DNA of 55,864 nucleotides from Candidatus Nomurabacteria bacterium RIFCSPHIGHO2_02_40_30 (GTDB lineage: Bacteria > Patescibacteriota > Minisyncoccia > Phycocordibacterales > UBA9973). The notes below the pieces were generated by a model, which did not search any database, was not told the origin of the DNA, and worked only from the letters and a program-made list of their open reading frames with translations. Made by a program: the position numbers and the translations under genes. Where the stretch lies: positions 1-55,864 of the forward strand of contig MFTV01000005.1 in the NCBI GenBank assembly GCA_001785445.1. Reading direction: 5' to 3'. This document shows, piece after piece, positions 1 to 55,864 of this stretch. Position 1 is the stretch's first letter, and every line of letters starts with the position of its first letter.

Positions 1-22
1 CCGCCAAAACAAAAAGCCGAAA

Positions 23-61
23 CCCGCGCGGATTCCCTCCCAGACCCTGCCTCCGCGCGGG
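23..61. repeat. GC-rich inverted repeat
   Basis: Perfect 9-bp arms, cccgcgcgg at 23-31 and ccgcgcggg at 53-61, enclose a 21-nt loop. This is the first of three tandem palindromic units upstream of the first gene. No coding potential was seen, and the unit may continue left of the window. Confidence 0.8.
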
Positions 62-70
62 AGAGTCCTT

Positions 71-110
71 CACTCCGCCTCATTAGCCCCAGATTGATTG
101 TGGCGGAGTG
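71..110. repeat. second inverted repeat
   Basis: Perfect 9-bp arms, cactccgcc at 71-79 and ggcggagtg at 102-110, enclose a 22-nt loop. It lies 9 bp after the first palindrome and 10 bp before the cloverleaf element. Confidence 0.8.
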
Positions 111-120
111 CGTTTGCATT

Positions 121-191
121 GCGTGCCTCGCTTTTTCTCCTTTGGAGAAACTGTGTATCACACAGGCGTGCGTAGCACGCGCGAGGCACGC
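121..191. repeat. cloverleaf-forming palindromic element
   Basis: An 11-bp outer stem (121-131 with 181-191) encloses three hairpins: 134-140/144-150 (7 bp, loop ttt), 151-156/160-165 (6 bp, loop atc) and 166-171/175-180 (6 bp, loop gta). All stems are perfect and only two bases (132-133) are unpaired outside loops. It is too short for a gene and does not match tRNA consensus positions. It could act as a terminator or RNA-processing site of an upstream gene, or be a mobile palindromic unit. Confidence 0.8.
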
Positions 192-242
192 TAGGATTTC
201 CCCTCGAAAAAAGTTCGTGCAAAGTGTATAATTAGTTCACAG

Positions 243-824
243 ATGGATAAAAAAGAGAAACTTGAAAATCTGAACAAAAAGTGGTTTGAGGAATGCACAT
301 GCGAGCTGAAGAAAACTGCCACGCAGGCTGTGCCGGGAGATGGAAATCCTAATGCAGAAATAGTTTTTATCGGAGAAGCGCCAGGGCGCTCGGAAGACAA
401 AGAGGGTCGCCCATTCGTGGGAGCAGCAGGAAAATTTTTAGATGAAATGCTGGAAGAGATAAATTTGAAAAGAGAAGACATCTACATAACTAATATTGTG
501 AAATACCGCCCGCCGAATAACCGCGATCCTAGCCCCGAGGAAAAAGCTAGTTGTAGGGAGTGGCTGCTGGAAGAATTAAAAATCATTTCTCCCAAATTAA
601 TAATATTCCTAGGCCGCCATGCGATGAATAACTTTTTCCCAGAATTACAAATATCCAATGCTCATGGAAAGTTATTAATCAAAGCTTTCAAAGGGATGTC
701 CCCCAAATACTTCTTCCCTCTTTACCACCCTGCGGCAGCATTGTATGACGGCTCTATGCGAGACATTTTAATGGCTGATTTTAGAAAAATTCCAAAAGTC
801 TTAGAGAAAATTGAAAACCCATAA
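243..824 (+). CDS. udg: uracil-DNA glycosylase, family 4/5-like
   Basis: This 193-aa protein should remove uracil from DNA in base-excision repair. It has motif A GEAPGRSEDKEGRPFVG, the TNIVKYRPP segment and motif B HPAAAL, in the order and length expected of family 4 enzymes. Family 4 normally uses four Cys to bind a [4Fe-4S] cluster. Here the N-terminal pair is CxC (ECTCEL) rather than CxxC, and the usual KCRPP Cys is Tyr (KYRPP), leaving only the later SCR Cys. The cluster may be lost or altered. A -10-like tataat at 227-232 precedes the ATG. The family call is strong, iron-sulfur status uncertain. Confidence 0.88.
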   Translation: MDKKEKLENLNKKWFEECTCELKKTATQAVPGDGNPNAEIVFIGEAPGRSEDKEGRPFVGAAGKFLDEMLEEINLKREDIYITNIVKYRPPNNRDPSPEEKASCREWLLEELKIISPKLIIFLGRHAMNNFFPELQISNAHGKLLIKAFKGMSPKYFFPLYHPAAALYDGSMRDILMADFRKIPKVLEKIENP

Positions 825-832
825 TTTTAATG

Positions 833-838
833 TATACT
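833..838 (+). promoter_or_regulatory. -10 box of the GlmU-like gene
   Basis: TATACT is followed by exactly 6 nt and then ATG at 845. This spacing puts the transcription start at the start codon, supporting a leaderless mRNA and the choice of ATG 845 over the upstream ATG at 830, which overlaps the promoter. Confidence 0.6.
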
Positions 839-844
839 ACGATA

Positions 845-1582
845 ATGCAAAGTGATTCGACTGGAGTAATACTAGCAGCTGGAAAGGGCAAAAGAATGGG
901 TGGCTTGCCTAAAGGCTTAATAAGTATCGGCGGCCAATCAGTGCTGGAACGGTTAGCGGAAGTGGTGCAGGGAGCAACAGGAAATAGGGCTATTGCGGTA
1001 GTGGGGCACCAACAAGAAGAAATAAAAAAAACTCTCGGAAATACTTTGATTTATGCTGAACAAAAACAACAGCTTGGCACTGCTAATGCTCTGCTTGCCG
1101 CCAAAATCGCCTGCGCCAATGCGGAAAGAATTGCCGTATTCTACGGAGACCATCCTTTTGTTTCTTTGCAAACAGCAAAAAAACTTTTGGAGAAAAGTAA
1201 GCAGACAGGAGCTAAGATAACTTTAGCCAGCGCAATTATTCCGAATTTTGAAAAAGAATATAAAATATTTCTTCATTTCGCAAGAATTCTTCGTAGTGAA
1301 ACAAAAATTATAGGCATTCGAGAATATAAAGATGCGAACGAAAACGAGAAAAATATTACAGAAGTAAATCCGGGATACTACGTTTTTGACGCGAAATGGC
1401 TTTGGCCCCATTTAGAAAAAGTAAGCAACAACAATGCCCAAGGAGAATTTTACTTGACTGACCTGCTCCAAATGGCACAAAAAGAGGGTGCAAAAATAGA
1501 GTCCATTGAGATAAATCCAAAGGAAGCTATGGGCGTAAATTCCAAAGAGGAACTTGAAATATTAGAAAAATTTGCTGTATAG
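845..1582 (+). CDS. GlmU-like nucleotidyltransferase domain protein
   Basis: A 245-aa nucleotidyltransferase with the GlmU uridylyltransferase pattern: ILAAGKGKRM near the N-terminus, QQLGTANA for base recognition, YGDHPF with the metal-binding Asp, EVNPGYYVFD and GEFYLTD. The C-terminal left-handed beta-helix acetyltransferase half of bifunctional GlmU is absent, so it is a stand-alone pyrophosphorylase domain. It probably makes a UDP-sugar such as UDP-GlcNAc for the envelope. Substrate is inferred from motifs only. It follows udg by 20 bp but has its own promoter-like sequence. Confidence 0.8.
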   Translation: MQSDSTGVILAAGKGKRMGGLPKGLISIGGQSVLERLAEVVQGATGNRAIAVVGHQQEEIKKTLGNTLIYAEQKQQLGTANALLAAKIACANAERIAVFYGDHPFVSLQTAKKLLEKSKQTGAKITLASAIIPNFEKEYKIFLHFARILRSETKIIGIREYKDANENEKNITEVNPGYYVFDAKWLWPHLEKVSNNNAQGEFYLTDLLQMAQKEGAKIESIEINPKEAMGVNSKEELEILEKFAV

Positions 1583-1591
1583 TAGTGTTAT

Positions 1592-1665
1592 GGGCGGTTA
1601 GCTCAGTTGGTTAGAGCGTGTCTTTGACGTAGACAAGGCCACAGATTCGAATTCTGTACCGCCCA
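1592..1665 (+). tRNA. tRNA-Val(GAC)
   Basis: Full cloverleaf: acceptor gggcggt/accgccc, D arm gctc/gagc, anticodon stem tgtct/agaca with loop ttgacgt (anticodon GAC at 1626-1628), T arm acaga/tctgt with canonical loop ttcgaat. CCA is not encoded. It ends 11 nt before tsaD, so 3' processing of a joint transcript would leave a very short tsaD leader. Confidence 0.95.
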
Positions 1666-1676
1666 CTAAATAAATT

Positions 1677-2822
1677 ATGAAAATTTTGAGTATTGAGACA
1701 TCCTGCGACGATACAGGGATAACTATAGTTGAGGCAACTGGAAGCATTAAGAATGCTTCTTTTAAAGTCCTCGCTGACAGCGCGAATTCACAAATTAAAA
1801 TACACATACCGTATGGTGGGGTTTTCCCTATGCTTGCCAAAAGAGAGCATATGAAAAATTTGCCTATACTACTTGAACAAGTTTTGAAAGAGTCAAAATT
1901 AGAAAAAAAAGAAAAACCAGTAGATGCAATAGCTGTAACCTACGGTCCTGGGCTGGAACCAGCGCTTTGGGTAGGCATAACTTTTGCCCAAGAATTAGCG
2001 AAAAAATGGAACGTCCCGGTAATACCTGTAAACCACATGGAAGGACACATCTTTTCCGTTTTCGCAAAACGGAAAAGATTTTCAATTTCTAATTTTCAAT
2101 TTCCAATGTTGGCACTACTGGTTTCCGGCGGACACACGCAATTAATACTTTCTAAAAAGTGGACGCAGTATAAAATCATAGGGGAAACGCTAGATGACGC
2201 AGTCGGTGAAGCCTTTGACAAGGTGGCGCGAATGCTCGGCCTACCCTATCCTGGCGGACCGGAAATTTCAAAATTATCAGAAGCACAGAGAACTAGAGGA
2301 AAACAGTTTTTGCGGGGTGTCTCGCAGGCTGGCGAGCCGAGAGGCAGCGCTGCGCGAGCACGCACAGACAGCGACCCCGAAAAAATTGGTTTTCCTGTAG
2401 TTCTGCCTAGACCGATGCTATATAGCAAGAATTTTGATTTCTCTTTTTCTGGTTTAAAAACAGCGGTGCTTTACTTGATTAGAGATATTGAAAAAAGTAG
2501 AAAACTCGACTCAGAAACAAAAAGTGAAATAGCTTTGGAGTTTGAAAACGCCGCTATTGAATGTTTAATTTATAAAACAAAGAAAGCAATTGAAAAATAT
2601 AAAATTAAAACCATAATAGTAGGCGGCGGAGTGTCTGGCAATGAACACTTACGCCGAGAAATTGAAAAATTTAAAAAAGTTGAACTGCTTATCCCAGAAA
2701 AGAAATTCACCGGAGACAATTCCTTGATGATTGGCATAGCCGGCTATATACAATATTTAAAGAGAAAAAGAAAATTTACCAAAGCTTCCAACATAAAAGC
2801 AACTGGTAATTTAAGCCTATAA
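1677..2822 (+). CDS. tsaD: tRNA threonylcarbamoyladenosine biosynthesis protein TsaD
   Basis: Kae1/TsaD family ATPase, which with TsaB and TsaE transfers threonylcarbamoyl to A37 of ANN-decoding tRNAs. Visible motifs are SIETSCDDT, metal-binding HMEGH, VSGGHTQ, DDAVGEAFDKVAR, FSFSGLKTAV and GGGVSGNEHLR. At 381 aa it is about 40 aa longer than usual (about 340). The excess lies at two insertions: near residues 125-143 (perfect DNA hairpin plus an AT-rich repeat) and near residues 205-243 (long imperfect palindrome, between GGPEISKLSE and PRPMLYS). Both keep frame and avoid the catalytic motifs. It follows tRNA-Val directly. Confidence 0.95.
   Translation: MKILSIETSCDDTGITIVEATGSIKNASFKVLADSANSQIKIHIPYGGVFPMLAKREHMKNLPILLEQVLKESKLEKKEKPVDAIAVTYGPGLEPALWVGITFAQELAKKWNVPVIPVNHMEGHIFSVFAKRKRFSISNFQFPMLALLVSGGHTQLILSKKWTQYKIIGETLDDAVGEAFDKVARMLGLPYPGGPEISKLSEAQRTRGKQFLRGVSQAGEPRGSAARARTDSDPEKIGFPVVLPRPMLYSKNFDFSFSGLKTAVLYLIRDIEKSRKLDSETKSEIALEFENAAIECLIYKTKKAIEKYKIKTIIVGGGVSGNEHLRREIEKFKKVELLIPEKKFTGDNSLMIGIAGYIQYLKRKRKFTKASNIKATGNLSL
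2049..2108 (+). repeat. in-frame hairpin plus AT-rich repeat inside tsaD
   Basis: A perfect 14-bp stem (2049-2062 with 2066-2079, loop cgc) is followed by a tract of attttcaattt-type units (2078-2108). A similar hairpin-plus-repeat sits inside leuS at 16383-16432 in the same plus-strand orientation. In TsaD it encodes roughly FAKRKRFSISNFQF, just before the conserved LLVSGGHTQ. Confidence 0.7.
2289..2404 (+). repeat. in-frame palindromic insertion inside tsaD
   Basis: Arms of about 30 nt (2289-2318 and 2374-2404) are near-perfect reverse complements with a few mismatches. The GC-rich centre holds smaller stems: tgtct/agaca, ctcgc/gcgag, the palindrome gcagcgctgc and tgcg/cgca. The insertion adds about 35-39 residues to TsaD without breaking frame, in a region between conserved blocks. 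Confidence 0.75.
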
Positions 2823-2840
2823 TATGATATCATTTGCAAT

Positions 2841-4952
2841 ATGACTACTGCGAATCCCAAATTACTCAAGCCCTACGACCCGAAAGAAACCGAAGAAAGA
2901 ATCTATAAACTCTGGGAAGGCAGTGGTTTTTTTAACCCTGATAACTTGCCAGACAATAAAGACGGCAAGCGGAAAGAAGCTTTTACGATAATAATGCCTC
3001 CAGTAAATGCCAATGGGTCGCTCCATGCAGGACATGGCCTAGTTATGACAATTGAAGACATAATGATTCGTTATAAAAGAATGCAAGGCTTTAAGACACT
3101 ATGGCTGCCAGGGCTCGACCATGCCGGCTTTGAAACCCAAGTAGTCTACGAAAAAAAGTTAGAGAAAGAAGGGCGGACAAGATTCGGCATGGACAGGCTT
3201 GAACTCTATAAAGAAATTTTAGACTTTACCCTCTCTAACTCAAAAAATATAAAATCTCAGATTAAGAAAATGGGGGCATCCTGCGACTGGTCGCGGGAAA
3301 AATTTACTCTAGATGACAGTGTAACAAAAACTGTCTATCAAACTTTTAAAAGAATGTATGATGACAACTTGATATATCGCGGCAATAGAATAGTGAGCTG
3401 GTGTTCTAAGCATCAAACTTCTTTTTCGGACCTAGAAATAAAAGACGAAGAACGTATTGATAACTTTTACTATTTAAAATACGGACCGTTTATTATTGCA
3501 ACGGCAAGGCCAGAAACTAAGTTTGGAGATAAGTACGTTGTAATGCATCCAAAAGACAAACGTTACAAGGAGTATACTGACGGACAAAAAATAAAGTTAG
3601 AGTGGATTAATGGCCCCATAGAAGCAACTATTGTTAAAGATGGAGCCGTGGATATGGAGTTTGGCACAGGGGTGATGACTATAACACCTTGGCATGACTC
3701 TGCCGACTTTGAAATCGCAGAGAGACATGGACTAGATAAAGAACAGATTATTGATGAGAATGGAAAGTTGCTAGCTATCGCTGGTGAATTTGCCGGAGAA
3801 CACATTAAAAAAGCAAGGCCTTTAATTATAAAGAAACTACAAGAGAAAGGATTGGTGGAAAAAGTGGACGAAAATTATAAGCATGTGGTGCGAACTTGCT
3901 ATAAGTGCGGAACAGTCATCGAACCTCAAATAAAAAATCAGTGGTTTGTAAAAATGAAACCTTTGGCCGAAAGAGCATTGGAGAAAATAAACGTAGGTGA
4001 AATAACATATATACCCGAACACTATAAAAAAATAACCACGTACTGGCTATCTAATATTATGGACTGGAATATTTCTCGGCAAATCGTCTGGGGCATTCCT
4101 ATCCCCGCAAAAATCTGTATAGAATGTGGACATGGCATGGTGGACTTGGAGAATAAAATTAACAAATGTGAAAAATGTGCTGGACAAGTAGCGCAAGATA
4201 TTGACACTTTTGACACTTGGTTTTCTTCTGGGCAATGGCCGTATGTAACCCTTGGCTACCCAGATGAGAAAGATTTTGAAACTTTTTACCCAACTGATGT
4301 GATGGAAACCGGTGGCGATATTATTTTCTTTTGGGTCACACGGATGATTATGCTGGGGCTTTATATTACAGACAAGGTACCATTTAAAACAGTTTATCTA
4401 CATGGCATGGTACTTGACGCCAAGAGCCAAAAAATGAGTAAAAGCAAGGGAAATGTCATAGACCCCTTAATACTGACAGATCAATTCGGTACAGACGCTT
4501 TTCGTATGGGAATGGTAGTCGGTAATACTTCAGGTACTTCCCTAGCCTTGTCACCCCTCAAAATTCGAGGCTACAAAAATTTTGCTAATAAGCTCTGGAA
4601 CATAACTCGCTACATACTGGGCATGGAAAATTCAGGTGAATTAAATAAAAAATTAAAAGATGAGTTCGATATGCTAGCAAAAGATGTGACTCTTGATATG
4701 GACAACTTTCGTTTCTATATGGCAGCGGAAAAATTATATGCATACACTTGGCACAGACTCGCCGACGAAATAATAGAGGAAAGCAAAGAGAATAAGAATA
4801 AAAAAGAATACGGGGCGACACTGCATTACATTCTTGAAAATTCACTAAAACTATTACATCCTTTTATTCCTTTCGTGACCGAAGAAATATGGTCTATGTT
4901 GCCGAATACTAAGAATCTTTTAATAGTGGAGCAGTGGCCAAAATATAAATGA
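2841..4952 (+). CDS. valS: valyl-tRNA synthetase
   Basis: Class Ia synthetase charging tRNA-Val. It has the HIGH-equivalent HAGH after PPVNANGSL, GLDHAGFETQ, the CP1 editing segment (TARPETKFGD, DMEFGTGVMTITPWHD), two zinc-type CxxC pairs (CYKCG; CIECG with CEKC), DTWFSSGQWP and KMSKSKGNVIDP. At 703 aa it is short for bacterial ValRS (about 880-950). It ends just after the WP of the anticodon-binding domain and lacks the usual C-terminal coiled-coil arm. It overlaps the next gene by 4 bp (ATGA), implying translational coupling. Confidence 0.95.
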   Translation: MTTANPKLLKPYDPKETEERIYKLWEGSGFFNPDNLPDNKDGKRKEAFTIIMPPVNANGSLHAGHGLVMTIEDIMIRYKRMQGFKTLWLPGLDHAGFETQVVYEKKLEKEGRTRFGMDRLELYKEILDFTLSNSKNIKSQIKKMGASCDWSREKFTLDDSVTKTVYQTFKRMYDDNLIYRGNRIVSWCSKHQTSFSDLEIKDEERIDNFYYLKYGPFIIATARPETKFGDKYVVMHPKDKRYKEYTDGQKIKLEWINGPIEATIVKDGAVDMEFGTGVMTITPWHDSADFEIAERHGLDKEQIIDENGKLLAIAGEFAGEHIKKARPLIIKKLQEKGLVEKVDENYKHVVRTCYKCGTVIEPQIKNQWFVKMKPLAERALEKINVGEITYIPEHYKKITTYWLSNIMDWNISRQIVWGIPIPAKICIECGHGMVDLENKINKCEKCAGQVAQDIDTFDTWFSSGQWPYVTLGYPDEKDFETFYPTDVMETGGDIIFFWVTRMIMLGLYITDKVPFKTVYLHGMVLDAKSQKMSKSKGNVIDPLILTDQFGTDAFRMGMVVGNTSGTSLALSPLKIRGYKNFANKLWNITRYILGMENSGELNKKLKDEFDMLAKDVTLDMDNFRFYMAAEKLYAYTWHRLADEIIEESKENKNKKEYGATLHYILENSLKLLHPFIPFVTEEIWSMLPNTKNLLIVEQWPKYK

Positions 4953-5632
4953 CTAGTGACCCAAAAATTTTAGGTATGGCTTTTTTGGGAGGAATTGTAC
5001 CGTCCCTGCTCTGGCTCTGGTTTTGGCTTCGGGAAGATAAGAAACATCCTGAACCAAAAGGCATCCTGGCGGTAGTTTTCATTATGGGTACGGTGGGAGT
5101 GATTTGCGTTCTGCCACTTCAAAAGCTAATCCAAAGTCAAATAGGTTCAAATGAATTGCAACTTGTCCTGTGGGCTAGTGTAGAGGAAATAATGAAGTAC
5201 CTTGCCGTAATAGTAGTACTGTATAGAACAAAATACATTGACCATGCCATAGATTGGCCAATATACCTTATTACTGCAGCCTTGGGCTTCGCAGCGCTTG
5301 AGAATGCCTTATTTTTAGTTAAACCTCTTTCTATGGGCGCCAACACGGTAGGCCTGCTGACTGGCGAGCTTAGATTCCTTGGCTCTACTCTTTTACATAG
5401 TATTTCCAGCGGAATTCTAGGTATTGCGCTAGGTCTTTCTTTATATATGGAAGGGCTAAAGCGGTATTTCTATGTTTTTATCGGTTTTTTATTCGCCATA
5501 GCCTTGCATAGTATCTTTAATTTTTTTATAATAAGGAATGGTGGAAGTGATTTTTTGAAAGTGTTTAGTTTCTTGTGGGTCGTTACTATTATTGTTATCT
5601 TACTTTTCGAAAAAGTAAGGAGAATGAATTAA
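4949..5632 (+). CDS. PrsW-family intramembrane metalloprotease
   Basis: A 227-aa protein with about seven or eight hydrophobic segments. PrsW-type motifs are visible: EE in WASVEEIMKYLAV, GFAALEN and HSISSG/HSIFNFF, consistent with a metal-dependent membrane protease. PrsW in Bacillus cleaves an anti-sigma factor; the substrate here is unknown and no anti-sigma gene is nearby. Its start overlaps the valS stop and Hsp20 follows after 4 bp, so the three genes probably form one transcript. Confidence 0.8.
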   Translation: MTSDPKILGMAFLGGIVPSLLWLWFWLREDKKHPEPKGILAVVFIMGTVGVICVLPLQKLIQSQIGSNELQLVLWASVEEIMKYLAVIVVLYRTKYIDHAIDWPIYLITAALGFAALENALFLVKPLSMGANTVGLLTGELRFLGSTLLHSISSGILGIALGLSLYMEGLKRYFYVFIGFLFAIALHSIFNFFIIRNGGSDFLKVFSFLWVVTIIVILLFEKVRRMN

Positions 5633-5636
5633 ATTT

Positions 5637-6104
5637 ATGGATAAAAAAAGAAGTTTTTGGGAGAGAATGACAGGCAGTATGGGTATGGAAGAAGAAAGAG
5701 ATGAACCTAAGAAAGTAATGCATGTAACGGGAACGGGTAAAAAAAATAATAGTTGGATGGAAGATGAAACTGAAGAAGCCGAATTGGCTGTTGACGTTTA
5801 TGAAACTGCTACAGACATAGTAGTACAGACAATGGTGGCAGGTGTTAAGCCTGAAGACTTAGAGCTATCTATAGCTCGAGATATGATTACTATCCGTGGC
5901 AAGCGCGAGGAGTCTAGGACCATAGATGAAGACAACTATTTCAGTAAGGAGCTTTACTGGGGAAGATTCTCCCGCAGCATTTCTCTGCCCCAAGAAGTGG
6001 AGCCGGAAGAAGTGGAAGCCACGGAAAAGCACGGTCTACTCACGGTAAAAATCAAAAAAGTTGACAAAGAAAAGAAAAATAACGTCAGAGTCCGGTCAGT
6101 CTAG
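5637..6104 (+). CDS. Hsp20/alpha-crystallin small heat shock protein
   Basis: A 155-aa protein with an acidic N-terminal arm and an alpha-crystallin domain: AVDVYETATDIVVQTMVAGVK, IRGKREE, the LYWGRFSRSISLP strand and HGLLTVKIKK. It should act as an ATP-independent holdase. The C-terminal IxI tail is replaced by a short NVRVRSV ending. It is the last gene of the valS-prsW-hsp20 run. Confidence 0.9.
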   Translation: MDKKRSFWERMTGSMGMEEERDEPKKVMHVTGTGKKNNSWMEDETEEAELAVDVYETATDIVVQTMVAGVKPEDLELSIARDMITIRGKREESRTIDEDNYFSKELYWGRFSRSISLPQEVEPEEVEATEKHGLLTVKIKKVDKEKKNNVRVRSV

Positions 6105-6182
6105 AAATATAGAATTTTTGGTCACAAGTATTTTTCTACTGAAAAATCTCGCGACCCCACCTCGCACCGTCATGCTCCGGCT

Positions 6183-6203
6183 CACAAAAACTTTGTTTTT
6201 GTG
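6183..6203. terminator. A/T-rich hairpin at the tRNA-Phe 3' end
   Basis: Perfect 9-bp stem cacaaaaac (6183-6191) / gtttttgtg (6195-6203), overlapping the last two bases of tRNA-Phe. It may act as a bidirectional terminator between hsp20 and the tRNA. There is no clean run of T after it on either strand. Confidence 0.45.
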
Positions 6204-6273
6204 CCTGGGGGGTGAATCGCACACCCGACCTATCCCTCTTCAGGGGAGAGCTCTACTACTGAGCTACCCAGGC
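6202..6273 (-). tRNA. tRNA-Phe(GAA) with unusual elbow bases
   Basis: Minus-strand cloverleaf: acceptor gcctggg/cccaggc, D stem gctc/gagc, anticodon stem ctccc/gggat with loop ctgaaga (GAA), T stem gggtg/caccc. The T loop reads tgcgatt, so position 55 is G instead of the near-universal U. The D loop agtagta lacks the usual GG pair, leaving A at the position expected for G18. The 27-43 pair is also C/T. CCA is not encoded. Confidence 0.85.
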
Positions 6274-6293
6274 ATATTTATATTTTACTAAAA

Positions 6294-6539
6294 TTACGGA
6301 CTGAATTGCTTAAAATTCTTTAATACGTCACTAGCGCTTCCGTATAGTTGCATCATCTGATCTATGTACGGCTGGATGAAGTAATACGCACCGACAGCAG
6401 AACCTATAATAATTGCCCAGTATAAAACACTCATGATGCGCTGGACTCGCATGGAGCGCCTCATGGAATGCAATATTTTGTTGTTGTCTTCTGCTAGAGC
6501 AAAAGTTTCCTCCAGCAACTTTTTGGATTCAGGATCCAT
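6294..6539 (-). CDS. small single-pass membrane protein
   Basis: An 81-aa protein with a charged N-terminal helix (MDPESKKLLEETFALAEDN), a basic stretch RRSMRVQR and one membrane span near residues 35-55 (VLYWAIIIGSAVGAYYFI). Function is unknown. A -10-like TAAAAT ends 6 nt before the ATG (6546-6551), suggesting a leaderless mRNA and supporting this start. Confidence 0.65.
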   Translation of the reverse strand: MDPESKKLLEETFALAEDNNKILHSMRRSMRVQRIMSVLYWAIIIGSAVGAYYFIQPYIDQMMQLYGSASDVLKNFKQFSP

Positions 6540-6580
6540 GGCGAGATTTTAACACAATATTTCGAAAAATAAAAGAGGTG

Positions 6581-6916
6581 TTAAGAAACCACGCCATCTG
6601 GACCCATTTGTATTATATGGCTTGAATTAGATTTCCCTGAATTACTTTTGTGAGGTCTGTTTGTAGGATAAAAGCCAAGTTTTTCCAGTTTAGCTTTTGA
6701 TACTTTTAGTTCCAGTTCAGTTCTCTCCAATAGCTTGACAACTAATATGTTAAAGTCTCTATTATCAATATCCCCTTTTTCCCTAGCTTTCACTAGGACA
6801 TCTCTATTAATTTCTTCACTGCCAGCGATAATCAGGCTGTGAAGCCTTTTAAATTCAGGAGTCTCAAAACCTTGCATACTTTCTTTCACAACTTCTTTTT
6901 TGATAGCTTCTTTCAT
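6581..6916 (-). CDS. hypothetical soluble helical protein
   Basis: A 111-aa protein, mostly charged helices (KAREKGDIDNRDFNILVVK), ending in a low-complexity NSGKSNSSHII tail. No known domain is recognised. A TATAAT lies about 19 nt upstream, divergent from tRNA-Arg. Confidence 0.55.
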   Translation of the reverse strand: MKEAIKKEVVKESMQGFETPEFKRLHSLIIAGSEEINRDVLVKAREKGDIDNRDFNILVVKLLERTELELKVSKAKLEKLGFYPTNRPHKSNSGKSNSSHIIQMGPDGVVS

Positions 6917-6954
6917 AACTTTTTTTATATGTTATTATAGGGTTAGTTTTATGA

Positions 6955-7026
6955 GTCTTCGTAGTTAAATGGATATAACGACTCCGTCCTAAGGAGTAAT
7001 TGCAGGTTCGATTCCTGCCGAGGACA
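6955..7026 (+). tRNA. tRNA-Arg(CCT)
   Basis: Acceptor gtcttcg/cgaggac, D stem gtta/taac, anticodon stem actcc/ggagt with loop gtcctaa (CCT), T arm gcagg/cctgc with loop ttcgatt. CCA is not encoded. Confidence 0.93.
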
Positions 7027-7028
7027 CA

Positions 7029-7262
7029 TTATAGCCCTAATAATTTGGCTACCTTTGCTCTGTCGAAGCCGACAGTCAGCTCGTCGCCTATTATTATAAC
7101 CGGCACGCCCATTTGGCCGGATTTTTCTATCATTTCTTTCCTTTTTTCTAGGTCGCTAGCGACATTATATTCCACATAAGCCACGTTATTAGCTTTGAAA
7201 TACTCTTTGGCTATATGGCAGAAGTGGCAGGTAGGGGTTGAATAAATGGTTACATTTTGCAT
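7029..7262 (-). CDS. glutaredoxin/NrdH-like redoxin
   Basis: A 77-aa thioredoxin-fold protein with redox motif CHFC after the beta strand NVTIYSTPT, the cis-Pro segment MGVPVIII and a GFDRAKVAKLL C-terminal helix. It probably reduces disulfides in the cytoplasm, for example for ribonucleotide reductase. The partner is not in the window. It lies tail-to-tail with tRNA-Arg, only 2 bp apart. Confidence 0.88.
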   Translation of the reverse strand: MQNVTIYSTPTCHFCHIAKEYFKANNVAYVEYNVASDLEKRKEMIEKSGQMGVPVIIIGDELTVGFDRAKVAKLLGL

Positions 7263-7344
7263 GAAAATTTGAAAAATTATTTACTAATATCTTTATTATA
7301 TCATACTTGTCAACTGGGTAAAATAGCGATATATTTCTTTATAT

Positions 7345-7372
7345 GCGGGATCTTTAGTGGTAGAATAGTATT
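7345..7372 (+). pseudogene. partial duplicate of tRNA-Gly 5' half
   Basis: The sequence gcgggat followed by tttagtggtagaat repeats the first half of the tRNA-Gly at 7416, minus a few bases (tagt) between acceptor and D arm. No matching 3' half is present before the real tRNA, so it is probably a remnant. Confidence 0.6.
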
Positions 7373-7415
7373 TCTAAGTCTATAGAGATAAGTGCGAAAT
7401 ATAAATTAATATTAT

Positions 7416-7486
7416 GCGGGATTAGTTTAGTGGTAGAATGAGTCCTTCCCAAGGATTAGACGGGGTTTCGATTACCCCATCCCGCA
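7416..7486 (+). tRNA. tRNA-Gly(CCC)
   Basis: Acceptor gcgggat/atcccgc, D arm gttt/gaat, anticodon stem agtcc/ggatt with loop ttcccaa (CCC), T arm ggggt/acccc with loop ttcgatt. CCA is not encoded. Confidence 0.93.
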
Positions 7487-7491
7487 CAAAA

Positions 7492-7869
7492 CTACTTAAA
7501 CCACTTGGTAAAAAATGAAAAGAACCCTGGAGAAAAATTGTCTATTGCCTCCTCCTGCGAATTTTTATCATCGACTACCACGATCAAGCCCTCTCCCTCT
7601 TTGGCTAAGCCGAACTTCAGGCGGATGCTCTCTTCTACTCCACCCTCTGTTTTCAATTTAGCAATATCAGAAGATAGTTTTATTTTTTCTTGTTGTAACT
7701 CTGCAACTTTATTTTCTGCTATTTTTTTATTCTGCCTTGTTACTTCCATCTTGCCCATGAAACCGATAATGCCCCAAACGAAAAATAGCATTAAAATACC
7801 TAAAAACCCTAAAACAGGCCACGACTCAAGAATATTCCTCCACCCTCTTTTTCGTTGAAAATTTCTCAT
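7492..7869 (-). CDS. septum formation initiator (DivIC/FtsB-like)
   Basis: A 125-aa protein with one N-terminal membrane span (VLGFLGILMLFFVWGIIGFM), then a coiled coil (ENKVAELQQEKIKLSSDIAKLKTE) and the family-like EESIRLKFGLAKEGEGLIVV segment. DivIC/FtsB links FtsL and FtsQ in the division complex. Other division genes are not adjacent. It is divergent from the 36-aa gene at 7891. Confidence 0.75.
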   Translation of the reverse strand: MRNFQRKRGWRNILESWPVLGFLGILMLFFVWGIIGFMGKMEVTRQNKKIAENKVAELQQEKIKLSSDIAKLKTEGGVEESIRLKFGLAKEGEGLIVVVDDKNSQEEAIDNFSPGFFSFFTKWFK

Positions 7870-7890
7870 TTTATTGATATACTATAGCAT

Positions 7891-8001
7891 ATGTTTTTCA
7901 ATAAAAAACATCAAAAGAAAATACAGAAAATTTGGGCAGTGCTTTGCGTGCTTATTATCTTAAGCATGATTTTACTTTACTCCCCTATTTTTAACCTATA
8001 G
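7891..8001 (+). CDS. 36-aa single-span membrane microprotein
   Basis: Reads MFFNKKHQKKIQKIW, then a hydrophobic span (AVLCVLIILSMILLYSPIF), then stop TAG. It has a basic cytoplasmic-type head and one transmembrane helix. TATACT (7878-7883) lies 7 nt before the ATG, predicting a leaderless mRNA and making this small ORF credible. Function is unknown. Confidence 0.65.
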   Translation: MFFNKKHQKKIQKIWAVLCVLIILSMILLYSPIFNL

Positions 8002-8026
8002 TAAAAGAAGGTCTTAAGAAGTTGAG

Positions 8027-9838
8027 TTAGTTATTCCCACCGCGCATCATTTTCAAGAAGACGTCTTGGGGAATGTTTACTCGCCCTCTTTCCTTCATTT
8101 TCTTTTTGCCTTTTTTCTGTTTTTCGCGAAGTTTCATTTTTCGAGTGATGTCGCCCCCGTACATATGCTGGGTGACATCTTTTTTCATGCCCGAAAGCGT
8201 ACGAGAAGCTATAATGCGCCCAAATGCTTTAGCTTGAATTTTCAAAGTGAACATTTGCCTAGGGAGCAAGCCTTCTAGTTTATTAACTGCATTTTCTGAT
8301 TCTTCCTCTACTCTCTTTTTGGAAATCACTTTAGAGAGAGCTGCCACCACTTCGTCTGCCACCAGTATGTCAAGCCTAGTAACATTGGCTTCACGATTTT
8401 CGTTTATTTCGTAAGATATGGAACCGTAGCCGGAGGAAATGCTTTTTAACTCATCGAAAAAATTGCGATAAAGCTCGCGAAGCGGCATCTTCACGGATAT
8501 AGATGAGCGATTGTCTCCAAAGTTTTCCGTTTCTCCTGTCTCTGCCTCATGGTCAAATAGGATTTGAATGATATTACCCAAATATTTAGCCGGAGTAATT
8601 ATTTTAACTTTTACCCAAGGCTCAAATACAGTTTTAATCTCTCCGTCATCCGGAAAAAAATATGGAGAATAGATACTCTGTCTTTTGCCATTATTGTACA
8701 AAACTTCATAAATAATAGAGGGCGTAGTAATCACCAAATCAAGATTAAATTCACGTCTAAGTCTTTCTGTAATTATTTCCAAGTGCAACATGCCCAGAAA
8801 TCCACAGAGGTATCCTCTACCCAAAGACCCTGAAGACTCTTCTTCGTAAGAAAAAGACGAATCGGAAAGCTTCAACTTTCCTAATGCCAACTTCAATTCC
8901 GTGAAATCATCGGCGTCTTCTGGGAAAATAGACGCCCAGACCACCGGCATAGGCTGCATGTAGCCGGAGAGCGGCGGTAAAGGGTTTGTCATTTTGGTTA
9001 TAGTATCACCCACAGATGCAATGCCTGGCTTTTTTATTCCTGTGACAATATACCCTGTGTCTCCAGCAGAAAGATATTCGCGTGGAGTTTCTTCGGGTGA
9101 AAAAGTACCTACCTCCAATGCTGTAAATTTCTCGTTCGATACTGAAAAAATTAAATTCTCGCCTTTCTTTACCCGTCCATCTAGTAATCGAACAAAAACT
9201 ATAACTCCCTTGTGATTGGAATATTTAAAATCAAAAACCAAGGCGCGTAAATTGTCATCCCCTTCATAAGCGTGCGTGGGCTCCGGAACACGCTTTATAA
9301 CCTCCTGTAAAAGATTGTCTACGCCTTCTCCAGTACGGCCTGAAACTTCCAATATTTCTTCTTCTTTGCAATTTAAAAGGTTAACTATTTCTTCTTTGAC
9401 TTCTGGTATCCTAGCTAAGGGCGAATCAATCTTGGACAATACAGGAATAATCTTAAGCCCCCGCTCCCCTTCCTCTCGCGCCATAGCAAGCGTGGTAAGG
9501 GTTTGAGCCTGCACCCCTTGAGTGCTATCTATTAGAAGTATGGATCCCTCAACGGCTTTGAGGGCGCGAGAAACTTCGTAAGAAAAGTCCACATGGCCGG
9601 GAGTATCTATTAAATTTAAAATATACTTTTCGCCCTTTAATTCGTACTCCATGCGGACAGGCTGCATTTTAATAGTGATGCCTCTTTCTCGTTCAAGCTC
9701 CATAGAGTCTAGCACTTGGTCTCTCATTTTACGTGTTTCTACTGTATGCGTAATTTCAAGCATTCTGTCTGCCAAGGTACTCTTGCCATGGTCTATGTGG
9801 GCTATGATTGAAAAGTTTCGGATGCGTCTTAAATCCAT
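8027..9838 (-). CDS. lepA: elongation factor 4 (LepA)
   Basis: A 603-aa translational GTPase of normal family length. G1 AHIDHGKSTL, G2 RERGITIKMQ, G3 DTPGHVDF and the EF4-specific C-terminal domain with RKMKLREKQKKGKKKMK are all present. EF4 associates with the ribosome and affects initiation and elongation under stress. The G4 position reads VLSKIDSP rather than the usual NKID. The ABC exporter lies 3 bp upstream on the same strand, so they are probably cotranscribed. Confidence 0.97.
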   Translation of the reverse strand: MDLRRIRNFSIIAHIDHGKSTLADRMLEITHTVETRKMRDQVLDSMELERERGITIKMQPVRMEYELKGEKYILNLIDTPGHVDFSYEVSRALKAVEGSILLIDSTQGVQAQTLTTLAMAREEGERGLKIIPVLSKIDSPLARIPEVKEEIVNLLNCKEEEILEVSGRTGEGVDNLLQEVIKRVPEPTHAYEGDDNLRALVFDFKYSNHKGVIVFVRLLDGRVKKGENLIFSVSNEKFTALEVGTFSPEETPREYLSAGDTGYIVTGIKKPGIASVGDTITKMTNPLPPLSGYMQPMPVVWASIFPEDADDFTELKLALGKLKLSDSSFSYEEESSGSLGRGYLCGFLGMLHLEIITERLRREFNLDLVITTPSIIYEVLYNNGKRQSIYSPYFFPDDGEIKTVFEPWVKVKIITPAKYLGNIIQILFDHEAETGETENFGDNRSSISVKMPLRELYRNFFDELKSISSGYGSISYEINENREANVTRLDILVADEVVAALSKVISKKRVEEESENAVNKLEGLLPRQMFTLKIQAKAFGRIIASRTLSGMKKDVTQHMYGGDITRKMKLREKQKKGKKKMKERGRVNIPQDVFLKMMRGGNN

Positions 9839-9841
9839 AAA

Positions 9842-11605
9842 TTATTGAAGGAATCCTCCAGTTTGATGATTCCACAAATCGGCATACAGGCCGTCTTTTG
9901 ACAAAAGTTCTTTGTGTGTCCCCTCTTCGACAATTTTTCCTTTATCTAACACAATAATTCTGTCCATTTTTTGAATGGTAGAAAGCCTATGGGCAATGAC
10001 TATTGTGGTTTTGCCCTTCATGAGTTCTGTAAATGCATCTTGTATGTACGATTCACTAATACTATCAAGAGAACTTGTGGCCTCATCCAGCATAAGTATT
10101 GGAGAATCTTTCAGCATTGCGCGAGCGATAGCCACTCTCTGCCTTTCCCCACCCGAGAGCTTTACTCCCCGTTCGCCCACCAGTGTGTCATAACCTTTTG
10201 GTAATTTTGAAATAAAATCATCAGCGTGAGCTTTTATGGCAACATCTATAACTTCTTCTTGACTTGCATCTATTTTACCATAATTTATATTTTCCTTAAT
10301 CGGTCTATGAAAAAGTATCGGCTCTTGGGGTACATACGATATAACACTTCGCAAGTCGTCTTGAGTAACATTTCTAATATCTTGGCCATCTATGGTTATG
10401 CTTCCCTCTGTAATATCGTTAAATCGCAAGAGAAGCTTCGTGATGGTAGATTTGCCGGCGCCAGAATGCCCGACAATGCCCACCCGCTCCCCGGGCTTAA
10501 TATCTAGATTAAAATCAGTTAAAACTTCTTCGCCCATTTGATATTTAAAAGATACATTATGAAATATAATACGTCCTTCTTTCATCTTCAATGCTTCGGG
10601 ATTTTTAGGGTCCAATATGTCTGGAATTATTTCAAATATATCAACCATTTCCTGCATATCAGCAATAGATTTCATAAATCTAGTAAGTGAATTTCCGAAT
10701 TCCCATAAATTGTTGGAGACAATCACCATGTAAGTTTCAATAAGCACAACCGTTCCGGTAGATATTTGGCCTTGCAACCATAGAGTTATCACTAGGTAAA
10801 GAGTTATGCCTTGAACGCATATTATCAATAAATGTTGTATTAGGTCTATTTTGGCGCCCATGAATGAAGCTTTTTTACTTCTCTTGGCTCCTTCTGCAGT
10901 ATATTTGCCAAAAGAATCTATTTCCTTACTTCTAGCCGAAAAAAATTTCACCGCCAATATATTTGAAAACACATCTGCAAGTCGCCCGCTTATTCTCGAG
11001 TCCTGTTCAGCTTCAGAGAGATCATATGCAACTTTTCTTTTAACAAGAAAAGAAACTATCGCCATATGCACAACTACCCAAATGCCGAAAACTAGGCTTA
11101 TAATTTGAGATTGATAAATAAGCACCACAAATACGCTGGTTAAAATTACAAAAAACTTTAAAAAATTATATAAAAATATTTCAAATGTTATTTCAAAGCC
11201 TCCTACAAAGCGCCTAGCTTTAGTTACCAAGCTTCCGGCAAAAGTATTGGCAAAGAAAGTTTGAGAATGGTTTTCTATTTTCTGAAACGCAAAATTGCGA
11301 AGATCGCGAATAACGTCAACTTCAAATTTTAACAAAACAAATTTTATGATTCTGGCTATAAAAAAAACAAGGATGTGTATTCCTATAATAATAAACAACA
11401 GTTTATAGATATCGTAGGATACAATCTCGGGACTGCCGAGTCCTTTGGAAAATATATCAATAATCTTTTTAAAATATAAAGGAATTACTATCTCACCAAA
11501 AAAGACTCTACTACTGAAAACCACTACTATGCAGAAAAAAACCCACTTGCGCTTACGCATTTGTGGCCACACATATTTAAAAATCTTCCTAAACGAAAAC
11601 ATCAT
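9842..11605 (-). CDS. ABC transporter, fused permease-ATPase
   Basis: A 587-aa half-transporter of the exporter type: about six membrane segments in residues 20-320, then an ATPase with Walker A GHSGAGKST, signature LSGGERQRVAIARAML, Walker B ILMLDEATSSLD and H-loop AHRLST. It probably dimerises to export lipid, peptide or drug; the substrate cannot be told. It starts MM, and a -10-like TAGAAT lies just upstream. lepA follows at 3 bp. Confidence 0.93.
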   Translation of the reverse strand: MMFSFRKIFKYVWPQMRKRKWVFFCIVVVFSSRVFFGEIVIPLYFKKIIDIFSKGLGSPEIVSYDIYKLLFIIIGIHILVFFIARIIKFVLLKFEVDVIRDLRNFAFQKIENHSQTFFANTFAGSLVTKARRFVGGFEITFEIFLYNFLKFFVILTSVFVVLIYQSQIISLVFGIWVVVHMAIVSFLVKRKVAYDLSEAEQDSRISGRLADVFSNILAVKFFSARSKEIDSFGKYTAEGAKRSKKASFMGAKIDLIQHLLIICVQGITLYLVITLWLQGQISTGTVVLIETYMVIVSNNLWEFGNSLTRFMKSIADMQEMVDIFEIIPDILDPKNPEALKMKEGRIIFHNVSFKYQMGEEVLTDFNLDIKPGERVGIVGHSGAGKSTITKLLLRFNDITEGSITIDGQDIRNVTQDDLRSVISYVPQEPILFHRPIKENINYGKIDASQEEVIDVAIKAHADDFISKLPKGYDTLVGERGVKLSGGERQRVAIARAMLKDSPILMLDEATSSLDSISESYIQDAFTELMKGKTTIVIAHRLSTIQKMDRIIVLDKGKIVEEGTHKELLSKDGLYADLWNHQTGGFLQ

Positions 11606-11632
11606 GCCATTCTAGCAGAAAAAGCTTGTATT

Positions 11633-13342
11633 TCAAAGCTCTTCTTGAGCCGGAGCGATAATATCGGCCTGCCAGAACTTGGTTTTAAGAGTTTGAATAA
11701 TATATTTTAATTCTTCATTTTTGAGCAAATACAAGACTAAAATAGCAGCTCCGATACCCAGCATACCGGAAATAAAACCTTGTAAAAATACTCCTAAGAG
11801 TGTGGTAGTGCCAAAAATTGGTGAGAAAATATTCAAGCCTATATAGGCTACCAGACCCAAGAAAAACGAGGCTCCCAAACTCTGAAAAAAAGTCTTGGTA
11901 ATAAAAGATTCCCCTTTCATAAAGTCACGTCTCACGAAAAACCAATGTAAAATAGAGTTAAGAATTGTTCCGGTAGAATAAGCCAGTGGCAACATCAAAA
12001 CTTCCGTACCGGCAATATCACTAACCTTGAGCATAGACTCAATGAAATAACGGAAGACCAACACATTCTCGAAACTATAAATTAAAACATAAGATAAAAT
12101 TATAATTAAAATTGAACAGGAAAAATTAACGATTAAAGGTGTTTTGGTGTCGCCATTGGCATAGTAAGCGCGGGACAACAGAGTAATCATCCCCTGCGCC
12201 AGAATTGAAACAGAAAAAACCGCTAAACACGCTGCGACCAATCTGGTATTGTCCCAAGAAAAATTTCCAGAGCCGAGTATTACCCGCACAATCTGGGCTC
12301 GTACCACAATAAAAAGAAAAATCACGGGCATAGACCAGAAAACTATAGCCCGCGCAGCAGACTTAAGATGATTTTTGAACTCGTCCATTTTACCAAGTGA
12401 GACAACTTTGGCCAAGGTAGGAAAAGCCGCCACAGCGTAGGATATACCGATTATATTAAGCGGTACTGACTGTAAATTAAAGGAGAAATTGAAAACTGAA
12501 ATAGAGCCAACCTTTAAGAATGAAGCGAAAGAAATTATAAAAATTAGAGCAATGTTATTAAAGGCAAGCCCAAGAGTTCTGGGTAGCGACGTAACAGCCA
12601 CCTTTTTAATATCTTTAAAATTTACTGCAAAAGGAAAGAGGGAGAACTTAGGAGTAAAGCCACAAGAGCTTGATGCGAAAACTTGGATAACAAAATGCAT
12701 AAAAGCTCCAAAGACAACTCCTATGGCCAGTCCGTAAATATCAAAAATAGGATACAGAAACACAACGCCGACAATAATGCCTATATTATAAAAAATAGGA
12801 CTTAAAGCATAAATAAAAAATTTATGAAAAAACTGGGTAACAGTGCCGAAAAGATTCGAAAGTCCCATTAGTATTGGCGAGAAGAGCATTATGCGCGAGA
12901 GTGCAACTAACTTAGCTTGGAATACTGGGGTAAACCCTGGGGCAATAAAAGAAACCAGATACGGCATGAGTAAAAATGCAAGAATGGAAACAGATATCAT
13001 CACAATAAAAAAAACAGTGAAAATATCGCTAAGATATTTCTTGGCTTCGTCCGTTTTATCCCCATCCCCGCCAGAGAGTTGACGGGCAGGCATTTTAGCT
13101 GCCAAAAACGGTATAAGTACCGTAGCTCCCGCCAAAGACGCTACGCAGATAAAAATTAGGTCTGGGACACGGAAAGCGGCGTAATAGGCATCGAGCTGTT
13201 GTCCCGGACCTACAAAATGAGCCAGAGAGCGGTCACGAAAAAGCGCTAAAATTTGAGAAATAAGGGTAAAAAAACCTAAAAAAAGCGCAGCCTGATTTAT
13301 ACTTATGGATTCTTTGCCAAAAATTCTTAGGATTTTCTCCAT
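11633..13342 (-). CDS. murJ: lipid II flippase MurJ
   Basis: A 569-aa MviN/MurJ family membrane protein with about 14 hydrophobic segments, including the N-terminal FTLISQILALFRDRSLAHFVG block and AYYAAFRVPDLIF. It moves the peptidoglycan precursor across the membrane. A short GC-rich in-frame insert encodes PARQLSGG in a hydrophilic loop near residue 85-93. The ATG lies at the edge of a 14-bp palindrome arm, so the leader could fold and hide the start codon. Confidence 0.93.
   Translation of the reverse strand: MEKILRIFGKESISINQAALFLGFFTLISQILALFRDRSLAHFVGPGQQLDAYYAAFRVPDLIFICVASLAGATVLIPFLAAKMPARQLSGGDGDKTDEAKKYLSDIFTVFFIVMISVSILAFLLMPYLVSFIAPGFTPVFQAKLVALSRIMLFSPILMGLSNLFGTVTQFFHKFFIYALSPIFYNIGIIVGVVFLYPIFDIYGLAIGVVFGAFMHFVIQVFASSSCGFTPKFSLFPFAVNFKDIKKVAVTSLPRTLGLAFNNIALIFIISFASFLKVGSISVFNFSFNLQSVPLNIIGISYAVAAFPTLAKVVSLGKMDEFKNHLKSAARAIVFWSMPVIFLFIVVRAQIVRVILGSGNFSWDNTRLVAACLAVFSVSILAQGMITLLSRAYYANGDTKTPLIVNFSCSILIIILSYVLIYSFENVLVFRYFIESMLKVSDIAGTEVLMLPLAYSTGTILNSILHWFFVRRDFMKGESFITKTFFQSLGASFFLGLVAYIGLNIFSPIFGTTTLLGVFLQGFISGMLGIGAAILVLYLLKNEELKYIIQTLKTKFWQADIIAPAQEEL
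13066..13090 (-). repeat. GC-rich PAR-x-GG micro-insert in murJ
   Basis: On the minus strand the block starts cctgcccgtc and ends ggcgggg, encoding PARQLSGG. The same ends and the same reading frame occur in the DUF1003 gene at 19327-19348 (PARPAGG). The flanking gene is much richer in A and T. Confidence 0.65.
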
Positions 13343-13427
13343 CCCGTTAGAGATAGGAAATGCTTTGCATTTCCGTAGTTATATTTCCTTTAGTAAAAGT
13401 TTCTAACATAAGAATCTCTAACGGGAT
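13341..13427. repeat. palindromic element at the murJ start
   Basis: Perfect 14-bp arms atcccgttagagat (13341-13354) and atctctaacgggat (13414-13427) enclose an inner 8-bp hairpin (13356-13363/13367-13374, loop ttt). The left arm overlaps the murJ ATG (13340-13342). It may be a mobile palindrome or a leader structure controlling murJ translation. Confidence 0.8.
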
Positions 13428-13443
13428 CCATCCTATTTTATAT

Positions 13444-15522
13444 TTATTGTTTAGGCTTACTAGTAGTAGGTGAAGTAGCAGCTGTAGTTGTACTAGGATT
13501 TTTTATAGAATCAACAAATTTTATTAAGTCTTTATTGGCTGGAGCGAAAGAAAGAGCTGTCTGGGCATAAGACAGAGCACCGGCATTGTCCCCCTCGCTC
13601 TTGGCTATTTGCGAAAGCACAATAAAGGCATCAATGTAGTCAGCCTTTAATGCAATAGCGGCATTGGCATAATCTTTGGCATCTTGATTGTTTTTGAGGG
13701 CCATAGATGCGCTCGCCATGGCAAGCTTTATCCCGGGATTATTCGGGTTAAGGGTAGAGGCCGTTTTATAAGCCTCAATTGCTTTACTATAAGCATCTTT
13801 CACTCCAACTGAAGCCAGAGCTTGGTAAACAGAACCAAGCATTTGGAAATTCAAATAATTTTTCGGATTATATGTTGTAGCTAACTGCGCGCCATTTACT
13901 GCTTGGTCTAAGCTTGTCTGCAGAGTAGCCTTGTCTTCGTCGGAGAGAGATTCACCCTCTTTGGTAGCTATGGAATTTAATTTAGCAAGATACACTTGGG
14001 CATAAGTGCGCAAATATAAGTCATTTTGATAAAGCGCCAAAGCTTTGCCGATAGAAGTTTCAGCGGCCACAATCTCCGTAGCTGTGACTGCTTTGCCAAA
14101 ATATGAAATAGAGGCAACACGTTCTACGAATTTAAATGCGGTAGCGGCGGAGACAATTAAGAGAATAACAATAAACATCATCGAGAAGAAACTTTTTCTG
14201 TGATCGTTTAAAAACGATATTGATATTTCTTCATTTGCGCTATGAGAAGCTGACAGTCCGGCGAATATTCCGGCGAAAGCAAGAGCCAGCAAAAATATCA
14301 CTGAACCCACTGAATAAAAGAAGGACGAAATAAATAAATAAAGAGATAGGACAAAAAATGCCATTGTCTCCCAATTAACTCCATGTTTAATACTGGAAAA
14401 AATTGAACGCATGCCAGCAGATATAAATAAAACGAAAAATACAAGCCACGACAGGATCCCCAGAGCTCCAGTGGTGGCGACAAGGCTTGGCAGCAAGCCT
14501 GAGCCGGAATTAAAAGAAACATCCCAGAAATTGGTCGCATTGACGGGAAGAGGCTTATAGCTTGCCCAAATTTCTCCAAATCTATTAGGACCTATGCCAA
14601 GCATTGGGTTGGCCTTGAGCGCGCTCCAAGTTACTGACATTGTCGCACTCAAGCTAGGACTTACCTCATTATTTGATAATCCTAGGCGACTAGGCAAGAC
14701 CCCCCCCACAAAATTTCCTGATATAAAGAACAAAAGAGCTATCATTATTATAATAAAAGAAAGAACTGGAAAAATCTTTTCCCCTTCGGCTTTATGGTGA
14801 TTGCTTGAAACTTTATAAACAAATATAATTAAGGCTGAAATTCCAATAAGCTCCCAGACGAATGGGAAGTTTACGGCTGCCACCAGAATCAATGAGAATC
14901 CAACCAATATTTGCAACAATAACTTTTCCATCCTTGTAGTTGGAAAAAACTCAACAACTAGAAGCGAAACTAGAGTGGAAAATCCAGCAAAAATCCCAAA
15001 GGCGTTCCAAGAACCCAGTAAGTTACCGGTTTTGCCGGACAAAACTCCCAAAGACAAAGCATCAGGCACAAACAGGTGAATAGCCTGAAAGAGCAAAAGA
15101 GCAAAAGAAGATAGAATGGCTCCAAACAAAACTATGCGAGCATTTTTAGGATCTCGGAAAATAATAGAAGACAAAAGCATCAAAAGGAATCCGGCAAAAA
15201 TAAACCAGAAAGTGCCAACATCAAACATCGTACCGAAAAAAGACACGGAAGATGCCGAGGAAAAAAATGCGGAAAGAAGAAAGACGATAGAAATAACTAA
15301 GCCAGAGAATAAAAGTGAAGATCTTGGGAATGTAATTTGACCATCGGCAAACCGAGCTAGACCCCAAAAAATAACACATAAAGTAAGCCCCAAGACCAAA
15401 AGAAAGCCTTTCCCAACTTCAATCGGAATATTGGTGAAAGGCAAAAAGAAAACAGGTAATAATATTACTGATAAAAAAAGAGAGATAAACGAAAGCCTGT
15501 CAAATATATTTGAACGTGTCAT
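13444..15522 (-). CDS. O-antigen ligase/polymerase-like membrane protein with TPR tail
   Basis: A 692-aa protein with about 12 or more hydrophobic segments in the first 470 residues, a large loop containing ANPMLGIGPNRFGEIWASY (Wzy_C-like), then TPR-type helices (AIEAYKTASTLNPNNPG, ALSYAQTALSFAPANKD). The family joins or polymerises surface glycans or modifies proteins with them. A TATAAT ends 7 nt before the ATG (15530-15535). Substrate is unknown. Confidence 0.75.
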   Translation of the reverse strand: MTRSNIFDRLSFISLFLSVILLPVFFLPFTNIPIEVGKGFLLVLGLTLCVIFWGLARFADGQITFPRSSLLFSGLVISIVFLLSAFFSSASSVSFFGTMFDVGTFWFIFAGFLLMLLSSIIFRDPKNARIVLFGAILSSFALLLFQAIHLFVPDALSLGVLSGKTGNLLGSWNAFGIFAGFSTLVSLLVVEFFPTTRMEKLLLQILVGFSLILVAAVNFPFVWELIGISALIIFVYKVSSNHHKAEGEKIFPVLSFIIIMIALLFFISGNFVGGVLPSRLGLSNNEVSPSLSATMSVTWSALKANPMLGIGPNRFGEIWASYKPLPVNATNFWDVSFNSGSGLLPSLVATTGALGILSWLVFFVLFISAGMRSIFSSIKHGVNWETMAFFVLSLYLFISSFFYSVGSVIFLLALAFAGIFAGLSASHSANEEISISFLNDHRKSFFSMMFIVILLIVSAATAFKFVERVASISYFGKAVTATEIVAAETSIGKALALYQNDLYLRTYAQVYLAKLNSIATKEGESLSDEDKATLQTSLDQAVNGAQLATTYNPKNYLNFQMLGSVYQALASVGVKDAYSKAIEAYKTASTLNPNNPGIKLAMASASMALKNNQDAKDYANAAIALKADYIDAFIVLSQIAKSEGDNAGALSYAQTALSFAPANKDLIKFVDSIKNPSTTTAATSPTTSKPKQ

Positions 15523-15529
15523 AGTGCTT

Positions 15530-15535
15530 ATTATA
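15530..15535 (-). promoter_or_regulatory. -10 box, leaderless start of the Wzy-like gene
   Basis: Minus-strand TATAAT followed by 7 nt and ATG at 15522. There is no room for a ribosome binding site. Confidence 0.6.
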
Positions 15536-15566
15536 CTACTTGTTAATTTAAAAAAGCAAACAAAAA

Positions 15567-18401
15567 CTACAATACAATGTTGATAAGTCTGTTTTTTACA
15601 TAAATAACCTTTTTGATATCTTTGCCTGCAAGATACTTTAAAATTCCACTATTTTTGCAAGCTTTATTTTTTACCTCTTCTTCTTTTTCCTCAACTCCAA
15701 TCATCATTTCCGCTCTTACTTTACCATTTATCTGCACTACAACTTTTATTTCTTCGTCTTTAATTAAATTTTCATCAAACGAAGGCCAAATAGAAAGATG
15801 AATGGAATTTTTGTTCCCTAAATTAAACCATATTTCTTCGGTGATGTGCGGGGCAAACGGCGACAGAAGCTGCAGAAATTTTTCATACACATCTCGAGAG
15901 ATAAAATCTAATTTTCCAACTTCGTTCAAGAAAATCATGAAAGTGGAAATAGCTGTGTTAAATTTCATATTTTCTATATCAAAACTTACTTTTTTTATTG
16001 TTTTTTCGACTTCAAATTCAGAATATTTTTTATTCTTTTTTATTTTGTACTGGAGATTATATACCCGCTCCAGAAACCTCCTAGGTCCAATCAAGGCCTC
16101 TTCACTCCAAGCAATAGTTTGGTCAAATGGCCCCATGAACATTTCGTAAAGTCGGAGTGTATCAGCGCCGTACCTTTTCACAATATCATCAGGATTTATG
16201 ACATTGCCTCTAGATTTAGACATCTTTTCCCCATTTTCGGCCAAAATAAGTCCGTGTGAAGTGCGTTTCATGTACGGTTCGCTGGTCGGCACCAGTTTTA
16301 AATCAAAAAGGAATTTATGCCAAAAACGTGAATATAGAAGGTGTAATGTGGTATGTTCATTCCCGCCATTATACCAGTCCACAGGCATAAAATGCCTGAA
16401 ATTTTCAATTTGCAATTTCCAATTTTCAAATGAAGCAGAACCACTGAAACCTTTCTTGCTCATACAATAAGCAAGATAGTACCAAGAAGAGCCAGCCCAG
16501 TTCGGCATGGTATCTGTTTCCCTCTTCGCCTTTCCTTTACAACTTGGACATTTCACATTCACCCACTTTTCTATATGCGCCAATGGACTCTCGCCTGTAT
16601 CTGTCGGCTGATAATTTTTCATCTTACCTGTTAACTTGGGCAATTCCACCGGCAAATCTTTCTCCGGCACAGGCACCAGCCCGCATTCTCCGCAATTTAT
16701 AACCGGAATCGGCTCGCCCCAGTACCGCTGGCGTGAAAAAATCCAGTCCCGAAGTTTGAAAGTTACTTTTTCTTTTCCTCCGACAAAATTTATAATTTCT
16801 TTTTTCGCTTTTTCAGATTCCATGCGGTCAAATTTACCAGAATTTACGAGCAGTCCCCCTCCCGTATACGTAGCTTCTTTTATTTTACCGAGAAAACCAT
16901 TCCAGACTAAATCTCTCTCTACAATACTTAAAAATTCATACACTTCGTCTTTTTTCTTCCAGAAAGTTATGAGTTTGTCATTCTCTTCTTTTGAAATAGG
17001 TACTTGTTCACCATTTTGCAATTCAAAATATAAATAACGAAATCGGGCAAGCGTATTGTTATTTTTCATTTGATGATAAAAGTATATAAACGAAAAGCCG
17101 CCAATTTGCCGGACAAATTTGGCACTTGTGTACCCTGCCTCTTCTTGTATCTCTCTCTTGCCGGTTTCTATTAAATCTTCTCCCTTTTCTATGCCACCGG
17201 AAACCATAGAATGAATACTCGGATGATTTCTCCACTGCAGACATAAGTACTCGTCTTTTTCCCAGTGCTTTACAATACACATTACTGCATCACGGTCTAC
17301 GTGAGGTACACCATCCCTAGGAGTCTCTTGCGGAACTGTGCTTTTTGATACAGCTGCGACAACTTGCTTTATGGGTAAATTAAATTTTTTGGCAAATTCA
17401 AAATCCCTGTCATCATGCGCCGGCACACCCATGATGGCCCCTGTGCCATAGTCAGCAGATACATAATTAACGACAAAAACAGGTATCATTTCACCACTAG
17501 CAGGATTCTTGGCTGTAAGTCCTGTATCAGCGCCAATCTTTTCTTTATTTTCTCTATCAGTATCTACTTTTATTCCAAAGTCTTTACCTGTTAATTTCTT
17601 AGCGACTTCTGGGGCAATGGCTAAAAATGTCGCACCGAAAATAGTATCTGGTCTAGTTGTGAAAACTTTTATACGATTCGGGTGTCCAAGACCCGAAATT
17701 TCAAATTCTATCTCTGCTCCTTCGCTCTTACCTATCCAGTTGCGCTGTCCTAACTTTATCTGTGGTAAATAATCCACATCATCTAAATCTTTATAAAGCC
17801 TCTCGGCATATTTGGTAATAGCCAGCATCCACTGTTCTTTTTCTTTTTTCTCTACCGTTGTTCCACAGCGCTCACATGCGCCATTGATGACTTCTTCATT
17901 AGCAAGTCCAATTTTATCTTTCGGACACCAATTAATCATCATTCTTTTTTTGTAAGCCAAGCCCTTTTTAAAAAACTGCAAAAATATCCATTGAGTCCAT
18001 TTATAATATTTAGTATCTGTTGTGTTAATCTCCCGTGACCAGTCGAAAGATATGCCAAGTGATTTTATTTGTCGCCTAAATGTGTCAGTATTGGCTTTAG
18101 TAACCACCCGTGGGTCTTTGCCTGTCTTGATGGCGTAGTTCTCTGTCGGTAGTCCAAATGCATCCCAGCCGATGGGATATAAAACGTTAAAACCTTGCAT
18201 TCTTTTTTTGCGAGAAATAACATCCATGCCAATATAAGGCCTCGGATGCCCCACATGAAGACCGTCACCAGAGGGATATGGGAATTCTATCAAGCTGTAA
18301 TATTTTGGCTTTTTCGATTTATTACTTGCTTGATATGTCTTTTTTTTATCCCAAAAAGTTTGCCACTTTTTTTCAATTTTCTTATGGTCGTAAGATTTCA
18401 T
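15567..18401 (-). CDS. leuS: leucyl-tRNA synthetase with inserted Nudix domain
   Basis: Class Ia LeuRS with HIGH-equivalent HVGH, zinc-type CERCG and C..C segments, CP1 editing residues (TTRPDTIFGATF, GVPAHDDRDFEFA), SWYYLAY, KMSKSRGNVINPDDI and the C-terminal VQINGKVRAEM domain. At 944 aa it is longer than usual (about 800-880). Residues about 360-500, between LPIKQVV and YTGGGLLVNSGKFD in CP1, form a Nudix hydrolase domain with a full box: GGIEKG-E-DLIETGK-RE-IQEEAGY. A second small insert near residue 660 encodes NWKLQIENF. Catalytic and editing motifs are intact. Confidence 0.95.
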   Translation of the reverse strand: MKSYDHKKIEKKWQTFWDKKKTYQASNKSKKPKYYSLIEFPYPSGDGLHVGHPRPYIGMDVISRKKRMQGFNVLYPIGWDAFGLPTENYAIKTGKDPRVVTKANTDTFRRQIKSLGISFDWSREINTTDTKYYKWTQWIFLQFFKKGLAYKKRMMINWCPKDKIGLANEEVINGACERCGTTVEKKEKEQWMLAITKYAERLYKDLDDVDYLPQIKLGQRNWIGKSEGAEIEFEISGLGHPNRIKVFTTRPDTIFGATFLAIAPEVAKKLTGKDFGIKVDTDRENKEKIGADTGLTAKNPASGEMIPVFVVNYVSADYGTGAIMGVPAHDDRDFEFAKKFNLPIKQVVAAVSKSTVPQETPRDGVPHVDRDAVMCIVKHWEKDEYLCLQWRNHPSIHSMVSGGIEKGEDLIETGKREIQEEAGYTSAKFVRQIGGFSFIYFYHQMKNNNTLARFRYLYFELQNGEQVPISKEENDKLITFWKKKDEVYEFLSIVERDLVWNGFLGKIKEATYTGGGLLVNSGKFDRMESEKAKKEIINFVGGKEKVTFKLRDWIFSRQRYWGEPIPVINCGECGLVPVPEKDLPVELPKLTGKMKNYQPTDTGESPLAHIEKWVNVKCPSCKGKAKRETDTMPNWAGSSWYYLAYCMSKKGFSGSASFENWKLQIENFRHFMPVDWYNGGNEHTTLHLLYSRFWHKFLFDLKLVPTSEPYMKRTSHGLILAENGEKMSKSRGNVINPDDIVKRYGADTLRLYEMFMGPFDQTIAWSEEALIGPRRFLERVYNLQYKIKKNKKYSEFEVEKTIKKVSFDIENMKFNTAISTFMIFLNEVGKLDFISRDVYEKFLQLLSPFAPHITEEIWFNLGNKNSIHLSIWPSFDENLIKDEEIKVVVQINGKVRAEMMIGVEEKEEEVKNKACKNSGILKYLAGKDIKKVIYVKNRLINIVL
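16383..16432 (+). repeat. hairpin plus AT-rich repeat inside leuS
   Basis: A 6-bp stem aggcat/atgcct (16383-16397) is followed by attttcaatttgcaattt-type sequence (16401-16431). It resembles the tsaD insertion in arrangement and plus-strand orientation, though leuS is read from the other strand, so it encodes a different peptide (NWKLQIENF). Confidence 0.6.
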
Positions 18402-18416
18402 TCATTTCATACCATC

Positions 18417-18959
18417 TTAGTTGTCTTTAAACTTTTTATAGGCTACCCAAATGAGAATTGCGAGTGCAAGCGCTAAAATAACTACCTTAATCAAGTCATC
18501 GGCTGAACTCCAGTATCGCATGGAGGCAATGATAAATGACAAAACACCAGCCAAAGAAAGAGCAATGCCAATAAGCATGTTGCCTTTTAAGAAATTCCCA
18601 ATAACCACGCACAGAGCACCCAAGAGAACCAGAGTCACAAATACGTTCCTGTCATAAATTTTTTGCGCAGCGTTATAGTCGTTTCGGCAGGTAAACTGTA
18701 AATCACAATACCCGGTCGGCTGTGTTTCCCCCACAACTATAGGCTTGCCATAGTAAGTGTTATTTGTCCATTGCCCCCCTTTAGCTACACATTCGTTTTG
18801 AGTATCAGGGTTAGTAACTACTTGCGATGTATTAGGACAGAAAGCTTCATAATTGGGCTGTTTATAAACCAAAGAAAGAGCATAATTAAAAAACAAATTG
18901 AGCACAATGACAATACCAATAATAAGGGACCACTTGAGCACTTTTGATTGTGTTTGCAT
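18417..18959 (-). CDS. membrane protein of unknown function
   Basis: A 180-aa protein with an N-terminal span (SLIIGIVIVLNLFFNYALSLVY), an outer loop of about 70 residues with four Cys (AFCP, NECV, GYCD, FTCR), then three more spans and a basic KKFKDN tail. The paired Cys suggest disulfides in an extracytoplasmic loop. No family is recognised. It lies 15 bp upstream of leuS on the same strand. Confidence 0.65.
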   Translation of the reverse strand: MQTQSKVLKWSLIIGIVIVLNLFFNYALSLVYKQPNYEAFCPNTSQVVTNPDTQNECVAKGGQWTNNTYYGKPIVVGETQPTGYCDLQFTCRNDYNAAQKIYDRNVFVTLVLLGALCVVIGNFLKGNMLIGIALSLAGVLSFIIASMRYWSSADDLIKVVILALALAILIWVAYKKFKDN

Positions 18960-18996
18960 ATGTTATAATGTATCATATAAAAAACAAATAATAAAT

Positions 18997-19362
18997 ATGA
19001 GAAAGAGATTCGAGGATTTTTCGGAAAAGTTAACAAGATGGATTGGCTCACCCCAGTCTATTTTAGTACATACCATTTTTTTCTTGGCAATGTTCTGTTT
19101 GTATTTTTTTAATATTTCATCGAGTAATATACTTTTAATTTTAACTACGGTAGTTTCACTGGAAGCCATTTACCTCTCGATTTTTATTCAGATGTCGGTA
19201 AATAGACATAGTCAGGAACTCGAAGAAGTTTCCGAAGGTATTGAAGAAATCCAGGAAGATGTGGATGAGATACAAAAAGATGTGGACGAAATTCAAGAAG
19301 ACGTGGAGGAAATTCAGGGTGAAAAACCTGCCCGTCCCGCAGGCGGGGAAAAACCTATTTAG
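18997..19362 (+). CDS. DUF1003-like membrane protein with coiled-coil tail
   Basis: A 121-aa protein: FEDFSEKLTRWIGSPQSILVH, two membrane spans and SIFIQMSVNRHSQELEE, resembling the DUF1003 family. A tail of acidic heptad-like repeats follows (EEIQEDV, DEIQKDV). The last residues, GEKPARPAGGEKPI, come from a GC-rich insertion with duplicated flanks. The start at 18997 is preferred because an earlier ATG at 18898 would lie upstream of the TATAAT at 18964 and overlap the divergent gene. Confidence 0.7.
   Translation: MRKRFEDFSEKLTRWIGSPQSILVHTIFFLAMFCLYFFNISSSNILLILTTVVSLEAIYLSIFIQMSVNRHSQELEEVSEGIEEIQEDVDEIQKDVDEIQEDVEEIQGEKPARPAGGEKPI
19321..19356 (+). repeat. GC-rich micro-insert with 9-bp direct repeats
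   Basis: An 18-bp GC-rich core (gcccgtcccgcaggcggg, 19330-19347) is flanked by identical gaaaaacct copies at 19321-19329 and 19348-19356. Net gain is 27 bp (9 codons), in frame. It looks like a target-site duplication around a tiny insertion. Confidence 0.75.
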
Positions 19363-20250
19363 CGCTCCAGACTGCCGTATTGGCAAGCGATATATTGCGT
19401 TTGTTGGATTTCTCTAAAAGACAAAGCTCGCCTACTTCTGTTTCTCCTCTAAAATTTTTCATAGCTTGCTCAAGCGCATAGCCTAGAGATAATGGAGACG
19501 AGTCAGTGGCATATGAAGTTAAAATAACAAAAAGTGGTTTATCACTTAAAACTTTTTGCACTTGTGAAAGAAGTTTCGGCAACATTTCTTCTATCTTCCA
19601 AGTTTCCCCTTTTGGTCCGCGACCGTACTTCGGCGGATCCATTATTATGGCATCATACTTATTACCTCTCTTAACTTCTCGTTCTAGAAATTTTATTACA
19701 TCGTCTTCTATTACTCTCATAGGCAAGTCTGTCAATCCAGAAACTTTTTGATTTTCTTTGCCCCAATTTAGAGTCTGCTTGGAAGCATCCACATGCGTCA
19801 CCTCTGCGCCAGCCCGCAAGGCAAAAAGGCTCGCGACTCCTGTGTAGCCGAATAAATTCAAAAATTTAACCTTTTGTGAAGGATGGTCCTTCACAGCTTT
19901 ATTGATTTTTTTTCTATAAAATCCCAATGGCTCGCCTGCTCCGGAAAAAATCCCAAATGCCGAAACGGTGTAGGCATTGCCAAAAATTTAATCCCTCTAT
20001 ATTCCATCTCCCACTTGTCAAAGACAGCCTTTGACATTTGCCATCCGGGCTTAGCGCCTTTTCTGGAACTCCAAAACTTACCCTCTATTTTTTCCCATTC
20101 ATTTTTTAAAGTTTTAGGCCAAACAGCGTCTTCATACGGACGCACAAAAACATATTTGCCGAATCTCTCCAGCTTTTCCCCTTCGCCGGTATCCAGAAGT
20201 TCGTAATCTTTCCACTCCTCTGAACAAAAAATTTTAATTTCGTTTTGCAT
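19355..20250 (-). CDS. SAM-dependent rRNA methyltransferase (RlmI-like), split by a -1 frameshift
   Basis: Two overlapping minus-strand frames form one protein. The first (20250 to 19891, 119 aa) carries the N-terminal region ending FPEQASHWDFIEKK. The second (to 19355) carries the Rossmann methyltransferase with FLNLFGYTGVASL, VDASKQTLNWGKEN and the MDPPKYGRGPKG motif. The join lies in a run of eight A (19906-19913 on the plus strand, as T). Re-reading one A restores IEKKINKAVK. It could be programmed or transcriptional slippage, a true inactivating mutation, or a sequencing error. It overlaps the end of the DUF1003 gene tail to tail by 8 bp. Confidence 0.75.
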
Positions 20251-20277
20251 TTTGTACTAAAAATTCTATAACTATTG

Positions 20278-21105
20278 CTATATGAGAAACTCTACCACAT
20301 CTCCGTCTTTTACTATGTATTCTTTACCTTCGGTGCGCACCCAACCTTTTTCTCGCGCTTTAGAAAAAGAGCCGGCTTCTATTAGCTGATCGTAAGAAAC
20401 GACTTCCGCACGAATAAATTTCTGCTGAAAATCGGTATGGATTGACTTGCCGGCAAAAGGCGCCGTCGCTCCACGGAGCGTAGTCCATGCCCTTGATTCA
20501 TCTTCACCTGTGGTAAAAAAGGTAATAAGATTTAATAAATCATAACTCGCTTTAATGAGGTTATCTAATCCTGTGCCGAAAATTGGGTCGACTTCTATAT
20601 GTGGGCCGGACAACTTAGAAACGAAATCTCTTTTAACTATATCAGCAGCCTCTGATGTATTTAAAACATACAACGTGGGTTTTTTAATATTTGCAAGTTC
20701 AAGCTCCATATTTATAACTTCAATGTCAAAAAGTGGGTCCACTTTGTCATGCACGTGAATCATGTCTTTGTCTTCAAAGATGCGCACTACCTCAAGTATA
20801 GCGTCCACCTCGCGGATATGAGATAGAAATTTATTTCCAAGTCCCGCCCCCTCTGATGCGCCCTTAACAAGTCCAGCAATATCTACAAACTCTACCACAG
20901 CCGGAATAGTTTTCTTTGACTTAGATATAGCTGAAAGCTTGTCCAAGCGCTCATCTGGCACTGGAACAATCCCCACCGATGGGTCAATGGTACAGAAAGG
21001 ATAATTCTCTGCCGGCACGCCCTTCTTAGTCAGCGCGTTAAAAAGCGTGGACTTCCCCACATTGGGCAAACCGACTATGCCTATCGTTAGTTTTGTATAC
21101 GACAT
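20278..21105 (-). CDS. ychF: ribosome-binding ATPase YchF, shortened
   Basis: Obg-family ATPase with G1 [11 protein letters not shown]3 [26 protein letters not shown] and the C-terminal TGS-like domain ([38 protein letters not shown]). Full YchF is about 363 aa; this is 275 aa. [10 protein letters not shown] runs straight into KKPTLYVLN, so the antiparallel coiled-coil (helical) domain of about 80 residues is missing. No frameshift is visible, so it looks like a clean domain loss. The recombinase gene overlaps its 5' end by 68 bp. Confidence 0.92.
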
Positions 21106-22711
21106 TTTGATATAACGATAGGGGTATGCTACCGGACACTTGAAGTTGTTTCTGAGTGCCGATAATTTTTCCTACCGTACTTCTGATTATAGCTTGTCTC
21201 GCCTCAAAACTTAAATTTTCAAGGGTTTCCGATATCTCCTCTGAAAATATTTTCACCTGATTTTCAGTCGGCATCGTAGCAACATTAATATTACTTTCTT
21301 CTTGTTCGACCTTTCTTATTTGCGACTCAAGCTCTTCTTTTTGCTTGTTCCTTGGTATTGTATACTCCTTTAATTTTTCTAAGGAAAATAATCCGGCACC
21401 ATAGGCATTGTTATATCGATCCACTTGTTCCTTTAATTTTGTGATATTTTTTTGTATTGTGTCTATATCAATGCCGGAGGCTTTGATCTTATCTTTTCGA
21501 TTTTTTCTCCACCGATCCATTTCTGCCAACATCCGATCCGGAGATGTTATCAGTCCTATAATTCCTTGCCACACCATTCTATCGGCGATCCTTGCATTGA
21601 TTCCTCTCTCCATGCATGTAGGAGGTAGTGGGAAACTGTAGATCCTATCACTGCATCGATAATAAAGGTGCTTGCCATGTTGAGGACCTTCACCGCATCT
21701 TTTTTTACCGCATGAGCAGTGGATCTTGCCGCCAAGAAGATATTCATTTTTAGTTCTTCGTTGACACAACACAAAGTTAGTTTTTAGTTGGGCTCGCACT
21801 TTCATAAAAAGTTCGTCGTCAATGATGCGTGGTATTGGGATATTTGGTGCGATCCATTCTGCTTCCGGTTTAATTCTTCGGCTAGTCTTTTTTACTTGTC
21901 GATATTTTTCCGTCTTTATAGGATTCACTGGAACTACCGCATAAGAACTGCCCCAGTGTCCCTGTCCTGTGTATCCTTTGTGTCGTAGCATAGTGGTAAG
22001 GGTACTAGTGGCCCATACACCTCTTTTGCTTCTTCTTGGTTTGATGCCAAGCTCCTGAAGTCTCCGCACCACTTGGCGAAGTGTTAGTTTCTCTTCACCA
22101 ACCCATACGAATATCATTCTCACGACCACCGCTTCTTCTTCGTTGATAACATAGTAGCCATGCGTTTTTGTCTCTTTATTATTGCGAATGTAGCTATATC
22201 CATACAGAGCTTCTGTTGTAAGAATGTGACCATTCTTCACCTTGCGAAGTTTGCCGAGACGAAAGCGTTCCGATATTTTTGCTCGTTCATATTCAGAAAA
22301 TAATCCACGTACTCCATAAAGAATTTTATCCTCCATATTTTTTGGCGTAGATACTGTAACAAAAAATACTTCAATACCAGCTTCTTTCAGTTCATCCATC
22401 ACCAACTCTTGCAATGAATACCGACGAGCTAGCCTGTCTGGATCGTAAATCATTACTGCATCCCAGATTTTTTTCTTTGAATCAACACGAAGCTCGTCGA
22501 GTTTTGGTCTTACAATGTTGTCGCCGGACCAACCCTCGTCAAGATATTGTCTGACTATGGTGTAGTTGCCGGGACCGAATTTTTTATCGGCAAAATCCTT
22601 CATTGCCATGATTTGATTCTGAATAGTTTCCTGGTCCTCTTGAAGCGAAGTCGAGACTCTTCCATAGAGAGCAATAAACCAATGTATTCCGTTGTTGATG
22701 ATGTCAACCAT
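21038..22711 (-). CDS. large serine recombinase (site-specific integrase)
   Basis: A 557-aa resolvase/invertase-type recombinase: catalytic Ser in [10 protein letters not shown], then YDPDRLARR and [17 protein letters not shown], a recombinase domain ([22 protein letters not shown]), a zinc ribbon ([15 protein letters not shown]) and a C-terminal coiled coil. Such enzymes integrate phages and islands without host factors other than a directionality factor. Its last 22 or so codons are read through the 5' end of ychF in another frame. The 58-aa HTH gene ends 4 nt upstream. Confidence 0.93.
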
Positions 22712-22715
22712 AATG

Positions 22716-22892
22716 TTATACCTTATTCTTTGCTAAAAACTTTTTTATCTCCGCCATATCAATACGCCATGGGGCAGTCTTCCCTTCTCCAAGTTTATAT
22801 CCTTTAAGCTTGCCACTCTTTAACCATCTCTCCACAGTTCGAGGATTAACTCTAAAAAATTCTGCAACTTCTTTTCTCGTTTTAAATTCCAT
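22716..22892 (-). CDS. excisionase-like helix-turn-helix protein
   Basis: A 58-aa protein starting MEFKTRKEVAEFFRVNPRTV and followed by ERWLKSGKLKGYKLG, APWRID and EIKKFLAKNK, a typical helix_turn_helix-17/excisionase layout with a wing. TATAAT ends 6 nt before the ATG (22899-22904). The stop is 4 nt before the recombinase ATG, so the two are coupled; it may regulate recombination direction. Confidence 0.85.
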   Translation of the reverse strand: MEFKTRKEVAEFFRVNPRTVERWLKSGKLKGYKLGEGKTAPWRIDMAEIKKFLAKNKV

Positions 22893-22925
22893 ATGTTTAT
22901 TATATACTTCTTTATACCTAATTGT

Positions 22926-23144
22926 CTATAGTGATAAATGAATGCCTTTCGACTCAAGACGCTTCAGTGTTTCGTTAAAAATAATGTCGTATGCATGAGA
23001 CAGATTATCCTCACAATCCTGTGGCTTAATGTATTGATAACCGTAACTAATCCCCTCAATGACAGTGAATGAGCATGATGTTGCCCCATATGCCTCGAAA
23101 ACTACAATATCGTCGTGTACAAACAATGAAAGAAAGTTTTCCAT
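22926..23144 (-). CDS. hypothetical protein, 72 aa
   Basis: An acidic small protein (MENFLSLFVHDDIVVFEAYG, ETLKRLESKGIHLSL). No family is recognised. It follows the 60-aa gene by 4 bp on the same strand, which supports it as part of a small operon. Confidence 0.5.
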   Translation of the reverse strand: MENFLSLFVHDDIVVFEAYGATSCSFTVIEGISYGYQYIKPQDCEDNLSHAYDIIFNETLKRLESKGIHLSL

Positions 23145-23148
23145 AAAT

Positions 23149-23331
23149 TTATATTTCTAACTTATAACCACTTTCTGTATTCGCCAGCGACATGAAATAA
23201 GCATAAAATATCCTAGTTAGCATTTTAGAGATAGGTATTTTCCACCGTGTCGCTTCTGCCTCCAAATCCTCATAAAATTCTCGATCAATTTCAAGCGTTA
23301 TTGTTACTTTATTTTCTTTTTGTAATTGCAT
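23149..23331 (-). CDS. small ribbon-helix-helix-like protein
   Basis: A 60-aa protein with a basic start MQLQKENKVTITLEIDREFY, then two helices (EDLEAEATRWKIP, ISKMLTRIFYAYFMS). Strand-helix-helix order resembles MetJ/Arc-type DNA-binding proteins. This is inferred from pattern only. Confidence 0.5.
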   Translation of the reverse strand: MQLQKENKVTITLEIDREFYEDLEAEATRWKIPISKMLTRIFYAYFMSLANTESGYKLEI

Positions 23332-23451
23332 AAATTTTGATTTTTTAGCTAATAATGGATGATTCTTCGTTTGATGGACCCAAAGTCTTGTGATTGATTT
23401 TGAGTCCTTATGCCATAAGGCTTGTTTGATGATGGTTTTCGTATAGAGGCA

Positions 23452-23682
23452 TTATATAGATTGATGCTCTAGCTGATAAGCGGTATATGGTTCCTCTGAT
23501 TTTCTGAATGTTCCTTTTTCTACCTCTTTATTTATTGCCAACTGCTTTTTCTGAAACTTCATGTGGGGTTCTTTTGTACATACTTTTTCTCCTGGACACC
23601 ACAACGTTTCGATTTGCCAATCCAGATTATTATCGTCTTGGCAAATCGATCCCTCGCAATGTTCTCCGTGATTATATTTCAT
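23452..23682 (-). CDS. hypothetical Cys-containing protein, 76 aa
   Basis: Contains HCEGSIC and WCPGEKVC, possible metal-binding pairs, in the first half, then a charged tail. No family is recognised. The spacing to neighbours fits a same-strand gene, but start and reality are uncertain. Confidence 0.4.
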   Translation of the reverse strand: MKYNHGEHCEGSICQDDNNLDWQIETLWCPGEKVCTKEPHMKFQKKQLAINKEVEKGTFRKSEEPYTAYQLEHQSI

Positions 23683-23697
23683 ATAATTTTATAACCT

Positions 23698-24150
23698 CTA
23701 AAATAATTTCTTTTGTGCTATTAAAATTGCTTTCTTTCTAATATTCCCTTTTTTATCTTTATTCGGTTCGACCAGCCAAAAAGTTTCTTCAATTTTTTGT
23801 ACTTGCGATGGATACAAAGTAACTATCTTATTGTTCCAACTAGAAAGGTTACTTTTAATTTTGACAACATATTTTGCAATATCTCCCGTCTCTGTTTCAT
23901 ATTCACATTCAGGCTGTGTTCGTATTTCAACAATCACACCAGTCATGCCAATATAATTTATTCCCTTTAACTCATACTCAAATAAACTATTTTTAGAAAA
24001 GCTCATTTCTGGATCGTCCGGCTTTTTACACTTGTGGTGAATCATTTTTAGCTCCTCAGGAGTTTTCATTACCACTTTTTGAAGAGTATTTTTAGGGTGA
24101 AGCTCTGGGAATTTATGACCTACAATTTTTACTATGTCTCCGATTTGCAT
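23698..24150 (-). CDS. hypothetical protein, 150 aa
   Basis: Begins MQIGDIVKIVGHKFPELHPK and has several beta-rich stretches (YIGMTGVIVEIRTQ, YVVKIKSNLSSWNNKIVTLYPSQVQKI), suggesting a small SH3/KOW-like barrel. No name is justified. It is the first gene of the left-arm minus-strand run, next to the gene-poor region. Confidence 0.55.
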   Translation of the reverse strand: MQIGDIVKIVGHKFPELHPKNTLQKVVMKTPEELKMIHHKCKKPDDPEMSFSKNSLFEYELKGINYIGMTGVIVEIRTQPECEYETETGDIAKYVVKIKSNLSSWNNKIVTLYPSQVQKIEETFWLVEPNKDKKGNIRKKAILIAQKKLF

Positions 24151-24253
24151 CTACTCACGATATAAGAGGCCCACAACGGAAATTGGTAAGGAAAGAAATC
24201 GAAAAAAAGACATTCTTTAATATGAATAAAGGATAATTATTACCAAAAAATCG

Positions 24254-24377
24254 TTATAAAATATAACTAAAAATAGAATAGTAGAACGCGATTACACACT
24301 ATAAACCTATTATTATCATTGAGTTATCCACATAACCATACATGGGTGTATGCACAAAATACCCTTATAAAATATAA
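24254..24377. other. possible replication-origin-like segment
   Basis: A perfect DnaA box TTATCCACA (24324-24332) is flanked by two copies of ttataaaatataa (24254-24266 and 24365-24377) in a gene-free AT-rich stretch. No Rep gene is recognised nearby, so an origin is only a possibility. Confidence 0.35.
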
Positions 24378-24439
24378 GAAAACCCCGAAAAATATGTGGT
24401 CTAAAACTAAAGTCAATACCCTAGATATTTATATTGCAA

Positions 24440-24990
24440 ATAAAGCCTTGTTTACCATCTTAGCCAGTATTATTCCGTAGTACCCAGATAGGATGTTAGG
24501 TGGTGAGTGACCGAAGATAACAAAGCTCGGCACATTGCAACGGCAGCAATGCCATTGCGGGAATACTGGTAGGGTGTGGAGGCTTTTGCTTCACGGTCCA
24601 ATCCGCCTACTGGTCGCCATTAAACTGGACCCCCTCTGATGAGCCGTGACAGCATTCCGGCCCCGGGGAAACTAGCACATGATAGAGATCGTGTTCTGAT
24701 TTCCCCGCCAATCAGTTGGCAAACCTAAGGGAACCTAACGAAGTATTGTGGCCTACCCCTTTCGAAAAGAGATGCACCCTATCAAAAGACTTGAAAATTA
24801 CAGTCTGAGCCTGGGACAAAAACGCACATAACATCAATACAATATCTTCCCATAGATTAAAGAAGGGATAAAAGATATGAGATTCCACAGGCAATACGCC
24901 ACTAGGACACATAGCCCAACAAGGACGGCTATTCCCCCCTCTTGCCCGAAAAAAGGATGGTTGGTTCAATTCGGTGGTGCTAATAACATT
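24440..24990 (+). ncRNA. candidate large structured RNA
   Basis: A gene-free, locally GC-rich stretch of about 550 nt with many complementary segments: 24464-24471/24562-24569; 24537-24545/24550-24558 capped by loop gcaa (GNRA type, favouring plus-strand RNA); 24595-24600/24626-24631; 24665-24671/24700-24706; 24707-24711/24716-24720 (loop tcag); 24911-24916/24927-24932. No group II domain V, RNase P, tmRNA or SRP core was recognised. Size and mobile context recall GOLLD/ROOL-like RNAs, but homology was not tested. From 25000 to 25263 the sequence is AT-rich with nothing seen. Confidence 0.5.
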
Positions 24991-25263
24991 CAATTAATTA
25001 TTTCATTTTCAGTTCATACGCTCAGGTTTTGTGTGATTCCATCCGTACCATAATTTGTATGCCAATTCAAATTCATTCAATTATTATCCAAATTTATGTT
25101 TCCAGTTTTTGTAAAGTCAAATTGCCAAATTTCTGCCCAAAATTGGAGCATTTTCAAAATCAACCAATTTCAAAAAATGTAATTTTCTACAAAACCGGCT
25201 ATGAATAGGGAAAAACTTCCCAGCAAGCAGACAATACAAAATATTCTGTGTTCAACAAAATAG

Positions 25264-25779
25264 CTACTGTGCAATCAATTCTTTTAGAGTATTAGCCCCC
25301 TTCACGACATCGTCCAGTCCAGCTTTGTTGCATAAATTCAAAAATCTTTCGAACCTTTTGGTGAAATTATTTTTATATAAAATTCTACCCATTTTTTCTC
25401 TGCTTTCCATGAGTTTTTGCATACGATTCTGTTTGTATAAAAATTGACCAACATTTGTATGACGATTAAAAGTCGTGAGCTGGTACAACAATTTATGGCA
25501 CTTTCTGCATTTGAATTCTTTTGCATCTGCAGGAAGATAAATTTTATTCACTCTCAACCCACACGAGCATTGGAAATATGCTCTTTGGCCATAGGTGATT
25601 TCCTCCCACTCTAGGTTTATTTTTTGCGGTTCTCCACCTTTCACGCTCACGCTCACGTCAGATAGATCTGTAGCATCGTTAGTCCAATAACTAATTTTGA
25701 GACTCCCGTGGTGGCGATCCTGAAGAATGTCGTTAGGAGTCAGAGAAAAACTGTTTTCTATAAATAAATCTGTATTCAT
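25264..25779 (-). CDS. zinc-ribbon protein of unknown function
   Basis: A 171-aa protein with FQCSCGLRVNKIYLPAD and KCRKCHKLLYQL, a CxC...CxxC zinc ribbon in the middle, after a beta-rich N-terminal half, then a basic helical C-terminus (LYKQNRMQKLMESREKMGR). It is probably nucleic-acid binding. It converges with the candidate RNA at 24.4-25.0 kb. Confidence 0.65.
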   Translation of the reverse strand: MNTDLFIENSFSLTPNDILQDRHHGSLKISYWTNDATDLSDVSVSVKGGEPQKINLEWEEITYGQRAYFQCSCGLRVNKIYLPADAKEFKCRKCHKLLYQLTTFNRHTNVGQFLYKQNRMQKLMESREKMGRILYKNNFTKRFERFLNLCNKAGLDDVVKGANTLKELIAQ

Positions 25780-26104
25780 ACCATGGATTATATTAGAGTC
25801 CTTGTGTTTTTGTACATATTAACCATTTGTCAAGGAAGATGGAAAAAATTACGCAGAAATTTTTAGGACCATTGAATTCAAAAAACAGAAAAAGAACCAA
25901 ATCCGTTTTTTGAGTCCGCCCTCCATGAAATGACCCTATCCTATTCTGCAGATTGACCGCTTGAAGCTACCAAAGCACTCCCCGGATGGCTCCTACCGTC
26001 TTATAGCCCCCATACTACCACTTGAATAGTAATAATGAAGCATATTATCAATAACAAAACGCTTCAGCATGATCTAGTCCGTCATGTTTTTATTATTTAT
26101 TATT
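25780..26104. other. intergenic region between divergent gene sets
   Basis: About 325 bp without a gene. It contains a tgaagc/gcttca inverted repeat around 26027-26067, just before the plus-strand operon. Nothing else is recognised; it probably holds promoters for both directions. Confidence 0.4.
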
Positions 26105-26422
26105 ATGCAAAGTCTAAAAGAAATCATAGATAGTCCTGTGACCACCTACAAGGGGTCAGAAGCAACCAAATCAATGGTTGAGGAGCAACTCATAGCAAAA
26201 TATGGTAAGGCAGAATTAAAAAACCTAGACTGCTATCACAATATGAGAACATTCCATTCTTGGTTAAATTTAGGTTGGAAAATACGTAGAGGGGAAAAAG
26301 CGATTAAGTCTATTACTTTTGTGGAGCAGAAAGATGCTAATGGCAATATTCTAAAACAGTTTCGTCGTCCTGTTTTTCTCTTCTATTACCGCCAAGTCGA
26401 AAAGATTGGTACAGCAAAATGA
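26105..26422 (+). CDS. ArdC N-terminal-like protein
   Basis: A 105-aa product from ATG 26105 (an upstream ATG at 26084 is possible). The segment YHNMRTFHSWLNLGWKIRRGEKAIK, then VFLFYYRQVEK, resembles the ssDNA-binding N-terminal domain of ArdC-type anti-restriction proteins, without the metalloprotease half. Such domains are common on plasmids and conjugative elements. It overlaps the next gene by 4 bp. Confidence 0.6.
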   Translation: MQSLKEIIDSPVTTYKGSEATKSMVEEQLIAKYGKAELKNLDCYHNMRTFHSWLNLGWKIRRGEKAIKSITFVEQKDANGNILKQFRRPVFLFYYRQVEKIGTAK

Positions 26423-26619
26423 AAAAGCAAATGACCGTTGGTTACCAAAACCGGCAAGGGGCTAGAGGTGATCTGCCAACAGCTCAAAAAATTACTCTAG
26501 CAAACCACTTGATTAAAAAATTGAGTGGTTTTTCAGTTGGAGATAAAGTGACAGTCGAATATTCTCCAAGTGTGATTATTATTACTAAAATTGATTCAAA
26601 CTTATGCCAGAAACAATAG
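26419..26619 (+). CDS. hypothetical small basic protein
   Basis: A 66-aa protein with RQGARGDLPTAQKITL and a beta-hairpin-like end (FSVGDKVTVEYSPSVIIITK) recalling SpoVT/AbrB-type folds, though this is weak. It starts inside the stop of the previous gene and overlaps the next by 16 bp, so it belongs to a coupled operon. Confidence 0.55.
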   Translation: MKKQMTVGYQNRQGARGDLPTAQKITLANHLIKKLSGFSVGDKVTVEYSPSVIIITKIDSNLCQKQ

Positions 26620-27275
26620 TACAGCCGGACATCAACTATATCAAAAAGGGTATTGATGTTTTAGCAGAAAAAAGAAAGGTGTTTACGGAGTTAATCTTCC
26701 CCACACTGATCCCTGAACAGGATTATTGGGTTACAGACGACGGAAGAAAGGTTTTGTCTAAAGGTGGTGCCGAACGTCTAGCAGAAATCTATTCCATAAC
26801 CGCATTATTCATTGCTGACAAAGAATCTCTTGCTTTCTTTGGCAACTCAAGCGGAACAATAGCCTATCGTTGCATTCTACGGAGAGAAGGAAAAATAATC
26901 GGAGAAGGTCGAGGCAGTGCTTCAACTAAAGACCATGACGAATCTATAAATTCCACTATCAAGGTCGCACAAAAATCTGCATTTGTGGACGGAATCTTGA
27001 GAGTAACCGGGATGTCTTTCTTGTTCTCGCAAGATTTTCTACCGGAGGATAAGAAAGAGGAACCGGACTTAGAGGGTAGAGACAGAATTGCAAGTTTTAA
27101 TCACGAGGATTTACCAAAATTTGCAACCGAAAAGCAACGCACCTTCTTACTCCAATTAATCAATGAGAAATGTAGCAGCTCGTCCAAAGAGGAATATCTG
27201 AGCCAATTAAACTCCTCTCACCTATCACGATACGATGCCTCAGAATTAATTTCGAGTTTGCTCCCAATGAAGTGA
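26604..27275 (+). CDS. hypothetical protein, 223 aa (possible DNA recombination role)
   Basis: Contains KGGAERLAEIYSI, YRCILRREGKIIGEGRGSAS and STIKVAQKSAFVDGILRVTG, a pattern seen in some mobile-element and phage proteins near single-strand DNA functions. The C-terminal part is a helical segment (KFATEKQRTFLLQLINEK). A role in single-strand DNA handling with the ArdC-like neighbour is a guess. Confidence 0.55.
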   Translation: MPETIVQPDINYIKKGIDVLAEKRKVFTELIFPTLIPEQDYWVTDDGRKVLSKGGAERLAEIYSITALFIADKESLAFFGNSSGTIAYRCILRREGKIIGEGRGSASTKDHDESINSTIKVAQKSAFVDGILRVTGMSFLFSQDFLPEDKKEEPDLEGRDRIASFNHEDLPKFATEKQRTFLLQLINEKCSSSSKEEYLSQLNSSHLSRYDASELISSLLPMK

Positions 27276-27303
27276 AATAGTAATTATTAACTAACATAAA
27301 ATT

Positions 27304-27543
27304 ATGACAACAAAAACAGCGATAGCTAGTTTTGAAGGTCCCAGAAGAGGTTATATCTTCCCTTTAGAATATGTAGGGGAAGAAAAGATTTCTGAAGGAC
27401 AACGTCGAGTACTCACGGAATTGATCTATACATATATCCAAGGAGAAAGTGAACAAGAATCTCGTATTTCGGAGTTAGAAAGTCTTACATATTCGGAGGC
27501 AGAAAATTGCATACTTGATTTTAGCTTTGCTCGTTGGAAATAG
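27304..27543 (+). CDS. hypothetical protein, 79 aa
   Basis: An acidic protein (PLEYVGEEKISEGQRRVLTEL, YIQGESEQESRISELESL). No family is recognised. It is the last gene before a strong terminator at 27553-27583. Confidence 0.5.
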   Translation: MTTKTAIASFEGPRRGYIFPLEYVGEEKISEGQRRVLTELIYTYIQGESEQESRISELESLTYSEAENCILDFSFARWK

Positions 27544-27552
27544 AGAATAATT

Positions 27553-27583
27553 AAGGTGGTATCAATCCGATACCACCTTTTTT
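27553..27583 (+). terminator. rho-independent terminator
   Basis: Perfect 11-bp stem aaggtggtatc/gataccacctt with loop aatcc, followed by T6. It ends the 26.1-27.5 kb operon. Confidence 0.9.
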
Positions 27584-27701
27584 GTTTGGCTCAACGCATA
27601 TTATTCTACTTTTGCAATATAGGTTTATATGCTATTCTTTATATATAACTGAATAAGTGAGATGTCTAAACTAGTAGCAATACTAGCATGACAAACAAAG
27701 T

Positions 27702-27804
27702 CCAAGCAGGACAAAAAACCCATCATATGGGGTTGACCTGCTTGGCTACGCCGGGAAACTGGCGTAAGTGACGAAAGTCACTAACCTCTGTGGTGGGCTT
27801 TTTG
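27702..27804 (+). ncRNA. candidate structured leader RNA with pseudoknot potential
   Basis: Stem A: ccaagcagg (27702-27710) with cctgcttgg (27737-27745), 9 bp perfect. Two hairpins follow: tacgcc/ggcgta (27747-27752/27761-27766) and agtgac/gtcact with a GAAA loop (27767-27772/27777-27782). A long helix can form between 27712-27726 and 27790-27804 (GU pairs and one mismatch), extended by ggggtt (27729-27734) with aacctc (27783-27788). Stem A and the long helix interleave, so they form a pseudoknot or are alternatives. A run of T5 at 27799-27803 suggests termination. No known riboswitch was recognised. Confidence 0.6.
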
Positions 27805-27848
27805 TTGCCTATTTCATAGATTTATCTCTAAAAACAAAAGAAAAAATT

Positions 27849-28076
27849 ATGTGGATATTGATATGGATTTTGGGAGCTATAGCAACATATCGTTTATGGG
27901 AAGATGTTAGATGGTTAGCTATATTTGCCATAATTTTGGTTTTAAGTTATCAAGTTCACCCAGACGAACAACAAGAACAAAATAAAACTGGAATGTTTCC
28001 CACTATTACAGCAAACCGACTTATGTGGACATTTATTCTAGTTGTGATTATTTTTATATATTCTTTGTTTATTTAA
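27849..28076 (+). CDS. small membrane protein, 75 aa
   Basis: Two or three hydrophobic spans (MWILIWILGAIATYRLW, WLAIFAIILVLSYQV, LMWTFILVVIIFIYSLFI). ATG 27849 is preferred; the earlier ATG at 27768 falls within the structured RNA. Function is unknown. It lies 45 bp downstream of the RNA, which may control it. Confidence 0.55.
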   Translation: MWILIWILGAIATYRLWEDVRWLAIFAIILVLSYQVHPDEQQEQNKTGMFPTITANRLMWTFILVVIIFIYSLFI

Positions 28077-28089
28077 AATAAAGGCATTT

Positions 28090-28365
28090 ATGGAGCATGA
28101 ATCTACAAAAGAAGCGATTGCCCTAAATGATAAGGGAAACGCATTATATCAATTAGGTAATTATCAGGAGGCAATTAAAGCATATAATGAAGCATTGAAG
28201 ATAGATCCAAAAAGTGTGATTGTTCTTAATAATAAGGGCAACGCATTGCGTCGTATGTGTTGTTATATGGAAATGTTAGAGGTTTGTGTTGAAGTCATAA
28301 ATATAGACGAAAATAATGAAACAGCCCGTCGTAATATGGCCATTGCAATGCCCCATCTCACATAA
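28090..28365 (+). CDS. TPR-repeat protein, 91 aa
   Basis: Two TPR units: NDKGNALYQLGNYQEAIKAY then NEALKIDPK, and LNNKGNALRRMCCYMEMLEV. It is a soluble protein-protein adaptor and follows the small membrane gene by 13 bp. The partner may be one of the membrane proteins in the same operon. Confidence 0.75.
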   Translation: MEHESTKEAIALNDKGNALYQLGNYQEAIKAYNEALKIDPKSVIVLNNKGNALRRMCCYMEMLEVCVEVINIDENNETARRNMAIAMPHLT

Positions 28366-28375
28366 AATTGATTAG

Positions 28376-28402
28376 TATAAATAATTTATGGAAAAACAAT
28401 GA
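28376..28402 (+). promoter_or_regulatory. -10 box and 4-codon upstream ORF
   Basis: TATAAA (28376-28381), 6 nt, then ATG GAA AAA CAA TGA (28388-28402). The TGA overlaps the ATG of the next gene (28399). This predicts a leaderless mini-ORF coupled to the downstream gene by ATGA. Confidence 0.4.
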
Positions 28403-29811
28403 ATAATCAAAAATGGAACAAAGAACTGTTTTACTCGATAATCTTTTTTGTGGTAGCGTTTACGTGGTTTTTCTACAACCCATTTAGCTTACTAAGAGAT
28501 TTTATAGATTCTCTACCAAATGCATTGGATATTAAATCCAAATTATTTAATCTGGGAATATTCCCAATTTTTTACAATGTAGTAAATATAATGAAAGTCG
28601 GATTTTACTTTTTCCTATTATGTTCAATATATGCCGGTATAAAATCTTGGAGAAAATCACTAAAAACATTATCAATACTATTTATCTCGCTTATTTTTTT
28701 GACACCCCAGATTGTGTCCGCTGTTTGGTGGAATCCTGGTACTTGGTTTAAAAAAGATGTTCCCAAAGAAGAGTTAAAACAAGATACTGGCGAAGAAAAA
28801 CCTAATGTCGTTAAGCAAGAGAAAAAACCTACAATAAATACTTCTTCAAAAAATAAGGAAACACCAAAAGTGGAACTACCGGCACAGGCAAGCAACTTAC
28901 AGTCTGAACTTCAGATGGTAAAAGGGGAGATCGAAAATAAAAATACAGAGATTAATTCCCTTAAAAAAACACTAGCGGAGTTACAAAAAAATCTTGCACA
29001 GGAGAACCCACAATGTAAACAAGTGGTAATCGAAAAAGTGGTCTATCAGGACCGGATAGTGGAAAAGCCAAAGGTGGTTTATGAAGAACGGATTATCGAA
29101 AAGTTGGTAGAAAAGATTGTTTATAAAGATCGAGTTGTAGAAAAACCGACGGAAAAAATAGTTTTCCAAGATAAAATAATTGAGAAGCTAGTAGAAAAAA
29201 TAGTGTATCAAGACCGGATAGTGGAAAAACCGGTGGAAAAGATAGTTTACAGAGACAAAATTGTTCAGGCATCTTGTAATAGCCCTGTTACACCAACACC
29301 AAATACTTACTCAGACTATAATTTCAACTATCAATGGACTGATGGTAGACTTTCATGTCCTATGACTCCTCGTGATATTGTGATAAAAAAAGCTGTTTTT
29401 AAAATACCTGACAGTGAATTACAAAAAATAAATATATTGGGAGGGTTAGAAGCGGATGGATTAAAACTTATTATGCCAGTATTCCCCCCACTTCATGCCC
29501 GCCGAGCAAATATGTCGATATCTGACACATATAGCTTAGAGGAAACAAGTCCAAACACCTTTGTTTATTTTGGAGGCAATATACCTATTTGCGGTGATGG
29601 TGGTGTGGTAACAATCGGTGGTATGACTGGTTCTCTTATGGATATAACAAATCAAGGCAGAAATGTAAAAATTTATCTCGCTCAAAAGGGTATTACTGTG
29701 GATGTAACTAGTATAGCTAACGGTGTAGGATTTAATCTTCGTGCATCGCCAATAATGACAGAGTGGGAGATATGGGATAATACTACCAACAAACCAGTAA
29801 AGATACCGTAA
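28399..29811 (+). CDS. membrane protein with VEK/VYQDR repeat stalk
   Basis: A 470-aa protein: three N-terminal hydrophobic spans up to about residue 110, a Lys/Glu-rich linker, a coiled coil (LQSELQMVKGEIENKNTEI), then six or so repeats of the type EKIVYQDRIVEKP (residues about 212-290), then a folded C-terminal domain after an SPVTPTP linker. The repeats suggest an extended stalk carrying the last domain outside the cell. No family is recognised. It is in the accessory operon between the TPR and nuclease genes. Confidence 0.7.
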   Translation: MNNQKWNKELFYSIIFFVVAFTWFFYNPFSLLRDFIDSLPNALDIKSKLFNLGIFPIFYNVVNIMKVGFYFFLLCSIYAGIKSWRKSLKTLSILFISLIFLTPQIVSAVWWNPGTWFKKDVPKEELKQDTGEEKPNVVKQEKKPTINTSSKNKETPKVELPAQASNLQSELQMVKGEIENKNTEINSLKKTLAELQKNLAQENPQCKQVVIEKVVYQDRIVEKPKVVYEERIIEKLVEKIVYKDRVVEKPTEKIVFQDKIIEKLVEKIVYQDRIVEKPVEKIVYRDKIVQASCNSPVTPTPNTYSDYNFNYQWTDGRLSCPMTPRDIVIKKAVFKIPDSELQKINILGGLEADGLKLIMPVFPPLHARRANMSISDTYSLEETSPNTFVYFGGNIPICGDGGVVTIGGMTGSLMDITNQGRNVKIYLAQKGITVDVTSIANGVGFNLRASPIMTEWEIWDNTTNKPVKIP

Positions 29812-29884
29812 CTACCAAAAATAAAAAGCAAAACAAGCTAAGTACTGTTGTTTTTGGACTGAAAAACGCTATACTCTATGAAGT

Positions 29885-30202
29885 ATGATAAAAGAAAAAA
29901 CTGGAAAACAAATATTGCTTCTAAATATCAGTAATAACTACAGAAAAGGCATGAGCGTAAAACAAGCTGTTAGTCGAGCATGGAAAGGAAAACCATCTCA
30001 AGATGTTGAATACGTGTTAGCTATTGCTGATAGTGAAGTAAAAGGCATGTTCCAAATGTCTAACTGGCATAAAGACTATAAAGCTCCAGAAAGATGGGCA
30101 TTTGATGCTAAAGAAGCACCTAAAGAATTAGATAAAAAATACAAGAATGAAAGATTTAGGATGTATGGTCCAATGGGATATACATCCTTGATTTATACAT
30201 AA
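29885..30202 (+). CDS. hypothetical protein, 105 aa
   Basis: Contains VEYVLAIADSEVKGMFQM and ERWAFDAKEAPKELDKKY, a compact mixed fold, possibly PUA/EVE-like, by rough resemblance only. It is a soluble cytoplasmic protein with no signal peptide. A poly-A-rich spacer precedes it. Confidence 0.55.
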   Translation: MIKEKTGKQILLLNISNNYRKGMSVKQAVSRAWKGKPSQDVEYVLAIADSEVKGMFQMSNWHKDYKAPERWAFDAKEAPKELDKKYKNERFRMYGPMGYTSLIYT

Positions 30203-30230
30203 TATTATAAACTGATAAAACGAATTATTT

Positions 30231-30440
30231 ATGGATAAATGGGAATACAAAATTATAGAGCCAAATGTTAAGGGCTGGCTTAATAAAAAGATTGATTCTG
30301 GTGCGGAGCAATCTTTAAATGAGATGGGCAATCAAGGATGGGAGCTTGTCGCTATAACTCCGCTTGCAGGTATTAGTGCTTCAAGTTGGGGAAGCAGTAC
30401 CACAAGTTTTGTTTTGATTTTTAAGCGAAAGAAAATATAA
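30231..30440 (+). CDS. DUF4177-like small protein
   Basis: A 69-aa protein with KWEYKIIEPNVKGWLNKK, LNEMGNQGWELVAITPL and a final strand FVLIFKRKK, matching the pattern of the DUF4177 family (beta-alpha-beta). Function is unknown. It ends 8 bp before the nuclease gene. Confidence 0.7.
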   Translation: MDKWEYKIIEPNVKGWLNKKIDSGAEQSLNEMGNQGWELVAITPLAGISASSWGSSTTSFVLIFKRKKI

Positions 30441-30447
30441 ATAAATT

Positions 30448-31266
30448 ATGAAAAAAAACCATTTATATATCATCGGCGGAATAATAGCCATTTTAATAAT
30501 TATAGGCATTTTTTCTCCTGATGCGGAAAAGGCGGCGTTTAATAACACAGCTAAAGATGTCCAAATAATTACCAATACGGATTCTGTATTACTGGCACCA
30601 GATATAACAGAAACTTCCATTACTCCATCTAAATTTTATTCTGTCGTAAGCGTCGTTGATGGTGACACAATTAAACTAAATATGGATGGTAAAACAGAAA
30701 CTTTCCGTCTTATTGGAATAGATACACCGGAAACAGTTGATCCTAGAAAAGATGTCCAATGTTTTGGGGTAGAGGCATCAAGTAAGGCCAAAGAATTATT
30801 GTCAGGTAAAAGGGTAAGAATAGAAACAGATGCTACCCAAGGAACGTATGATAAATATAACCGTCTACTGGGCTATATCTATCGTGAGGACGGTCTATTT
30901 TACAATAAATACATGATTGAACAGGGCTATGCTCACGAATATACATACAATACAGCATATAAGTATCAAACAGGGTTTAAAAACGCACAGAAAGAAGCAC
31001 AAGCTAATAAAGCAGGTCTATGGTCTCCTAGTACCTGTAATGGCGACACGACTAAGACAAGCACTACTAATTCAACACAAACTAACAATGCAGATTCTTG
31101 TACAATCAAAGGCAATATCGGCTCAAGTAAGGAGAAAATCTTTCATGTGGTTGGATGTGGCTCATACAACAAAACTGTAATAGACGAAAGTAAGGGTGAG
31201 AAGTGGTTCTGTTCCGAAAAAGAGGCTATTGATGCCGGTTGGCGTAAGGCACTAAATTGCAATTAG
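30448..31266 (+). CDS. secreted or membrane-anchored thermonuclease
   Basis: A 272-aa protein: an N-terminal membrane anchor (LYIIGGIIAILIIIGIF), then a staphylococcal nuclease domain with VVDGDTIKL, RLIGIDTPET, catalytic-type residues in VRIETD...YDKYNRLLGYIY and the EQGYAHEY helix. A C-terminal Cys/His module follows (CTIKGNIGSSKEKIFHVVGC, EKWFCSEKEAIDAGWR) often paired with this nuclease. It probably degrades external DNA for uptake of nucleotides. It is the last gene of the plus-strand operon. Confidence 0.9.
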   Translation: MKKNHLYIIGGIIAILIIIGIFSPDAEKAAFNNTAKDVQIITNTDSVLLAPDITETSITPSKFYSVVSVVDGDTIKLNMDGKTETFRLIGIDTPETVDPRKDVQCFGVEASSKAKELLSGKRVRIETDATQGTYDKYNRLLGYIYREDGLFYNKYMIEQGYAHEYTYNTAYKYQTGFKNAQKEAQANKAGLWSPSTCNGDTTKTSTTNSTQTNNADSCTIKGNIGSSKEKIFHVVGCGSYNKTVIDESKGEKWFCSEKEAIDAGWRKALNCN

Positions 31267-31277
31267 AAAAATATTAT

Positions 31278-31469
31278 TTATAATATGTCCTCGTCTATGG
31301 ACCATTTTTTCTCTTTCTTAACACGCTGATAGATCTTAAAAAGTGTTAAATAGTAATTAGCAACTCCATTAGCAATTTCTCTAACTTCATCTTCAGAGTA
31401 CTTCTCAAAACCATCCAACCCCTTGTGAAGTTCTTTGAATTTCTCAATTTGTTCCGGCTTAAGTTCCAT
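31278..31469 (-). CDS. hypothetical protein, 63 aa
   Basis: A helical acidic protein (MELKPEQIEKFKELHKGLDG, EVREIANGVANYYLTLFKIY). No domain is recognised. It is two bases from the GIY-YIG gene on the same strand, at the distal end of the defence operon and convergent with the nuclease gene. Confidence 0.6.
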   Translation of the reverse strand: MELKPEQIEKFKELHKGLDGFEKYSEDEVREIANGVANYYLTLFKIYQRVKKEKKWSIDEDIL

Positions 31470-31470
31470 T

Positions 31471-31713
31471 TTATTTCTTAATCAATTCTAATTTCTTAGA
31501 TTTTTTCAACTTTTTGATTCGGGCTTCCTCCTTAGATGCGGCGGATCTGTTTTTGAATTTTTTAGAATAAACCATTTTGACCGGTCTACGAGAAGAAGTG
31601 TATCTCGCACCCAACTTAGCACTGTTATGCTCGACAATTCTTCGCTTCAAATCTGTGGTAATTCCAGTATATAAGGTTTTGTCAGCACATAAAAGGATAT
31701 AAAGATAATACAT
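31471..31713 (-). CDS. GIY-YIG domain protein (UvrC/Slx1-type)
   Basis: An 80-aa stand-alone GIY-YIG domain: YYLYILLCADKTLYTGITTD then LKRRIVEHNSAKLGARYT and the SKEEARIKKLKKSKK tail with catalytic Glu. It may cut or bind branched DNA. Such YhbQ-like proteins are widespread, so its link to defence is only by position. It overlaps the next gene by one base. Confidence 0.85.
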   Translation of the reverse strand: MYYLYILLCADKTLYTGITTDLKRRIVEHNSAKLGARYTSSRRPVKMVYSKKFKNRSAASKEEARIKKLKKSKKLELIKK

Positions 31714-31904
31714 TATTGAGTATTACTATGTTGTAATTTTTTTAATCTGATCTCTCTTTTAAGCACTGTAGCTGTCAGATTAAGTAATGTTAGACCAAAA
31801 TCTTCAACTAGTTCATCGGGGTAAACAACGGAAGTGCCATTAAATTGCTTTCGTAGTATTTCTTTTAGTTCCTTGTGTGCTTTTTTTGTTAAAACTGGTT
31901 TCAC
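31713..31904 (-). CDS. hypothetical protein, 63 aa
   Basis: MKPVLTKKAHKELKEILRKQ followed by ELVEDFGLTLLNLTATVLKR: a short helical basic protein. No family is recognised. It lies between the metallopeptidase-like and GIY-YIG genes with tight spacing. Confidence 0.6.
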   Translation of the reverse strand: MKPVLTKKAHKELKEILRKQFNGTSVVYPDELVEDFGLTLLNLTATVLKREIRLKKLQHSNTQ

Positions 31905-31907
31905 GAA

Positions 31908-32429
31908 TTATTTTATATTTTTTATAATTTTATTTATATCCTTCCTTTTTCTTCTAAATTCTTTAATTGCCCATTCATTAACCTTGATATGTTGTGTCAT
32001 TGAACCCCCTTTAAGCCAAGATCTGAATTCGAAATATTCACTGTCTTTTTTAAAATAGTCTTCCGCTGAATAAGTAATACTATCTAATGAAGTTTTTGTT
32101 ACACCTAATTCTTTTTTAATATCTGCTTTTATTTTTTCAAATTTTCTACTTTTTACTTTAAAAGGAATTTTAAAGTGACCCACTTCGTGCAAAAGAGTAA
32201 AGAAATAGCCCTCACTTCCTTTTAATTTTATTTTTGAGGAAGGCTTATAAGTTACTTCCCCAACCATACAATTCAATTCCAAATGATCGTTCTCTGAATT
32301 TATATAGATAATGTTCTTTTCTGTATTTGCTAATCCATTCCATTCTTCTTTTTTATATTTTACGATAGGACACTTATATCTAAAATATGGTTTTATAAAA
32401 TCTTGGAGAATTTTTAATTGTGGTTTCAT
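31908..32429 (-). CDS. zinc metallopeptidase-like protein (HEVGH)
   Basis: A 173-aa protein with TLLHEVGHFKIP, the HExxH zinc site, at about residues 95-105, in a helical context resembling ImmA/IrrE or SprT-type domains. A downstream Glu ligand is plausible in AEDYFKKDSEYFEFRSWL. It may cleave a regulator or partner in the operon. It follows the 103-aa gene by 3 bp. Confidence 0.65.
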   Translation of the reverse strand: MKPQLKILQDFIKPYFRYKCPIVKYKKEEWNGLANTEKNIIYINSENDHLELNCMVGEVTYKPSSKIKLKGSEGYFFTLLHEVGHFKIPFKVKSRKFEKIKADIKKELGVTKTSLDSITYSAEDYFKKDSEYFEFRSWLKGGSMTQHIKVNEWAIKEFRRKRKDINKIIKNIK

Positions 32430-32432
32430 GAA

Positions 32433-32744
32433 TTATTTTTTATCCTTTTTATTCTGATACTCCAGTAGTTTCTCAGCCGGGGAAAGACCATTGATTGCTT
32501 TATGCGGAAAGTAATTCCAGGCATCGCTTGCTAATTCAAGAATATTGCTCAACTCCGAAGTGTCTCCGCCACGGTCAAACATAGCCACAACTTTCATCAT
32601 ATCGTCTTGTTCTTCTTCATGGAAAATAACATCTTTAACATGTTGCAAGGAAAAACTGCTCTCCGTTTCTTTGAGCATTTTCACAAGTTCCTGCTCAATT
32701 TCTTTTCGCCGTTCAAGAATTTGTTGTTTTGATTCAATTTCCAT
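32433..32744 (-). CDS. small helical protein, 103 aa
   Basis: Charged helices (QQILERRKEIEQELVKMLKE) and a C-terminal AWNYFPHKAINGLSPAEKLL motif, seen as a recurrent tail in other small bacterial proteins. Function is unknown. It starts 5 bp after the PIN gene stop in the same operon. Confidence 0.65.
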   Translation of the reverse strand: MEIESKQQILERRKEIEQELVKMLKETESSFSLQHVKDVIFHEEEQDDMMKVVAMFDRGGDTSELSNILELASDAWNYFPHKAINGLSPAEKLLEYQNKKDKK

Positions 32745-32749
32745 AAAAA

Positions 32750-33859
32750 TTATGTAGCCAGTTTGTCGTCATTATCTTTCTTATCATCTTTTGGTGCTAT
32801 TAGAGAATTTATGCCTTTGTTTATTCCCAAAATATCAGTAATATCAAAATTTTTGGAAATATTAGTTAATGCACCTTGATTTATGCCGGAAAGTAAATCC
32901 AGTCTTTCTATTTTTGTTGCTCTAGGGTCCGTAATGCTTTCAATTTGTAATCTGTTCGTTATAGATCCTATGTCTGCAACACCCCTAAGATAACCACTTT
33001 CATCAACTCGAATTGCATGTTCTGAAAAACTCGGTATAGTAGAAAAAACATTAGAGACTGCACCTGATAGTGGAAAGATTCTTTCTTCGGTTGTGAGTAT
33101 ATGGTAAGCCAATGGTTTTTCGATGGAAATTAGATCCGAACTTCTTATTTCCTTTTCTATAGCCTCTTTTGGGATTACAGGTTCCTTTTCTAAAGTATTT
33201 ATAAATATACCCAATTGAGTGTATAGGTGTATAGTTTTACCTTTTTTATTCCATTCTTTTTTTAGAAAGCGGTTTATAATTTTTTGCTTTTTAAAAAGTT
33301 CAGCGTAGTCTGGATCGTTGCTGATAATAATTAGATTATCATTAACGGAAGAAAGTATAGATTCCCAGTTAATTGCATCACCATAAGAAGTATTATTCTC
33401 CGGGGATGTTTTGATTTTTCTTGGCGGGTTTCCTCTGTCACATCTTTCTTTAGCTTTTAGAATAATCTCATCTGTTAACGGTATGTTAATACCTAGTGAG
33501 AAAATTTCACTTATTACTTTTTCTGTTTCCAAGAAACTTTTTTCTAATTTTTCTAGTTTCTTTTCTTTAAGCAACTTTGCTTTTTCTATGATTTTATTTA
33601 TATCGTTTTTAAATTCTTTTTCAAGATATTCAGGTGCGACTAATTTTAGGTCAAATGCTTCCTTTGCAAGTTGCTGTCTAGACATATCCATTATGCTTCC
33701 AACATTTCTTTCATATTCGTCAAAAAGCTGTTGAGTTACTATTAACTCTACTTTTGAATTTTTATCCTTTAGTAATTTCTTAAACTCTAAAAGAGCGGGA
33801 AGATTTGGATCTACCCCAAAAAAAGATAAGTATACATTTGTGTCAATAAAAACTTTCAT
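32750..33859 (-). CDS. PIN-domain ribonuclease-like protein
   Basis: A 369-aa protein. The N-terminal 200 residues are a PIN domain of the DUF4935 kind: VFIDTNVYLSF (first Asp), LTDEIILKAKERC, SYGDAINWESIL and LIIISNDPDY (acidic cluster). The C-terminal part is an unrecognised domain. PIN proteins cleave RNA and often act in toxin-antitoxin or abortive defence. It follows the Res-type gene by 8 bp in the restriction operon, which suggests an effector or regulatory role. Confidence 0.8.
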   Translation of the reverse strand: MKVFIDTNVYLSFFGVDPNLPALLEFKKLLKDKNSKVELIVTQQLFDEYERNVGSIMDMSRQQLAKEAFDLKLVAPEYLEKEFKNDINKIIEKAKLLKEKKLEKLEKSFLETEKVISEIFSLGINIPLTDEIILKAKERCDRGNPPRKIKTSPENNTSYGDAINWESILSSVNDNLIIISNDPDYAELFKKQKIINRFLKKEWNKKGKTIHLYTQLGIFINTLEKEPVIPKEAIEKEIRSSDLISIEKPLAYHILTTEERIFPLSGAVSNVFSTIPSFSEHAIRVDESGYLRGVADIGSITNRLQIESITDPRATKIERLDLLSGINQGALTNISKNFDITDILGINKGINSLIAPKDDKKDNDDKLAT

Positions 33860-33867
33860 GGGATTTT

Positions 33868-36558
33868 TTAACTACTATTGTGTAAATTAATTAATTCCTT
33901 AAAATCTTTTGCTTTGTATTTTTCCCATTCTTCCTGTTTTACATATAATGCTTTGTATATTGACCTACTCTGTCGAGAATTCACATCCTCGCACCACAAT
34001 TTTAATCTATCAAATTTAATCTTATCATCCTCGTCTTCTCTGCCTTTCGTCTCAATAATATAAATTGTTTTATTGTCAGTCTTAGCAAAAAAATCAGGAT
34101 AATATGTAGCGATAAATCCTTCGGCGTTTTTATATTCAATTCGCAAAGCATTTGCTTCTTTATTCATATAATTTTTTGCAAACGAAACAACATCATCACA
34201 TTTCTCTAGAAATTCAGAAAATACCAATTCAAAATCACTATCTCCGACTATTCGATTAAATACGGACTTTTTGGGAATGAAGAAAGATTTGTTATTCACC
34301 ACGAATGGCCTTGCTTCACTCACTTTTATATAGTTTCGTATCTCTGTGTCTCCTTTATCCTTAATAGTTAGATCATTAATAGCTTTTTTAAACGACTCTT
34401 TGATTGTTTTAATTGATAGCTGTTCCGATAAATTTCTAAATATATTCAAATCATTTAAATCAATCTCTTTTTCAAAAAGATAATTTTTTATAAATATTTT
34501 TACTTTTTCATATAAAACATCGTAGCAACCAAAAAGACGAAGCTCCCTCATAATTGCTTGTGCAAAAAATCCTATAACAGTTTGATAATTGGGGTTAATA
34601 TCCCCGGTAAGTTCTGTACTGTGATGGAATTCTTCCCCCACCACATCTTTAAAAATAATTTCTCTTTTTTCTTGCTCGCTAAATATTTTTACTTTTAGCT
34701 TGTTATTTTCAAATTTAGACGGGTCCAAGTCTGCTAGATTTTTGTATTCTCTTTGAATTCTAGCAGACATCGCCGGTATTTCAATATCCAGTTTTGCTAT
34801 ATCTTTTTTGGGATTATCTTTATCAACTTCAACAACCATTGGTGTAATTGGTTTTGTACCCTTTCCCATGAGTCTTTTTTCAAGTAAAACACCTTCGCCC
34901 TTAATGGATGTAACGAAATCCATAAACGCAGGTGTTCCTATCACACTCACATATTCTTCTACGTTTTCTTTGCCAAAATACATCCTACGAAGTCCTCGGC
35001 CAAGTGTCTGTTCAGGTAAAATTTTAGAATCAGAAGCATATGGTCGCAAACCGACAATTGTTACCACATTTTTGACATCCCAACCCTCTTTCAGCATTAA
35101 AACAGACACAATGACTTTATAGGGGCTTTCTAAGCTATCTATGTTATTAGCTTGCTTACGTAATATATCTAATTCTTCTTTACTCTTACCCGATGTACTC
35201 TCAGAAATTTCACCACTTTTATTTGTATGAATAGTTAAAACAGCACCTTTTAAATCAGAGAAACTTCCTTCAATATATTCCGCAACATCGTCACAGTTTT
35301 TTGTATCATCAGTCATGATAAAAAGAATTGATTTTTTACCAGTCGGTTCAAGATTTTTATATGCTTTTCGCCATTCTTCTACTCCAAGATTGATATAATC
35401 ACGATACTTTTCACTAAATAGTGAGCTCTGATTTTCTTTTAATTTTCCAAAACTTGCCTCATCCGGCACAACAGGATTTTTAACTATTCTTTGATGTATG
35501 GCTTCAACGAGAGGATAGTCTGATATGGTCTGCACAAAGATTGATCCATCATTCTTTTTAGGAGTAGCAGTTAAATCTATTTGTAAGGCTAATTTTGTAC
35601 CTTTACCTTTTAAGCGATTATGAATATCTTGGATGGACTTAAACCAAGCCATTTTTTCGTCGTGGATATGGTGGGCTTCATCGTTTATTACTATGAGTTC
35701 ATCTATATCACGAACAATAGATCCGAGGTCCACTTTAGAATCACTTGTTTTTACAACCGGTTTTTCACCAAGGAAGTATTCGCTTGTATCTTCGTCATCA
35801 ACGCTTGCGATAGAAACATCACCCTCAAAAACTCTATGTATGTTTGTTAGAAAAATATTTCCGGTATCTGAAACATTTTTTAGTTCATCCTGCAAGTGTA
35901 GGGTTACTTGAAAATCGTTATACCAGTTTTGTCCTAGAAAACCGTTATCAGGCAGAACAGGGTCTTGAAAGAAGATTTTTAAACTTTCAAAATCATTCTT
36001 GATTCGTTCAAAAACAATGACATTGGGTGTAATTAAAAGAAAGTTTTTTGCTAGTTCGGAATTTTTTTCATACAGCTTATGAAAATAGGCCCAAGCAATT
36101 ATTAGACTTATGACTTTTGTTTTTCCGCTTCCGGTCGCCATTTTTATGACAAAACGAAGCCAGTCTTCAGTAAACATCTGAGGACTTACTATGCCTGTGG
36201 AATTGTAACGAATCAAATCGTATTTATCTTTTACTTTAGCGACATCATAAAGCCAAATCACTGTCTCAACAGCTTCTCTTTGTGCGAAATAGTATTTGAA
36301 ATTAAAAGACACTCCATCTTTATCGTATAAAATATGTTCCTCCTTAAACCACCAGTTCAAAAGTGCTTTAGAAGTTTCACTCGCACCTTCATAATTTTTT
36401 GCTCGCCATTCTTTTACCTTTTTACGAAGTTCTGCAACAAGAGGAGGCAATAACTTTTCATATCCCTGCTCTCGCAGGTCTTCATCAGCCGGAAACCACC
36501 TAATTGCAGGATCTAGTATTTCGTATGGGTTTTTAGGGAAATTTTTGTGTAATGCCAT
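33868..36558 (-). CDS. type III restriction endonuclease-like subunit (Res)
   Basis: An 896-aa SF2 helicase-nuclease: Walker A MATGSGKTKV, DEAH-type NDEAHHIHDE, TATPKK, MLKEGWDVKNVV, QTLGRGLRRMYFG and a C-terminal PD-(D/E)xK nuclease (YYPDFFA...YIIETKG). Res subunits translocate on DNA and cut between head-to-head sites with Mod. Length and domain order fit. All key motifs look intact. It lies downstream of Mod with an ATPase-like gene in between. Confidence 0.93.
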   Translation of the reverse strand: MALHKNFPKNPYEILDPAIRWFPADEDLREQGYEKLLPPLVAELRKKVKEWRAKNYEGASETSKALLNWWFKEEHILYDKDGVSFNFKYYFAQREAVETVIWLYDVAKVKDKYDLIRYNSTGIVSPQMFTEDWLRFVIKMATGSGKTKVISLIIAWAYFHKLYEKNSELAKNFLLITPNVIVFERIKNDFESLKIFFQDPVLPDNGFLGQNWYNDFQVTLHLQDELKNVSDTGNIFLTNIHRVFEGDVSIASVDDEDTSEYFLGEKPVVKTSDSKVDLGSIVRDIDELIVINDEAHHIHDEKMAWFKSIQDIHNRLKGKGTKLALQIDLTATPKKNDGSIFVQTISDYPLVEAIHQRIVKNPVVPDEASFGKLKENQSSLFSEKYRDYINLGVEEWRKAYKNLEPTGKKSILFIMTDDTKNCDDVAEYIEGSFSDLKGAVLTIHTNKSGEISESTSGKSKEELDILRKQANNIDSLESPYKVIVSVLMLKEGWDVKNVVTIVGLRPYASDSKILPEQTLGRGLRRMYFGKENVEEYVSVIGTPAFMDFVTSIKGEGVLLEKRLMGKGTKPITPMVVEVDKDNPKKDIAKLDIEIPAMSARIQREYKNLADLDPSKFENNKLKVKIFSEQEKREIIFKDVVGEEFHHSTELTGDINPNYQTVIGFFAQAIMRELRLFGCYDVLYEKVKIFIKNYLFEKEIDLNDLNIFRNLSEQLSIKTIKESFKKAINDLTIKDKGDTEIRNYIKVSEARPFVVNNKSFFIPKKSVFNRIVGDSDFELVFSEFLEKCDDVVSFAKNYMNKEANALRIEYKNAEGFIATYYPDFFAKTDNKTIYIIETKGREDEDDKIKFDRLKLWCEDVNSRQSRSIYKALYVKQEEWEKYKAKDFKELINLHNSS

Positions 36559-36607
36559 ATAGGGTAAATGAATGTTCTAAATGTGCTTATAAAATGGGAT
36601 TGTCTAG

Positions 36608-38071
36608 TTATTTACTTTTGTCGCTGGTAAATAAACTCCTTTCATCGGCAGTTGGTAGTCGATACCGCACATTACGTTTAGCTCCAGTCCGTGGTGTAAT
36701 TTTAGTAAGAAGTCCCTGTTTTACCCACCGATTAAATCTCTTAGATACTTTTACTGTATCTTCTGTAAGTAAGATTCCCCTAGCTTCGGTATTTGTAATA
36801 TATTTATTTTTAATTAAATAATCAGAAACTTTATCCCATTCATTGGGAGCTTTTTCGTTTAATAAAACTACTCTTACCGCATCCTGAAGATTCGGATATG
36901 TGAAAAAAATAGGCGGATAAAGGTTCGCTGTTTTCATAGTCTGACGCATCGCTCTCACACCCTCATTTTGATCAAGATTGGGTGGATCCGGAAATTCACG
37001 CAAATGTTTTACTAATAAATCATTGCGGTATTGATGGGATCGTTCAATACCAATATTTGAAGGAGTAATATTAAATGGTAATAACCCAGGACTTTCAACC
37101 TCTATACGATCTTCAAAAATTCTTATTTCAATATCTCGTTTTGTATGATAATCACGATGAATTACTGCATTGGTTATGGCTTCTTTAACTGCACGCTCAG
37201 GAATACTATACGTTGTTCTAAATCCAGATGGCACTCGCATTCCGGCTTTCAATAATCCAAGAACATACTCATGGGCATCGGTAATCTGCTTTGCAATTGG
37301 ACCATTTATATTTTTTGGAGTCCCTATCCAATTTAATGTTTCTCTAGTAATTGTTTCTCGATTTCCTTGAACTTGAAAAACTCGCACTGAACACTTTGTC
37401 TCTAAAAGGTCATTTGGAAATTCAGCAAATAATAAGACAGCAGCTCTAGTTGGTAACAAATTTTTACTGTCATCTTTCCTCGCTAGTCCTGTTTTTTCTA
37501 AAATGAATTCAATTGGTTTATCGCTAATACCTCTTTTCTGTCTCCAATCCTCGTAAAAATTAGTTTTTAGTAAATTGAAATCAACTTCTACGAGCTCTTT
37601 GTCTGACCTAGAAAATCCCTTTACATATGCAAGATGTAAAATATCTTGAGGATTTAGCATTTTATTACCTCGCTCTAGACGAATCCATACATGATTTTCA
37701 TAGTGTCTAAATCCATCTCCAACTTTTGGTACGGAAAGTAGTCCAATTCTTTTACCATTCCCACCATCTATTAATTTTGGTGGCCAAATTCCAGATATTG
37801 GAGGATAAATCTTTCTAACGGATCTGCCAATTTCATCGTAAAGTTCTATATTTTCCTCTATTCCAAAAATTCTATTTAGTCCTTTAAGTGTGGTTTTCTG
37901 CGGATCATCCACTCCAAGAATTATAGTTCCGCCATCAGTATTAGCCATAGCCACAATAGATTGAAGTGTTTTATCAACTCCATCATTTCTACTGCCAAGA
38001 CGCTTAAATTCCATAGTGCGAGATTCTGTGGGAATAGAAAGGATATTTTGTATTAATTCATTATTGGTCAT
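36608..38071 (-). CDS. AlbA_2/HATPase-type ATP-binding protein
   Basis: A 487-aa protein: an N-terminal AlbA_2 (Schlafen-like) domain (RTMEFKRLGS, MANTDGGTIILGVDD), a GHKL-like C-terminal ATPase segment (ERAVKEAITNAVIHRDYH, IEVESPGLLP) and a winged-helix end (KRFNRWVKQGLLTKI). Similar proteins act as ATP-binding transcription regulators and are common in defence islands. It lies 5 bp after Mod and 49 bp before Res. Confidence 0.85.
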   Translation of the reverse strand: MTNNELIQNILSIPTESRTMEFKRLGSRNDGVDKTLQSIVAMANTDGGTIILGVDDPQKTTLKGLNRIFGIEENIELYDEIGRSVRKIYPPISGIWPPKLIDGGNGKRIGLLSVPKVGDGFRHYENHVWIRLERGNKMLNPQDILHLAYVKGFSRSDKELVEVDFNLLKTNFYEDWRQKRGISDKPIEFILEKTGLARKDDSKNLLPTRAAVLLFAEFPNDLLETKCSVRVFQVQGNRETITRETLNWIGTPKNINGPIAKQITDAHEYVLGLLKAGMRVPSGFRTTYSIPERAVKEAITNAVIHRDYHTKRDIEIRIFEDRIEVESPGLLPFNITPSNIGIERSHQYRNDLLVKHLREFPDPPNLDQNEGVRAMRQTMKTANLYPPIFFTYPNLQDAVRVVLLNEKAPNEWDKVSDYLIKNKYITNTEARGILLTEDTVKVSKRFNRWVKQGLLTKITPRTGAKRNVRYRLPTADERSLFTSDKSK

Positions 38072-38076
38072 TTTGT

Positions 38077-40371
38077 TTATATCTTAACATCAATTACTCT
38101 AGTAGTATCGTTGCCGAAAATATCAACTACTTTAACAGCGACCTTGTAATTTCCCTTTGGCATTTCTTTGGGTGCTGAAACAAACTCTAGAGTCCTGTTC
38201 TTTTTTGTGCGAAAACTCTGCCACTCGTTATCAAAAATATAATCTCCGGTCCAAACCTCTTCGTATTCAAGCAGATCCTGTGTTTTGCCTTTCTCAAACA
38301 AATTATCTCCATGAGTTTTCGGTACTCGTATAATTTCTTTCCGGCTAGTAAAATTATAGTCAATTGCCCAGTAGTCAATCCAGTCTCCCCATTTTTTTGT
38401 CAAAACTTCTTTTGAAACAATTTCTGTCTGTTTATCTTTACTGATTTTTACTACTTGACCATTTTCTACAACCACCTTTGATCCTCCCGGTTTCAAGGCT
38501 TCTTCAATTTCACCTGAATTATCTTGATTATAAAAAACTGAAAAGTCAGTCAATTCTATTGAAAGCTCTTTTGCATTGCCTTTACCTTTTATAATTGGTC
38601 TACACTCAACGTATGCTACATCGTAAAACTTTACTTGTCCTTTTTCTACAGCTTTTTTATCAAAAACTTCTCTCGGAATTATTTTAAAAACAATATCCAT
38701 TCCTTGCTCGCTGTATTCTTTGAAATCCAATCCCATTTCATAATCAAAACCAAGCACATCAACTTTCGTAATTCCTTTTTTCCGACATTCTGTAAAAATA
38801 TCTTTAACCATTTTTGAAGACACGGGCATGTTGATAGGCCCTACTGCTATCAGTCTATCTCTTTTCTTTCCTGCTAAATTTACAAAAGACTCTACCGGTT
38901 CAGCTTTATAGGCGGTAAGAATAAGTGCAATGAACTGCTTTTCTTTTTGCTGTGCTTGTTTAGCTTTTTCTTCGGCTCGCAAATCATTATTTACAGAAAT
39001 ATAATTTTCTCGTTCATATCTTCCGACATTTAAAATTTCAAAAGCTCTGAAATTTTTGTTTTCCTTTTTCAATTCTCTCTGTACACCAATCAATCTTTTT
39101 CTCGCTGTATGAACAGAAAATTTACCTAAATCGGAGGCAATCCATTTCCTATTTAGCTTTTCTGCAACAGCAGCAGTTGTTCCTGAACCAACAAAAAAGT
39201 CAGCAACGAGATCGCCTTCGTTAGTGGAAGTTTTAATTATTCTTGTAAGTAATTCTTCAGGTTTCTGTGTTGGGTAACCTAACAATTCAGAACCACTTTT
39301 CGTCATAAATATATCAGCCCAGAGATTTTGAACTGGTCTGCCTGGATACTCATCTAAATATTGTTTTAAGCAAGGAGTACCTTCTTTCGTGTAATAAATT
39401 CCATTTTGTTTCTCGAGTTCGTCTATCCCATCTTGGGTATATGTCCAGTGTCTGCCTTTGGCGGGTAAGAGAGACACCCCTCGAAAGATTCTTGCGGGTC
39501 CTGAACCCTTTCCTGTAATTACATTTGGATAAAAACGGCGACCATCTGGATCCTGCATTGTAAATCTCTCTTTTATATATTCTTCCGTATAAGGTTCCGT
39601 TTGTTGGTTATAAATCCTTGAAGAAGACTTACTGTAATAAAAAATTGTATCTGTAACAACCCCATATTTTTTACCGTCATTGTGGGCACCAAATCTTTGC
39701 CATACAATTTCGTTTTGAAAATTATCTTTACCAAAAATTTCATCTAGTATTAATCGCATATAACCATTAACTCTCCAATCACAATGTACATAAATACTTC
39801 CATCCTCTACAAGTAAATCATGCATAAGTTTCAATCTCTCGTACATCATAGCGATAAAACTATCTGCACCCTTGCCCCATGTATCACGAAAAGCAATTTC
39901 TTCTATCACTGATGGCTTTTTGGTAAAACTTTCTTCATCTTCTCCGTCACCGATGGTTATATCCATAGAAAAATCAGCACCGACATCGAAAGGTGGGTCG
40001 ATATAAATTAGCTTTAACCCTCCCTGTGCCTCTATCTCTTTGCGAAGTGGTCCATTTTTAAGAGACGATAGAATTAGTTTATTATCTCCCCAAATTAATT
40101 TATTAGTCCAACCTGAAATCTGCCTGCCTCCTGTGTCAAAAAGCGTATCCTGATTCCCGAATTTTTCATCGCTTCTTGGCTCGTCTATTTGTTCTATCAC
40201 TTGAAATGGCAACACAACATTTTCTGTCTCATTTGTTTTACCATTCCAAACAAGCTCAACCTCACGATCATCGTCAAATAGCAAAAAACGGTACTTTTCT
40301 GGTAACGGTTTTCCTGCCTCTAGGTATTTTATTACGTCTCTTTTTTCGTTATCAGATAAACTAATACTCAT
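38077..40371 (-). CDS. type III-like DNA methyltransferase (Mod)
   Basis: A 764-aa beta-class N6-adenine (or N4-cytosine) methyltransferase. The catalytic motif DPPF sits in LIYIDPPFDVGADFS, and AdoMet motif I is VADFFVGSGTTAAVAEKLNRK, in beta-class order. The middle and C-terminal parts hold target-recognition and Res-contact regions. In type III systems Mod determines the site. It has no promoter fitting the leaderless rule; the first gene of the operon is probably this one. Confidence 0.93.
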   Translation of the reverse strand: MSISLSDNEKRDVIKYLEAGKPLPEKYRFLLFDDDREVELVWNGKTNETENVVLPFQVIEQIDEPRSDEKFGNQDTLFDTGGRQISGWTNKLIWGDNKLILSSLKNGPLRKEIEAQGGLKLIYIDPPFDVGADFSMDITIGDGEDEESFTKKPSVIEEIAFRDTWGKGADSFIAMMYERLKLMHDLLVEDGSIYVHCDWRVNGYMRLILDEIFGKDNFQNEIVWQRFGAHNDGKKYGVVTDTIFYYSKSSSRIYNQQTEPYTEEYIKERFTMQDPDGRRFYPNVITGKGSGPARIFRGVSLLPAKGRHWTYTQDGIDELEKQNGIYYTKEGTPCLKQYLDEYPGRPVQNLWADIFMTKSGSELLGYPTQKPEELLTRIIKTSTNEGDLVADFFVGSGTTAAVAEKLNRKWIASDLGKFSVHTARKRLIGVQRELKKENKNFRAFEILNVGRYERENYISVNNDLRAEEKAKQAQQKEKQFIALILTAYKAEPVESFVNLAGKKRDRLIAVGPINMPVSSKMVKDIFTECRKKGITKVDVLGFDYEMGLDFKEYSEQGMDIVFKIIPREVFDKKAVEKGQVKFYDVAYVECRPIIKGKGNAKELSIELTDFSVFYNQDNSGEIEEALKPGGSKVVVENGQVVKISKDKQTEIVSKEVLTKKWGDWIDYWAIDYNFTSRKEIIRVPKTHGDNLFEKGKTQDLLEYEEVWTGDYIFDNEWQSFRTKKNRTLEFVSAPKEMPKGNYKVAVKVVDIFGNDTTRVIDVKI

Positions 40372-40475
40372 AGCCTAATAATGCCACAAAATAAGCCATT
40401 TTTCAACTCCTAAAACATACTAGAACTAAGATACAATCATGTATAGGGAGATAAGGAAAAGTTGTATCTAATCTA

Positions 40476-41003
40476 TTAAATTTTTCCAAGTAAGTTTGTG
40501 CTCGCTATTTTCCATCCCATAGCTTCTTCGCTGACAATGTATTTCCATGCGAGATCTTTGATATTAATTTTCCCCTTTTTAAAATCAGTTTTTAGGAAAG
40601 ATAGTGGCATCAGTAATTCTGAGGCGAATTGGTTAGCTTCAGTTTCATTCGGAGATTTTGAATTATATAAATCGAATCTAGATTCTCCACAAGAGGTATT
40701 AAATAGTAAATGGCCTATTTCGTGGGCAATAGAAAATCTTTTGCGATGCCAATTATGGTTTTCATTGTAGTGAATTTCATCTCTGCGTTTCGTTCCTGTT
40801 TCGTCTTCAATGGTTACCAGTATTCCAGACAACTTATCACTAAAATTGACCGACGAATAAACACCAAGATTATGTGTTGATTGTAGATAAGTAATTATGA
40901 CCCTAAGAGAAATTGGTATTTCTTTTATTTTGCATTTTTTTATTAAGTCTCGAGCAAGATTCCTAGATGCTCCGATCCTTGCTTTTTCATTTATTTCCTC
41001 CAT
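40476..41003 (-). CDS. ImmA/IrrE family metallopeptidase
   Basis: A 175-aa protein with KRFSIAHEIGHLLF, the HExxH zinc site, and NEANQFASELLMP-like NETEANQFASELLMP, both typical of ImmA/IrrE. These proteases cleave partner repressors, often XRE proteins, on signal. The start overlaps the XRE gene by 17 bp, so the two are made together. Confidence 0.9.
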   Translation of the reverse strand: MEEINEKARIGASRNLARDLIKKCKIKEIPISLRVIITYLQSTHNLGVYSSVNFSDKLSGILVTIEDETGTKRRDEIHYNENHNWHRKRFSIAHEIGHLLFNTSCGESRFDLYNSKSPNETEANQFASELLMPLSFLKTDFKKGKINIKDLAWKYIVSEEAMGWKIASTNLLGKI

Positions 41004-41337
41004 CTTCTCTAGTTCGATCCTTTGCCATTTCTATAATATGTAAAATTGCATCTTTATCTTTTTCTTTTAAACCAGTTTCTGCTCGCAAAGCCACTCTAAC
41101 ATTTAATTGTTCTTCCGGTTGGCCTATAAAGTAGCGAATATCTCTATCTAGCAGAGTAGCAATTTTTTCCAAATCTACTATAGATACTTTTCTTTCTCCA
41201 GATTCTATGTACGAAACGGTAGTGGAAGATTCGTACCCTAATTTTTCGGCTAGTTGTCTCTGAGAAAGACCCGATAGTTCTCTAGCCTTACGAATATTTC
41301 CCCCAATAAACTCATACTTTTTTTCTTCTTTTACCAT
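40987..41337 (-). CDS. XRE-family transcription regulator
   Basis: A 116-aa protein with an N-terminal helix-turn-helix (IRKARELSGLSQRQLAEKLG then TTVSYIESGERKVS). It is probably the repressor cleaved by the ImmA partner and may control the island or the restriction operon. TATAAT ends 6 nt before ATG (41344-41349), so the mRNA is predicted leaderless. Confidence 0.9.
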   Translation of the reverse strand: MVKEEKKYEFIGGNIRKARELSGLSQRQLAEKLGYESSTTVSYIESGERKVSIVDLEKIATLLDRDIRYFIGQPEEQLNVRVALRAETGLKEKDKDAILHIIEMAKDRTREDGGNK

Positions 41338-41343
41338 ATTGTT

Positions 41344-41395
41344 ATTATATACTTCCTAAAATGTGTTGACAAGGGAGTTCATCTTTTGGTAAAAT
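41344..41395. promoter_or_regulatory. divergent promoter region
   Basis: Minus-strand TATAAT (41344-41349) serves the XRE gene. On the plus strand TTGACA (41366-41371) and TAAAAT (41390-41395), 18 bp apart, point toward the DUF1508 gene. Confidence 0.6.
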
Positions 41396-41658
41396 GGACT
41401 CCACAGAGTGGTAAAGGCATTGGTCGATGGTCTTTGCGTACAAACTACTTTGATTATAAGCTAAATAAACTTAAAAAATTTATAAGTAAATTTGAAGTTT
41501 TTTTAGATACTGCAGGTGAACACCGTTGGAGGCTCAAAGCGAACAATGGTGAAATCGTTGCCACCAGTGAGGGTTATACCAGACGAAGTTCCGCAATACA
41601 GTCAGCCCAAAATGTGAAGCATTGGTCCGGCTCAGCAAGTATCATTGAAATCAACTAA
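41386..41658 (+). CDS. DUF1508/YegP-like protein
   Basis: The core FEVFLDTAGEHRWRLKANNG then GEIVATSEGYTRRSSA and AIQSAQNVK matches the YegP family (about 60 aa). The frame opens with TTG at 41386, but that codon overlaps the plus-strand -10, so the true start is probably downstream, perhaps TTG in SLRTNY. Function is unknown. Confidence 0.75.
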   Translation: MVKWTPQSGKGIGRWSLRTNYFDYKLNKLKKFISKFEVFLDTAGEHRWRLKANNGEIVATSEGYTRRSSAIQSAQNVKHWSGSASIIEIN

Positions 41659-41689
41659 CCATAGTATAGCAAATATTATAATATTGGGG

Positions 41690-41716
41690 AATACTCAAGC
41701 AAACCACTTGGGTATT
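41690..41716. terminator. bidirectional terminator-like hairpin
   Basis: Stem aatactcaag (41690-41699) / cttgggtatt (41707-41716), 10 pairs with one mismatch, loop caaacca, between the convergent DUF1508 and pilin genes, followed by a T-rich stretch. Confidence 0.65.
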
Positions 41717-41747
41717 TCTTTTATAAAGCAAGAACGGTTTTCACTAG

Positions 41748-42248
41748 TTAATCTACGCTTGCAACTCCGGTAGCCCAAATTGTAATAATTTTAGAATAAT
41801 TTGTAGTGGAAATAGTTATCGTACCAGTCTTGCTTGGACTTCCAGAAAGGCGATTGAAATATATTTCGCCTGTGGTGCCACTAACCAAATTTAAGGTAAC
41901 ATTTGAAATATTTGCAGGTGTTACAATATTGATTATTTCATTATCTTCCGCATCGGGATTAAAAGCATTGCTTTTGAAAATTACAATTTGGTCAGGTTCA
42001 AAATACACACCATATTCTGAAGAGTTTAGAGATGCAAGAGTTTGCGAACGAGCCTTGTCTATTGAAGACAAAATATCTTGCACTCCACTTTTAAGCACTT
42101 GATTTTCTCGTGTCTTTGAAAATTGGGGAATTACAACTGAAATTATAATACCTAATACTGCCAACACCACCAGCAATTCTATAATAGTTACTCCCCGCCT
42201 GCTCAAGATGCTTCCGGGCGAGTAGGCTTTTTTGTAAAAATTAGTCAT
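41748..42248 (-). CDS. type IV pilin-like / pseudopilin (GspH-type) protein
   Basis: A 166-aa protein with prepilin cleavage and helix: SRRGVTIIELLVVLAVLGII, the G|VTIIE processing site with Glu5 replaced in register. The C-terminal domain is beta-rich. It should be a minor pilin or pseudopilin in the envelope, needing a prepilin peptidase (not in window). It overlaps the neighbour upstream by 8 bp. Confidence 0.85.
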   Translation of the reverse strand: MTNFYKKAYSPGSILSRRGVTIIELLVVLAVLGIIISVVIPQFSKTRENQVLKSGVQDILSSIDKARSQTLASLNSSEYGVYFEPDQIVIFKSNAFNPDAEDNEIINIVTPANISNVTLNLVSGTTGEIYFNRLSGSPSKTGTITISTTNYSKIITIWATGVASVD

Positions 42249-42642
42249 ACTTCTCGGTTCTTTGTCTGATTGTTTTCAAAGCAACAATTAGAATACTGAT
42301 TACGACATAAAGAATACTTACCCATTTGAATATCTGTTCAGGATACGGGGAGAAATAATCACCGGATGCGGGGTCTGGGTAAAAAATAAAAAGCAGTATT
42401 GCGAGAGGTAAAAACCAAATTGCGAATTTTTTCCATGCGGAGAAAGCTTGTTGCGTAAAAATTAGTATAAAGAATATAAATGCTAACGCAGGCATGCCGT
42501 AGTATAAGGCAAATGATCGAGTGGTGAGGTTGTAACAAAAGATACTATTTCCGCAATCATAGAACTTCAACAAAAAAACACCTATTCCCCAACCAACTAA
42601 AGAGATAACTAGTAAACCGAAAGTGATTTTTTTTGTATTCAT
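42241..42642 (-). CDS. membrane protein, 133 aa
   Basis: Four hydrophobic spans (TFGLLVISLVGWGIGVFLL, YYGMPALAFIFFILIF, FAIWFLPLAILLFIFY, WVSILYVVISILIVAL) with short loops. It resembles no named family. It lies between the hydrolase gene and the pilin gene with tight spacing. Confidence 0.65.
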   Translation of the reverse strand: MNTKKITFGLLVISLVGWGIGVFLLKFYDCGNSIFCYNLTTRSFALYYGMPALAFIFFILIFTQQAFSAWKKFAIWFLPLAILLFIFYPDPASGDYFSPYPEQIFKWVSILYVVISILIVALKTIRQRTEKYD

Positions 42643-42647
42643 GTTTT

Positions 42648-45600
42648 TTATATCACACCTTGAATTTGACTAAGAAGATCAATAAGTGCCTGTGCGTCGC
42701 TATCGGCTATCTTCCCTTTATCAGCTTTCTTCACTATACTTTTTGATAAGTTTGACAGAGTTTTAACGAGCTGTTGTTTCTTTTCAAGCATCCCAACACG
42801 TTTTAAGAGATCATTTTTAAGATTTTGTTTGATATTAAGCGATTGTATTTTTACTTTAAGGTCAGTTAAGATACCGGAATCAAGAGAAATATCTTCTGCT
42901 TGCGATTCAAGAATATCAAGTAAGTTTGCGAGTTCCGTGGCATCAGCGGTATTTATCTTTCCTTTCATTTCCTGTTTTGATATTTTCTTTTGCAGATTGG
43001 CAAGTATTTTAACATTCTTTTGTTTTTTATTATCAATCTTCTTTTCTAGGTTTAATATTTGCTTTAGAAGATTTTGTTTTAGTTTATCTTTAATAGCAAG
43101 TGTATAAATTTTTTCTTTAATAAGTATAATGAGTTCATTAAGAGATAATTCAGTATTATCCGCAGAGATTGTACTATCTGTTACGCCATCACCATTTGCA
43201 TCAAGTGCTATTACGGTATTTTCAGGAGTAGAACTTTGCACTGTGAAAGTTGCGACAGTATTTGGTGTTGTTGGAATGTCGGTGTATGAGACTATTGGAG
43301 TTGTTGTGTCAGCAATAAAGTTTTCAATTGTCACGGTAGTTGGTCCATTGCCGGTTCCTTTGTAAATAAAGTTATAGTTACCATCTTTTGGCAGAAAGAT
43401 ATTTTGACTTTCACTTGTATAGGAGAACACACTCCCCGGAATATCTTCTTTAATGGAGAGAACATCAGCTGAAAGGTCTTGGTTCGGATCAATACCGGTA
43501 AAATTTCCAAACTGGTCATATACGCCGAGGATAACGGGAGAATGAGTGCCAACAATAAGTTGATCATCTAAATCTGTTACTTGTGGTTTTGTTTTTGTTA
43601 TAAAATTAGACTCCGCCGTAGTTTGATCTTTTATAACAGACATCAAAAGAGTCTGAACTGGACCAGAACTCAATAAATCTCTGTGCTGGGTAGTAATATT
43701 CTCATTTTTTCTATATTTCCCAATGTCAAAAAAATATGTTTCATCGGCAACCGACGAAATTGCACTTGGATAAACAACGGTTCTATCACCTTCAACAGTA
43801 AATTTTGTCTCATAATTTGGATACCCGTGATACATTTTATACTCAACGGCTTTCGTCGTCGGACTGCCCCATCCTGCAACTTGTACAACACGAATATTTT
43901 CCGGAAGTTGATAACTATCGTACATATTATGAAAACTAATAGCATCTGTCATAAGTTCAGGTCTTAATACTTCGGGATCTTTTAATTCAGTTTCTGCTGG
44001 TTTAGTACGTGTTACGCCTGTCCCGGTAATAAATGAAAGGAAACTAGGAAAAGTGTTTATTGTTGTTCCCCAGAAATCCCGCCATGTTTGTGTAAATGGA
44101 GCACTTTCATTAAATATGAAAACTGGATCTGACACTTCAGTAAAATAGCGAGGAGAAGGAAGTAAATTGTAAGCACTCGGCATATTTTGTGCTATCCTGC
44201 GTATACCTATAGGATTAACTATAAATCCAGCGGCAATACCTTCACTGTCTCCATGAAGTATGGCAGCTATCGCCTGCGGTGTGCCAAGTTGTGGTGTACC
44301 AACCATTACGAAAGAATCTATTAAGCTATCTTTTCCTTCATCACTGAGTTTTTTAATTATTGCTTTCCCCAATAAACCTCCCATAGAGTGAGTAACGATG
44401 GTTATCTTGCCAGTTTTTGACTTAGCCGCAAGCTTTTCAATTTCACCTATAACATCAAGTGTCTCGGTTTTTGTTTTGATGCCATTATTCAATATTTTCT
44501 CCGGTGAAAATCTCCAATCATAAGCAAGTGGCAACCATTCTTCCATTGTCTCATCCAAAACAAGATTATTCATAAAACTTGAGAATGGAGCATATATCGG
44601 AGTGCCTTTAAATGTATTCAAGATGCCGACAGTGTGAATGTCGTTTACACTTTCACCATCTTGTGTCAGAGCAAGTTGAGATATGTCATTACTAAAGAAA
44701 GTGGGCGGCCAAAGTGTGTCAGAACCCTTCTCAAGGACACTTCCCTTGATTCCAGGCAGGAAAAGAACACTGGAACAACATGGTGGTGGAGGTAGGAGTG
44801 GATCGGTTAAAAGCCAAGGTGAAAATAAAATTCCATCGGAAACTTTATTACCTAAACCACTTGGATTTGTAGCATGATAAGGCCCCGTAGGTGAACCCCA
44901 GAAATTATTTTTGGCATCCACAACAACTGCGTGAAAAGTGCTGTTATAGACGTTAAAAAATCCATAATTCAAGTTATTTATTATGGAATTATTTTTTATG
45001 ATATCATCGCAGTAAAAAGAATAAATACCATATTTATTATTTTCTATTTTCGTATTAGTTACATCAATAGCACTACGAGAATATGAGGAAGAACCATAAT
45101 TACAATTTATACCGGAATCACTGAAGCCACTTATTTCTGAATTTTTAAGTTTTAATCTACTGTTCTGTGATACAGAAATGCCATATTTAGTACCATTCTT
45201 TAAAGAAACATTTTCTAATTCTGCTGATGAATATATGTTGGGGAAATTTTGATAGTTAGAATTTTGATGAACCGTAATAGCAGATTCAAAAACGTTTTCT
45301 ATTACTATATTAGAACCATTTACATGACTATTTTGTAAAATAATCAGTCCTATGCCTGCATTTGTAATATTTATATTTTTTATTGTCGTATCAGATTCTA
45401 CTATCAGAATACCCCTAGAACTATGATCTATCTCGATATTCTCAACCAACGAATTTGAACTGTAACTAAATTGCAAACCTGTATAGGCATATTTTTCTAC
45501 AATATATTTAAAAGTACTTGGAGATGATGTCTGGGTAAAAATGATAGACCAAGTATTATATAAATTACCGTCACCCGTATCACCACCATAAGAATCGTCG

Positions 45601-45899
45601 TAGATTGAGGTAAAAACTATTTTATTGTCTGAAACACCCTCGGCTAAAAGCTTTCCATCAATCCACAGAATCTTATCTTGGGAAAATTTAACAACAACTC
45701 CAGGATTAATAGTTAGAGTGATTCCTGAAGCCACATGTGTATCATTTTGTACAATATAGGGGCTTTGACCCTGTGTCCATGTTGTATCTGCGGTAATATC
45801 AGTAGTAATAATAGTAGAAGCAAAAACTTTCGGGGTAAAAGAAAAAATGCTGACAAAAATAAACAGAACAAAGAAAAAACGTAATTTTTGTGGGTACAT
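42648..45899 (-). CDS. secreted beta-helix protein with LCAT-like alpha/beta hydrolase
   Basis: A 1083-aa protein: an N-terminal signal sequence (FFFVLFIFVSIFSFTPKVFA), a right-handed beta-helix region (about residues 40-370, VENIEIDHSSRGILIV-type repeats), a Pro/Cys-rich linker PPPPCC, then an alpha/beta hydrolase with LFLPGIKGSVLE and nucleophile VTHSMGGLLGK near residue 503. The C-terminal 200 residues are coiled-coil. It probably acts on lipid or ester substrates outside the cell. A fusion of carbohydrate-type fold and esterase is unusual. Confidence 0.8.
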   Translation of the reverse strand: MYPQKLRFFFVLFIFVSIFSFTPKVFASTIITTDITADTTWTQGQSPYIVQNDTHVASGITLTINPGVVVKFSQDKILWIDGKLLAEGVSDNKIVFTSIYDDSYGGDTGDGNLYNTWSIIFTQTSSPSTFKYIVEKYAYTGLQFSYSSNSLVENIEIDHSSRGILIVESDTTIKNINITNAGIGLIILQNSHVNGSNIVIENVFESAITVHQNSNYQNFPNIYSSAELENVSLKNGTKYGISVSQNSRLKLKNSEISGFSDSGINCNYGSSSYSRSAIDVTNTKIENNKYGIYSFYCDDIIKNNSIINNLNYGFFNVYNSTFHAVVVDAKNNFWGSPTGPYHATNPSGLGNKVSDGILFSPWLLTDPLLPPPPCCSSVLFLPGIKGSVLEKGSDTLWPPTFFSNDISQLALTQDGESVNDIHTVGILNTFKGTPIYAPFSSFMNNLVLDETMEEWLPLAYDWRFSPEKILNNGIKTKTETLDVIGEIEKLAAKSKTGKITIVTHSMGGLLGKAIIKKLSDEGKDSLIDSFVMVGTPQLGTPQAIAAILHGDSEGIAAGFIVNPIGIRRIAQNMPSAYNLLPSPRYFTEVSDPVFIFNESAPFTQTWRDFWGTTINTFPSFLSFITGTGVTRTKPAETELKDPEVLRPELMTDAISFHNMYDSYQLPENIRVVQVAGWGSPTTKAVEYKMYHGYPNYETKFTVEGDRTVVYPSAISSVADETYFFDIGKYRKNENITTQHRDLLSSGPVQTLLMSVIKDQTTAESNFITKTKPQVTDLDDQLIVGTHSPVILGVYDQFGNFTGIDPNQDLSADVLSIKEDIPGSVFSYTSESQNIFLPKDGNYNFIYKGTGNGPTTVTIENFIADTTTPIVSYTDIPTTPNTVATFTVQSSTPENTVIALDANGDGVTDSTISADNTELSLNELIILIKEKIYTLAIKDKLKQNLLKQILNLEKKIDNKKQKNVKILANLQKKISKQEMKGKINTADATELANLLDILESQAEDISLDSGILTDLKVKIQSLNIKQNLKNDLLKRVGMLEKKQQLVKTLSNLSKSIVKKADKGKIADSDAQALIDLLSQIQGVI

Positions 45900-45994
45900 T
45901 TAATTAAAGATTATTTATATAACCCTATTATATATCATCGTGAAAGAGTTTAGAAAATAATGTGTGGAAAACTAAAAATTTACCTAAAAAACAA

Positions 45995-46130
45995 CTACTG
46001 TATCTTGTTAGCCAACCTAAAGCCATAATCTGCCCCTAGCGAGGTGCTGGCGGTACGGAATGAAGTATCCTCCCCTTTTGATTACGACTTAATATCATCC
46101 GCTCATAGCGAGGGGGCGGAAGCATGATCG
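45995..46130 (-). pseudogene. remnant of a formylglycine-enzyme-like C-terminus
   Basis: The minus-strand frame ending at 45995 reads TSFRTASTSLGADYGFRLAN then KIQ and stop, resembling the SxxGFRLA end of formylglycine-enzyme/sulfatase-modifying-like proteins. The frame is closed by stops upstream, so only a fragment remains in this 355-bp gap (45900-46254). Confidence 0.4.
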
Positions 46131-46254
46131 TAAATTCAAAAGGTATTAGTTTAGTAGAATAGTCATTTGTCTCATGTCGTATAGAGCTCTGACTATGCCA
46201 ACTGAAAGTTTAGACATACTGAAATGAATATACCAGAATAAATAGAAAAAATCA

Positions 46255-46629
46255 CTAACTGAAATTAATAACAAAACTATACATCCCCATGCCACAAACT
46301 CCTTGTAATGGTTCTCTGGCTTTTGGAGTCCCCAAATCAATTTCTGTTTCTCCAGTTTGGGGTAAAATCTTTTGAAAACCGATTGAACGAATTACAAGTG
46401 ATGCTGAACAATCGTAGGTGCCGTCTGTTTTGATAATAAGCTTAGTTGGAATATCCGCTTTGGCGCTGGAAGTCCTCGGAGAGTATCCACCTTTAGCGTC
46501 AATGGTAATATATTGGACGCCGTTTTTTATTTCAACATTCTGCACTGACGTTTTTTCTCCACCAGCAAAAATAACACCTAGGGCAACAACAAGACTGAAT
46601 ATAACAATGATTAAAACTACTTTGTGCAT
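46255..46629 (-). CDS. cupredoxin-like protein
   Basis: A 124-aa protein with an N-terminal membrane anchor (VVLIIVIFSLVVALGVIFAG), then a beta-sandwich with GGYSPRTSSAKADIPTKLII and QGVCGMGMYSFVI, where the Cys/Met ending resembles copper-ligand loops of cupredoxin_1 proteins linked to metal efflux. TATAAT (46636-46641) ends 6 nt before the ATG. Confidence 0.75.
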   Translation of the reverse strand: MHKVVLIIVIFSLVVALGVIFAGGEKTSVQNVEIKNGVQYITIDAKGGYSPRTSSAKADIPTKLIIKTDGTYDCSASLVIRSIGFQKILPQTGETEIDLGTPKAREPLQGVCGMGMYSFVINFS

Positions 46630-46636
46630 ACTGTTA

Positions 46637-47644
46637 TTATATATTAAATAATGGATTTATAATTCCAAGTCCTGCCAGCCCAGAGAGTAATGCAAATATT
46701 CCGAGACCTATCACAACCACTCCGGCAGATTTAAAAAAGAGTGGCGCGTGTTTCCCGTGGGCGAAAGATGCCGAACCAAAGGAGAGAAAAGCAAGCATTG
46801 GCAAAGTACCCAGAGCGAAGGCGAACATAATCAAAAAGCCGGACATAAATGAGCCGCTTGAAAATGCCACTACTTGCATTGATTGAGTAAATCCGCAGGG
46901 CAAAAAGAATGTTCCGAATCCTATAACAAGCGGAGTAAAGGTTTTATGTTCTATTTTTCTAAAAAAATTGAAAATATTAGACGGGAGGGTAACTTTATGT
47001 TTTTTAAATACTCCCACTAAATTTAGCCCCAGCAAGAGCATTACCAGAGATGCGACAAGTCCTAGTATGGCTGTAAAGGTAAAATTAATACCTATCGCGT
47101 TACCGACTAATCCAAGAACTCCACCCAAGAGAGCAAAGCTGACTAATCTTCCTATATGAAAAAGCAGAAAAGTTTTAGTATCGCTAACATTGTCTTGTGA
47201 AATTTTAGCCGAAAGCGAGAGGACCAACCCGCCGACTATTGCCAAACAGCTTGAAACGGAGGCGATAAGTCCAATGATGAAGCTTGTTGTGGGTGTTGCC
47301 TGCCCTCCGATGCCGATATTGAGGATGCCTGATTTTTGCAGTATAAAAAAGAGTACCAAAAATGCTAAACCAATTGGTATGGCTTTCCAAATAATTTCCT
47401 TGCCACCAGTCGTTAGGCCTTGCCTAACGACACTAAGTGTGTAGCCGTTTGGTTTTATTTTACTTGTCAGCGCCTCGGCCAGTTCTTCAATACTTTGTTC
47501 ACTATCAGTTTCAACTTCTACTGTTTCTTTTTTTAAATTTACTTCTGCATTTTTAATAAATACCTGCTCTTTCAAAACATCTTCAATAAGAATTTTACAT
47601 GCCGCGCAATGAGTACCGGTTACATGGAATGTGTATTTATTCAT
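46637..47644 (-). CDS. HMA domain fused to SafE/DsbD-like transporter
   Basis: A 335-aa protein: an N-terminal heavy-metal-associated domain with GTHCAACKILIEDVLK, then about seven membrane spans with GFGTFFLPCGFTQSMQVVAF (DsbD/CcdA-like Cys-Pro site) and FALGTLPMLAFLSFGSAS. Such fusions are associated with copper export or metal handling. The cupredoxin-like gene follows at 7 bp. Confidence 0.82.
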   Translation of the reverse strand: MNKYTFHVTGTHCAACKILIEDVLKEQVFIKNAEVNLKKETVEVETDSEQSIEELAEALTSKIKPNGYTLSVVRQGLTTGGKEIIWKAIPIGLAFLVLFFILQKSGILNIGIGGQATPTTSFIIGLIASVSSCLAIVGGLVLSLSAKISQDNVSDTKTFLLFHIGRLVSFALLGGVLGLVGNAIGINFTFTAILGLVASLVMLLLGLNLVGVFKKHKVTLPSNIFNFFRKIEHKTFTPLVIGFGTFFLPCGFTQSMQVVAFSSGSFMSGFLIMFAFALGTLPMLAFLSFGSASFAHGKHAPLFFKSAGVVVIGLGIFALLSGLAGLGIINPLFNI

Positions 47645-47670
47645 AATGAAACTATTTTTAAAAACAGTTT

Positions 47671-47793
47671 TTATTTATTAATCTGTTTGTAAAGCCAGAT
47701 GCCAAGCAGAACGAGATCAACCAAAACAATAAATCCTAAAATTACACCCCATCCCCCTCCCATCATTCCGCTATATCCATAATATCCCATCAT
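47671..47793 (-). CDS. 40-aa membrane microprotein
   Basis: MMGYYGYSGMMGGGWGVILG then FIVLVDLVLLGIWLYKQINK and stop. Met/Gly-rich start and one membrane span. Its Met-rich head could bind copper, by analogy only. It sits between the HMA-SafE and DUF3105 genes in the copper module. Confidence 0.65.
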   Translation of the reverse strand: MMGYYGYSGMMGGGWGVILGFIVLVDLVLLGIWLYKQINK

Positions 47794-47876
47794 ATAATTA
47801 TTTTTTAATTATTACTTATAATAATTTCGACCTTTATAATTTTTTATTAGTTAAATTCCAGATGTTTTTGAACTAA

Positions 47877-48410
47877 TTACTTAGCAAATGGTTCTGGTGA
47901 ATTGTTTTTATTTCGACTTATAAATTCTAATATTTTTGCTTCATTATATTCTTGCATTTTTTCTAACCTTGTCCAAGATGCCAATATTATTTTGGTGTCA
48001 TTTGCCTCTCTAGGAGAAAGTATAACACTTTGCGCATTGGCTTTAGCTATCTTTTTTAAATTTTCAAGCGTACCTTCGTCTATATCTTTATAAGAAATCC
48101 ATATACCGCCATGCTCAAGATTATGCACTGCTTGTTCGTCAATTAACGGCCTGTTGTAAACTCCCCAACTTGCTGGGTTCAACCAGTGCCAACCAGAAGT
48201 TGGGGGATTAGAATTATAAGCTGGATGAGGTTCATTTGGTTTAATGTGTGTTTGGCCTTGATTTTCAAATACTTGCCCAATTGGGCCTAAGTTTTCTGTG
48301 TTGGTAATTGCTTTATACCGACTAAGCTTTTTGTCTTGGTTTAAAGACCAAAATACCAGAAACCCAACCGCTAGAAATGATATTGCTATAATTATAGTAA
48401 ATTTTTTCAT
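47877..48410 (-). CDS. DUF3105 membrane-anchored protein
   Basis: A 177-aa protein with an N-terminal anchor (IIIAISFLAVGFLVFWSL) and the DUF3105 pattern: NEPHPAYNSNPPTSGWHWLN, GVYNRPLIDEQAVHNLEHGG and LSPREANDTKIILASW. Conserved His suggest a metal-binding role. The start overlaps the CopA stop by 4 bp. Confidence 0.9.
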   Translation of the reverse strand: MKKFTIIIAISFLAVGFLVFWSLNQDKKLSRYKAITNTENLGPIGQVFENQGQTHIKPNEPHPAYNSNPPTSGWHWLNPASWGVYNRPLIDEQAVHNLEHGGIWISYKDIDEGTLENLKKIAKANAQSVILSPREANDTKIILASWTRLEKMQEYNEAKILEFISRNKNNSPEPFAK

Positions 48411-50728
48411 AATTTTTTACTTTTTATTCTAAGCGAATTAGCGACCACAGACACCGAAGACATGGCCATGGCGAATCCTGCAAATACTGGTGAAAGTAGC
48501 CAACCGAAAAATGGATAGAAAATTCCTGATGCCAATGGAATACCGACAATGTTGTAAATAAACGCCCAGAAAAGATTCTGCTTTATTCCACGCATAGTTA
48601 TTTTGGAAAGTTTAATCGCCTTAACCAGCTTCGAAATATCTCCATGGAGAAGTGTAATACCAGCTGTCTCAATAGCCACATCCGTGCCTGTGGCCATAGC
48701 AATACCCACATCTGCTTGAGCCAGAGCTGGTGCATCATTTACGCCATCGCCGGCCATCGCCACAATTCTGCCTTGCGACTGAAGTTCCTTTATCTTTTCT
48801 AATTTATCTTGCGGTAATAAATGGGCTACCACATCATCAATACCAACGAGAGATGCAATATATTTAGCTGTTTTCTCATCATCCCCCGTAAGCATGACAA
48901 CTTTAATTCCAAGCTTATGAAGATCGCTAACAGCTTGTTTGGATTCAGTTTTTACTTCATCAGCTACCATGACAAAACCCAAAATAGAACTACTGTCTTT
49001 TTCTTTCATAGCGATAATAACAGGGGTCTTGCCTTGTGCCGTGTATTGTTCTAATTTTGAATTATCAAATGCAATTCCAAGATCTTGTACAAGCTTAGCA
49101 TTCCCGACAAAATATTCTATGCCACCGATTGTTCCTTTCAATCCTTTACCTTTTATGATTTCAAAATTTGAAACATCTACTATATTTATATTTTTCTCTT
49201 GTGCATAACTAACAATGGCATGAGCAATTGGATGCTCCGATTTTTTCTCCAGCGATGCAAGAATTGATATAAATTCTTCATCTTTTAAATTTGAAAAGTT
49301 TTGAATATCAACAAGAGTGGGCTTGCCGATAGTAATAGTGCCTGTTTTGTCAACGACAATAGTATCGACTTTATGAAGTTTTTCCAGCGTTGCCGCATCT
49401 TTGATTAAAATTCCTTCTCTGGCGCCTTTGCCTACTCCCACAATAATAGCGGTTGGGGTAGCGAGTCCAAGAGCGCAAGGGCAAGCTATAACTAAGATGC
49501 TAACAAAAGAAACTAGGCCAAAAGAAAGTGCTTGTGAAAACCCAAGTGAGGGAGCGAATAAAAGCCATACTCCTAGAGTTACAAAGGCTATAACAAGTAC
49601 TGTTGGCACAAAGACACTTGAAATCTTATCAGCCAAAGCTTGTATCGGTGCACGACTATCTTGCGCCTCTTCAACCATTTTTATAATGTGAGCAAGCAAT
49701 GTTTCGGAACCAACTTTTGTTGCTTTGAAAGTAAATGACCCGCTAGTATTAATCGTGCCTGCCACAATACTATCTCCGATTTTCTTTTGAGCTGGCATCG
49801 GCTCGCCTGTAACCATGGACTCATCAACAAATGATGATCCATCGGTTATCGTTCCGTCAACAGGAATCTTTGCTCCTGGTTTTACAATAATCAGATCCCC
49901 ATGCGCTACTTGGTCAACTGGAATTTCAATTTCTTTTCCGGCACGAATCACTAGGGCTGTTTTGGCTTGCAAGTTTAAAAGCTTCTCAATAGCGTCACCA
50001 GTTTTTAATTTTGACCTAGCTTCCAGATATTTACCAAGCGCTATAAAAGTTATGACAATAATAGTGACATCATAATAAGTTGCATCTACGTTTATAAAAG
50101 GTTTTAAAACATCTTCAAATGCAGTTACAGCAAAACTATATAGATAGGCTGCGACTGTGCCAATGCCAATCAAGGAATCCATGTTCGCTTTGCCATAGCG
50201 AAGAAACCTATAAAAACCAAGAAGATACGGTTTCCCCACTACAAAGAGAATATATGTAGCCATGAGAGGCAAGAGGTGGTGGAAAAACTCCTTTATCGTA
50301 AAACTCATCGAAGAAGCAAGATTATACTCTGCCAAGATATCCCAACCCATCACAAAAATACTGAATACGGCAAGCGGAATCGCAGACATCACTTTTATTT
50401 TCATCTCCTTGATTTCAGCAAGTTTTTCTTGTTTTGACTGATTTAGCCCAAGATGTTCGGCATGTTCATCCTCGCTCATCCCCATTTCTTTTGCATACAT
50501 ATTCATATTATGCATTTGAGGCACAATTAGTGAATATCCAAGTGGCTCTAATTTTTGATTAAAAGATTCCGGATTTGTTTTATTCTGGTCAAAAGATATT
50601 TTTGCATTTTCTGTACCATTATTAACTGCAATACTTTCTACCCCGTCAATTTTTTTAACAGTTCTCTCAATAATACTGGCGCAAGAGGCGCAATGCATTC
50701 CTTTTATTTTGTATGTTTCTTTTTTCAT
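48407..50728 (-). CDS. copA: copper-exporting P-type ATPase
   Basis: A 773-aa P1B ATPase: HMA domain with GMHCASCASI, actuator TGEP, membrane motif CPCALGLATP, phosphorylation site DKTGTIT, HP in EHPIAHAI and hinge GDGVNDAPALAQADVG. It exports Cu+ from the cytoplasm. A Met/His-rich segment (MHNMNMYAKEMGMSEDEHAE) follows the HMA domain, likely an extra metal site. CsoR is encoded 13 bp upstream. Confidence 0.96.
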   Translation of the reverse strand: MKKETYKIKGMHCASCASIIERTVKKIDGVESIAVNNGTENAKISFDQNKTNPESFNQKLEPLGYSLIVPQMHNMNMYAKEMGMSEDEHAEHLGLNQSKQEKLAEIKEMKIKVMSAIPLAVFSIFVMGWDILAEYNLASSMSFTIKEFFHHLLPLMATYILFVVGKPYLLGFYRFLRYGKANMDSLIGIGTVAAYLYSFAVTAFEDVLKPFINVDATYYDVTIIVITFIALGKYLEARSKLKTGDAIEKLLNLQAKTALVIRAGKEIEIPVDQVAHGDLIIVKPGAKIPVDGTITDGSSFVDESMVTGEPMPAQKKIGDSIVAGTINTSGSFTFKATKVGSETLLAHIIKMVEEAQDSRAPIQALADKISSVFVPTVLVIAFVTLGVWLLFAPSLGFSQALSFGLVSFVSILVIACPCALGLATPTAIIVGVGKGAREGILIKDAATLEKLHKVDTIVVDKTGTITIGKPTLVDIQNFSNLKDEEFISILASLEKKSEHPIAHAIVSYAQEKNINIVDVSNFEIIKGKGLKGTIGGIEYFVGNAKLVQDLGIAFDNSKLEQYTAQGKTPVIIAMKEKDSSSILGFVMVADEVKTESKQAVSDLHKLGIKVVMLTGDDEKTAKYIASLVGIDDVVAHLLPQDKLEKIKELQSQGRIVAMAGDGVNDAPALAQADVGIAMATGTDVAIETAGITLLHGDISKLVKAIKLSKITMRGIKQNLFWAFIYNIVGIPLASGIFYPFFGWLLSPVFAGFAMAMSSVSVVANSLRIKSKKL

Positions 50729-50741
50729 ATTTTATTTAACT

Positions 50742-51005
50742 TTATTTTCTTTTTAGTTGATAAACTTTTAGAATCTCTTTGGTGGCCTTGTCTGTCTGCC
50801 CGCTCTTAATCTGGTTAACCACGCAGTGTCCTAAATGCCCCTCTAAAAGAGAGTCTTCTATACTTGATAGCCCTTGCTTGATGGCTGAAGTTTGAGTAAT
50901 AATATCAATGCAATATGCATTTTTATCAACCATTTTCTGTATGCCCCGCACTTGGCCTTCTATAATTTTCAGCCTTCGTGCAAGCTTTTGTTTATTTGTA
51001 TGCAT
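50742..51005 (-). CDS. csoR: CsoR-type copper-sensing repressor
   Basis: An 87-aa DUF156 protein. Copper ligands fit Cys in AYCIDI and His/Cys in HLGHCVV, with RRLKIIEGQVRGIQKM as the DNA-binding helix. It should repress its own operon with copA and release on Cu+. Its promoter has a palindrome between -35 and -10. TATACT is 6 nt from the ATG, so the mRNA is predicted leaderless. Confidence 0.94.
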   Translation of the reverse strand: MHTNKQKLARRLKIIEGQVRGIQKMVDKNAYCIDIITQTSAIKQGLSSIEDSLLEGHLGHCVVNQIKSGQTDKATKEILKVYQLKRK

Positions 51006-51011
51006 AGCTAT

Positions 51012-51040
51012 AGTATATACCCCCTAGGGGGTATTGTCAA
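51012..51040 (-). promoter_or_regulatory. csoR-copA promoter with CsoR operator
   Basis: Minus strand: -35 TTGACA (51035-51040), 17-bp spacer, -10 TATACT (51012-51017). The spacer and last -10 base form a perfect 18-bp palindrome ATACCCCCTAGGGGGTAT (51017-51034), matching the known G/C-tract CsoR operator type. Confidence 0.9.
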
Positions 51041-51089
51041 GCATTTTTAACTAGCTTTTTTGCGCAGCCAAATCAGGTTTAAAATCACT

Positions 51090-53123
51090 TCAGGGTTGCT
51101 GTTCTTCTCGTTCAATTTTTTCAATATATTCTACTTCCCTTCCGATACGTTTAGAAATATCATCTAGATCTCTAAGTAGCTGGGCCTCTTTCTCCCTCTC
51201 TTGGTCTGAAAAAGTTTCAACTGATTTTGCCCTATGTAAGACGATAAGTTCGTCTGCGATATCTCGCTGTAACACTGCAAAGCCAATACGAATTGATTCC
51301 TCCACTTTTTTTATTTCTTCTTTAAACCCTTGATGTTTTTTGCGACCGTGATAAAGGTGAAAAAGAATAAAAATGACAAGTCCTGTTATTCCCAACAACA
51401 AAATCACAACCATAAAAAGATATATAGTTTCGTAACTTAAACGGTTTGAGCCAAATTCTATCGCAGTTCTTTTGACTGTCATTTTGTTTTGGGGGCTTGG
51501 GGGGCTTAACTGTTCTCCGTGTTTGCCTTGAGTCCATAAAAGATAGTCTCCCGGTGATAAAAATACAGTATGACGATAAAACCAATCTCCGCGTGTGTTT
51601 GGTACGACATTTTCACTAATAGTCTCGCCAGTGAGTAAATTTTGCAAATATATAACGACCGCATCGTTAGTAATGTCAGCTATGCCCCCCACATAAAATA
51701 TATCTTTATTTGATATGTCTTTTGAAACAGTACTAATAATAGGTGGAGAGAGTTCCGGATTTTCCGCATGTAAAGTACCGCCAAACAAAGTTGTAGATAA
51801 GAGCGCAAACAAAAGAACCAATACTTTGAAACCGTACTTTTTGCGATAATTTTTTAACTCCTCAAGTTTACGCTTAACTTCTTCAGGCAATTTTTTTTCT
51901 TTTTCTATCGCATGTACAATCTGACGCCAGTTCAAGACTTTATACGCCAGGAAGATGAGTACCAGCAGTAGCAAAATACCAACAAACCAAACTAGCAACC
52001 ATGGCACGATAAATAAATCCTTGATAACAATCCCATGATCTCCAATAAATTTAAAAATGGAAGTCGTGACAACAATACGTTCTGTAACTTCCCTGTAATT
52101 GTTAGCTCTATCGTATGCTCTCACAAATACGTCGTAAGAACCGAGAGCAAGAGAAGCAGGAATAGAAGGACTCGTAGTTTCAACAAAAAAATTTATATCA
52201 TTCGGGTGGCTGGCAATAGCCTCAGTTGAAATTGGTTCTAGTTTTATTTCATAGTGATCTAGACCGGAATGCGCATCAGTCGTGGTAAATTGAATTATTG
52301 GTTGTGCGCTTGTTGTGCGTTTCGAAGGCAATATTTCAATGGGAAAATCAGCTGGCATACTAGTATCAATCTTTACGGCAAAGTGAGTCACCCCGCTCCA
52401 AATTCCGTCCCGTAACGCTTTAATATGAAAATAATGAATACCATCACTTAAGTTGCTATATGAAACCAATTGTCTGTTTCCTTCTCCAATATTGTCGGGA
52501 ACGGTGATAGGGTCCTTGTTTAAAACATAACTAAAACTTTCTACGCCGGAAGTTTCATTGGTAAAACGTAATACGGCATTGTTGTCTGAATACCAAGCTG
52601 ACTGATTAGGATGGGTTGGAGAAACTACGGCTGGACCTTCGGGTGGAGGAAGTTTAAGCTGATAAACAATGTTTTGACTTTGAAGAATATCCTCCGTAGC
52701 CAACCCGTCATTTAAAAATATTTTTGATCCGCTTAAAAACTTAATAAGCGCATCGCCAACCGATTTAACTCTAAAAGTTACGGTGGTAAGAATCCCTTTT
52801 GAAACAATAAGACCGCCAGGAATACCGCCCTCTAGGTTTATTGTTCCCGCAATGTTATTAAACTTTGGCGGAACAGTCCAAACATCAACAACAGACGAGC
52901 CGGTAGAAGGAGAAACTACTTGCAGTTTATCCGGCGGAAAACTTAAAAAAACTTGCAGAGCATTTACAGACTTTCCTTCTGTATCTAACAACACCGATAC
53001 ACTAAAAGTATTTCCGACAGAAAAAACTCCGGAATCTGGATTTAAAAACACAGAAGAGGCCAAGCTTGCTTTAGGCAAAAAAACTAAATATAATAAAAAT
53101 ATAATAAAAATATAACGCTTCAT
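51090..53123 (-). CDS. membrane-anchored cohesin-like protein
   Basis: A 677-aa protein: a signal-like N-terminus, a cohesin-type domain (SVFLNPDSGVFSVGNTFSVS, VNALQVFLSFPPDKLQVVSP), two Ig/Fn3-like beta modules, a membrane span near residue 390 (IVPWLLVWFVGILLLLVLIF), a further span later and a charged coiled-coil C-terminus. It may be a scaffold bound to the cell surface. Neighbour genes carry a second cohesin and a dockerin. Confidence 0.75.
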   Translation of the reverse strand: MKRYIFIIFLLYLVFLPKASLASSVFLNPDSGVFSVGNTFSVSVLLDTEGKSVNALQVFLSFPPDKLQVVSPSTGSSVVDVWTVPPKFNNIAGTINLEGGIPGGLIVSKGILTTVTFRVKSVGDALIKFLSGSKIFLNDGLATEDILQSQNIVYQLKLPPPEGPAVVSPTHPNQSAWYSDNNAVLRFTNETSGVESFSYVLNKDPITVPDNIGEGNRQLVSYSNLSDGIHYFHIKALRDGIWSGVTHFAVKIDTSMPADFPIEILPSKRTTSAQPIIQFTTTDAHSGLDHYEIKLEPISTEAIASHPNDINFFVETTSPSIPASLALGSYDVFVRAYDRANNYREVTERIVVTTSIFKFIGDHGIVIKDLFIVPWLLVWFVGILLLLVLIFLAYKVLNWRQIVHAIEKEKKLPEEVKRKLEELKNYRKKYGFKVLVLLFALLSTTLFGGTLHAENPELSPPIISTVSKDISNKDIFYVGGIADITNDAVVIYLQNLLTGETISENVVPNTRGDWFYRHTVFLSPGDYLLWTQGKHGEQLSPPSPQNKMTVKRTAIEFGSNRLSYETIYLFMVVILLLGITGLVIFILFHLYHGRKKHQGFKEEIKKVEESIRIGFAVLQRDIADELIVLHRAKSVETFSDQEREKEAQLLRDLDDISKRIGREVEYIEKIEREEQQP

Positions 53124-53128
53124 AAATT

Positions 53129-54013
53129 CTATTTTCTGTTATTATACACCTTAAAAACAATAAACACTAAAATAAAAACGAAAAAGAGCACTATCAGCAC
53201 TTTTTTACAAAGCTCTAGAAAATAAAAAATGGATTTAATGTTTTCCAGACCAGTGTTATTTGCGACTTTAAACTCTATGCTCCAAGCGCCATTGGGGTAC
53301 AAAACTGGATTAACAACATCTTGCCAAGAAGAAAACGTCCACCATTTCTTAGTTCTCATTTGAGTTTGTTTAATTCCAGATTCTGCGTCAGTGGCGTAAA
53401 AAACTATTAAAGAAGAACCCTCAACTGGACTTTGAGCCTTTTCTACAAAGAGCTCTGGAATAGATTTATCAGAATTAAAAGGTGTTTGACTGTGCGAGGA
53501 AACAGGCAAAGAAATTATTTCTTTATTTTCTTTTACTGAAATTGTGTACGCAGAAATATCGACGGGAATCTTGGTCCCCTTTCCATCAGCCATATATATA
53601 TTGCTTTTTGCAAGAGAAAGCTTGTATTGCCCGCTACTTTGCGCTCTAAAAGAAAGACTCATTATTAAACCCCCTTTACCCACAAAAGATCGAAAAAGTC
53701 CGCCTGTCAAACCAATATTGCCATTGGAAAGCACCTTGGGTGTAGTCTGCCAAATATCTACTATAGAACCTGTATTATCAAAACTTAAAAATTTTAACTT
53801 ATCTTTTGGGTAAAAAATTTCTAAATCAACTGCATTTATAGGTTTATCTGTATCAATAAAAACATTAACTACAAAATCTGATAGGAATATCGAAGACTCA
53901 ATAGGTCCTTCAAAGTAAATACTGGGATTATCTGTGGCTAAGGCTGTTTGGCCTGCCAATAGAAAAAAGAGAAGTATAAATAAAAATTTACTAATTTGAA
54001 ACTTTTTCTTCAT
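53129..54013 (-). CDS. cohesin-like surface protein
   Basis: A 294-aa protein with a signal peptide (FLFILLFFLLAGQTALA), a cohesin-like domain with FVVNVFIDTDKPINAVDLEI, FYPKDKLKFLSF and GLIMSLSFRAQSSGQYKLSL, an Ig-like part and a C-terminal membrane span (KVLIVLFFVFILVFIVFKVY). It is a shorter paralogue of the 677-aa neighbour. It starts 9 bp after the dockerin gene stop in the same operon. Confidence 0.78.
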   Translation of the reverse strand: MKKKFQISKFLFILLFFLLAGQTALATDNPSIYFEGPIESSIFLSDFVVNVFIDTDKPINAVDLEIFYPKDKLKFLSFDNTGSIVDIWQTTPKVLSNGNIGLTGGLFRSFVGKGGLIMSLSFRAQSSGQYKLSLAKSNIYMADGKGTKIPVDISAYTISVKENKEIISLPVSSHSQTPFNSDKSIPELFVEKAQSPVEGSSLIVFYATDAESGIKQTQMRTKKWWTFSSWQDVVNPVLYPNGAWSIEFKVANNTGLENIKSIFYFLELCKKVLIVLFFVFILVFIVFKVYNNRK

Positions 54014-54022
54014 AATGATAAA

Positions 54023-54805
54023 TTAAAGTAAAAGATTCCAATAATAAAACATAATGGAAACATCTTTAAAATCTATGACGCCGTCTTTTTTTAAATCATA
54101 ACTATCTATGCTAGATCCAGACTTCCCATAATAGTAAAGTAAAACACTCAAATCCAAAATATTTACTTTATTATCATTGTTGAAATCAGCTATAGCGAGA
54201 ATTTGTTTTTTTTCTTTTTCAGTTACAATAATTATATTATTTTGTCCACCACCACTACCAACTGACGAAGTATCACTAACTGACGTGGATGCGCAGACTT
54301 TTCGAGTATAAGTACTACTGTCACCCACATGAGCATTGGTTGGGGTTTGTGATATAGAAGCCACTGTCGTGTCAAAACCGCTACAGTTGCTATTTTGATA
54401 ACCTAAGGTTACAGTGCCGGAAGATACAGAAAGACAAGCATTATTGCCATTGTAAGCTGCGGTTGACTCTGTGTTTTCTTCTACATGAGCGTTGGTTGTC
54501 CCCGAGAGCCGGAGCACAGTGGCAAAAGTACCAGTGCAAGAATTTGAAAGTCCAGATACGCCACTACAACAAACTAGTTGAGAATAATTACTTTGACTGG
54601 GAAGCTCGGCGTGAGAGTTTGCTGTGCTTGCCATTCGCAAAACCACCACATCTGGACTAGCGCAAGTGGCACTAACAGAACAAGAAAGAGCGGCAAAAGC
54701 TTCCGGTGTGAAAAGGAAATTCAAAAAAATAAAAACAGAAAAATAAGAAATCTTCGAAACGACTCCAACAAACACAATCTTTTTACAAAGACTATTATAT
54801 ATCAT
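54023..54805 (-). CDS. secreted protein with C-terminal dockerin
   Basis: A 260-aa protein: a signal peptide, two or more Cys-containing repeat modules with NAHVE/NAHVG signatures (SGTTNAHVEENT, TPTNAHVGDSST), then a type I dockerin at about residues 208-260: ADFNNDNKVNILDLSVLLYY and YDLKKDGVIDFKDVSIMFYY, two Ca-binding loops. It can be expected to dock on the cohesin proteins encoded downstream. No catalytic domain is recognised. Confidence 0.85.
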   Translation of the reverse strand: MIYNSLCKKIVFVGVVSKISYFSVFIFLNFLFTPEAFAALSCSVSATCASPDVVVLRMASTANSHAELPSQSNYSQLVCCSGVSGLSNSCTGTFATVLRLSGTTNAHVEENTESTAAYNGNNACLSVSSGTVTLGYQNSNCSGFDTTVASISQTPTNAHVGDSSTYTRKVCASTSVSDTSSVGSGGGQNNIIIVTEKEKKQILAIADFNNDNKVNILDLSVLLYYYGKSGSSIDSYDLKKDGVIDFKDVSIMFYYWNLLL

Positions 54806-54923
54806 TTTTTTATTTTTTATATTGAGGTATACACCTATATTATATCATAAAACCAAAAACGTCTGGTATTTAAATGAGATGTTTTTAACAATACTTTCGA
54901 TGACGCAGTGTGTTTATAAAAAA

Positions 54924-54955
54924 TTGACACTAGGAATTGTTTTGTATAGTATAAT
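54924..54955 (+). promoter_or_regulatory. possible promoter of the DNRLRE gene
   Basis: TTGACA (54924-54929) and TATAAT (54950-54955) are 20 bp apart, longer than the usual 17. The rest of the 221-bp gap (54806-55026) shows nothing else. Confidence 0.45.
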
Positions 54956-55026
54956 ACATATAGTACTTGTACGATTTTATGCTTGATTTATTATTAACTG
55001 TTAACTAAGTTTAAATTAAAAAATTT

Positions 55027-55864
55027 ATGACAAACAAAAAGGCTTTTCTGATAGTAACTCTCTTAGTCGGCATCGTACTGGTTGGGCAATGGCTACCACT
55101 ATTATCAGCATCAGCATCAGAAACTTTCACCCTCACCCTCCAAGATGGCCTCTCTGGCTACACTGGCACGACTGACACTCATATCAACAACTGGTCAAAG
55201 ACCACTAACTATGGTCCTGCTACCATCTTGGCTTTATATCCTTACGGAAACGTTAAACCTATCATTCGCTTTGACCTTTCTGCTATTCCAGCTGATGCTG
55301 TAGTCAATTCTGCCACATTGAGCATGTACGCTTCATCTTGGGGTAGCAATAGTGGTAGCAACAAAAATACCATCTATCGGGTTTTGGACAAAAGTTGGAT
55401 TGAATCCCAAGCCAACTGGAATATCTACAGTGCTGGTAACAATTGGACCACAGCAGGTCTTGGTTATGGCACTGATATAGCTTCCAGTCCGACAGCTACG
55501 ATAGTTACAGGTTATGCTCCAGCAGGACCAATGTGGGTAGATCTCAATGTGGCTACTCTTGTCCAAAATTGGGTGAATGGAACTTATCCTAACTATGGTG
55601 TGACATATTCGAATAATAGTGGAAGTGGTGGTGGTGGACCCACTCCCCAGTTTTACTCTTCCGAATACACCACAGATATTACCTTACGACCAAAACTTGT
55701 TATTAATTATACCGTGCCGGGAGAGCCCGATACTGAAGCTCCCTCTATACCAGCTAATCTTTCAGCAACTCCTGTTTCTATCTCCCAAATTAATCTCACG
55801 TGGAACATTTCTATCGATAATGTAGGCGTCACTGGCTATCGTATCTATCGAGACGGCAATCAGA
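55027..55864 (+). CDS. secreted DNRLRE/Fn3 surface protein (partial)
   Basis: The open frame runs off the window end (279 codons seen). It has a signal peptide (AFLIVTLLVGIVLVGQWLPL), then a DNRLRE-type domain: TLQDGLSGYTGTTDTHINNW, RFDLSAIPADAVVNSATLSM, SWIESQANWNIY and LRPKLVINY. The start of a fibronectin type III module follows (PANLSATPVSISQINLTW then GYRIYRDGN). It is probably a surface adhesin or enzyme; the C-terminal part is missing. Confidence 0.85.
   Translation, partial: MTNKKAFLIVTLLVGIVLVGQWLPLLSASASETFTLTLQDGLSGYTGTTDTHINNWSKTTNYGPATILALYPYGNVKPIIRFDLSAIPADAVVNSATLSMYASSWGSNSGSNKNTIYRVLDKSWIESQANWNIYSAGNNWTTAGLGYGTDIASSPTATIVTGYAPAGPMWVDLNVATLVQNWVNGTYPNYGVTYSNNSGSGGGGPTPQFYSSEYTTDITLRPKLVINYTVPGEPDTEAPSIPANLSATPVSISQINLTWNISIDNVGVTGYRIYRDGNQ

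Follow-up and report, generated by a model that had tools for sequence, protein, structure and literature searches.

A candidate large structured non-coding RNA carried by ychF-integrated serine-recombinase islands

Few large structured bacterial RNAs are known. One of them, ROOL, was resolved as an octamer by cryo-EM; phages and prophages are its reported carriers, often with tRNA islands nearby (PMC12286853). GOLLD, often longer than 800 nt, is conserved in its 3′ region (PMC12286853). Both assemble from RNA only, with no known function or, in the case of ROOL, protein partner, and the large bacterial RNAs solved recently are RNA-only cages or dimers whose function is unclear (PMC12286853).

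Here we describe a GC-rich block in a mobile island of a small-genome bacterium. The window, the whole stretch of 55,864 nt that was analysed, is contig 5 of a 714-kb genome that is 97% complete. An earlier note on this DNA had proposed a possible new large structured RNA in the island, and this stands as the best reading of the block, which has no Rfam match, has homologues in other genomes and can be folded into helices with compensatory changes.

The block and its island

The block had been placed at 24440–24990 as a gene-free, GC-rich segment, and both properties were borne out by GC bins and the ORF listing. The GC fraction was 0.472 at 24501–25000 as against 0.328 and 0.324 in the neighbouring 500-nt bins, and in 150-nt bins it was 0.49 and 0.53 at 24450–24750 as against 0.27–0.29 just outside the block (G+C 47–53% for the block, about 30–35% for the flanks). 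The + strand of the block had no ORF of at least 60 aa, and the sole ORF of that size, a 93-aa frame with a TTG start on the − strand (24712–24993), had no Pfam match. A coding origin was rejected because no reading frame is open throughout the three homologous blocks described below. The best-conserved extent falls slightly within the segment first delimited (Table 1).

The “many complementary pairs” claimed for the block exceed chance, but only modestly so when judged from the window sequence alone. Compared with shuffled sequences, folding gave z values of −1.8 on the + strand and −0.3 on the − strand for 24440–24990, and −2.9 and −0.6 for 24502–24950; as a yardstick, the LOOT RNA of the same island gave −7.9 in the same kind of scan. 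We regard folding energy by itself as weak evidence for the block, and it is conservation in other genomes that lifts it above chance.

The mobile setting was confirmed by a large serine recombinase with Pfam Resolvase and Recombinase domains, which overlaps the start of a ychF-like gene. The same recombinase–ychF junction was seen again in three related islands, L045, L071 and L072, and together with the window island they therefore form a family of ychF-integrated islands. The recombinase of the window island is 70% identical to that of L072, 55% to that of L071 and 50% to that of L045. Public records with related islands include Nomurabacteria and Zambryskibacteria, which points to a Patescibacteria-type host. 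Other genes of the window island are an ArdC-like gene, a phrog_10048-like gene (26604–27275) and a nuclease homologue, with a Type III restriction-like set further right; the right end of the island was searched for and not found. The zinc-ribbon protein encoded next to the block belongs to no Pfam family, and its AlphaFold model (pLDDT 80, pTM 0.52) had no PDB match at E ≤ 0.001.

Several further features of the window were observed. The segment 32750–41337 carries defence-like cargo, namely a Type III restriction subunit, a Schlafen AlbA_2 protein and a DNA methylase, followed by an XRE-like regulator and an ImmA/IrrE-like gene, both recognized by eye. The start region of the ArdC-like gene (26037–26139) is 77% identical to island L052 (blastn E 3e-10); the match extends upstream past the start codon and may represent a conserved promoter or operator. 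The leucyl-tRNA synthetase encoded at 15567–18401 (−) contains a NUDIX domain (Pfam E 2e-10, residues 370–477) directly after the editing-domain match (220–354), an unusual insertion for this enzyme.

Homologues and predicted fold

At gathering thresholds, cmscan of the whole window found no Rfam family at the block, nor did cmscan of 24300–25100 at E ≤ 5 or of the L071 and L072 homologues; in keeping with the novelty claimed for the block, there was thus no simple match to a known family at gathering or permissive thresholds. The GOLLD, ROOL and OLE covariance models had no match in the block, L071 or L072, and those for group I and group II introns, RNase P RNA and tmRNA had none in the block, where ARAGORN found no tmRNA either. 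The LOOT RNA model (RF03000) matched the window only at 27663–27782 and not at the block. The block is probably a new family, on its sequence, within the known kind of large structured bacterial non-coding RNAs.

When blastn was run with the block against phages, plasmids, 380 genomes of the phylum and 297 genomes of the order, only self or chance matches were obtained. Homologues were reached via neighbour proteins: the zinc-ribbon and phrog_10048-like proteins led to sister islands, and further islands came from aligning zinc-ribbon proteins (A2). Two of these, L071 (genome G710) and L072 (genome G807), both ychF-integrated serine-recombinase islands, contain a homologous block whose helices are retained by compensatory changes. 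Together with the window genome (G000), they represent three different orders of one class. Local alignment of the block against shuffled sequence gave z values of 35 and 39 for L071 and L072, and blastn gave E 7e-21 for both when searched within the small island set. Other intergenic sequence of these relatives is largely unalignable at such a distance.

Conservation is concentrated at the two ends. The 5′ domain was described by a covariance model, R1, which scores the window at 151 bits, a partly circular value since R1 was built from all three sequences, the window among them. The 3′ end has a core, TCCCCCCTCTTG, that is nearly invariant among the three copies, as is the wider pattern GGACGGC..(T)CCCCCCTCTTG.CC. 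Between the 5′ domain and the 3′ end the sequence diverges and the helices stay.

The candidate RNA family is, as far as the genomes searched indicate, rare and carried by mobile islands. In a survey of 286 genomes of the class, the block was present in only three (the window genome, G710 and G807), and searching the families and orders to which G710 and G807 belong added no further copy; some genomes are common to several of these sets, and stricter filters were applied in scoring the larger sets. Weak R1 matches in G729 (apparently coding), G766 (beside a probable tRNA gene) and G680 (without the conserved 3′ motif) were treated as chance. R1 had no match in islands L042, L044, L046, L047, L049, L052, L073 and L074, of which L049 and L052, found via the ArdC-like protein (A1), are without the block. 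Since most related islands have no R1 match, the RNA would be dispensable for such elements. Searches of phages, plasmids and viral contigs gave no homologue: the 44 viral contigs bearing the 3′ motif TCCCCCCTCTTGYCC had zero R1 matches, and the viral contigs had no relatives of the zinc-ribbon protein, the 150-aa neighbour protein or the recombinase.

Neither alignment nor R1 showed homology to the block in the matching gaps of L042, L043, L045, L046 and L047. The gap of L043 holds a different gene-free block (10370–10800) with long hairpins, whose folding is far more stable than that of shuffled sequence on either strand (z −6.0 and −6.8). Neither Rfam nor R1 matches it, 12 other genomes of the family lack a copy, and it is possibly a second large RNA. 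The same gap of the syntenic island L045 holds a gene-free, somewhat GC-raised block (6430–7070; z −3.7 on the − strand, 20 shuffles), again unlike the window block by alignment.

Table 1 Island genes, homologous blocks and predicted structural elements (window coordinates unless another island is named)
Feature	Position	Strand	Evidence or remark
ychF-like GTPase gene	20278–21105	−	5′ end is the integration site, likewise in L071, L072, L045
Large serine recombinase of the window island	21038–22711	−	Pfam Resolvase + Recombinase
Zinc-ribbon protein gene, 171 aa	25264–25779	−	Adjoins the RNA block in all three islands; arrangement varies
Candidate large structured RNA, conserved extent	24502–24949	+	Sequence and structure homology with L071, L072
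L071 homologue	L071 7051–6590	−	Alignment and structure
L072 homologue	L072 5449–5892	+	Alignment and structure
5′ conserved domain (covariance model R1)	24502–24664	+	73–77% identity to homologues over ~160 nt
H1 hairpin, ACCGA/UCGGC	24510–24514 / 24527–24531	+	A-U to G-C in L072
H3, enclosing H2	24535–24539 / 24556–24560	+	
H2, GNRA-capped hairpin GGCA-GCAA-UGCC (GCAA tetraloop)	24542–24553	+	C-G to U-G in L071
H7 long-range helix, GGGAAUA/UAUUCCC, 5′ domain to 3′ end	24559–24565 / 24930–24936	+	
H4, CUGGUAGG/CCUACUGG	24566–24573 / 24606–24613	+	8 bp in each copy, with one pair changed on both sides
H5, GGUCCA/UGGACC	24595–24600 / 24626–24631	+	UCGUUA/UAACGA in both homologues
H6 hairpin, GCCG/CGGC, conserved loop GACAGCAUUC	24643–24661	+	TCTA/TAGG or TCTA/TAGA in homologues
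P8/P8b long hairpin, GGGGAAA/UUUCCCC, inner CACAUGA/UCGUGUU	24665–24706	+	Structure and position
H9a/H9b 3′ hairpin, AUAUCU-UCCC...GGGA-UAAA-AGAUAU, purine-rich loop	24842–24878	+	Structure and position
Near-invariant 3′ end, GGACGGCTATTCCCCCCTCTTGCCC	24925–24949	+	26-nt blastn match, 92%, in L071

The helices were read from the three sequences together and chosen by eye. Each copy accommodates eleven helices, which amount in total to 162 Watson–Crick, 19 G-U, one A-C and one other pair (Table 1). Statistics of the R-scape kind would need more than three sequences. The GNRA-capped hairpin that the earlier note had pointed out (H2) recurs in all three copies.

H5 is the strongest structural item. 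Five of its six pairs are doubly changed between the window and its relatives, a number reached in none of 1000 column shuffles (maximum four, in two of them); the shuffles preserved the gap pattern and conservation class, and the gap adjacent to H5 and the register of H6 had been set by hand beforehand. The strands of H5 are anchored by conserved flanks, AUCCGCC before and GCCAUUAAA after. Because H4 crosses H5, the two would form a pseudoknot. H6 has three doubly changed pairs, which hold for the sense strand only. The compensatory changes that a structured non-coding RNA should show in its helices were therefore found (five doubly changed pairs in H5 and three in H6, n = 3 sequences). RNAalifold, run on an untouched MAFFT alignment, gave z −3.0 for the sense strand, a value matched by 2 of 200 shuffles; the antisense strand had z −1.7.

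The remaining helices were matched in other ways. P8/P8b is alike in architecture in L071 and L072 and unrelated in sequence; H9a/H9b is likewise alike in architecture in both, matched by structure and position with a sequence that cannot be aligned. The counterparts of H7 are GGAGU/ACUCC in L071 and GGGGAGA/UCUCCCC in L072, with the register off by one in the window; two G residues could pair in either H3 or H7, but not in both.

Strand, placement and alternative readings

In single-sequence folding of the three copies, the z values for the sense versus the antisense strand were −2.9 versus −0.6, −2.6 versus −2.4 and −2.4 versus −0.5, so that the sense strand, the + strand of the window, is favoured in two copies and the strands are near equal in the third. 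H4 and H6 retain all their pairs on the sense strand only, because of G-U pairs. These data bear on the possibility that the block serves the mobile element in cis at the DNA level (as a replication origin, single-strand origin, or transfer or packaging site), with hairpins that act as DNA. The block is intergenic and near element core genes, a perfect DnaA box, TTATCCACA, lies at 24324–24332 in an AT-rich stretch just upstream, and the related islands L042 and L043 have similar DnaA boxes near their zinc-ribbon gene. However, in the parts of L071 and L072 that were examined, both of which share the block, no TT[AT]TCCACA was found. One strand is preferred by folding and by consensus energy, and several helices rely on G-U pairs, which would be mismatches in DNA. 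An interlocked pseudoknot with sequence-conserved loops is also more typical of RNA, and we consider a DNA structure unlikely.

Consensus scans, of little information value here, picked up neither a clear sigma-70 promoter nor a U-tract terminator where the window copy is predicted to begin and end. In L072, a TATAAT lies just upstream of an extra 5′ hairpin that is common to L071, which fits a putative transcription start there. The placement relative to the zinc-ribbon gene differs among the islands: in L071 and L072 the block is upstream of the gene on the same strand, and in the window it is downstream on the opposite strand. This change of placement and orientation, which an independent gene would be expected to show, marks the block as a self-contained module. 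The alternative of a cis-regulatory leader belonging to the zinc-ribbon gene would be compatible with L072 and L071, where the RNA 3′ end is ~65 and ~257 nt from the start codon on the same strand. A 5′ leader should always be upstream on the same strand, but the window block, being downstream and inverted, cannot be one, and it is far larger than ordinary leaders; this explanation is quite improbable.

We give very little credence to the idea that the block encodes an omega-like or tracr-like RNA that guides a nuclease or recombinase. The RNA would have a suitable size range and resides in a mobile element with a site-specific recombinase; yet Pfam scans of the island ORFs tested found no TnpB, IscB or Cas-type nuclease (the L071 and L072 islands were partly scanned), and the adjacent IscB, TnpB or related nuclease of an OMEGA or reRNA system was not found by Pfam among the neighbouring ORFs of the window. 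Moreover, only two partners recur, the recombinase and the zinc-ribbon protein, and the majority of their relatives are without the RNA. That the block is non-functional, a decayed gene or a chance GC-rich insertion, would agree with the modest single-sequence z and its absence from most related islands but is scarcely tenable, being largely refuted, as we see it, by homologues with 73–77% identity over ~160 nt across orders, a near-invariant 3′ end and compensatory changes between.

Proposed role and comparison with known systems

Comparison of the three copies makes it fairly probable that the block encodes on its + strand a large (~450–500 nt) structured non-coding RNA, a self-contained module of the ychF-integrated serine-recombinase islands of this class; that it is transcribed and acts in trans we infer. 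The transcript would fold into a compact particle with a conserved 5′ domain (H1, H2/H3, the H4/H5 pseudoknot and H6), a variable middle with P8, and the 3′ hairpin H9, and the near-invariant C-rich 3′ end would dock onto the pseudoknotted 5′ domain via H7. Confinement to one kind of integrative element together with mobility inside it suggests service to the element in trans, which the folded particle might provide as a scaffold or homo-oligomer made of RNA, in the manner of GOLLD and ROOL, or as a ribonucleoprotein formed with a protein of the island, for instance the zinc-ribbon protein. The stage served may be excision, replication or transfer of the element. The zinc-ribbon gene, beside the RNA in all three islands, offers a concrete candidate partner, and the fold gives sharp predictions, namely the H4/H5 pseudoknot and the H7 closure.

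A bolder and only tentative proposal is that the RNA founds a class of its own among the large ornate RNAs of bacterial mobile elements, without kinship to GOLLD, ROOL or OLE, and forms an RNA-only or RNA–protein particle for Patescibacteria-type integrative elements. If this were true, the unrelated structured blocks in the L043 and L045 gaps would mean that such islands reserve a place for large RNAs of different kinds. Another family, unrelated to those known and carried by mobile islands of bacteria this small, offers an independent case in which to ask what large RNAs do for mobile DNA.

The likeness to giant phage and plasmid RNAs drawn in the earlier note holds for size and mobile setting, but kinship is unsupported by sequence, with no phage, plasmid or viral homologue found. 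OLE is likewise a large ornate bacterial RNA but has no Rfam match at the block and no sequence relation to it. The LOOT RNA is a structured RNA of the same island (+ strand, 84 bits) and also occurs in L042, L043, L071, L073 and L074, making it a recurrent companion of serine-recombinase/zinc-ribbon islands; it differs from the block in its length of about 120 nt, its separate locus and its lack of similarity. ROOL resembles the candidate as a large pseudoknotted non-coding RNA in mobile or viral DNA, whereas the block has no match to its covariance model and resides in a serine-recombinase island of a small-genome bacterium, with the tRNA genes of the window far off at 1.6–7.5 kb. GOLLD differs in that its Rfam model does not match the block, which is shorter and has its longest conserved domain at the 5′ end. 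Like the candidate, however, GOLLD is a large ornate RNA of mobile or viral DNA, and its one strongly and one weakly conserved region recall the conserved 5′ domain and 3′ end of the block with their variable middle.
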